Of a stretch of DNA of 30,653 nucleotides, positions 1-30,653 are shown piece after piece. Below the pieces are notes generated by a model. The model saw only the letters and a list, made by a program, of their open reading frames with translations. It made no database searches and was not told the origin of the DNA. The position numbers were made by a program, and so were the translations under genes. This DNA is from a virus. The stretch lies in IMG/VR virus record IMGVR_UViG_3300030117_002279, positions 1 to 30,653 of that record; one strand, 5' to 3'. Positions within the stretch are counted from its first letter, which is position 1. Each line of letters begins with the position of its first letter.

Positions 1-74
1 TTTGCTTTGTTAACTTCTGTTAAGCCATACTTTTTCAGCTTACGTTCTATCTTTTCTTTTTTACTTAATGTCAT
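1..74 (-). CDS. Small basic phage protein, N-terminal part (runs off left edge)
   Basis: An ATG at 74-72 opens a frame without stop to the window edge. It gives 24 residues beginning MTLSKKEKIERKLKKYGL, rich in lysine. The start overlaps the stop of the upstream 51-aa gene as ATGA, which supports translational coupling. I recall similar short proteins beside head genes in marine cyanophages, but the recognisable part would lie outside the window. Function unknown. Confidence 0.6.
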   Translation of the reverse strand, partial: MTLSKKEKIERKLKKYGLTEVNKA

Positions 75-226
75 TTGCCTTTTTTCCTCATCGCCATATT
101 GTGAGCCTCGGTGAAACTCATGCCTTCTCTCATCTTGCGTTTCATATAATCCATATGTGCCTTTGTGTGGCCATGAGCTTTCTGATGTTTGGCAAGGGTG
201 TTTTTTTGTCTTGTAGTTAGTTTCAT
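71..226 (-). CDS. 51-aa basic His/Lys-rich phage protein
   Basis: This short gene encodes 51 residues, starting MKLTTRQKNTLAKHQKAHGH and ending near FTEAHNMAMRKKGK. It is strongly basic and rich in His, Lys and Met, and looks like a short helical peptide. Its ATG overlaps the stop of the upstream 104-aa gene (ATGA) and its stop overlaps the next start (ATGA), so it sits inside a coupled chain of tiny genes. The pattern of a KH-rich start and a SFTEAH motif near the end matches small hypothetical proteins I recall from marine cyanophages. A role in DNA binding or head maturation is only a guess from charge and position. Confidence 0.7.
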   Translation of the reverse strand: MKLTTRQKNTLAKHQKAHGHTKAHMDYMKRKMREGMSFTEAHNMAMRKKGK

Positions 227-537
227 TTTTTCTTTTTAGTTTTCTTCTTTGGATTTTTTAATCTATTTTGATGAATATCAATATCAGCTTTTCTTGCTCC
301 TCCATCACCTGAAACAAAACTACTTACACGACCCATAGACCAAGCACCAACAGAAGTATTCCTTGATCCGCTGCTTAAATATGCAGCAACACCTCTTTCA
401 TAAACTTTTTTTAAATCGCCAACAGTGTAACGACTTCTATCTGCTTTATTTTGTAAAGCTGTAGTAAGTGTATCTTTTTTAAAGGGTTTTTTAGCGCTTG
501 GCGTTTTTTTTGCGCTTTTTCTTTTTTTTGGTGGCAT
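223..537 (-). CDS. DUF5824-like small basic phage protein
   Basis: Encodes about 104 residues from the ATG at 537. A TTG at 546 would add three residues, but ATG is preferred. The ends are lysine-rich (MPPKKRKSAKKTPSAKK and KKKTKKKK). The centre carries YTVGDLKKVYERGVAAYLSSG followed by AWSMGRVSSFVSG and GGARKADIDIHQ. That pattern of a KKVYxRGxAA segment, then a MaRVnSFVsG segment, then GGARxADxD is the one I associate with DUF5824 in marine phages. The protein overlaps the upstream 74-aa gene by 47 bases in another frame. It lies downstream of portal and head-morphogenesis genes. Function unknown; the family is typically encoded near structural genes. Confidence 0.75.
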   Translation of the reverse strand: MPPKKRKSAKKTPSAKKPFKKDTLTTALQNKADRSRYTVGDLKKVYERGVAAYLSSGSRNTSVGAWSMGRVSSFVSGDGGARKADIDIHQNRLKNPKKKTKKKK

Positions 538-715
538 CTTGGGCAACTCTTGATTTGGATACAGCTTTTATATCAATTTTTTCACCACGCTTGTAGGCTT
601 CGGCAGTCCTCTTGATCTCAGCAGCTTTCGCTGCTTTGTTCTTTGCTCCAGACAGATATTTTTTGGGAACACCTGTCTTTTTATCTTTTGCAACTCGCCT
701 GAACTTTCTAGTCAC
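491..715 (-). CDS. 74-aa basic phage protein
   Basis: Seventy-four residues with a GTG start (715-713) inside the overlap GTGACTAG with the upstream 36-aa gene. AAGG stands a few bases before it as a ribosome-binding site. The sequence begins MTRKFRRVAKDKKTGVPKKY, then has SGAKNKAAKAAEIKRTAEAY and a lysine run near the C-terminus. It is very basic and probably helical. Similar 'RVAKDKKTGVPKKYL' proteins are, as I recall, common in marine phage genomes and have no known role. The high positive charge suggests nucleic-acid contact, which is inference only. Confidence 0.7.
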   Translation of the reverse strand: MTRKFRRVAKDKKTGVPKKYLSGAKNKAAKAAEIKRTAEAYKRGEKIDIKAVSKSRVAQDATKKKKKRKKNAKR

Positions 716-818
716 TTTTAACCTTTTTAGATTTTTTTGTTGTTTTAGGTTTTACTTCACAGTTTTCAACCTTTGGCTTTGACTCATCATAAGTCTGGAC
801 TTTAAATGTATATCCCAT
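708..818 (-). CDS. 36-aa hypothetical protein
   Basis: A 36-codon frame beginning MGYTFKVQTYDESKPKVENC and ending in a lysine-rich tail. The strong Shine-Dalgarno GGGAGGT lies just upstream of its ATG, inside the end of the preceding 22-aa gene, and its stop overlaps the next gene's GTG start. The spacing, strong ribosome site and continuous overlap with both neighbours are the grounds for calling it real despite its size. No function can be assigned. Confidence 0.6.
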   Translation of the reverse strand: MGYTFKVQTYDESKPKVENCEVKPKTTKKSKKVKSD

Positions 819-886
819 TATTTTTTACCTCCCTTCTTTTTTTTCTTTTTACCCTTTGGCTTCATTGATCCATAATGTGATGGCAT
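818..886 (-). CDS. 22-aa lysine-rich peptide
   Basis: A very short frame, MPSHYGSMKPKGKKKKKKGG plus KK, with its TAA overlapping the next ATG as TAATG. Half of its residues are lysine. It resembles tiny Lys-rich peptides of the 'MP..YG..KPK..KKKK' kind that I recall near head genes of marine cyanophages. No clear ribosome site is visible. The call rests on the coupled overlap and composition, so confidence is moderate to low. It could also simply carry the strong ribosome site for the next gene. Confidence 0.45.
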   Translation of the reverse strand: MPSHYGSMKPKGKKKKKKGGKK

Positions 887-911
887 AACAATAAAAGTAA
901 CTGTTTCTATC

Positions 912-1061
912 TTACTTCCTTTTACGTTTCTTAGCTGTTTTTTTTTCGCCTGCTGTAGATAATGCAATAGCAATTGCCTGGGATCTTGATTTACCCTCTT
1001 TCATTAACATTCTGATATTGCCAGTGATTGTCTTTTGTGACTTTCCTTTTTTAATTGGCAT
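912..1061 (-). CDS. 49-aa basic phage protein (DUF6496-like pattern)
   Basis: Forty-nine residues starting [20 protein letters not shown], then [20 protein letters not shown] and a KKRKRK end. The pattern '[31 protein letters not shown]' is widespread in small basic phage and bacterial proteins (DUF6496-like, by memory). It overlaps the last 11 bases of the head-morphogenesis gene. Function unknown. Its place in a run of basic mini-proteins next to head genes suggests a capsid or DNA-associated role, which is inference. Confidence 0.7.
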
Positions 1062-2241
1062 CTTTGTATTTATCAGCTAACTCTTTTAATGTTAGCTCTG
1101 TTCCATCCTCACGAATAATCTTTTTTAGGGCATTTGTAGCGTTAAGCTGTTTTGCACCTCGTTTAGGACTCATCAGATAATTAAAATATCTTTTCTTTTT
1201 TCCCAATACCTTGTCCTGTACATCAGGATTATCTTTCAACCAGTTTGCATAGTTTGTATCTTGAGGAACACGACCTGTTGCACTTGGTCTTGTATTAGGA
1301 AAAGCCCTTGCCAAATCATCATCATCAATAACAGGCACGGTGGTTGATCGGCAGTTGAAATGTTGTGGAGGAACTGGCCCTTGATCATATCTAAACAGTT
1401 GACCATCTAATCTTTGACAAATAGAACTTGTCCTTGCATCAAGTGTTGCGACATATTGGTATCTGCCAGTAATATCTTTGTTTGCTGCATACACCGCCTG
1501 ACTTGCTGCATTTTGTACCTGGTTTACGGTTGTTCTTACAACAGTTTGTATTTGTTTATTAGATAAAAGCATCCCTTCTGAATTTTTTAACGCAGAGTTC
1601 AATGCGATTGCATTTTGTGGCTTGGCATTAAATCTCAGATTTGGCCCCTTTAACCTTCTCACAATCTTTGGTAAAGATTCACCTTCTAAAACACCAAGTC
1701 TGATTGCTTTTGAAAGTCTTGAGGCAGAATCTTCAGCAATACCTCTAAATGATTTTTTTACATTTTTTCCATTTGGTAATGATATTTCCGATCCTCTTTT
1801 TGAGGTCAAGGCAAACTGAGCAGATCTAAATACACCATCTTTGTCTCTTAATCTAATGGTCATGGCAGTCGGATCTTTTGTGACAATAGATTTTGCAAAG
1901 TCAGGTGAAATAGCAACTGTGTTTACCTGAAACTCTCCTTTTGGTAACACTCTTTGCAGTTGATCCTTAACAAAACCAACTTGAAACTCTGCCAAGTTTT
2001 GCAGTTCATCAATCATATAAGCAGCACTTTCATTCTCCCAACCTTTCAAACTGTCAACCATTTGTGCCAATATTGATCGTAGTCTTGCAGTTGTAGTTGG
2101 GCTGTTGCCCTCAAGATCTCTTATCTTTCGTAAAACATCTAAAATTACCTCATTGAACTGACTAGCAATTTGAAACTGAACCTTATTGCTGTATCTGTTC
2201 AGATCAATCGCTTCTCGGTAGAAAGCCTCTGGAACTGCCAT
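1051..2241 (-). CDS. Phage head morphogenesis protein, SPP1 gp7 / Mu gpF-like
   Basis: A 396-residue minor head protein. The C-terminal half holds the family signature: [13 protein letters not shown] at about 268-280, then [13 protein letters not shown] at about 288-300. C275, H294 and C297 form the usual putative metal site of the SPP1 gp7/Mu F domain. The N-terminal half is helical, as expected for the portal-interacting part. The gene follows the portal by only three bases, the standard order terminase-portal-gp7-like, which supports the assignment. Family members enter the procapsid with the portal and assist head assembly or DNA ejection. The ATG start is preceded by the portal stop. No truncation is evident. 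Confidence 0.9.
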
Positions 2242-2244
2242 TTA

Positions 2245-3639
2245 TTATGATTCATCTGTTTGAGTTGGGGCTTTCATTTCGATTAATCCACCTGATTGTG
2301 TTGCCTCGACTTCTTCCAGAACATCAAAATCATCTCCGAGAATCTCACCACTGCTTAATTGTGTTAATAGTGTTTCTTGGCTGATAGTACCAGCAGTGAA
2401 TAATGCAAGTAATGATTGTATCTCCTGTGGTTCTAGTCTTGCGGTTACAAAGTCTCGATTTACAAAACTGCTGCCAGCATTAGGTTCGTTAAGATATTCG
2501 CTATGAAACTTGAGACAGTTATCAATCAAATCTTGCATCTGCTGGGCAATCACCATCATTGTGCTGTCATTCTGTGATCTATCAATCCTTTTAGCCTCGG
2601 CTGATTCTCCCACCAACTTCTGACCAAGCACAGCTGCCAATGACAATGTATTGATCTGATCTGCAATATCTTTGAGCCTTGTGAACTGGCTGTCATAACT
2701 GTCACCCGATGGGGTGACATATTCCATCCTTGATTCAGGTGGTAAAGATAATGCTTCATTCGGCCCTGTTGTTATCTCATCTGCATTGGGATACCCAAAA
2801 ACTGCAAGCAATGGAACAGAACTGATATGCAAAATATTATCAAGGTCACTTTGGATCTGGTAATGCTTGAGGTTTAGTTCTGCTATGTCATACAAAGGAC
2901 TTCTAGATTCATACATTCCCACTCTGTTTGAATAGGCAACAGAAAAAGGAATCTTATCTTTTATGCTCATCTCTCCTTCATCATGTAATTTATATTCACC
3001 TTTATTGTTTTTTCTATGAATTTCATATCTACCAGGCTCAAGCACTCTGATTTGTTTTACAATCTTCTCTCCATATTTACCATCAGATTCTACAACCTGT
3101 TCCATCAATCGCAGTTGAGTTAGTTTTCTTACACCATCAACAATACCTGTCCTCCAACCAAGAATATCTTTTGGTGCATAAGTAACCCAGTATGGTCTTG
3201 CTTTTTCTCCATCTTTTGGTGCATCAACAAGCACCCCTATATGCCCAAAGCTTATTGCTTGCCTTGCTGTCTGATATAGCCACACGTTTAAGTCATTACC
3301 TTCTAGGTCAACATCAAATAGCTGCTCTCTAACTAAATCAGATACATCATCGAGTCTAATAGGCTTCCTAACCAACATACCTGACAACATCTTTTCTATT
3401 CGCTGCAAATATGGCACTACTGTTGATCTACTTAGCCTTACGTCATAGCTATCATCTGTTTCTCTTGCCTCCTGTGGCAAATACTTTCTATGTTCACTCC
3501 TGATCTTATATGTCCCTTCCTTCAAATCTTCAACCAAACCCCAGAAATTTGCCATCCTTTGATACGCAGCATTAGGACTTGCAACCGTTGTAGGAGCTAG
3601 TGTTACAGGCTGATTGTAAATATTCAGAGAGCTATACAC
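2245..3639 (-). CDS. Portal protein (DUF4055 family)
   Basis: A 464-residue portal, forming the dodecameric ring at the capsid vertex through which DNA enters and leaves. The length and position directly after the large terminase fit. The sequence has the DUF4055-type layout: an N-terminal segment with YLPQEARETDDSYDVRLSRS, a central LDLEGNDLNVWLYQTARQAI-like region, then AYSNRVGMYESRSPLYDIAE and LNLKHYQIQSDLDNILH, a pattern common in this family. The GTG start at 3639 is preceded by AGGA about ten bases upstream, and a stop codon lies in frame just before it, so no longer start is possible. A stray out-of-frame ATG at 3652 opens only six codons. Confidence 0.88.
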   Translation of the reverse strand: MYSSLNIYNQPVTLAPTTVASPNAAYQRMANFWGLVEDLKEGTYKIRSEHRKYLPQEARETDDSYDVRLSRSTVVPYLQRIEKMLSGMLVRKPIRLDDVSDLVREQLFDVDLEGNDLNVWLYQTARQAISFGHIGVLVDAPKDGEKARPYWVTYAPKDILGWRTGIVDGVRKLTQLRLMEQVVESDGKYGEKIVKQIRVLEPGRYEIHRKNNKGEYKLHDEGEMSIKDKIPFSVAYSNRVGMYESRSPLYDIAELNLKHYQIQSDLDNILHISSVPLLAVFGYPNADEITTGPNEALSLPPESRMEYVTPSGDSYDSQFTRLKDIADQINTLSLAAVLGQKLVGESAEAKRIDRSQNDSTMMVIAQQMQDLIDNCLKFHSEYLNEPNAGSSFVNRDFVTARLEPQEIQSLLALFTAGTISQETLLTQLSSGEILGDDFDVLEEVEATQSGGLIEMKAPTQTDES

Positions 3640-3665
3640 GGTTTTTCCTCATAGTACCATTACTT

Positions 3666-5012
3666 TTAATATATTCTAATACCAGTTGGCTTGCCTGTTC
3701 TACCATAAAGAATATTAAATTCACGATAAATTAAATAACCAAGTGCATCAACATGGTGATCATATCCATTCTGTTTATCAGGATCTCCTGTCTTTTCATC
3801 GTAACTCTGCAATTCAAGACACTCAATCAAACGAGTGCAACGGGCATGAATCGCCAAACGTCTTTCCCCTTTCCCGTTGTGTAATAACGCATTGACGGTT
3901 GCAACTCTATCTTTGATAAAGGGGTTGCTCTTGAGAGCCATTGAACTGAATCCGTAACTCGTGAGTATGGCGATGTCTGTTTTTGATGCGTTAATCGTTG
4001 AACGTGCTGAACCACTTGCGTCTGGGTAAACTAATATTCTGTTTGAAGGATAACGTCTTTTAATTTCTTGCGCCAAGGCATCTGTATCATTTTGTTTTGA
4101 TATTTCGTCAATGATAAATAACTTGTCTCCAGACTTGACACCAACTACGGCATTGCAGTTCATTACGTTAAAGTCCACCCCGATTCTCAACACTTCCATC
4201 TTGATGTCAAACGGTATCTGATTAATTACATGATCATTACGATTAAAACGGTCATAAACCTGACCACTTGTGAGGTTGACCCATTGGCCAAGGAGGTAGG
4301 CCTTTATTAACTGCGGTGGATAATTTTCCTCAAGAGATTGAATAAAGGTGTCAGGAAGAAAAGGGTTATCTTTTGTCTTTGCCTGGATCAATCCTGTATC
4401 AGACTTTTTGTTTTTCTCGAAAGTTTCAAATGCCCAGCCATGACCTTCGGGAGTTGTTGTTGCATAGAATTGCTGTACATTACCAGATCTAAGTCTTGCC
4501 AGTGCCATGTTCATTGCGCTTTCTGCCTCTCGTTTTGGAATAGTATCTGCCTCATCAAATCCCACTGCACAGAGATTCTGGCCTCTCAATCTTTGATATG
4601 TCAGCATTGTTCTGAGCAAGATTGTATGAGTTCCCTCTGCAAATTCCAAATTGTACTCAGGTAATGGCGATGCTCTAAATGTGTAAGGAATCTGCCATTG
4701 ATCAAGTAGTTCATTCATCGTTCTCTGCAAAATATCTCGAAGCATTGGCGCAGTCGGTTCAAATATTGCTGACACATGACCAACATTAAGTGCTGCCAAT
4801 ATGCAAGATTTTGAAATCAGCGCATGAGTTTTACCAGCACCAAAACCACAGACCAAAGCCAGTTTTCTATGGTCAAGGTCATCACAAAACTTTGATTGAT
4901 GCGGAAGTAAATCCTGATTAATACGTTCTATTGCTTCATTTGCTGTCGGTAAATCATAAGCACCGATCTGATATAAAACATTCCCTGGTCTTGCCGTATC
5001 TAAAATACTCAC
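3666..5012 (-). CDS. terL: Terminase large subunit (ATPase/nuclease)
   Basis: A 448-residue packaging motor. The N-terminal ATPase has Walker A GFGAGKT (residues 56-62) and Walker B AVGFDEAD (149-156), with a likely coupling motif TTTPEG near 185-190. The C-terminal RNase H-like nuclease has RIGVDFNV (D280), FIIDE (D302/E303), VYPDASGSA (D331) and YDHHVDALGY (D418, D422), which provide the acidic metal-binding residues. The start is GTG at 5012, overlapping the small-subunit stop as GTGA. The enzyme translocates DNA into proheads and cuts it. I cannot assign the packaging type (cos, pac or other) from motifs alone. Confidence 0.95.
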   Translation of the reverse strand: MSILDTARPGNVLYQIGAYDLPTANEAIERINQDLLPHQSKFCDDLDHRKLALVCGFGAGKTHALISKSCILAALNVGHVSAIFEPTAPMLRDILQRTMNELLDQWQIPYTFRASPLPEYNLEFAEGTHTILLRTMLTYQRLRGQNLCAVGFDEADTIPKREAESAMNMALARLRSGNVQQFYATTTPEGHGWAFETFEKNKKSDTGLIQAKTKDNPFLPDTFIQSLEENYPPQLIKAYLLGQWVNLTSGQVYDRFNRNDHVINQIPFDIKMEVLRIGVDFNVMNCNAVVGVKSGDKLFIIDEISKQNDTDALAQEIKRRYPSNRILVYPDASGSARSTINASKTDIAILTSYGFSSMALKSNPFIKDRVATVNALLHNGKGERRLAIHARCTRLIECLELQSYDEKTGDPDKQNGYDHHVDALGYLIYREFNILYGRTGKPTGIRIY

Positions 5013-5329
5013 GAAACAATCTGTGCAAGTTTGGCTGCTGTATTGATCGCACCAAGAGCAATGTGATAATGACCAGCCTTTCTAGCTTCCATCTGTAAGG
5101 TGCTACATTGCGCCAAAAGGTCAGCCACCATCTGGGGTCTTTCCATGTCCCAATCCTTCTTTAGTTCATCTCTAGCTATGTTTATATACTTACAACAGGC
5201 TCTTTCCCCAACCCCCCAGTTCTCGGCTGCATAACGAACACAGTCGGATCTACGGCCACCGTTTGCAATAATACGAGCAAACTTTTGTGACCTAATTATT
5301 GTTTCAGCTTTTGAACCTTTTTTACCCAT
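5009..5329 (-). CDS. Terminase small subunit-like protein
   Basis: A 106-residue basic, helical protein directly upstream of the large terminase with a GTGA overlap. It contains a plausible helix-turn-helix stretch (RRSDCVRYAAENWGVGERAC, about 27-46), as in small terminases that bind the packaging site. The C-terminal part (LQMEARKAGHYHIALGAINT) resembles the oligomerising tail seen in several small terminases. The assignment relies mainly on position and length, since small terminases diverge strongly. Its ATG overlaps the methyltransferase stop as TAATG. It could alternatively be another DNA-binding protein. Confidence 0.7.
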   Translation of the reverse strand: MGKKGSKAETIIRSQKFARIIANGGRRSDCVRYAAENWGVGERACCKYINIARDELKKDWDMERPQMVADLLAQCSTLQMEARKAGHYHIALGAINTAAKLAQIVS

Positions 5330-6540
5330 TAACTAGATGATACACGTTTTGCTTTGTTACCTGTAAAATCTTCCCACCTTTTGACTATTACATCACAATA
5401 TTTTGGGTCTAACTCCATTAAATAAGCGTGTCTGTTTGTACGTTCAGCAGCAATGAGTGTTGAACCAGAACCGCCATATAAATCAACAACAGTTAGAAAG
5501 TCTTTACACCATTTATCAAAAAAATACTCCACAAGCAAAGTTGGCTTTTGTGTTGGGTGGAATCTTGACTTATCATGTTCTTTTTCTAAACCAAAGATAC
5601 CCGCCCATTTGACTCTTGCTATTTCCCTTTTATGTTTATTTTTTGACCAACAAAGTTCAAAACAAGAACCAAACATTTTATCTGCTGATTCATCTAATCG
5701 CTTGTCCCAAACAATCCATGATCCACTATTCTTATCTGGTAATAGTTGAGAATAATAATCTGCACCCCACAAAAATATTTCTTTGCAATAATTAAAATTT
5801 GCAAAAATTGTATTTATCAAATCAGGATTGAAATCATCATTGTCACCAATAACATTGTCATATTTTTTACCACCTTTTGTTTTTGTATCTTTTAACATTT
5901 GTAGTGATGTTTTTAAAGAACTATAGTCTGCGTTTAAATACATTCCATAGGGTGGATCAGTAAAAATCATATCAGCCTTTTTATTATCCATCAGTTTCTC
6001 AACGTGTTGAATATTTGTGGAGTCACCACACAAAAGGCGATGGTTGCCAAGAATATATAAATCCCCTTTTTTTGTTAAAGGTTCTTTTGGAACTTCGGGA
6101 ACGTCATCTGGATCTGTTAACCCCTCGGTTGGTAATACTTCTGTCTCTCCAAGAAGCTCTTTCAGATCATCATTATCAAACCAAGGGTTGAGGTCATGCT
6201 CTTGGCTTAATTCTTCAAGCATATTTATATCCCATTCTGAAAGATCGGAAGTTCTGTTATCAGCCAGGGCAAGTCCAACCTTTTCATCTTCTGAAAGACC
6301 AATTCTCTTTACGGCAATGATTTCATTACCATCAGTTTCTATAATTTTTAAATTTTTTATCCCTGCTGCCTTTGCACCAGCGATTGTTCCATTGCCTGCA
6401 AGTATGCAATTGTTTTCATCAATCACTATTGATCTTGCAGCACCAAATTTTTGTAATGATTCTTTTATAAGTTTTGAGGAACGATCAGTACGCTTACGAG
6501 CATTTTTATGATCGTTTTGTAAATCATTAATTGAAGTCAT
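5329..6540 (-). CDS. ParB-like nuclease domain fused to DNA adenine/cytosine-N4 methyltransferase
   Basis: A 403-residue fusion. Residues about 10-60 form a ParB/Srx-like domain (KLIKESLQKFGAARSIVID then ILAGNGTIAGAKAAG). Residues about 155-395 form an N6/N4 methyltransferase with catalytic DPPY (195-198), FHPTQKP (327-333), the SAM-binding DLYGGSGST (353-361) and AYLMELDPKYCDVIVKRWE. DPPY before GxG gives the beta-type motif order. The enzyme should methylate exocyclic amino groups in DNA, perhaps protecting phage DNA from host nucleases or marking it for packaging. No restriction enzyme is adjacent, so it looks like an orphan. It is the first gene of the coupled packaging operon, with the AT-rich region 6541-6745 upstream. 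Confidence 0.9.
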   Translation of the reverse strand: MTSINDLQNDHKNARKRTDRSSKLIKESLQKFGAARSIVIDENNCILAGNGTIAGAKAAGIKNLKIIETDGNEIIAVKRIGLSEDEKVGLALADNRTSDLSEWDINMLEELSQEHDLNPWFDNDDLKELLGETEVLPTEGLTDPDDVPEVPKEPLTKKGDLYILGNHRLLCGDSTNIQHVEKLMDNKKADMIFTDPPYGMYLNADYSSLKTSLQMLKDTKTKGGKKYDNVIGDNDDFNPDLINTIFANFNYCKEIFLWGADYYSQLLPDKNSGSWIVWDKRLDESADKMFGSCFELCWSKNKHKREIARVKWAGIFGLEKEHDKSRFHPTQKPTLLVEYFFDKWCKDFLTVVDLYGGSGSTLIAAERTNRHAYLMELDPKYCDVIVKRWEDFTGNKAKRVSSS

Positions 6541-6745
6541 AAGTTTATAGTAGTTCAGTATTAAAAAATAACAAAATAAGACTCATTTGAGACTAAGGGT
6601 TGTTCTCACGTTCTTAAGTGTACCCAGTAATGCTTAAGACTTACCTAACCCTATATATCCCCCTATATTATCTATTATTATATATATATATATAACATAG
6701 AGAACATAGAGAACATATATATATAAGATAGTGATAGCAGGGATT
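6541..6745. promoter_or_regulatory. AT-rich intergenic control region upstream of the packaging operon
   Basis: About 205 bases between the primase-helicase stop and the methyltransferase start, both on the minus strand. It contains two copies of the palindrome CTTAAG at 6613-6618 and 6633-6638, exactly 20 bases apart, a GTTCTCAC/GTTCTTAAG stretch at 6602-6618, long TA dinucleotide runs and a 9-base tandem repeat (separate entry). The 20-base spacing, close to two helical turns, is what a dimeric regulator would use. It probably holds the promoter for the minus-strand packaging genes and may also be a replication origin. No convincing -35/-10 pair could be fixed. A short frame here (6634-6837) is not believed to be a gene. 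Confidence 0.5.
6681..6725. repeat. 9-base tandem repeat flanked by TA runs
   Basis: AACATAGAG occurs at 6694-6702 and 6703-6711, followed by a diverged AACATATAT at 6712-6720. The block is flanked by TA dinucleotide runs at 6681-6694 and about 6715-6725 that could pair into a hairpin with the repeats in the loop. Short iterated motifs beside an easily melted AT tract are typical of origins or multi-site operators. Which one applies cannot be told from sequence. Confidence 0.65.
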
Positions 6746-8809
6746 TTAGCCGTTCCCAGAGGTAAGAACAGGGGTGAGATCAGGTGAGAACCACACCCAT
6801 TTTGGTGTTCCTTCCAACCTCTTTCTTTTACGTTCATAATGTAAGGATTTGAGAATGGATGAGACAGTCATTATGTCAGATTTTGTTTGTCTTTCGATTG
6901 GTTTCTCTACTGCTTCTGTTAATAAAAGTTCAATTGTTATATCTTTTACAGCGTTAGCTGGATCATTTAAATATTTGGTTATTACTGAAAGCCAGGGTGA
7001 ATCAACCATATATCCGAGGTTTTCTTTTTCAATCTGGTTTTCCTGTTCAAAGGATAAGAAGTGCGATTCTTTATTTTTAAAGGAATGAACGGCAGCCGAC
7101 CAGATGGAATCACGTTCAAGCTGTAAAGAGTCAAGGTCGATTGATTTTGTAGTGCAGGGTATTATATGAAATCTTCGATTACCTGTGTCATCTATCAGCA
7201 AACCTGATTCCTTGTTAGTACTTCCACAAATAATCCCTCTTCTTGGCCATTCTTCAACGGATTTACCGTAGGGAACTCTTAGCAGGTCTGTGGATCTTGA
7301 TAAAAATGCTTTTATTGTGCCTGCGTGTTTGCGACTTGTAACTCCATCAATTTCAGACCATTCCATTCCCCAAGAACGATGTAAGACTAAAAGATCATCT
7401 TTGGAAGAAATATCACCGAGGGCATCAGAGAAGAAGGGTCCAAATAATGTTTGCCAGAATGATGATTTTTTAATACCTTGTGAACCTTGAAGGACAGTTG
7501 CCGAATCATGTTTGCAACCTGGAATATAAACTCTTCTTACTGCGTTTATGAGGGTAAGTTTTAGCATCACATCATATATGGTTGGCTCTTTTAAAGTTTG
7601 ATCCTGTGGCCTTAGATATGTTGAGGCAAGTCTATCTATATAAGTTGGTTGGATTTCGTTGTAACAATGATCAAGATAAAGCTTTACAGGATCATATTCA
7701 TTTTCATGAGCAACTTTAAGAAGGCAATCAATTGCCATTTCTTTTGGCACTTTATAACCAAGCTCTGCAAGTGTCAGGTAAAAAAGTTCAATATTTTTTA
7801 TTACTTTGCCATCCATTTCTATTGAATGGGAAAAGGTATTAAACCTTATTTCCTGTTTTAAATGCCGTAAAAAATTTATTAATTCCTGTGATGTAAGTTG
7901 TTCTAATTTACGAGGAACTGGTGTTGGTTCTTCTGTTGGTTTTATTGAAGTGGGAAAGGATCGTGGCGGTGGAGTCCAGCCATCTTCAGAGGCAAACTTT
8001 TGCAAAGTGCCTAGTGAAACCCCTGATGATTTAAATGATGCCCATTTCTTTTCACATTCCCCTGATTGATACTTGTTGTTTTTTTGTGAAAGCTGTTCCC
8101 AATCGTAAAGGAGTGAATTATCCCCAACTGAATGTGCAGCCATACCAATTTTCAGCCAAGCATCATAATCATCTAGTCGATTTGGATTAATTGATTGAAG
8201 AAGAGAACGTGCTTTATCAGTATCTGAATTGAGGGTTTGTATCTGTGGAGTTGTTGTCTTTTTCTTCTGCTCCATCATCTTTTCGATTATGGCAAAAGGA
8301 GCTTCTGCAATTTCAAGATCTTTTGGCGAGCGATTTTCCATCCATCTATAACCGTCAGTTTTTGGATGTTTACCAGATACTATTGATTGCGTACCATTCC
8401 ACCGCAACTCTATTTGTTCAACAGAACCATCTTCATCTTTTACCCCTGTCTGAAATTTGCGTGTTTTAATTTTTGACCAATATTTTTCTGGAACTTGGTA
8501 AATTATTTGAAATCTACCGACACGACCTGATGTGACCATCCATGATGGAGGTAGTGATGAAAGAGAAAAACCCCATTCACCTAATATTTTTGCTGCTGAT
8601 GGGCCATCATGATCTAAAAAGAGCAGGCCACCCGATGGAGTTCCACAGCAAACACCTATACCTGTAGATTTTTTTGAGGATATTTCTTTGAACAGTTGTG
8701 AGCGTGTAAGTGGATTATTTTGCCAGTCGTTTTGATAGGGTCTTTTATTTTGAACGGCAACAAAACCCCAGTGCTTAGGAAGGCCAAGCAGTTCTTCTTT
8801 TATATCCAT
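6746..8809 (-). CDS. Bifunctional primase-polymerase / VirE-like superfamily 3-type helicase
   Basis: A 687-residue replication protein with three parts. The N-terminal prim-pol domain (about 10-170) has the catalytic acidic motif LLFLDHDG (62-69) and SGKHP (145-149). A PriCT_2-like domain follows at about 200-278 (NPNRLDDYDAWLKIGMAAHS, then SSGVSLGTL). A VirE/D5-like helicase (about 415-600) has Walker A QGSQGIKKSS (441-450) and GMEWSEIDG as Walker B-like acidic segment, then ICGSTNKE as sensor. It probably primes and unwinds phage DNA. No separate DNA polymerase is visible in the window. It is preceded closely by the small ribbon-helix-helix gene, with which it likely forms an operon read from 8955. 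Confidence 0.9.
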   Translation of the reverse strand: MDIKEELLGLPKHWGFVAVQNKRPYQNDWQNNPLTRSQLFKEISSKKSTGIGVCCGTPSGGLLFLDHDGPSAAKILGEWGFSLSSLPPSWMVTSGRVGRFQIIYQVPEKYWSKIKTRKFQTGVKDEDGSVEQIELRWNGTQSIVSGKHPKTDGYRWMENRSPKDLEIAEAPFAIIEKMMEQKKKTTTPQIQTLNSDTDKARSLLQSINPNRLDDYDAWLKIGMAAHSVGDNSLLYDWEQLSQKNNKYQSGECEKKWASFKSSGVSLGTLQKFASEDGWTPPPRSFPTSIKPTEEPTPVPRKLEQLTSQELINFLRHLKQEIRFNTFSHSIEMDGKVIKNIELFYLTLAELGYKVPKEMAIDCLLKVAHENEYDPVKLYLDHCYNEIQPTYIDRLASTYLRPQDQTLKEPTIYDVMLKLTLINAVRRVYIPGCKHDSATVLQGSQGIKKSSFWQTLFGPFFSDALGDISSKDDLLVLHRSWGMEWSEIDGVTSRKHAGTIKAFLSRSTDLLRVPYGKSVEEWPRRGIICGSTNKESGLLIDDTGNRRFHIIPCTTKSIDLDSLQLERDSIWSAAVHSFKNKESHFLSFEQENQIEKENLGYMVDSPWLSVITKYLNDPANAVKDITIELLLTEAVEKPIERQTKSDIMTVSSILKSLHYERKRKRLEGTPKWVWFSPDLTPVLTSGNG

Positions 8810-8811
8810 TG

Positions 8812-8955
8812 TTATGCAGCCTGCTCCATTTTTTCAGAAACTATTAATCTGAGTAAACAGGATCTCGATTCAGACCCTTTGTTATCATCAAGCCATTTTA
8901 TCTGACCCTGCGAGAGTTGAATATTAATTGTCTTTAATGTTTGTTCTTGTTCCAT
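8812..8955 (-). CDS. 47-aa ribbon-helix-helix (Arc/CopG-like) protein
   Basis: Forty-seven residues starting MEQEQTLKTINIQLSQGQIK. The pattern is that of a ribbon-helix-helix DNA-binding protein: an N-terminal beta strand with alternating polar residues (KTINIQLS), a first helix (GQIKWLDDNKG), then a second helix beginning SRSCLLRLIVSEKMEQ. The gene precedes the primase-helicase by two bases, and its ATG faces the divergent helicase gene across about 58 bases. It is a good candidate for an autoregulator of the divergent promoter region. No partner toxin is visible, so a toxin-antitoxin role is unlikely. Confidence 0.75.
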   Translation of the reverse strand: MEQEQTLKTINIQLSQGQIKWLDDNKGSESRSCLLRLIVSEKMEQAA

Positions 8956-9013
8956 ATCTAGGGTTGTTTATGTGTAACTATAGGGTAAGATAACACTAAA
9001 TCTAGTATGGTCA
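8956..9013. promoter_or_regulatory. Divergent early promoter/operator region
   Basis: Only 58 bases separate the minus-strand RHH gene from the plus-strand helicase, so promoters for both directions probably lie here or overlap the genes. It contains an imperfect inverted repeat with arms TGTGTAAC (8971-8978 region) and GATAACACT (8989-8997), and repeated TAGGGT and ATCTAG words (ATCTAG at both ends). These are plausible operator half-sites for the adjacent RHH protein. Promoter boxes are weak: TTGTTT 8964-8969 and TAAGAT 8986-8991 is the best plus-strand pair I can find. Confidence 0.45.
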
Positions 9014-10327
9014 ATGGTTAAATTAAGGGAGTATCAAAAAGCAGCAAGCAGTAAGTTGACTAGGCTTTGTCAGATCAAGAAATGTGCATATTTAAGTGGT
9101 GAGTGCAGAACAGGTAAAACGCTTGTTGCATTATCTGTTGTCAGAAATATGGCACTTGAAAAGGTGTTAGTGATAACCAAGAAAAAGGCAATACCAAGTA
9201 TAAAAAGTGATGTTGAGAAAATGAATCTTGAGAAGGTAGTATCCATAACTAACTTTGAGCAGCTTAAAAATTTTAAGGGTACAAGTTGGAACATGATCAT
9301 CGTTGATGAAGCCCATAGTGTGGGAGCATTTCCAAAACCATCGCAGAGGTATCTGAATATCTTACAACTAAGATATAACAGCATCATTCTGATGAGTGGA
9401 ACACCAAGCCCTGAAAGTTTCAGCCAGCTTTATCATCAATGGTCATTAACACCTTTTTTATGGAGTAAATATCAGAATTTTTACAGGTGGGCCAGTGACT
9501 ATGTGGATGTAAAGGAGAAAAGAGTTGGAACTGGTGTTGTGATCAAAGATTATTCAGATGCTAAGCAAAGCAGAATTTTAAAAGATATTGAACCTTATAC
9601 AGTGCAGATGACTCAAAGGGAAGCTGGTTTCACTCAAGAGGTTGAAGAAGAAGTGCATCTTGTGAAGATGTCGAGAAGAACTTACAGGCTTGCTTATCGG
9701 ATATTCAAAAACGGTGTTATTGGTAAACCAGGCAGAAGATCAGTGGTGGCTGATACAGGGGCTAAAGTAATGAGCAAGTTACGTCAGATTTATAACGGCC
9801 ATGTGATCACTGAGAATCATGGTGCTGTTGTTTTTGATAAAAGCAAAATTGAATATATAAGAGATAACTTCAGTGGAAGGATTGCCATTTTATATTGCTT
9901 CATTGCAGAGGGTAAAATGCTTGAAGAAAGTTTTGGTCATAGAGCAACAGATGATCCAGATATATTTAATGCCGTAAGTGATTCTGTTTTTATTGGTCAA
10001 GTCAAGAGTTGCAGAGAAGGTGTAAATTTAAGCAGTGCCGACCACTTGATCTTTTTGGGTATAGATTATTCTGCACTAAGTTATTTGCAGGGCAGGGAAA
10101 GAGCAAGTTTTCTTGGCAGGGATAGAAAGAATAAAATCCATTATATTTTTGCGGAGAAGGGAATCGAGCCAAAAGTTTTTGAGGTAGTACAATCAAAGGA
10201 AAGCTATACGATCAAGCATTACAGAAATGACAGAAGCTCAATATCAGAAGAAGCTGATCGACAAGCACGAGAAAGAAGGGTGGACAGTAATCAAATTAAT
10301 TATGTGCAACAAAGCTGGTTTACCTGA
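9014..10327 (+). CDS. SNF2/DEAH-box-like superfamily 2 helicase
   Basis: A 437-residue helicase. An LREYQ motif near the start, Walker A SGECRTGKT (28-36), Walker B IIVDEAH (95-101), motif III LMSGTPSP (126-133), and C-terminal motifs IGQVKSCREGVNLSSADHLI and ALSYLQGRERASFLGRD (motif V and arginine-finger motif VI) give a complete two-lobed SF2 helicase of the SNF2-like phage type. It probably remodels or unwinds DNA during replication or recombination. It opens the plus-strand early cluster and its last 101 bases overlap the VRR-NUC gene. The ATG at 9014 is the first good start after the divergent intergenic region. Confidence 0.9.
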   Translation: MVKLREYQKAASSKLTRLCQIKKCAYLSGECRTGKTLVALSVVRNMALEKVLVITKKKAIPSIKSDVEKMNLEKVVSITNFEQLKNFKGTSWNMIIVDEAHSVGAFPKPSQRYLNILQLRYNSIILMSGTPSPESFSQLYHQWSLTPFLWSKYQNFYRWASDYVDVKEKRVGTGVVIKDYSDAKQSRILKDIEPYTVQMTQREAGFTQEVEEEVHLVKMSRRTYRLAYRIFKNGVIGKPGRRSVVADTGAKVMSKLRQIYNGHVITENHGAVVFDKSKIEYIRDNFSGRIAILYCFIAEGKMLEESFGHRATDDPDIFNAVSDSVFIGQVKSCREGVNLSSADHLIFLGIDYSALSYLQGRERASFLGRDRKNKIHYIFAEKGIEPKVFEVVQSKESYTIKHYRNDRSSISEEADRQARERRVDSNQINYVQQSWFT

Positions 10328-10466
10328 TCTGATTTGCATGAAACCAGATGAGGTTAAATTTATTGAGGTTAAAGGGCCGAAGGGGAGGCTTAGCGAAATC
10401 CAGAAATATAGGATTGAAGAGTTAAAGGAGAAAGGATTTGATGTAAAAGTAATGAAACCTTGTTGA
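10227..10466 (+). CDS. VRR-NUC domain nuclease
   Basis: A 79-residue stand-alone VRR-NUC protein of the PD-(D/E)XK nuclease superfamily. The visible core is EAQYQKKLIDKHEKEGW (conserved Glu and Gln helix), then KAGLPDLIC (catalytic Asp), then VKFIEVKGPKGRLSEIQK (the E-x-K pair with downstream Gln). The length fits single-domain phage members. Such proteins are usually Holliday-junction or flap nucleases paired with an SNF2 helicase, exactly as here. The start lies 101 bases inside the helicase gene. Since the conserved Glu/Gln helix is at the very N-terminus, a shorter start is unlikely and the overlap appears real. Confidence 0.88.
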   Translation: MTEAQYQKKLIDKHEKEGWTVIKLIMCNKAGLPDLICMKPDEVKFIEVKGPKGRLSEIQKYRIEELKEKGFDVKVMKPC

Positions 10467-10501
10467 CAGTTGTTGACACCTGATGTAATCTAAAGATAAA
10501 T
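10463..10501 (+). promoter_or_regulatory. Tandem TTGACA element, candidate promoter (copy 1)
   Basis: TTGACA is present at 10463-10468 and again at 10473-10478, one helical turn apart. A candidate -10 GATAAA lies at 10495-10500, 16 bases after the second copy. The TGA stop of the VRR-NUC gene lies inside the first TTGACA. A near-identical arrangement occurs at 11266-11281. It likely drives the gene starting at 10517, either as a promoter or a repeated regulator site. Confidence 0.5.
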
Positions 10502-10516
10502 CAACCACCGATTAAA

Positions 10517-10837
10517 ATGACCAATTATTATTTAACAGACAAAGAACAACAGCTTTTGAAATGCAAATTTGTAAAAGTCGATGAGTGGGGGCCTCTTGCA
10601 GAAGATGATGGCGTTTGCCCCAGTACTCAAATGTTTGACTTTGAGGACGCTTTAGCTGTTTGTGAAAGCAAGGAACAAGTTAAAGGCTTGTTGAGCAGCT
10701 TAGAAGCAAAGGAAATTATTTTTTGTGATCCTATATGGGATGGTAAAAATGACAAACTTATTTATTTTTTTGAAAACGATTTTTGTAAATGGGTTGCTAA
10801 AGGTGGCGACTACACAAAAAAACAGGAGGTTAAGTAA
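10517..10837 (+). CDS. Hypothetical protein, 106 aa
   Basis: An acidic 106-residue protein that I do not recognise. It contains VDEWGPLAEDDGVCPSTQMF and a helical middle (EQVKGLLSSLEAKEIIF), followed by an aromatic-rich segment DKLIYFFENDFCKWV. There is no signal peptide or membrane segment. The gene follows a candidate promoter by about 16 bases and is immediately followed by the 143-aa gene with no gap. GGAGG at its 3' end serves as ribosome site for that gene, so the two are probably co-expressed. Both lie inside the early replication cluster. They could be host-takeover or inhibitor proteins, but nothing in the sequence shows it. Confidence 0.75.
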   Translation: MTNYYLTDKEQQLLKCKFVKVDEWGPLAEDDGVCPSTQMFDFEDALAVCESKEQVKGLLSSLEAKEIIFCDPIWDGKNDKLIYFFENDFCKWVAKGGDYTKKQEVK

Positions 10838-11269
10838 ATGCCCACAAAACTAACAGGACTTGAAATTGAGATCATTACAGACAGACCAGAAGAATGTATT
10901 GTCGAATGTTCTTGTCAATTTTACACAGATGAAATGATTGCCAAATATGGCGACTATAACAAAACCGATGAAATCATTTCTGAAGTTTGGGAAGATGTAG
11001 AACGTAAAGTATATCCCGAACAAAAAGTATGGGATAGCTGCCATAAATTGTATTGGCATTTAGAGGATCACAAGACATTACCAGATGAATTAGATGAGAT
11101 TGACAAAATGGTTTTAGATGATTGTATTTCTGGTAGCACTATGGATAGATGCGATGAAGTAAGTCCTCAATATGGAGGTAAGGTTACTGCAACAGCAATA
11201 CGTCTTATTGAGAAGTTAGAAAAACTAGGTGTTAAATTTAGCTACGCAGAAAGATGGTATAACAGTTGA
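10838..11269 (+). CDS. Hypothetical protein, 143 aa
   Basis: A 143-residue acidic protein, not recognised. It has several Cys residues (ECIVECSCQF and DDCISGSTMDRCDE) and a His/Cys pair in WDSCHKLYWHLEDHKT, so metal binding is possible but no standard zinc motif is complete. No membrane segment. Its ATG follows the previous stop with AGGAGG nine bases upstream, a strong ribosome site. Its TGA stop lies in a TTGACA box that starts the second copy of the tandem element. Function unknown. Confidence 0.75.
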   Translation: MPTKLTGLEIEIITDRPEECIVECSCQFYTDEMIAKYGDYNKTDEIISEVWEDVERKVYPEQKVWDSCHKLYWHLEDHKTLPDELDEIDKMVLDDCISGSTMDRCDEVSPQYGGKVTATAIRLIEKLEKLGVKFSYAERWYNS

Positions 11270-11293
11270 CAAGTGTTGACCGTTAGTTATTAT
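11266..11293 (+). promoter_or_regulatory. Tandem TTGACA element, candidate promoter (copy 2)
   Basis: TTGACA at 11266-11271 and TTGACC at 11276-11281 repeat the arrangement seen at 10463-10478, again with the upstream gene's TGA inside the first box. TATTAT at 11288-11293 lies 16 bases after the first box, a good -35/-10 pair. It would drive the small gene at 11319 and the following cluster (nuclease, Rad52, SSB). Confidence 0.5.
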
Positions 11294-11318
11294 TAGAAAG
11301 CCCCTGAAACCCAACCCC

Positions 11319-11456
11319 ATGAAACACGCTCTACTTTATCTCTGCATTTTTGGCATAGGATATTTTGCACTTACAGATTCATTACTTCAATCTACCAAGA
11401 TAGATTGCTTTACATATAATGTCGAGGCTGCTTGTGAGGAGCTTGCCAGAAAATGA
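11319..11456 (+). CDS. 45-aa small membrane or exported peptide
   Basis: A 45-codon frame beginning MKHALLYLCIFGIGYFALTD: a short positive start, a hydrophobic run of about 15 residues, then a polar part with Cys residues (IDCFTYNVEAACEELARK). It could be an inner-membrane peptide or carry an uncleaved signal anchor. Its stop overlaps the next ATG as ATGA. No strong Shine-Dalgarno is visible. Many early phage genes of this size act on host functions, but none can be assigned here. Confidence 0.55.
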   Translation: MKHALLYLCIFGIGYFALTDSLLQSTKIDCFTYNVEAACEELARK

Positions 11457-11740
11457 TGAGTGAATATGATCTTGGTCTGCGCTTTCATAAATCACCGAGG
11501 AAGAAGCGACCAACCCCTGAACGCTCCGACCTCGGCAACCCAATTTTAACTATGACCGACAAAGAAATCTTTAATACATTTGCATCTGTAATTGATTCTC
11601 CTGACGCCTCACCATTTTTAAAACGCTTGGCACAGGCTGGTCTTGTTGCAATGCCACAGGATAAGGCACTTATTTTGAAAACATGGCCACGTTTGATGAT
11701 GCAATATGGCCCTCACACAAAGAGGTACACAGATTCATGA
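11453..11740 (+). CDS. Hypothetical protein, 95 aa
   Basis: Ninety-five residues, not recognised. The start is basic and proline-rich (FHKSPRKKRPTPERSDLGNP), followed by a predicted helical segment (MTDKEIFNTFASVIDSPDAS, then PFLKRLAQAGLVAMPQDKAL). Two adjacent ATG codons (11453 and 11456) could both serve as start. The first overlaps the upstream stop. The stop overlaps the next start as ATGA. No membrane segment or known motif is seen. Confidence 0.65.
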   Translation: MMSEYDLGLRFHKSPRKKRPTPERSDLGNPILTMTDKEIFNTFASVIDSPDASPFLKRLAQAGLVAMPQDKALILKTWPRLMMQYGPHTKRYTDS

Positions 11741-12045
11741 CAACTCTAAATGACCTGTTTAATTTCGAAGCTGAACTTTCTTTAGACTGTCCATTTTGCC
11801 AAGGCAATTATCTTCATCAACAGGCTTATCGAATCTGGTCTACAAATGAAGATCAACAAAGTGACTGTCTCACTATTTTTGATAAAAATAAAAAGTTAAG
11901 TATTCAGAAAACACTTAAAGAAGAAAACCCAAGTTCAAGATGTAGAGGTGCTATCTGCATTGAGTTTTGGTGTGAAGATTGCGATAAAATTTCTACTTTT
12001 AAAATACTTCAGCACAAAGGTTGTACTTACTTAGGATGGAAATAA
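11737..12045 (+). CDS. Hypothetical zinc-ribbon-like protein, 102 aa
   Basis: Starting at the ATGA overlap (11737) this gene encodes 102 residues. An in-frame ATG at 11683 would add 18 residues but lies deep in the upstream gene. The protein has DCPFCQGN near residue 18 and FWCEDCDK near residue 80, two CxxC pairs separated by about 60 residues, as in zinc ribbons, plus a further RCRGAIC pair. That suggests a metal-stabilised fold, perhaps nucleic-acid binding. The family is not recognised. Its TAA overlaps the next ATG (TAATG), so it is coupled to the exonuclease. Confidence 0.65.
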   Translation: MTTLNDLFNFEAELSLDCPFCQGNYLHQQAYRIWSTNEDQQSDCLTIFDKNKKLSIQKTLKEENPSSRCRGAICIEFWCEDCDKISTFKILQHKGCTYLGWK

Positions 12046-12848
12046 TGACAACTGGATCAATTCAAATTTCAAACGAAAACTACCATGCTGATTCTGCTAT
12101 ATCAGCATCCATGCAAAAAGTAATGGTATCTCATGGGCCAAGAGCTTACTGGAACTCTTTTCTTAATCCTGAAAGGCCAGAACAAAAACCGACAAGTGCA
12201 ATGCTTCTTGGGACATTGACCCATTGTGCCGTTCTTGAACCTGATGAACTGACAAAGAGATTTGTTTCGGTATCTTCAAGGACAACCAAAAAAGGTAAGG
12301 AGGAGGCAAAAGAGGCTGAAGAAAAAGGCATGACTGCCGTTACAGAATCTGATATGGCAAATGCTATTAAGATGAGAGATGCGGTATTTGCAGAACCCCA
12401 TGCCAAGAAGTTACTGAGTTTTGGTATTGCAGAAAAATCATACTGGTGGGATGACAAGACATCTGGTTTGACCTGTAAGTGCAGGCCTGATTGGCTGAAC
12501 AGGGAAACTATCGTGGATCTTAAAACCAGTAGAACAGGAGCAAACCCTAGAGACTTTGCAAAGGCTGTTGCTAATTTCAAGTACCATTTGCAATGCGCTC
12601 ATTATCTATCTGGCATCCCATCAGCAAAGAGATTTATCTTTCTTGTGGTGCAATCTGAATATCCATTTGATGTTGGATTATGGGAGCTTGATGATGATGC
12701 GTTGCAAGAAGGGCAAAAACTGTCTAGAGAAGCTTTAGATAAGATTGCCGAATGTCGCCTGCTTGATGATTGGCCAAGCTGGTGTAAAACAGGAGTTCAA
12801 TCTTTATCCCTGCCCCGATGGGCATTTTCAACCCCTTTAGAAAAATGA
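12045..12848 (+). CDS. RecE-like PD-(D/E)XK exonuclease
   Basis: A 267-residue nuclease of the exodeoxyribonuclease VIII (RecE) PDDEXK type. The N-terminal region has SAMLLGTLTHCAVLEPDE (51-68), a family motif with a conserved His. The core has CKCRPDWL (Asp149), TIVDLKTS (Asp158, Lys160) and the following Q-Y helix KYHLQCAHYL. Its partner is the Rad52-like annealing protein encoded next, with an ATGA overlap. Together they form a two-gene single-strand annealing system in which the nuclease resects duplex ends and the annealase pairs the exposed strands. The start 12045 (TAATG, with AGGA upstream) is preferred over 12021 and 12036. Confidence 0.88.
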   Translation: MTTGSIQISNENYHADSAISASMQKVMVSHGPRAYWNSFLNPERPEQKPTSAMLLGTLTHCAVLEPDELTKRFVSVSSRTTKKGKEEAKEAEEKGMTAVTESDMANAIKMRDAVFAEPHAKKLLSFGIAEKSYWWDDKTSGLTCKCRPDWLNRETIVDLKTSRTGANPRDFAKAVANFKYHLQCAHYLSGIPSAKRFIFLVVQSEYPFDVGLWELDDDALQEGQKLSREALDKIAECRLLDDWPSWCKTGVQSLSLPRWAFSTPLEK

Positions 12849-13477
12849 GTTTTAATGAAGAGCAGAAAAAACTGCTTAACCAAAAAATTAACAAAGATAA
12901 TGTCACCTTCAGACCAGGCGGCGGTGGTCAGAAGTTAGCTTATGTTGAAAGCTGGCACGTTATACAGGAAGCAAACCGCATTTTTGGTTTTGATGGCTGG
13001 TCATCAGAAACAATAGAAGCTGGTCTTGTTGCAGAAGATCCAAAATGTGTTTCTTATATTGCAAAGGTAAGAATTACAGTTGGAAACGTTATTAGAGAAG
13101 GTTATGGCTCTGGTCATGGTCGCATGGGCAGTATTGGTGAAAAGCATGAATCAGCAATTAAGGAAGCGGAAAGTGATGCTAGGAAGAGAGCATTAATGCA
13201 ATTTGGAGATCAATTTGGCCTGTCTTTATACGATAAAGACAAGGCATGGTTAAAACCTGATGATAGTAAACCAACTGTCTCAAGTAATAAACCAATTGAT
13301 AGATCTGAAAGTGATAAGTTCATTAAAGAATGTGAAGCCTTTATTAATAAACCAAGTAATAAAGACAAACTCGGTTTGTTAAAGAAAAACATTTCAAAAC
13401 GATATGAAACTAATGCTATTAGTGAAGATCAAAGAGATGGATTACTGACACTTATTTTAGAGAAGGAGGATTCATGA
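12845..13477 (+). CDS. Rad52/22-like single-strand annealing protein
   Basis: A 210-residue protein from the ATG at 12845, which overlaps the exonuclease stop; an upstream ATG at 12818 would add nine residues. It contains the Rad52 family core: GQKLAYVESWHVIQEANRIF, GFDGWSSE, and REGYGSGHGRMGS followed by KHESAIKEAESDARKRALMQ and FGDQFGLSLYDKD. The last is a hallmark of Rad52-type annealases. The C-terminal 70 residues are polar and probably flexible. It should bind single-stranded ends made by the RecE-like enzyme and anneal them, for recombination or concatemer formation. The next gene is coupled through ATGA with a strong AAGGAGG site. Confidence 0.92.
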   Translation: MSFNEEQKKLLNQKINKDNVTFRPGGGGQKLAYVESWHVIQEANRIFGFDGWSSETIEAGLVAEDPKCVSYIAKVRITVGNVIREGYGSGHGRMGSIGEKHESAIKEAESDARKRALMQFGDQFGLSLYDKDKAWLKPDDSKPTVSSNKPIDRSESDKFIKECEAFINKPSNKDKLGLLKKNISKRYETNAISEDQRDGLLTLILEKEDS

Positions 13478-13668
13478 ATGAACTTATAACATCAGATCAA
13501 TTGGCTGAAGAGCTTGGTGTAAAACCTCAAACTGTGCGACTTTGGAGAACCAAAACTCGCAAGGGTCACCCCAGTGGCCCAAAATGGACTGTCATCCTTA
13601 ATAACACTATTCGGTATAACCGAGAAGATATTGAGGATTGGCAGAACAAATCAAACAACCCTGACTAA
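13474..13668 (+). CDS. 64-aa helix-turn-helix protein (excisionase/MerR-like fold)
   Basis: Sixty-four residues with a compact HTH_17-type domain: ITSDQLAEELGVKPQTVRLW gives the helix-turn-helix and is followed by a basic wing RTKTRKGHPSGPKWTVI and RYNREDIEDWQ. This is the fold used by phage excisionases and small regulators. No integrase is in the window, so an excisionase role is unsupported. It may regulate the early cluster or act as a recombination accessory factor. A strong AAGGAGG ribosome site precedes it. Confidence 0.8.
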   Translation: MNELITSDQLAEELGVKPQTVRLWRTKTRKGHPSGPKWTVILNNTIRYNREDIEDWQNKSNNPD

Positions 13669-13678
13669 TTAAATTATC

Positions 13679-13999
13679 ATGCTAAGCATTACAGCCGTTG
13701 GCAACCTAGCCTCAGACCCAGTACAGAAGGAAACTTCTCAAGGTACTAAGGTGACAAACTTCAGACTACTTACAGACATACAGGATGTTACTGTTCAAAT
13801 TGATTGCACCGTATGGGGCAACCGAGGGGATGCTGTCATGGACTATATAAAAAAAGGCAATCAGATTACCGTGACAGGATCTGGTAATTTGAATACTTTT
13901 GAGAAAAGAGATGGCAGCCCTGGAGCATCTATTCAGGTAAGAGTAAATGATTTTACATTACCTGTGAAGAATAGAAACTCAGAAGCAATCCCAGCCTGA
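13679..13999 (+). CDS. ssb: Single-stranded DNA-binding protein (OB fold)
   Basis: A 106-residue SSB. MLSITAVGNLASDPVQKETS and GTKVTNFRLLTD, then DCTVWGNRGDAVMDYIKKGN, QITVTGSGNLNTF and the closing strand IQVRVNDFTLP follow the standard bacterial SSB OB-fold order. It would coat single strands for replication and for the exonuclease-Rad52 pair just upstream. The C-terminus ends after the OB fold (RNSEAIPA) and lacks the acidic DDDIPF-like tail used by bacterial SSBs to recruit partners. A possible terminator follows immediately. Confidence 0.9.
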   Translation: MLSITAVGNLASDPVQKETSQGTKVTNFRLLTDIQDVTVQIDCTVWGNRGDAVMDYIKKGNQITVTGSGNLNTFEKRDGSPGASIQVRVNDFTLPVKNRNSEAIPA

Positions 14000-14004
14000 T
14001 TTAT

Positions 14005-14047
14005 AGGGGCATTGTCTTGGAAGAGTTCATATAAGACCCCTTTTTTA
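14005..14047 (+). terminator. Candidate rho-independent terminator after ssb
   Basis: AGGGG (14005-14009) can pair with CCCCT (14037-14041) and TCTT (14015-14018) with AAGA (14033-14036). This gives a nine-pair stem interrupted by a five-base bulge, followed directly by a run of T (14041-14046). The bulge and 14-base loop make it weaker than a classic terminator, but its place five bases after the ssb stop fits. Downstream plus-strand genes would then need read-through or their own promoter. Confidence 0.5.
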
Positions 14048-14118
14048 TTTATGTAAATAGCTGAAAAATCGCAGCAGCTAGAAAAAGAGTTGCTGAAATT
14101 AAACTTCTCAAAAAACCC

Positions 14119-14271
14119 ATGGAGCAAACCAACAAAAACCTAATCAAAAACTATTATGACCAGCTTGCAGAATTACAGAAAAAATTCTGGTTTGAACGGT
14201 TAGATCTTAAGGAATATTGTGTAAGATATGATGCTATAAATAAAAGGATTGCAGAACTGGAAAATGAGTGA
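14119..14271 (+). CDS. 50-aa coiled-coil-like small protein
   Basis: Fifty residues starting MEQTNKNLIKNYYDQLAELQ and ending NKRIAELENE, highly charged and probably helical with a coiled-coil tendency. The stop overlaps the next gene's start (ATGAGTGA). The frame stays open for about 16 codons upstream of the ATG, back to a TGA near 14067, with coding-like content but no standard start codon. The true start could therefore be unusual. Function unknown. Confidence 0.55.
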   Translation: MEQTNKNLIKNYYDQLAELQKKFWFERLDLKEYCVRYDAINKRIAELENE

Positions 14272-14539
14272 TTCAAAAAAGCTGAGAGCGTTGAAAGAGA
14301 TAAGACGTAAAAATTTAGAAAAAAATTTATTAGATGTCCAGTTAAAAGGTCAGGATCATTATGTTTTCATCAATGACAGGAACAAGGCACAAGTAGTAAG
14401 CAAAGATGGTTCATGGGTTACTGAACACATCAGAACATCAATCCTTAAGTTTAATTTTGAAATTGAGAAGATTAAAAAAATGCTGGTAAAAGATTTTACT
14501 GATGAAGAAGTTAAGGAATACGAAAGAAGCGTTTCATAG
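14264..14539 (+). CDS. Hypothetical basic protein, 91 aa
   Basis: Ninety-one residues from ATG 14264, which overlaps the preceding stop by eight bases; an ATG at 14249 would add five residues. The N-terminal half is basic and helical (KKLRALKEIRRKNLEKNLLD), then a beta-like segment HYVFINDRNKAQVVSKDGSW, and an acidic C-terminus (DFTDEEVKEYERS). Not recognised. Its last 29 bases overlap the convergent minus-strand 91-aa gene, so transcripts meet here. Confidence 0.65.
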   Translation: MSDSKKLRALKEIRRKNLEKNLLDVQLKGQDHYVFINDRNKAQVVSKDGSWVTEHIRTSILKFNFEIEKIKKMLVKDFTDEEVKEYERSVS

Positions 14540-14786
14540 GATTTGTTTTCTTATCTTTTCTCACCTGATGGGCAGCAAAAAAAGCCTCAAGCTCTACAAG
14601 TCGGCCAAGTAAAGATGCAAGAAATACATCCTGTTTCATTTGATGTCTTATCAGATGCGTGCAATACCGTTTGATGCTGTAAATATCATCAGAGGCCAAA
14701 ATGTCACGACATCTCTGTTCCACCGACAGCTCAAGCTCTAGTGGAGCATCTTCTATCTCGATATTTAGAAATTTTCTTTTTTTCAT
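14511..14786 (-). CDS. Hypothetical protein, 91 aa
   Basis: Ninety-one residues, mostly helical, with ELSVEQRCRDILASDDIYSI and RHQMKQDVFLASLLGRLVEL as the longest regular stretches and a basic C-terminal tail (RKDKKTNPMKRFFRIP). No membrane segment or known motif. It is the last gene of a three-gene minus-strand island and is coupled to the 53-aa gene by ATGA. The 3' end overlaps the convergent plus-strand gene by 29 bases. Function unknown. Confidence 0.6.
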   Translation of the reverse strand: MKKRKFLNIEIEDAPLELELSVEQRCRDILASDDIYSIKRYCTHLIRHQMKQDVFLASLLGRLVELEAFFAAHQVRKDKKTNPMKRFFRIP

Positions 14787-14944
14787 TTTACTGGGAAGAG
14801 TTTTTCTTCAATCATCTTGACGATGGCGTCGTCTACATCATTGTCAGATTTCTGTGCAAGATCCTTTAAAAGATTTAAAGCTGCTTTGCGTAGTGATTCA
14901 CTTTTGCCGAATCTGATGAATAGGTTGATTAAAAATTTAGACAT
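14783..14944 (-). CDS. 53-aa hypothetical protein
   Basis: Fifty-three residues: MSKFLINLFIRFGKSESLRK, then a helical AALNLLKDLAQKSDNDVDDA and VKMIEEKLFPVK. It could be an amphipathic helical peptide. The stop overlaps the next start as ATGA, which is the main evidence for it, together with a continuous, unbiased reading frame. The gene lies 34 bases downstream of the membrane peptide gene. Not recognised. Confidence 0.55.
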   Translation of the reverse strand: MSKFLINLFIRFGKSESLRKAALNLLKDLAQKSDNDVDDAIVKMIEEKLFPVK

Positions 14945-14978
14945 AAAAGTTTGTGTTCTTTCCCAAACATACCAAAGA

Positions 14979-15140
14979 TTAGTCTTTTTGACCTTCCATG
15001 CGACTTACGGCTCTTTCTAATCTATTTATTCGGCTAAACAATTCAACAATATCTCTGTCTCTTCGATTACTTACGTTAGACAGAACCATGAGGAAGGCGG
15101 TGGCTGCTGCTCCTATTAACGCTCCATATACCTCTGGCAT
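14979..15140 (-). CDS. 53-aa membrane peptide with charged helix (holin-like candidate)
   Basis: Fifty-three residues: a single N-terminal hydrophobic segment (VYGALIGAAATAFLMVLSNV) followed by a strongly charged helix (NRRDRDIVELFSRINRLERA). This one-TM-plus-coiled-coil layout recurs in small marine phage proteins and in some class III holin- or spanin-like peptides. No endolysin is recognisable next to it, so the lysis role is only a possibility. It starts the minus-strand island and faces the plus-strand membrane protein across a 46-base divergent gap. Confidence 0.6.
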   Translation of the reverse strand: MPEVYGALIGAAATAFLMVLSNVSNRRDRDIVELFSRINRLERAVSRMEGQKD

Positions 15141-15186
15141 TGCTTTAAGCTATATTTATGTATAGTATGACTAATAAATCCTAGTT
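15141..15186. promoter_or_regulatory. Short AT-rich divergent intergenic region
   Basis: Forty-six bases between divergent genes, rich in TATA-like words (TATATTTATGTATAGTATG). Promoters for both the membrane-peptide island and the secreted-protein block should lie here or just inside the neighbouring genes. I could not define convincing -35 boxes. Confidence 0.35.
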
Positions 15187-15609
15187 ATGGCAGAGAAAGT
15201 AAAAGATTTATCAGAAAAACCGAAACAATTAGACGATGATAAACCTGATTACCAAGAAAAAATTACCTTTCTAGTTTCTACTATTGCACAGGCATTTATA
15301 TTAACTTGGTGTTTATTAGTTTTGTCTCTTGGATACATAAAACTTCCTAATAAATTATTCGGAATAGACATACCAGACCAACCTAGAGTAGATAGTACTT
15401 TTGCTGCTGGATTACTTGGAAATATTTTAGGAGGGCTAGGAATAAGTGTTAATGCAGCACAAGGAGCTAAAAAGAAAAAGAAAGAAGAAGGAGAAAATGG
15501 TGTTATTGGTAACTCTACTGGTGGCACTCAAACTATAATAATAAAACAGCCATTAGAAATCGTCACAACAAAACCTGACATAATCAAAGTTGATCCTACA
15601 AAAAAATGA
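15187..15609 (+). CDS. Membrane protein, 140 aa, two hydrophobic segments
   Basis: A 140-residue membrane protein. A charged N-terminal 26 residues is followed by a hydrophobic helix (FLVSTIAQAFILTWCLLVLS), then a short loop with IDIPDQPRVD, a second Gly/Ala-rich hydrophobic stretch (FAAGLLGNILGGLGISVNAA), a lysine-rich patch and a Thr/Ile-rich tail. The layout is holin-like, but the extended C-terminus is unusual for one. It begins the plus-strand block and is coupled to the first secreted protein by ATGA. It may anchor or help export the secreted proteins, which is inference. Confidence 0.65.
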   Translation: MAEKVKDLSEKPKQLDDDKPDYQEKITFLVSTIAQAFILTWCLLVLSLGYIKLPNKLFGIDIPDQPRVDSTFAAGLLGNILGGLGISVNAAQGAKKKKKEEGENGVIGNSTGGTQTIIIKQPLEIVTTKPDIIKVDPTKK

Positions 15610-16121
15610 AAAAACTACTTCCATTTTTATTTCTCGTATCCGCACCAGCTTATGCTGATATAAAACAGGAATTTGTAACCTCTGCACAAATTTCCATAGA
15701 CTCGCCTTATGTAATTACTAATGCCGCCCCATCGAGCTACAGCATAAGCGGAAATAATATCACCACTTCTACAGGAACAGGAGATAGTGTGGTAACAAAT
15801 GGGATAGGTGGATTAAATCTTGGTAGCTTAAGTAATGGAGTACCAGCTTTAGTTAATACAAATAAATCGGTTACAACAGCTGGCTCTGCTTTCTCTCTCA
15901 GCGAAAGTTATCAGGCTGGAGATGTAACGCAATCTGCAATCACTCCATCAAGCGGTATTGCAACTCTTCCTGTACTTGGCGGACAGACAACAGTAATTTC
16001 TGGAGGAACTGCGGGATCGCTCGCCCTTACGAGTGTCAGTTCAGGAATACATACTTGCACAGCAGGAGGTAGCGGAACAAGTTGTATAGGATCTACTACT
16101 GTCCGTATTACGATTGACTAA
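15606..16121 (+). CDS. Secreted Ser/Thr/Gly-rich protein, paralogue A
   Basis: 171 residues with a clear Sec signal peptide: MKKLLPFLFLVSAPAYA, likely cut after AYA. The mature part is a Ser/Thr/Gly/Asn-rich, probably beta-rich protein with SSYSISGNNITTS, NGIGGLNLGSLS and VTTAGSAFSLSESY. These three segments are matched in the next gene product (YSASGHNIESS, TVGGVNFSWTS, ITTPGSAFSLQETL) in the same order, so the two are paralogues. Near the C-terminus, CTAGGSGTSC may form a disulphide. The role is unknown. Similar exported proteins are, as I recall, frequent in marine cyanophages. Confidence 0.75.
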   Translation: MKKLLPFLFLVSAPAYADIKQEFVTSAQISIDSPYVITNAAPSSYSISGNNITTSTGTGDSVVTNGIGGLNLGSLSNGVPALVNTNKSVTTAGSAFSLSESYQAGDVTQSAITPSSGIATLPVLGGQTTVISGGTAGSLALTSVSSGIHTCTAGGSGTSCIGSTTVRITID

Positions 16122-16551
16122 GCTTTGGCTACTAATTTTATTATTACTGCCTGTCAAAATCCTTGCAGTGCCAGTAGTCCCTCAGTTCAGATCTGGAAGT
16201 TCTCAAATTTTAAGCACCTCAGAAAGTGTAGTTAATGAAGTCATTACTAGCCATCAATATCGTACAGGATACTCCTACTCTGCATCAGGACATAATATTG
16301 AAAGTTCCGATCTTAATGGATATATCAACCCTACAGCTAAAACTCTTACAGAACAGACAGTTGGAGGAGTAAATTTTAGTTGGACTTCACCAAACTTAGA
16401 GGCCGTTCCAAGATGGACAATAACAACTCCAGGATCAGCCTTTTCTCTTCAAGAAACTCTAATAACACCAGGATTAGACACAGTAACAACAATAACAAGA
16501 ACAATAAATACAAGCACCACAGTAGAAACTACAACTACATTTGGGCAATAG
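16114..16551 (+). CDS. Secreted Thr/Ser-rich protein, paralogue B
   Basis: 145 residues with a TTG start (16114-16116), overlapping the stop of paralogue A by eight bases. The signal peptide is MTKLWLLILLLLPVKILA. The mature protein shares three ordered motifs with paralogue A, including the TTxGSAFSLxE block, then ends in a Thr-rich stretch TVTTITRTINTSTTVETTTT. I recall cyanophage proteins with the same 'GSAFSL.ETY..PGL..T..RT...T..TT' ending. Nothing indicates catalysis. It may be a surface or periplasmic protein expressed during infection. Confidence 0.72.
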   Translation: MTKLWLLILLLLPVKILAVPVVPQFRSGSSQILSTSESVVNEVITSHQYRTGYSYSASGHNIESSDLNGYINPTAKTLTEQTVGGVNFSWTSPNLEAVPRWTITTPGSAFSLQETLITPGLDTVTTITRTINTSTTVETTTTFGQ

Positions 16552-17132
16552 CTTTATTTCTTTGTCCTGTCAAAACCCTTGCAAACACTACAGTGGCCTC
16601 GCCAAGTAGTAATGCACAAGGGGTCGTTAACAACAATGCCACGATGATTACACCATCTAGTATGCCTTCTTTTCGTATGAGTCAAGGTATTGTTTGTGCT
16701 TCTCCTAGCCTAACTATTACTCCCTATGTAACTGATTCTCATACATTTTCCTTGCCGAGAGAAACTGTTACCAAACAGAATATCTATGACGAGAATACTG
16801 GAGCGATAAAGTATGTACAGGAAACTCCCCGATTTGAGAAGGAAAACTTTAATTTGAATTATGGGATTTCTGCTCAATTAAACATTCCATTAGGAAAGTC
16901 TCCACAACTTTGCCATAGGGCAACAGAAATTAATATCAAAAATCAGGAATTATTGTACAAAAAAACCAAGTTAGAGATCAGTTTACATAGGCTAAAAATA
17001 TGTGCGGAACAAGCAAAATTAGGTGTTTACTTTAAACCTAATACTCCTAGTGCTGTTTCTTGTGAAGATATTGTAGTTACAGTTCCACCAAATCAAGTTA
17101 TCCCACATACTCACGAATTAAAAACTAAGTAG
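16539..17132 (+). CDS. Secreted 'NTTVASPS' cyanophage-type protein with a non-standard start
   Basis: From about codon 16539 the product has a signal-like hydrophobic segment (WAIALFLCPVKTLA), then NTTVASPSSNAQGVVNNN, CASPSLTITPYVTD, FNLNYGISAQLNIPLGK, a helical KKTKLEISLHRLKICAEQAK, and SAVSCEDIVVTVPPN. This order matches hypothetical exported proteins I recall from cyanophages, where the mature form starts ANTTVASPS. No ATG, GTG or TTG stands at the expected place. ATT (16539) or ATA (16548) would be needed, or translation from ATG 16413 or TTG 16380 with an Asn-rich extension read out of frame from the upstream gene. The coordinates given assume ATT. The gene ends overlapping the convergent 213-aa gene by eight bases. 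Confidence 0.65.
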   Translation: MWAIALFLCPVKTLANTTVASPSSNAQGVVNNNATMITPSSMPSFRMSQGIVCASPSLTITPYVTDSHTFSLPRETVTKQNIYDENTGAIKYVQETPRFEKENFNLNYGISAQLNIPLGKSPQLCHRATEINIKNQELLYKKTKLEISLHRLKICAEQAKLGVYFKPNTPSAVSCEDIVVTVPPNQVIPHTHELKTK

Positions 17133-17766
17133 ATTTATCTTTTTTCTTTGTAAGCCTTTTTACTATCTGTTTTACTAATGGCTTTACTGCGTTAAGAAGA
17201 AGTGGACTACTGGCAGCAACCAAGCCAATAACAGCAGTAGATACAATAGTAGAAACTTCTGGAATGTACTGATCTTTAAACGGGACGTTTTCATAGATAG
17301 TTATACATTCAATCCCATCATCTCCTCTTTTATGACCAATGACACGTTCCACTCGTTTTTCGTTACGAAAGTCTCCTACCCTCTGATCTTTTTTATCAGG
17401 GCAGGGTTCTAATTCAATATCTTTATCTTTTGGTAGCTCTGGTATCTCTTGTTGTTTTGTTTCTGGTAAGGGTGGGGTTTCATTAGTAACAGGAACTTCT
17501 TCTGTAATGACAAGATTCTCAGGTGTATAGTCAAGAGGAATAAAACTAGGAAATGCAAAATCACACGTTGTATATACACCATTAGGATCTTCTAATAACA
17601 AATTACGATTACCTGTATTTTTTATATCACGATGTTGATAAGTACAACCAGGGACATCTATATCAGGTGGTTTTGTAATAGTTAAATAATGTGGACTATA
17701 AACTTCTGGAACGTCTGGAATATATATTTCAGGAATACTTATATCAGGTATTTCAGTCAAAGGCAT
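17125..17766 (-). CDS. Proline-rich protein with C-terminal membrane anchor, 213 aa
   Basis: 213 residues with a Pro/Ile-rich N-terminal half (EIPDISIPEIYIPDVPEVYS; TNETPPLPETKQQEIPELPK), a middle charged region (GDFRNEKRVERVIGHKRGDD), and a C-terminal hydrophobic segment (VSTIVSTAVIGLVAASSPLL) followed by a basic tail VKQIVKRLTKKKDK. The Cys residues CTYQH, TTCDF and EPCPD could form disulphides. It looks like a tail-anchored or pore-like protein with an extended N-terminal arm. I recall Pro-rich proteins with similar C-terminal anchors in cyanophages. Role unknown. The start overlaps the end of the 53-aa zinc-ribbon gene by 14 bases. Confidence 0.65.
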   Translation of the reverse strand: MPLTEIPDISIPEIYIPDVPEVYSPHYLTITKPPDIDVPGCTYQHRDIKNTGNRNLLLEDPNGVYTTCDFAFPSFIPLDYTPENLVITEEVPVTNETPPLPETKQQEIPELPKDKDIELEPCPDKKDQRVGDFRNEKRVERVIGHKRGDDGIECITIYENVPFKDQYIPEVSTIVSTAVIGLVAASSPLLLNAVKPLVKQIVKRLTKKKDKST

Positions 17767-17914
17767 CTCGTTTCTTTAATACTTCTACCTCTGAAAAGCA
17801 TTTAGGGCAAGATAAGTTAGTCATTACAGAAAACTCAGGATAAGTTGGCATTAATTCATCAATGTCTATATCGCCACTTGTTATAAGTTCAGCATCGCAC
17901 CAGAAACAATTCAT
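17753..17914 (-). CDS. 53-aa zinc-ribbon protein
   Basis: Fifty-three residues: MNCFWCDAELITSGDIDIDE, then LMPTYPEFSVMTNLSCPKCF, then SEVEVLKKRDAFD. C3/C6 and C36/C39 are two CxxC pairs about 30 residues apart, the arrangement of a small zinc ribbon. It overlaps both neighbours (ATGA with the 77-aa gene, 14 bases with the 213-aa gene). It could be a nucleic-acid or protein contact module. No family name is justified. Confidence 0.65.
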   Translation of the reverse strand: MNCFWCDAELITSGDIDIDELMPTYPEFSVMTNLSCPKCFSEVEVLKKRDAFD

Positions 17915-18144
17915 AGACCAATTTTCTTTGATGGAATTGGTAGTGATGGCCCTGTCACTTTTGGAAGGTTATTGTCTAGAACTTTGGGCATCAGGTTTTG
18001 TACGTTTCCAAGCACTTCATTCATTAATTTGTTCTTGAATTGTTCAGAGGTCACATATTTATATGTGAAAAAACCACCCCCTAGGATTCCCAAAACAAGG
18101 ACTGTAGATAGAATAGAGAGGTAGTTGCAGACTTTTTGAAACAT
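17911..18144 (-). CDS. 77-aa single-pass membrane protein
   Basis: Seventy-seven residues with an N-terminal hydrophobic helix (YLSILSTVLVLGILGGGFFT), followed by YKYVTSEQFKNKLMNEVLGN, QNLMPKVLDNNLPKVTGPSL and a basic end. The 'FxYKYVTSEQFK...MNxVLG' pattern is, as I recall, common to small membrane proteins of cyanophages. The outside part is helical and polar. It is coupled to the zinc-ribbon gene by ATGA. Function unknown; a role in tail or envelope contact is speculative. Confidence 0.65.
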   Translation of the reverse strand: MFQKVCNYLSILSTVLVLGILGGGFFTYKYVTSEQFKNKLMNEVLGNVQNLMPKVLDNNLPKVTGPSLPIPSKKIGL

Positions 18145-18184
18145 TTTATGTTAAGAGAAATTTTAATAAGATTAGCAGGGCCAC

Positions 18185-18376
18185 TTACGTTGATGACGCT
18201 GTTTCTTTTGGTTGCTTTGATGCCTTTATATCTGATGGCTGGATTGCTTCGGGTAACTCTTGAGTCTCAAGGATCTGTTCCTCAAGGATCTTCATTGCCC
18301 CGTTAACTTCATGTAAAGCAACAAAAAGTTGTTCTCTTTGCTGTGCAAGCTGTTGCAATCTTTCTTGTAAGTTCAT
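18185..18376 (-). CDS. 63-aa coiled-coil protein
   Basis: Sixty-three residues beginning MNLQERLQQLAQQREQLFVA, Gln/Glu/Leu-rich with heptad-like spacing over the first 35 residues (through AMKILEEQILETQ), then a disordered Pro/Ser/Lys tail. It is predicted to form a coiled coil. It lies between the 82-aa gene and a 40-base gap before the membrane-protein gene. This kind of short helical protein is frequently encoded beside phage fibres, but its role is unknown. Confidence 0.6.
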   Translation of the reverse strand: MNLQERLQQLAQQREQLFVALHEVNGAMKILEEQILETQELPEAIQPSDIKASKQPKETASST

Positions 18377-18379
18377 AAT

Positions 18380-18628
18380 TTAATAGAGTTTTTTACCAGC
18401 TACAACAGCAGCATCTATGTCTGTAAAAGATTCAGATGTCCAGATAGATGTTGTACCATCGGTTTTCTTATAGTTCTTGATAATCTCAAGATGCTCTACA
18501 TTACGTTTGATTTTGGCTTTAAAGTCATCATCAGTTTCATCTGATGCTTGAGCAGTACCGACAACAGTTACGCTATCGCCAGCAGCAGAGAAGATTGCTG
18601 CGATTTCATCTGCGGTTTTTTCTTCCAT
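18380..18628 (-). CDS. Hypothetical protein, 82 aa
   Basis: Eighty-two residues, acidic in the first half (EEKTADEIAAIFSAAGDSVT then TAQASDETDDDFKAKIKRNV) and with a WTSESFTDIDAAVVAGKKLY end. It is located directly downstream of the tail fibre gene and could be a fibre accessory or chaperone-like protein, but no family is recognised. A gap of 25 bases separates it from the fibre gene. Confidence 0.6.
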   Translation of the reverse strand: MEEKTADEIAAIFSAAGDSVTVVGTAQASDETDDDFKAKIKRNVEHLEIIKNYKKTDGTTSIWTSESFTDIDAAVVAGKKLY

Positions 18629-18653
18629 AATTAAAAATTAGGTTACTTTTAGT

Positions 18654-20390
18654 TTACCCTGCTTCGAGGGCTGTGACTTTTGCTGACAGTTCTTTTATTG
18701 CATTTACCATGTGCCAAAACAATTCATCTGTTACCACTGTTTTAACACCTTTTTCTCCTGTCCTAACTGCATTAGGTAAAACAGTTTCTAATTCCTGTGC
18801 AATACAACCTAACTGTAATCCTGTCACTCCTTGTTGAATTAATACTTGATTTACGTTATCAGCATTAGAAAATTGATTTATATCTACTGTGTCATCTGAA
18901 GATACAGGGGATCCATCAACATACTGTTTATATTTAAAGTTTCTTACTTTAACTTGATTAACTATTTCAAGACCTTTCGTATTATCTACAATATCTTTTT
19001 TAAGTCTTTGATCTGAAGTTGTATGCCAATTTGCATCATTAGCACCCATAAAACAACGACCAAATTGATCACCAAATATCCAAGTCTCAACATTACTGGA
19101 GGCTGTCCCATCTCTGGCAATATAAAGTTTGGAATTACCTGTAGTTACTTGACCCTCACCAGCTTGATGTCCTAAGAAAACATTAGTAGATCCAGTTGTT
19201 ACATCTTTTCCGCTTTCATATCCTATAGCTGTATTATTTGTTCCAGTTGTGTTTGCTTTTAAAGCCTGTCTTCCAATGGCTGTATTGTTACTAGCGGTTG
19301 TATTTGATAACAAAGCTTCTGAACCAAATGCTGTGTTGTCAATACCTGTAGTAGTTTTTTCCATTGCAAAATAACCACTAGCAGTATTATTATTTCCTGT
19401 TGTATTTAACAACATAGAACTAGTACCTAAAGCGGTGTTGTTTGCTCCAGTTGTGTTTTGATTTAAAGCATTACTTCCTACGGCTGTATTGTTTGCTCCC
19501 GTTGTGTTTACTTGTAAAGCGACATAACCAACAGCAGTATTGTCATTTGAAGTTGTACTAGTGTTTAAAGCATAAGATCCAAGTGCTGTATTTTGTGTTC
19601 CTGTTGTACAAGCACTCAAAGAATTAGTACCTACGGCTGTATTATTATTTGCCGTAGTATTTGCATCTAAAGCTCCAGAACCTACAGCTACATTGAAAAT
19701 TCCAGTTGTGTTTGCTAGTAATGCTTGCTTACCCACGGCAGTATTATTTGCAGCTGTTGTGTTTGCTTTTAAAGCTTCAAAACCAATTCCTACATTGTTA
19801 TCGGCTGTTGTGTTATTAACTAATGCAGCTTGACCAATAGCAACATTATAAGAACCAGTTAAGTTCGCTTCAAGTGCAGCATGACCAATTCCAGTGTTGT
19901 ATTGACCTGTTGTATTTGCAGTTAACGAATAAATACCAATAGCAGTATTTCTATCAGCCGTAGTATTTGCGTCTAAAGCAAAAGCACCCACAGCAGTGTT
20001 TTCAGCTCCAGAAGTTAATGCAGTTAAGGCATCTTTACCAATAGCAGTGTTATTTCCACCACTAACAGAAGCATCTAAAGCACCTTCTCCAAGAACAGTG
20101 TTACCAGCAACAGAGTTTGCGCCTTTACCAATATTTACTGAATTTATTGTTCCATCAACAGCAAAGGCTGGACCTCCAGCAAGACTAAATAGATTTATAT
20201 GAGCATTATTAGACGTATTTCTAAGCTGCATAATACTTGATGTGGTATTAGCAAAAAATTGACTAGCGTAGTTTGTAGATGGTGCAGATGATCCAGAATT
20301 ATTAGAAGATATTGCTAATAAAGCGTTATTTATATCTGCTCTCACGTTGGCTCCAGTGGAGTTATCTATAACGTAATCATGTTGAGCCAT
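18654..20390 (-). CDS. Tail fibre protein with YadA-head-like repeats and S74 chaperone domain
   Basis: A 578-residue receptor-binding fibre. Residues 97-402 are about 18 tandem 17-residue units of the form NTAxGxxALxxNTTGxN (Hep_Hag/YadA head-like), continued by a diverged 19th unit to 419. This is the building block of left-handed beta-roll trimeric adhesins. The C-terminus (about 459-578) is an intramolecular chaperone of the peptidase S74 type, with HTTSDQRLKKDIVDN at the expected self-cleavage site before S459. The N-terminus MAQHDYVIDNSTGANVRADI (about the first 30 residues) is like fibre attachment regions in marine phages. It should trimerise, cut off its own chaperone tail, and bind the host surface. 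Confidence 0.9.
   Translation of the reverse strand: MAQHDYVIDNSTGANVRADINNALLAISSNNSGSSAPSTNYASQFFANTTSSIMQLRNTSNNAHINLFSLAGGPAFAVDGTINSVNIGKGANSVAGNTVLGEGALDASVSGGNNTAIGKDALTALTSGAENTAVGAFALDANTTADRNTAIGIYSLTANTTGQYNTGIGHAALEANLTGSYNVAIGQAALVNNTTADNNVGIGFEALKANTTAANNTAVGKQALLANTTGIFNVAVGSGALDANTTANNNTAVGTNSLSACTTGTQNTALGSYALNTSTTSNDNTAVGYVALQVNTTGANNTAVGSNALNQNTTGANNTALGTSSMLLNTTGNNNTASGYFAMEKTTTGIDNTAFGSEALLSNTTASNNTAIGRQALKANTTGTNNTAIGYESGKDVTTGSTNVFLGHQAGEGQVTTGNSKLYIARDGTASSNVETWIFGDQFGRCFMGANDANWHTTSDQRLKKDIVDNTKGLEIVNQVKVRNFKYKQYVDGSPVSSDDTVDINQFSNADNVNQVLIQQGVTGLQLGCIAQELETVLPNAVRTGEKGVKTVVTDELFWHMVNAIKELSAKVTALEAG
19185..20102 (-). repeat. 18 tandem 51-bp repeats within the tail fibre gene
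   Basis: The DNA encodes about 18 consecutive 17-codon units with a fixed NT..G..AL core and variable exposed positions. Units are diverged in bases while the protein frame is kept, so they are old duplications under selection. Copy number could change by recombination without frameshift. Confidence 0.85.
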
Positions 20391-20432
20391 TGTCTAACCT
20401 AATTTTTTATCTAAGTATATCTTAATTCAATA

Positions 20433-23400
20433 CTAACTACCACGCCCGAATCCTGTAGCAGCATATTTGAAATTTCTATTAACATGACTTGATCCATTCT
20501 TCACATCTATATCAAATCCTGTTGAACTTATATTTGACAATGCAAAGAAATCACCTGACTGTGCATTTTCTATTGTTATTCCAATTGATGGTAAAACTGA
20601 ATTATCTGGAACTCCTGTTCCTGTAGAACCCGTAAAGAAACTATTTGTAAATGTAACTGACTTTGTGGAAGTACCAGAAGCTATAAATCCACCAGTAGAT
20701 GCTCCTGCATTACCAAGGCTTGTTTCTGTTCTGCTTTCTAATTCTGCTGTATATCCAAGCTGATCTATTTCTATTGATTGTGCTGGGTCGCTTGATTCTA
20801 GATCCGCTCTAAACTTAAACCCTCTTGCAACATATGTACCATTTACAAATGGATTAAAGTCAGAAAATTCTGCACTGAAATTACAATTACCGCTAGTTGT
20901 TAGAGAGGTTGCAGAAGTTAATGTAAATGAATTTGCATCTGGTACTGTTTGTATCTCATAATCACCATCAACACCTGTTCCAGAAGTAAAGTCAACATTA
21001 ACAAAACTACCAGCAGAATATCCATGTGTAGATTTAGTAATACTAATAGTTGTTCCAGATATTGCATATGTAGCAGCAGTAGATGTGTCTGGGTCACTGT
21101 CGGTAGTAGCAACTAATAATTTTGCGTTCACATTAAATGCAGTTGCTCCATCAAAATCTGTCCAGGTATCAACATTTGCAGTTCTTTTATCAATCAAATC
21201 ATTAGGATAAAAACCTTGTGTTACAAAATGCCTACGCAATCTCAAAGGTTGTTTGCCACCTAAATCAAGCGTATTTGCAAAACTATATTGACCACCTGTT
21301 TGAAAATCTACATCACCTAAGAAATCAAAGTCAGCAATAGCATCAAAATCTGTTACAGAATCAAGTGTTGCTTGTGATCCTAAAACAAGACCATTCACTT
21401 CATTACTGAAAAAGCAATCATCTTTAATACCAGCAAAAGGTGGTGAATCGGTATCTTCTCTATCTTCTAGTACTGTAAGTTTTGGTAGTGTATTTGGAAC
21501 TGTTTGAAGCATCACAACAGATGCTTCGCCAGAGCTTAACCTACCTCCATCATCTTTAAACTTTACTATGTAAGTACCATTTACAATATTCGGTACAATC
21601 GACTCGCTGACGTTCCCTGGCAGTTCTGGGATCACATCAACTGAATTTGTAAAAGTTGCACCTGTTGTTAAGTTAGAACTCCTAACAACCACATTTCCGC
21701 CATGTAAAACATCAACGTCTGTGGATTTGTCAAAACGTAGTCGTACAAACTGATCTGACAAAGGTTCAATTTTTACATTTTGTACATCTGCTGGCACAGC
21801 AGTTTTTCCTACAGTAGTGACTGTAATTGTTGATGGACTTGTGCTTGGTTTTCCTGTAGCGTTGTAGCTAAAAACTCTTATTTCATAAGATCCTAAAAGT
21901 GTTTCAAAAATTGTGAAATCTGGTCTTTTTATTCTTTCTGTAATAAAATTTTCGTTTTTAAATCTATATTGGATCATATATTCAGTAACACCAGATACAG
22001 GTTGCCATTGAATGAATAATTTAGAAACAGCACGATTATTTAAAACAACAATTTGTTCAGTTGCTTGTAAGTTACTTGGGGAAGGTTTTAAAGCGGTAAG
22101 GTTTGTTAAGGGTTTCGTTTGAAGAGTTGAACCATCTTCAACACTTGCATACTTAGATGGATTATGAGAAACAGCTTGAATTTCGTATTCAATTTGATTA
22201 ACTTCTTTGACAGAAAATACTCTAAAAGTTTGCAGTGATAAAGATGTATTCTCTATTACCCAGACAGAGTTTGCTTGAGGGGCAGAGGAAAAGGCTGAAG
22301 AAACTGTAATTGTTGTTCCAGAAATACTAGAGATTGTTTTTGTTTCAAGAGTGCCGTCTGACAATATGACAGACAGGGTTGCTGCATCTGAGGTAACTAA
22401 ATCAGTATTATTAGAATCATCTACCACTATTTGTGTTGTTGATACACCAGTTTTTATCCTTCCACCTCTTCTAACTCCAGCCCTCATGGGATCTTGCACA
22501 GATATTATTGTTCCAACTCTTACTATTGTCCCTGATTCTATAGATGTTTTAAAAGAAACTATCTCAGCCTCATTGGACTGTGTGTATAAAAACCACTTTC
22601 CAAGTCTGGCAGCTTGTCCTCTAGAAGTTGTAGCAAATCCTTTTAAATTACGAACGACAACACCATATTTAGCTTGTAAAGCTGTATCTTCTACAGTTTC
22701 ATAATCTATAGATTGAGTTTCATTATCAAAATATCCAACATTAACAACAGTTGCTTTTGTTGATTTACTAGCGTTTTGATATGAAAAACCTCCTTCCGTT
22801 ATATTGCTGAGATTATAGATATAGCTTGGATCAGTGGGTCGATCTTGAGATATATTTATAACTCCAGCACTATAGAAAGGCATTACTCTCATTACAGAGG
22901 AAAGATCATTAATTAATGAATATGCGTCACGCTGAGTATTAAGAACCACGTTTGTTGAGAACCTTGCCTCAGTATTTCCTGTTCCCGTCATATCATCTAC
23001 TTGCTCTGAGCAATAAACTGAAGCTGAATAAAAACTAAAAACATCTAATTGTGAGGTATCTATATGATCTCCAAAACCTTTTGAAGTAGTTAGCAAGTCA
23101 TATAAAACCCATGCTGGATCATTTGAATATTCTTTGTCAGTTTTTAAAGTTCCATTGAAAGTACCAGAATAAGATATTGACCCATCAGCCCTGACAGTAC
23201 CATTGTGCGGGATTGAGATAAGGGTTCCTCTGAGCCTGTACATTCGGGAAGGAACGGAAGGGAAGGTCTCAGCATCAAAGCGTAGTCCTACATGAGCAGA
23301 ATTAGCATAAGCTCTAGATTCGTTTATTATTTCTGTAAAAGATGACCACTGAAATTTATCATTTAGTAAAGTATCTGTACTATCATCAGTTGTTCTATTA

Positions 23401-24056
23401 ACTCTAATAGTAACTGGAAAGCTAGTCCCAGAAGGTAAATTAATTTTGTAATCTCTAAAATAAGTACTTGCTGCTCTACCTTTTACAGTGTCTGTTATAA
23501 CTGTCTGTGTTGTGCCGTCATTTTCTATTGTTTGAATTGTTAGTGCTACTTCTGCGCCATTAATATCTCCATCATCTTCAAATTTCTGTAGTTGGGGAAA
23601 AGCAATAGTAACTCTAACTGCATCAATATTTGTATTTGTTATTGATCTTGAAACAGGAGTATCTTTTAACACTGTGACACCTACAGCAGTTTCTGATTCA
23701 CTAGCAGAAATACCAGCAATGGCAGTTTGGTTTGATGTGCCGAATCTAGGATCAAAAGTGACATTTTGAAAATTAAAGTCAGAATCATCTGGACTTGTAC
23801 CAGCCGCTTGTTGTAACACTTGAGTTCCATTAAGAAATACGTCTTTGAGCGCACTTGTGTTATATTCTGTAGAACCTTGAGATCCAGTAGCAGAGGGAAA
23901 TCCTGATATGACTCCTTCTGATATGAGATCAATCAGCGTTTGAAATTGCTTTGATGCAAGTGAGTCTTTAGGTAAATCAGGGTTTGTTAAACCCGCAAGT
24001 TGACCGATTAAAGTATTATGACCACCGCCATTTGGAAAAGCTATACCAGCTTTCAT
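20433..24056 (-). CDS. Tail tip attachment protein J-like (central fibre/host specificity)
   Basis: A 1207-residue tail-tip protein equivalent to lambda gpJ by position (after K- and I-like genes) and layout. The N-terminal part (NPDLPKDSLASKQFQTLIDL, ISEGVISGFPS) matches the hub start of J-like proteins. A middle region (about 340-470) contains AYSLINDLSSVMRVMPFYSA, and a fibronectin III-like segment lies near 645-760 (LFIQWQPVSGVTEYMIQYRF). Residues about 995-1064 are a small beta module also found in the M-like protein. The C-terminus is Ser/Thr/Asn-rich, likely the distal receptor-contact part. It closes the tail tip and projects the central fibre. It follows the I-like gene with a one-base overlap. 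Confidence 0.85.
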   Translation of the reverse strand: MKAGIAFPNGGGHNTLIGQLAGLTNPDLPKDSLASKQFQTLIDLISEGVISGFPSATGSQGSTEYNTSALKDVFLNGTQVLQQAAGTSPDDSDFNFQNVTFDPRFGTSNQTAIAGISASESETAVGVTVLKDTPVSRSITNTNIDAVRVTIAFPQLQKFEDDGDINGAEVALTIQTIENDGTTQTVITDTVKGRAASTYFRDYKINLPSGTSFPVTIRVNRTTDDSTDTLLNDKFQWSSFTEIINESRAYANSAHVGLRFDAETFPSVPSRMYRLRGTLISIPHNGTVRADGSISYSGTFNGTLKTDKEYSNDPAWVLYDLLTTSKGFGDHIDTSQLDVFSFYSASVYCSEQVDDMTGTGNTEARFSTNVVLNTQRDAYSLINDLSSVMRVMPFYSAGVINISQDRPTDPSYIYNLSNITEGGFSYQNASKSTKATVVNVGYFDNETQSIDYETVEDTALQAKYGVVVRNLKGFATTSRGQAARLGKWFLYTQSNEAEIVSFKTSIESGTIVRVGTIISVQDPMRAGVRRGGRIKTGVSTTQIVVDDSNNTDLVTSDAATLSVILSDGTLETKTISSISGTTITVSSAFSSAPQANSVWVIENTSLSLQTFRVFSVKEVNQIEYEIQAVSHNPSKYASVEDGSTLQTKPLTNLTALKPSPSNLQATEQIVVLNNRAVSKLFIQWQPVSGVTEYMIQYRFKNENFITERIKRPDFTIFETLLGSYEIRVFSYNATGKPSTSPSTITVTTVGKTAVPADVQNVKIEPLSDQFVRLRFDKSTDVDVLHGGNVVVRSSNLTTGATFTNSVDVIPELPGNVSESIVPNIVNGTYIVKFKDDGGRLSSGEASVVMLQTVPNTLPKLTVLEDREDTDSPPFAGIKDDCFFSNEVNGLVLGSQATLDSVTDFDAIADFDFLGDVDFQTGGQYSFANTLDLGGKQPLRLRRHFVTQGFYPNDLIDKRTANVDTWTDFDGATAFNVNAKLLVATTDSDPDTSTAATYAISGTTISITKSTHGYSAGSFVNVDFTSGTGVDGDYEIQTVPDANSFTLTSATSLTTSGNCNFSAEFSDFNPFVNGTYVARGFKFRADLESSDPAQSIEIDQLGYTAELESRTETSLGNAGASTGGFIASGTSTKSVTFTNSFFTGSTGTGVPDNSVLPSIGITIENAQSGDFFALSNISSTGFDIDVKNGSSHVNRNFKYAATGFGRGS
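20864..21073 (-). other. Shared beta-rich module in the J-like protein
   Basis: This segment encodes TYAISGTTISITKSTHGYSA, then FVNVDFTSGTGVDGDYEIQT and DANSFTLTSATSLTTSGN. The same pattern occurs in the M-like gene at 26014-26214. The HG(x)G, DxTSG, DGDxxIxT and FTxTxA positions align. Domains of this sort (FCCH-like small beta barrels) occur as insertions in phage structural proteins. Confidence 0.7.
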
Positions 24057-24649
24057 TATGCTGTACCCTCCACCTGAACTGTATCAATACCAGAACTAAT
24101 CACAACAGACCCTGTAAATACTTCACCATAAATTATTGGTACTGGTACACCAGCCCTTGCAGTGTTAGTTATTGAAGCAAAGCCAAAGTTTGCCTGTACA
24201 TTTGGGTCATTATCAGACAAAGTATCAGCAGCATTAAAATTTGGCACTTTTGGAGTTGGAGCAATAATACTGGTAACACCATCAATCAACATTGAAGTTC
24301 CTATGGCTGTTGCAATGGGCTGTACTAAAGCACCCAAAGTAAATCCTGCGATAGTCGTACCAGCGCCCAAAGAAGTTAAAAGACCACCCGCTACAATAGT
24401 TTTTGCACCAACAGCAACTGGAATTATCTTTATATCTCCATCACCTTTTATTTCAATCAAATCCTCTGTTATTTCTAATTCACCCATCGTTATTTTATAA
24501 AATTGATTTGACATATGATTCTCTATATCTGGGAAATTAGCAATTAAAAAAGCAAAAGCTTGTCTAGGGTTATTTACAGCAACTTCAAAATGAGATTGAC
24601 CTAAAAATTGTCTAAGCTTTCCATAAATTGTAAGTTTTCTAAGCTGCAT
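24056..24649 (-). CDS. Tail assembly protein I-like
   Basis: A 197-residue homologue of lambda gpI by sequence pattern and order (K, I, J). The N-terminal ubiquitin-like part (RKLTIYGKLRQFLGQSHFEV, AVNNPRQAFAFLIANFPDIE) is the lambda I family signature. It is followed by IKGDGDIKIIPVAVGAKTIV and a Gly/Ala-rich hydrophobic stretch (GGLLTSLGAGTTIAGFTLGA) typical of this protein. It is needed to assemble the tail tip before J. It overlaps the K-like gene by 11 bases and shares one base with the J-like start. Confidence 0.85.
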   Translation of the reverse strand: MQLRKLTIYGKLRQFLGQSHFEVAVNNPRQAFAFLIANFPDIENHMSNQFYKITMGELEITEDLIEIKGDGDIKIIPVAVGAKTIVAGGLLTSLGAGTTIAGFTLGALVQPIATAIGTSMLIDGVTSIIAPTPKVPNFNAADTLSDNDPNVQANFGFASITNTARAGVPVPIIYGEVFTGSVVISSGIDTVQVEGTA

Positions 24650-25340
24650 ATCTAAAAACTTTTTTTGTGGCTTGTATATATCTTAAATCATAAATCTCTC
24701 TACAACTCAACTGTTTTATGTTGTGATGAAAAATAGTTTGATTTCCAATATACAAAGCAACATGATTAAGTTTTCCTTCTGGTCCTTTCATCAATAGAAC
24801 ATCATTCTCTTGTATATCGTCTTTACCTACTTCTTTAAATCCACAACCAGTTAATACTTTTTCAAAATACGGATTACTTATAAAAGTTTTGATGCTTTTG
24901 GGTCTAGGCCAAAATTTTAATTTTATTTGTCTTTTCTCTAAAAAATAGTCTGTAATTAAACTCCAGCAATCATGCTTGCCCCAGATCCATGTCCTCCCGT
25001 AAAGTCCAGAGCTATATCCACTAGGCTTGAAACTATGCCAGTCTTTATGCTCAACACTATAAATATAAAAAGGTAAACCAAGATGCTCACAAGATGCTTT
25101 ATCAGCATCAGAAGGTAGGGCAGACCCATAAGTATGAGAATGGACTATACCAGTAAGCTCTCCCTGATCTTCACATTCAGCCCATGAGTCAGGACACATT
25201 ACAAAGTATTCGTCAGGTGCTTCTGATAGATTCTCACAAGGCCAAAAAGTTTCTTTGCCCTTAATTATTGCCAACAAACCACAACACTCTTCAGGGAGGC
25301 ACTCGACAGCATATTCAGCAGCTTTTTCTTTCCAAGTCAT
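24639..25340 (-). CDS. Tail tip peptidase K-like: JAMM (Mov34) + NlpC/P60
   Basis: A 233-residue two-domain protein like lambda gpK. The N-terminal Mov34/JAMM metalloprotease domain shows LPEECCGLL (Glu), VHSHTYGSALPSDAD with H67, H69, S77 and D80 in the canonical HxH...SxxD spacing. The C-terminal NlpC/P60 cysteine peptidase domain shows GKHDCWSLITDYF (C125), NHVALYIGN (H193) and IFHHN. It probably processes peptidoglycan during DNA entry or acts in tail assembly. It is the only cell-wall hydrolase recognised in the window. Its start overlaps the L-like stop (ATGA). Confidence 0.9.
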   Translation of the reverse strand: MTWKEKAAEYAVECLPEECCGLLAIIKGKETFWPCENLSEAPDEYFVMCPDSWAECEDQGELTGIVHSHTYGSALPSDADKASCEHLGLPFYIYSVEHKDWHSFKPSGYSSGLYGRTWIWGKHDCWSLITDYFLEKRQIKLKFWPRPKSIKTFISNPYFEKVLTGCGFKEVGKDDIQENDVLLMKGPEGKLNHVALYIGNQTIFHHNIKQLSCREIYDLRYIQATKKVFRYAA

Positions 25341-25909
25341 GTAAAAGTACCAACGGATGGAAAATCTTTTCTAGTTACTTGTCTTTTTGGCGCACGAATA
25401 TTCTCTAGATCAAGAGCAGAAACACATTCAAACTGTACAACGTCTCTATTTTCAATAATTTTTTTGTCAATAAAATAAATTTCTTGTGGTAATTCTGTTG
25501 AACTTGATGGGGTTCCAAATGGATTCTGATTTGATGGGAAATTCGCAGCATCAAGAAACTGTGCCATTGTTCTATGTCTGATTAATTTTGCACCCTGTAA
25601 ATCATTAAAAGGTGTTGTAGCATTTGCTGTTGCCATTAACGCAGTAATTGTTCCTAAAACATTTGAGACTGTAAGAGTTGGTCTTGGTAAAGTTCCACGA
25701 CCCACATACTCAAAACCCTCTGCTATCACTGGAAATTTTGTATATGTATTTCCTTGCCAGATAATATTCGCGTTACTGTTCATGCCCACGCCAGAATGAA
25801 ACCTAGTTACATCAGTTGATCCATGCAAAGCAGAAACTAAAGTAATTGAATAAAGTTCAATAATAGATTTATTAGAAAGAGATTGTAATTCTGCTGTAGG
25901 TATTGCCAT
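25337..25909 (-). CDS. Minor tail protein L-like, without the Cys-rich C-terminus
   Basis: 190 residues, lambda gpL-like by position (between M and K) and sequence (IELYSITLVSALHGSTDVTR; VIAEGFEYVGRGTLPRPTLT; PQEIYFIDKKIIENRDVVQF, then ECVSALDLENIRAPKRQVTR). Lambda L is about 232 residues and has a C-terminal Fe-S region with several Cys. Here the chain ends at KRQVTRKDFPSVGTFT with one Cys in the whole protein, so the metal-binding end is absent. The gene end is clean and couples by ATGA to the K-like gene, so the loss is not an obvious frameshift. Confidence 0.85.
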   Translation of the reverse strand: MAIPTAELQSLSNKSIIELYSITLVSALHGSTDVTRFHSGVGMNSNANIIWQGNTYTKFPVIAEGFEYVGRGTLPRPTLTVSNVLGTITALMATANATTPFNDLQGAKLIRHRTMAQFLDAANFPSNQNPFGTPSSSTELPQEIYFIDKKIIENRDVVQFECVSALDLENIRAPKRQVTRKDFPSVGTFT

Positions 25910-26478
25910 TAGGGTTCAAATACTTCTCTAAAAGTACAGTTCAAAGTTGCTCTATTGTTATAAGGAATTGTTTTTGTCCAAGATTGACAAACATATTTAC
26001 CAGCTCCAGACAAAGTCACAGAAACATTACCGCTATTTGTTCCAGATGAGGCTGCTGTGACAGTGAAAGTATCTACTGTGGGAGTTGTTGCAATAACAAA
26101 ATCTCCATCAGTAGCTGATCCAGAGGTGTAGTCGATAGTTACAACATCACCGATGGCAAGACCATGATTTGTGATAGTTATGGTAACTATTGCACTACCT
26201 GATTGCGAATATGTCCCTGTCTGAGTGCTGCCTTCTGCTGGTGGTGTAAATGTAAAACTTTCTTGATCATTAACTCTACTTCTTAAAAATCCTTCTATAA
26301 CATCAGCTTCCGTTTCAGATACGTTAAAAGTTAAATCATATACTTTAGGATCTTGAGTTAAAGGCAATCCAAATAAAGCTCTAAACTCATACCCATCACC
26401 GAAAGAAGTTGTCCTTATTCTGGGTGAGCTTGTTTTTCTCATTCCGTAAGTCGGAGAGATGTTTGGAAAAGTTGCCAT
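25909..26478 (-). CDS. Minor tail protein M-like with an inserted beta module
   Basis: 189 residues. The N-terminal part (MATFPNISPTYGMRKTSSPR; TTSFGDGYEFRALFGL; YDLTFNVSETEADVIEGFLR) and C-terminal part (GAGKYVCQSWTKTIPYNNRA; LNCTFREVFEP) are those of lambda gpM-like tail-tip proteins, usually about 110 residues. Between them lies an insertion (about 89-155) with SGSAIVTITITNHGLAIGDV, then DYTSGSATDGDFVIATTPTV, similar to a segment of the J-like protein. It should form the ring at the end of the tail tube with L-like and J-like proteins. Confidence 0.85.
   Translation of the reverse strand: MATFPNISPTYGMRKTSSPRIRTTSFGDGYEFRALFGLPLTQDPKVYDLTFNVSETEADVIEGFLRSRVNDQESFTFTPPAEGSTQTGTYSQSGSAIVTITITNHGLAIGDVVTIDYTSGSATDGDFVIATTPTVDTFTVTAASSGTNSGNVSVTLSGAGKYVCQSWTKTIPYNNRATLNCTFREVFEP
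26014..26214 (-). other. Shared beta-rich module inserted in the M-like protein
   Basis: Residues about 89-155 of the M-like protein (TYSQSGSAIVTITITNHGLA and DYTSGSATDGDFVIATTPTV, then DTFTVTAASSGTNSGN) align with residues 995-1064 of the J-like protein. Removing this segment joins the flanking M-like sequences into a normal-length M protein, so it reads as a clean insertion. The parallel copy is at 20864-21073. Confidence 0.72.
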
Positions 26479-28293
26479 TTAAGTTGCTAGTAAACCTCCA
26501 GCACGTTTTTCTTTAATAAGTTGAGCCTGTACAGCAGCCCCAATAACTTGACCTAACTGACTTGCATCAGCATTGTTTCCAGAAACAGAAGAACCAGAGG
26601 CATCTACGTTTACTGTAACCACATTTGTTGTTCTACTACCACCAATTTTATTATTAGGAATAATTGTACCAGCCGTTCCAGGTACAAATAATTCTGGGCC
26701 TTTCTCTCCAACAAGAGAGGCCCTACCAACTGGCGGTCTACCACCATTTGCAAAACCAAGAAGAGGACTTATACCACTATCTCCACCAGTGAACGCATTA
26801 GGACCACCTAAAAATGGATTGCTTTTCCTTCTACCAAAAATTCCACTCAGAGCATTTCCGAAGAAATTACCAATACCAGACACTGCACGTTGCATCGCAA
26901 CTTCAACAAGTTTTCTTTTTAAGTTATTTAAAACACCAGTTGCAGCTTCAGCTAAAGTTTTTGTTCCCATAACCGCGTCAGTAAGTCCAGAAACAATTCC
27001 ATCTTCAATTCCTTGTCCTATCTCCATAAATTTTTCTTTTAATTGATCTGTCTCTGAAATGATTTCATCAAAAATAAAAACTGATTTATCTAAAGTCTGA
27101 TTAAAAATATTTGCTGCATTATTTGTTTCAATTATTTTTTCTGTTTTTTCTGTTTGTTTAAGATTAATTTCTTCTAAAATAGGCACCTCCTCAAAAGATT
27201 TTTGTTTTAGTTTTTCTCTTTCAATATTTGCTTTTCTTAAAAGTTTAAACTGTTCTCTAAAAAACTTGTTTTCTTCTTTACTTGCAAAGACACTCTCCCC
27301 TTTAAAATTAGTACCAAACTTAGTTGCAGTTAGTCTTGCTGCGTCTCTTCTTGCATCCATCTCTGCTTTATTTACATTTCCCAATCCAACATCACCAATA
27401 TCTCCAAACCTTTTAAACATATTTTCAATCGCTATCACTCCTTTTGTTGCTAAATCTAAAGCTCCTTTTATTGCTGGTGATAATTGTTCTCCAATAGTTC
27501 TTGCTAAACTTTCAGTTGAATCTATTAAAGTAGATAACTTTCCATCTAGCGTTGTTGCTTGTGAAGAAGCACCTTTAAAAAAGGCACCGCCCTCATTAGT
27601 TAAATTTATGAGTGCTTGGTTTACAAGATCAGCGCCAATCTTGCCTTGTCTTTGAGCCTTTTCAAAAGCATCACCCTGTAAACCAGTTATTCGTTTTAAT
27701 TCTGTTGTTATATCAACTCCTCTTTCTAACAACTGTAAATTTTCTTCCTGTTGTAATTTCCCTTTTGCTCTTATCTGACCAAAGGCTGTTGCAATACCTT
27801 GTAAATCTGCACCAGTAGCACCTGCAACATCAGCAAGCCTTTTTGTGGTATCAACTAATTCATTAGTCTCAAAACCAAAAGCTTTTAATCGTTTTGTTTG
27901 CTCAATTAGTTCACTACTTTTAAAGGGGGTGACAGCACCAAAGTCTTGTAATTCTTTTATTATTTCATTTGTTTTAGAAAGAGAACCAGTAAGAACTTCT
28001 AAGCTTTTTCTTTGAGTCTCAATATCAGCAGCATTAATAAAAATAAATCTTGTAGCCCCAATAACAGCTAATATTTTTAATAATGGCCCAAGTGATCTGT
28101 TAAGTGTTCTAAATCCACCACTAGCTGCTCTTGCAGCTCTACCTGATTCTCTTATTGACCTGTTTGACTTATTTAATCTATTTTTTAATTTATCTGTATT
28201 TCTACTTAAATTTTTTGTTACATCATTTACTCTTCTTAATGGGTTGATAGCATTTTGAGCATCAACTATTAATCTGACTGTTGATTGTGCCAC
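26479..28293 (-). CDS. Tape measure protein
   Basis: A 604-residue tail length ruler. The N-terminal part is basic and coiled-coil-like. Residues about 85-260 match the tape-measure domain found in many siphoviruses (SLEVLTGSLSKTNEIIKELQ; DLQGIATAFGQIRAKGKLQQ; EGGAFFKGASSQATTLDGKL), then a hydrophobic GALDLATKGVIAIENMF. The C-terminus ends in NGGRPPVGRASLVGEKGPEL then FVPGTAGTIIPNN, a common tape-measure tail motif. At roughly 0.15 nm per residue the tail would be about 90 nm. The start is GTG at 28293, 25 bases after the extended chaperone stop. It follows the chaperone pair as expected. Confidence 0.92.
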   Translation of the reverse strand: MAQSTVRLIVDAQNAINPLRRVNDVTKNLSRNTDKLKNRLNKSNRSIRESGRAARAASGGFRTLNRSLGPLLKILAVIGATRFIFINAADIETQRKSLEVLTGSLSKTNEIIKELQDFGAVTPFKSSELIEQTKRLKAFGFETNELVDTTKRLADVAGATGADLQGIATAFGQIRAKGKLQQEENLQLLERGVDITTELKRITGLQGDAFEKAQRQGKIGADLVNQALINLTNEGGAFFKGASSQATTLDGKLSTLIDSTESLARTIGEQLSPAIKGALDLATKGVIAIENMFKRFGDIGDVGLGNVNKAEMDARRDAARLTATKFGTNFKGESVFASKEENKFFREQFKLLRKANIEREKLKQKSFEEVPILEEINLKQTEKTEKIIETNNAANIFNQTLDKSVFIFDEIISETDQLKEKFMEIGQGIEDGIVSGLTDAVMGTKTLAEAATGVLNNLKRKLVEVAMQRAVSGIGNFFGNALSGIFGRRKSNPFLGGPNAFTGGDSGISPLLGFANGGRPPVGRASLVGEKGPELFVPGTAGTIIPNNKIGGSRTTNVVTVNVDASGSSVSGNNADASQLGQVIGAAVQAQLIKEKRAGGLLAT

Positions 28294-28318
28294 AAATACA
28301 AATAACCTTTATTATATA

Positions 28319-28848
28319 TTACCTTGTTTTGTTCTTTTGACGATTCATTTCTTGTTTTTCCCTGTCATTTTTAACTTCATAATATGCAGCCCAGTAAACA
28401 AGCTCTTCTTCTGTCATTGACTTTCTTAATTCTTTAACAGATTTTCCTAATTCTGTTGCGAGAAAAAACTCGAAGTTTAACCAGTTATCTCGCCTGATTC
28501 GTTTTTTGCTGTATCAATATCAACTTGAATATCCATCATAAATAGCTCAAGTTCATTCAATACACTTTCTGGAAGAAATCTTTGTAGGTTTTCAGCATCA
28601 CTTGAATGAAAAGCTTTTGAACCATCTTCATTTTCTGCGATTTGGCAAAGAAGCTTTGTAGATATTGTTAAAGCATCATCTGTACCAGCAGCAACTTGAG
28701 CTTTTTTTCTATCAAACCTTGTTAAAGGTGGAAAATATATTTCTTTTAATAAATCACCATTAGGTTTTTTTAAATCATATTTTCTTCTTGCGGTCATTAC
28801 ATCACTGAAAGCCTCAGTGATAAGATCAACGGTTCTTTTTGTTGCCAT
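28319..28848 (-). CDS. Tail assembly chaperone, -1 frameshift extended form (gpGT-like)
   Basis: If the ribosome slips -1 on A AAA AAC (frame-0 codons GCA AAA AAC), residue 116 is followed by 60 residues in the new frame ending at TAA 28321-28319. The new part begins RIRRDNWLNFEFFLATELGK and continues SVKELRKSMTEEELVYWAAY, then YEVKNDREKQEMNRQKNKTR. It reads like a real protein and resembles the T part of G-T chaperones. It ends 25 bases before the tape measure start, leaving no other explanation for this open frame. The product would be 176 residues and should bind both tail tube and tape measure. Confidence 0.85.
28477..28848 (-). CDS. Tail assembly chaperone (short form, gpG-like)
   Basis: A 123-residue chaperone located between the tail tube and tape measure genes, as in siphoviruses. 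It starts MATKRTVDLITEAFSDVMTA and includes FDRKKAQVAAGTDDALTIST, then HSSDAENLQRFLPESVLNEL. The last residues are NESGEITG before TAA. It keeps the tape measure protein soluble while the tail tube polymerises. Near the end lies the slippery heptamer A AAA AAC (28507-28501), which allows a second, longer product to be made by -1 frameshifting. Confidence 0.9.
   Translation of the reverse strand: MATKRTVDLITEAFSDVMTARRKYDLKKPNGDLLKEIYFPPLTRFDRKKAQVAAGTDDALTISTKLLCQIAENEDGSKAFHSSDAENLQRFLPESVLNELELFMMDIQVDIDTAKNESGEITG
28501..28507 (-). other. Programmed -1 frameshift slippery heptamer AAAAAAC
   Basis: On the minus strand the sequence is GC AAAAAAC GAATC, with frame-0 codons GCA AAA AAC. X XXY YYZ with X=A, Y=A, Z=C is a classical -1 slippery sequence. 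The shifted frame is open for 60 codons up to 28319. I could not find a clear stimulatory hairpin or upstream Shine-Dalgarno-like element by eye. Confidence 0.82.
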
Positions 28849-28878
28849 GTTTATGTGGGGTTAGTTTTTTAAAATTTA

Positions 28879-29298
28879 CTATATGTCTGAAGTAATTGCA
28901 CCTGTTGTTTGGAAAGAAATGCTTATTTCTTGGATCTCACCAATTGTTGCTCCATATTCAGCACCTGTAATTATTCCAGAAAAACCAAATTTTTTAGCAC
29001 TTGCTGAACTATCTGGAAACAACTCAAACAAGGCATCACCAGCATCACCAGTTGTCAAAATATCTTCAACAAAAGATAAGTAGTCAGAGTTACCAGCATT
29101 ATCATAAATGAGAGTTGCTGAACCTTCACCAGAGATAAGTCCTCCAACAAAAGTCTTTGAGGTATCACCCTGAACTGTGGTTTCTTGAGTATCTTTAGTA
29201 ATTGATAAAGACCAATTTCTAAGACCTGATATATCAGCTTCTGTTCCAGCAGCGTTATGGAACATTATTTTACCGACATCACCTTTTACAGCAGCCAT
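28879..29298 (-). CDS. Major tail tube protein
   Basis: A 139-residue beta-rich protein in the position of the siphovirus tail tube gene (after the tail terminator, before the chaperones). The sequence has AAVKGDVGKIMFHNAAGTEA, LRNWSLSITKDTQETTVQGD and TFVGGLISGEGSATLIYDNA, then GIITGAEYGATIGEIQEISI, consistent with the tail tube fold where WSL..T.D..ETTV is a common pattern. It polymerises into the tube lining the tail. It is probably strongly expressed. The upstream region on the minus strand is U-rich in RNA and shows no clear Shine-Dalgarno sequence. Confidence 0.85.
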   Translation of the reverse strand: MAAVKGDVGKIMFHNAAGTEADISGLRNWSLSITKDTQETTVQGDTSKTFVGGLISGEGSATLIYDNAGNSDYLSFVEDILTTGDAGDALFELFPDSSASAKKFGFSGIITGAEYGATIGEIQEISISFQTTGAITSDI

Positions 29299-29327
29299 AA
29301 CAAAAAAAAGAAAGATTTATAAATATA

Positions 29328-29480
29328 TTAACCCTTTTCAGTGTTTTTTACATCTTTTTTTGAATTTTGTTGACTCTCCATATATCTTTTGCAGTTAGGA
29401 TCCCACATTCTTGAATCTCTAACACCTTTGACAGCTTCGATAGCATCAAGCATTTCTTCAGTAATTTTAAGTTTTGGCAT
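29328..29480 (-). CDS. 50-aa small protein between terminator and tail tube genes
   Basis: Fifty residues: MPKLKITEEMLDAIEAVKGV, then RDSRMWDPNCKRYMESQQNS and a charged KKDVKNTEKG end. Its ATG follows the tail terminator stop by two bases and it sits inside the tail operon, which supports a real gene. It may be a minor tail or connector accessory, but it is not recognised. Confidence 0.6.
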   Translation of the reverse strand: MPKLKITEEMLDAIEAVKGVRDSRMWDPNCKRYMESQQNSKKDVKNTEKG

Positions 29481-29482
29481 GA

Positions 29483-29905
29483 TTAAAGTTCCTCAAATAT
29501 TTCAAAAGTGATTCTGATTTGTGTTTGAAACTTACCTTCAGGACTTGATGTTAGAACTTCAGGCCCTACTGGTGAATCAAAAATTACATTTGAAACTGTA
29601 ATGTTATTGTAAAGGTCACGCAGTCTTTTGCCAATCGTAAAGTTTGAACCTTGTCCTATACCTTCTTCTGTAAATATATTTATTAAAAGCAAACCAACAA
29701 CATTGTTTGTTGAGTTAGCAGAGCCGCCCATAGTCAAGTAACTACCAGACCCAAAGCTTGTTTGGCATTGTACAAAAGTATCTTCTGTAGTTGAATCAAA
29801 AGCCATGTTGTTAAAAACAACAGGAATAGCTGGGCTTGAAGCAAGTTCTGTAGCTAACCTAGCCTCTATTGTGGATCTAACAGTATTTAAATCAACAGCT
29901 GCCAT
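29483..29905 (-). CDS. Tail terminator-like protein (DUF4128/gpU-like)
   Basis: A 140-residue protein in the place where siphoviruses encode the tail terminator, upstream of the tail tube gene. It has the pattern VRSTIEARLATELASSPAIP, VVFNNMAFDSTTEDTFVQCQ, GLLLINIFTEEGIGQGSNFT and a C-terminal FQTQIRITFEIFEEL. The short N-terminal helix, NMAFD segment and final TFEI strand are typical of the gpU/DUF4128 type. It would cap the growing tube and join it to the head. Confidence 0.78.
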   Translation of the reverse strand: MAAVDLNTVRSTIEARLATELASSPAIPVVFNNMAFDSTTEDTFVQCQTSFGSGSYLTMGGSANSTNNVVGLLLINIFTEEGIGQGSNFTIGKRLRDLYNNITVSNVIFDSPVGPEVLTSSPEGKFQTQIRITFEIFEEL

Positions 29906-29908
29906 GTA

Positions 29909-30271
29909 TTACCTCCCAAAATTTCTTTGAATGTATTGTTCAAGTTCTTTTCCTATAAGTTCTGGAAACCCAGCAACAGTTTTTTGTCTTGTACGATATT
30001 GACCACCCCATGATGGTGGTAAATTCGTTCCGAAACAAACTGGCTCTGCATAAACTAAATTATTAATGATAGTTCCTCTAAAATCTTCTATTTCTGTTTG
30101 CCACGCATTTCGTAGTTGCCCTCCCCCTTTGGGTTCACCTTTATAAACAACTCTTACAGGTGTAGCTTTTTTAACTCTTCTAGTCCACTCCAAAGTAGTT
30201 GCGGCAACAATATCAATAACATCTTCCTCAAAAAAATCATTAATTTCAGTTAATTTTATTTGTCTTGCCAT
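29909..30271 (-). CDS. HK97 gp10-like tail completion protein
   Basis: A 120-residue protein with RQIKLTEINDFFEEDVIDIV, VKKATPVRVVYKGEPKGGGQ, LRNAWQTEIEDFRGTIINNL and VYAEPVCFGTNLPPSWGGQY. The 'TPV..G.LR.aW......G.I.NnvpYA..v.fG' arrangement is the HK97 gp10 family pattern. Members lie between the head-tail stopper and the tail terminator and help finish the tail. The order here is exactly that. Confidence 0.82.
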   Translation of the reverse strand: MARQIKLTEINDFFEEDVIDIVAATTLEWTRRVKKATPVRVVYKGEPKGGGQLRNAWQTEIEDFRGTIINNLVYAEPVCFGTNLPPSWGGQYRTRQKTVAGFPELIGKELEQYIQRNFGR

Positions 30272-30273
30272 CT

Positions 30274-30627
30274 TTACCTCAAGATAAGATCAAAACTTAC
30301 TGGTGTATTATTTTGCTCATTGGTTATTACTTGAACAATTTTAAATTCAACACTACTTATAACAACTCTATCTTTTGTTGTTGGAACAAATGTAAGATCT
30401 CCAGCAGATATAGTAAGCAACTTGTCCTGTGATTCAATCAAATCGTTAACTTGATTTCTTGAAACATTACTTAATGCACCTTTGATTGTTGTATCAGATG
30501 TAGATTCTGTTATAGCCCCAGTAGTGGTGTTATATGCCCCTGCTGTGACTTGTCTGATAGTTACATCACCTCCAAGTTTACTCAGAGTTTTTGATGCTGC
30601 TTTTTTTAGTGCATTAGCAAGACTCAT
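30274..30627 (-). CDS. Head-tail stopper/connector-like protein
   Basis: A 117-residue protein, MSLANALKKAASKTLSKLGG, then DVTIRQVTAGAYNTTTGAIT and GALSNVSRNQVNDLIESQDK, LLTISAGDLTFVPTTKDRVV and SSVEFKIVQVITNEQ. The 'G.v.iR......ynt.tG......d....v.gv........i...D..l.i.a.dl...P...d.v' course matches head-tail stopper proteins of siphoviruses. Its ATG overlaps the upstream stop as ATGA. It should sit between portal adaptor and tail terminator, closing the head after packaging. Confidence 0.78.
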   Translation of the reverse strand: MSLANALKKAASKTLSKLGGDVTIRQVTAGAYNTTTGAITESTSDTTIKGALSNVSRNQVNDLIESQDKLLTISAGDLTFVPTTKDRVVISSVEFKIVQVITNEQNNTPVSFDLILR

Positions 30628-30653
30628 AATGAATATGCAATAACCTGACCACT
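30624..30653 (-). CDS. C-terminal end of an upstream gene (runs off right edge)
   Basis: The minus-strand frame entering at the right edge reads SGQVIAYSL and stops at TGA 30626-30624, overlapping the stopper start as ATGA. By order this should be a head-tail adaptor or a capsid-related gene. Only nine residues are visible, so the identity is inferred from position only. Confidence 0.45.
   Translation of the reverse strand, partial: SGQVIAYSL

Follow-up and report, generated by a model that had tools for sequence, protein, structure and literature searches.

Introduction

The closest described relative of the locus reported here is a gene cluster of cyanomyoviruses. According to Sullivan et al. 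2010 (PMC3037559), T4-GCs 218, 219, 234, 235 and 237 and a "plasmid stability" gene were clustered in 15 of 16 cyanomyoviruses; the authors termed this a mobile cluster and assigned no function to it, and the accessible text does not remark on export signals, on the A-B paralogy and B/C overlap described below, or on siphophage carriers. A second point of comparison is given by the spanins. In the spanin survey of Kongari 2018 (PMC6139136), 20 marine cyanophages were found to be without a spanin, and a fragile outer membrane was guessed for them; the spanin-less list includes carriers of the cluster (P-HM1, P-HM2, P-SSM2, P-SSM4, Syn9, Syn19, Syn33, S-SM1 and others), while S-PM2, Syn5 and P-SSP7 are also given as spanin-less, and S-PM2 and P-SSP7 do not carry the cluster. 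The same survey points out that overlapping spanin genes are often overlooked by gene callers, and that an i-spanin could be replaced by a type I inner-membrane protein whose transmembrane (TM) domain is C-terminal, and an o-spanin by an outer-membrane protein. Little is known about the way in which marine cyanophages lyse Prochlorococcus and Synechococcus, and a notable part of ocean carbon is moved by this lysis.

Results

A siphophage form of a cyanomyovirus cluster

The window (the whole stretch of DNA that was analysed, a virus record of 30,653 bases) comes from a siphophage whose tail module is lambda-like. It runs from rightward early genes into a compact block, with genes G, A, B and C pointing rightward and D and E pointing leftward, and then into leftward tail genes. 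A, B and C (15606-17132) are real, consecutive and tightly packed genes: the stop of G overlaps the ATG of A, and C and D are convergent with an 8-nt overlap. The earlier note had described three consecutive genes with signal-like N-termini, in a block that takes in the two-TM protein before them (G) and the Pro-rich membrane protein after them (D), with relatives in cyanomyoviruses. All of this was borne out, and the block proved larger than first described, with G ahead of A and both D and E convergent with C: a signal-type N-terminus with a small-residue cleavage site is found in 202/203 relatives of A, 220/220 of B and 238/238 of C, and the proteins align with those of P-SSM4, Syn9 and P-HM2.

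Several further genes lie close to the block. Just before G, on the minus strand, a 53-aa single-TM protein (14979-15140), seen in 41 of the 112 siphophage-type loci with enough flank, shows a weak likeness to holin family phrog_1350 (E 0.16). Another 53-aa protein upstream of the cassette (14783-14944; phrog_2738/402) is kept in 111 of those 112 loci, and between D and E (17753-17914) lies a further 53-aa protein, Cys-rich and resembling a zinc finger, which is present in 58 collected loci. The 578-aa tail-spike/fibre protein at 18654-20390 consists mostly of NTAxGxxAL-type repeats and has a C-terminal chaperone-like region.

The P-SSM4 annotation links the cluster numbers of Sullivan et al. 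to G, H (T4-GC219), D, C, A and E, and six families (237, 236, 235, 234, 218 and "plasmid stability") all have homologues in the window, as judged by profiles and by the P-SSM4, Syn9 and P-HM2 alignments. The window block is the siphophage form of a cluster already known from cyanomyoviruses. Myoviruses carry the order A+B+C+|D-(H-)E-G-, with H present in many loci, and siphophages the order G+A+B+C+|D-E-; H is missing from the window and from MED4-117. The ABC half converges with the D-side half in more than 200 loci, and the cassette stays together in these two unrelated phage types.

Co-occurrence in other phages, on which the reading in the earlier note had depended, was found: tblastn against 50,697 phage records matched B in 406, C in 435 and D in 408 records, nearly all of them cyanophages, and gene order is kept in the sampled loci. 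The lower counts for A (53) and G (77) are probably due to faster divergence. At least 594 stretches in IMG/VR code for C, and among isolates the Prochlorococcus siphophages MED4-117, MED4-184 and P-HS2 come closest. When 84,980 bacterial and archaeal genomes were scanned with profiles, 9 loci came up, chiefly on single-cell contigs or in metagenome bins; the phage cassette was present in those that were checked, on which ground host-derived genes were rejected, and no cellular homologue of the cassette was found in these genomes. Cassette-bearing cyanophage contigs occur in records labelled Euryarchaeota, Lewinella, Formosa, Bacteroidetes, Nonlabens xiamenensis (a 188-kb contig) and Gammaproteobacteria (L162-L168), and these foreign labels are likely the result of contamination or misbinning. 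As to its neighbours, the cassette adjoins a phage photosystem I gene cluster in P-TIM68 (L088:11-6054), hli genes in P-HM2 and psbA/psbD in S-SCSM1.

A and B are exported paralogues

A (15606..16121, plus strand; 171 aa; T4-GC237) has a predicted signal peptide for export and matches phrog_564 (E 6e-40). B (16114..16551, plus strand; 145 aa, with a TTG start; T4-GC236), likewise predicted to be exported, matches phrog_650 (E 2e-39) and is a member of DUF6322 (PF19847), scoring 100.7 bits against a curated cut-off of 30.6. The two share three motifs in the same order: SYSISGNNITTS in A and YSASGHNIESS in B, GGLNLGSLS and GGVNFSWTS, and TTAGSAFSLSE and TTPGSAFSLQE, respectively. The mature parts match each other in BLASTP (E 5e-7), and profiles of the mature-part families, built from 54 and 39 sequences, match with 98.1% probability (E 1.3e-13); the PHROG models of A and B give weak cross-matches, and in MED4-117 the DUF6322 model faintly matches A too. 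By these sequence comparisons A and B are paralogues, with homology beyond chance, as had been proposed from the three ordered motifs. The AlphaFold2 (AF2) model of B (mean pLDDT 79.9, pTM 0.46) contains two strands of 23 and 24 residues. Among solved structures, B and C have no relatives, and A and D give chance-level matches only.

C starts inside B

C (16413..17132, plus strand; about 239 aa; T4-GC235, phrog_1755/848) matches phrog_1755 (E 2e-55), has four conserved Cys and a C-terminal PHxH, and is predicted to be exported, with the mature part starting at about 16584. Its AF2 model, of low to moderate confidence (mean pLDDT 65.1, pTM 0.36), predicts a 40-residue helix and a long beta-hairpin (strands of 21 and 22 residues). 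C is homologous to neither A nor B, so that a third homologue was rejected. The third gene is of a different type, as the earlier note had stated, but the duplicated signal segment that it was said to share did not hold up: 21-nt segments at the end of the B and C signal peptides are identical at 11.5/21 positions within loci and 11.6/21 between unrelated loci, which rules out a duplication.

Of about 80 close relatives, most have no usual start codon near the C signal peptide. The C frame opens upstream, within B (ATG at 16413 in the window, with TTG at 16380 as the alternative), and in 228/229 loci it lies in the -1 frame relative to B. Most myoviruses have the C ATG at -210 or -198, that is, 166 nt before the end of B (e.g., Syn9 gp165/gp166, P-SSM4), so that the out-of-phase overlap measures 166 nt there and 139 nt in the window (16413..16551, plus strand). 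Across the overlap, no stop interrupts the C frame in any of 85 myovirus and 141 siphophage-type loci (226/226 testable), counts that are not independent because the loci are related; under synonymous resampling of B it stays open in 7.3% (myovirus) and 6.6% (siphophage-type) of cases, and the other alternative frame of B has more stops than expected. Near the end of B, Thr codons hardly vary at their fourfold (third) sites, and substitutions with a conservative effect on C (CTT/ATT/GTT) are tolerated, while the overall contrast between overlap and non-overlap is modest (p=0.04). Judged from the reading frames and their substitutions, the B/C overlap is dual-coding and conserved.

Because C starts inside B, it would carry a long Asn/Arg-rich n-region before its hydrophobic stretch and cleavage site. 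A non-AUG start (ATT/CTT/ATA) beside the signal peptide is unlikely, since in all loci the frame stays open upstream, where it has an NTG start. A classical -1 frameshift from B into C seems improbable, as inspection of the window by eye revealed no canonical slippery heptamer at the end of B. The corrected start matters for annotation: the gene is wholly unannotated in S-SCSM1 and S-PRM1 although the frame exists (L089:13375-14133 and L252:5011-5625), and gene callers have probably omitted it owing to the out-of-frame overlap with B.

Membrane partners

Signal and hydropathy analysis marks each cassette member as exported or membrane-anchored. G (15187..15609, plus strand; 140 aa; T4-GC218, phrog_2714) scores 26.6 bits against DUF6450 (PF20048; cut-off 25), making it a member, and was aligned with its relatives from P-SSM4, Syn9, P-HM2 and MED4-117. 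Hydropathy gives it two TM segments, a short loop and a Lys-rich C-terminus, and the flank charges of four G proteins predict an N-in/C-in orientation; these are traits of class II holins, and the architecture of G is predicted to be holin-like, of class II. D (17125..17766, minus strand; 213 aa; T4-GC234) matches phrog_570 (E 1e-41) and is, by alignment and hydropathy, a Pro-rich protein with four conserved Cys, one TM segment near the C-terminus and a basic tail; no signal peptide was detected in D, so an N-out topology is doubtful. E (17911..18144, minus strand; 77 aa; T4-GC414) matches phrog_568 (E 2.5e-15). One N-terminal TM segment is seen in E (by alignment and hydropathy) and in H (by hydropathy). 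An i-spanin is a type II inner-membrane protein with an N-terminal TM domain; E, though, is only 71-87 aa long. Across cyanophages, E usually carries the label "plasmid stability" (phrog_568, T4-GC414), which later papers have taken as a sign of cassette mobility; we found no support for a plasmid function in this 71-87 aa single-TM envelope protein (window 17911-18144, L083:6011-6226).

Timing and virion evidence

Both myovirus half-operons begin with an element resembling the T4 late promoter: among 60 distinct sequences upstream of A, 49 contain NTAAATA at a distance of 21-34 nt (5.5 expected), as do 22 of 32 upstream of G (3.6 expected), and it is not found before C or D. In S-PRM1, the element precedes 15/42 structural-module genes vs 11/106 replication or metabolic genes (p=6e-4). 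The exact NTAAATA is missing before A in Syn9, P-SSM4 and P-HM2. In Sullivan et al. 2010 (PMC3037559), the T4 late-promoter query was TATAAAT. Late timing would presumably extend to the siphophage form as well.

The S-SCSM1 record flags virion proteins, none of them encoded by the cassette (this is one phage, and C is unannotated in that record); S-CREM2 lacks B, and its virion table is thus uninformative on the cassette. Pfam and NCBIfam searches of the cassette proteins returned DUFs or chance matches only and no structural family, so that the match of the whole set to known virion proteins, which would have spoken against the earlier note, was not found.

Spanins and endolysins

None of the A, B, C, D, E, G or H families has a lipobox, which rules out a canonical spanin or lipoprotein. 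The o-spanin of a two-component system, an outer-membrane lipoprotein with a lipobox Cys, thus has no counterpart in these seven families, and D fails as a unimolecular spanin (N-terminal lipobox and C-terminal TM domain), having the C-terminal TM segment and neither lipobox nor signal peptide. A match to a known lysis family was found for none of the cassette proteins.

We also compared endolysins in 20 cyanophages, 11 of which carry DUF6322 (B). Free-standing PF00959 (T4-lysozyme) or GH19-like endolysins occur in 7/9 phages without the cassette and 0/11 with it, a comparison among phylogenetically non-independent phages. We found them in cassette-less S-PM2, S-CREM1, S-CRM01, S-CBWM1, S-CREM2 and S-B68; that of S-N03 is taken from its paper (PMC7472177). 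The contrast becomes weak if PF18013 (Phage_lysozyme2) ORFs of 179-212 aa are counted, which are present in 5/11 carriers (Syn9, S-SCSM1, S-PRM1, S-TIM5 and S-SKS1). Among the cyanophages compared, PF13539 had no match over the cut-off and PF01510 none. The carrier MED4-117 (38.8 kb) had no match to five endolysin families, and ten of its mid-size ORFs are structural, replication or other genes or belong to no known family, with no lysis family among them.

Discussion

The block is real and conserved; it is directed at the envelope, is probably expressed late and is not known to be part of the virion. We tentatively read it, with somewhat less than even confidence, as a late, non-virion envelope cassette that helps to lyse the host, with the outer-membrane step as its most likely point of action, in phages without recognisable spanins. 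The earlier note had suggested an export or surface system, which is vague; the evidence leans to late envelope disruption over a secretion or surface system, a leaning that is unproven. Participation in lysis is supported by the export or anchoring of all members and the retention of the set in two unrelated phage types, by the late-promoter-like elements in myoviruses and the lack of virion flags in S-SCSM1, and by the carriers being largely listed as spanin-less (PMC6139136), the endolysin contrast, and the absence of lysis-family matches in MED4-117. It is weakened by the PF18013 ORFs in carriers and by spanin-less S-PM2 and P-SSP7 without the cassette; by the missing lysis-family matches and lipobox and the doubtful N-out topology of D; by the lack of an exact late element before A in Syn9, P-SSM4 and P-HM2; and by the number of proteins, six or seven being many for outer-membrane disruption.

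In the mechanism that we envisage, holin-like G would insert in the inner membrane with its two TM segments, and A, B and C would be exported by Sec. C, with its long beta-hairpin and long helix, and A/B may then form a periplasmic or outer-membrane assembly, which D (Pro-rich, disulfide-capable and membrane-anchored) and E (a type II small membrane protein) would tie to the inner membrane; the envelope would be breached once G fires. Complex formation, the topology of D, late timing in siphophages and the lytic role itself are what we infer here. That the outer membrane is broken by a Sec-exported A/B and C assembly joined to D, E and holin-like G, not by lipoprotein spanins, would amount to a new lysis route common to myo- and siphophages; we regard this as possible but rather doubtful.

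The main rivals to a role in lysis are superinfection exclusion and a conduit function. Exclusion systems commonly use exported small proteins and small membrane proteins, the very kinds found in the cassette, which might coat or seal the envelope (the outer membrane, a receptor or the DNA entry path) and so bar other phages, or might remodel the envelope and stabilise the infected cell. The diversification of the paralogues A and B fits such a function, as does the variable position of the block, which Sullivan et al. 2010 (PMC3037559) described as mobile. It would be unusual, however, for an exclusion gene to be almost universally conserved in two phage lineages, and the late-promoter-like elements before A and G in myoviruses speak against early action, which leaves exclusion or remodelling an unlikely explanation.

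The cassette might instead build an outer-membrane channel or trans-envelope conduit that works during infection, in product export or nutrient uptake. The modelled strands and helix of C and strands of B recall oligomeric barrels or channels and may be read as outer-membrane or channel-forming shapes, D, E and H could supply the inner-membrane part, and in P-TIM68, P-HM2 and S-SCSM1 the block lies beside photosystem or hli genes. Model confidence is only moderate, however (pLDDT 65 and 80, pTM 0.36 and 0.46 for C and B), no ATPase or substrate gene is linked to the block, and late elements suit release better than nutrient uptake; we therefore consider a conduit improbable. Virion or tail-associated proteins are a very improbable reading: the S-PRM1 block lies inside the structural module, adjoining the sheath stabiliser and small terminase, and D and E in the window come after the tail genes on the same strand, but the proteins have signal peptides and no structural-family match, and S-SCSM1 flags other genes as virion proteins.

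Returning to lysis, a cassette that is conserved across hundreds of cyanophages, directed at the envelope and probably late would offer a concrete, testable gene set for this step. Compared with known systems, G resembles the class II holins (phage 21 S type) in its two TM segments, short loop, charged C-terminus and size (79-140 aa), and differs in having no family match to a known holin. The cassette shares with the spanins of lambda (Rz/Rz1), T4 (PseT.3/PseT.2) and T1 (gp11) small envelope proteins, an out-of-frame overlap, Pro-rich segments, a membrane protein with a TM domain at one end, and conserved Cys; unlike them, it has no lipobox and no sequence homology to them, both of its overlapping products are exported, and it has more components. 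MED4-117, MED4-184 and P-HS2 have the same gene order, with identities to the window of 89% for A, 69.5% for C and 53% for D, although there the genes are annotated merely as hypothetical proteins and the B start is called too early in MED4-117. Finally, the cyanomyovirus cluster, as given in Sullivan et al. 2010, has the same families in the same convergent half-operon order, whereas the siphophage form does without T4-GC219 (H) and places G at the head of A-B-C.
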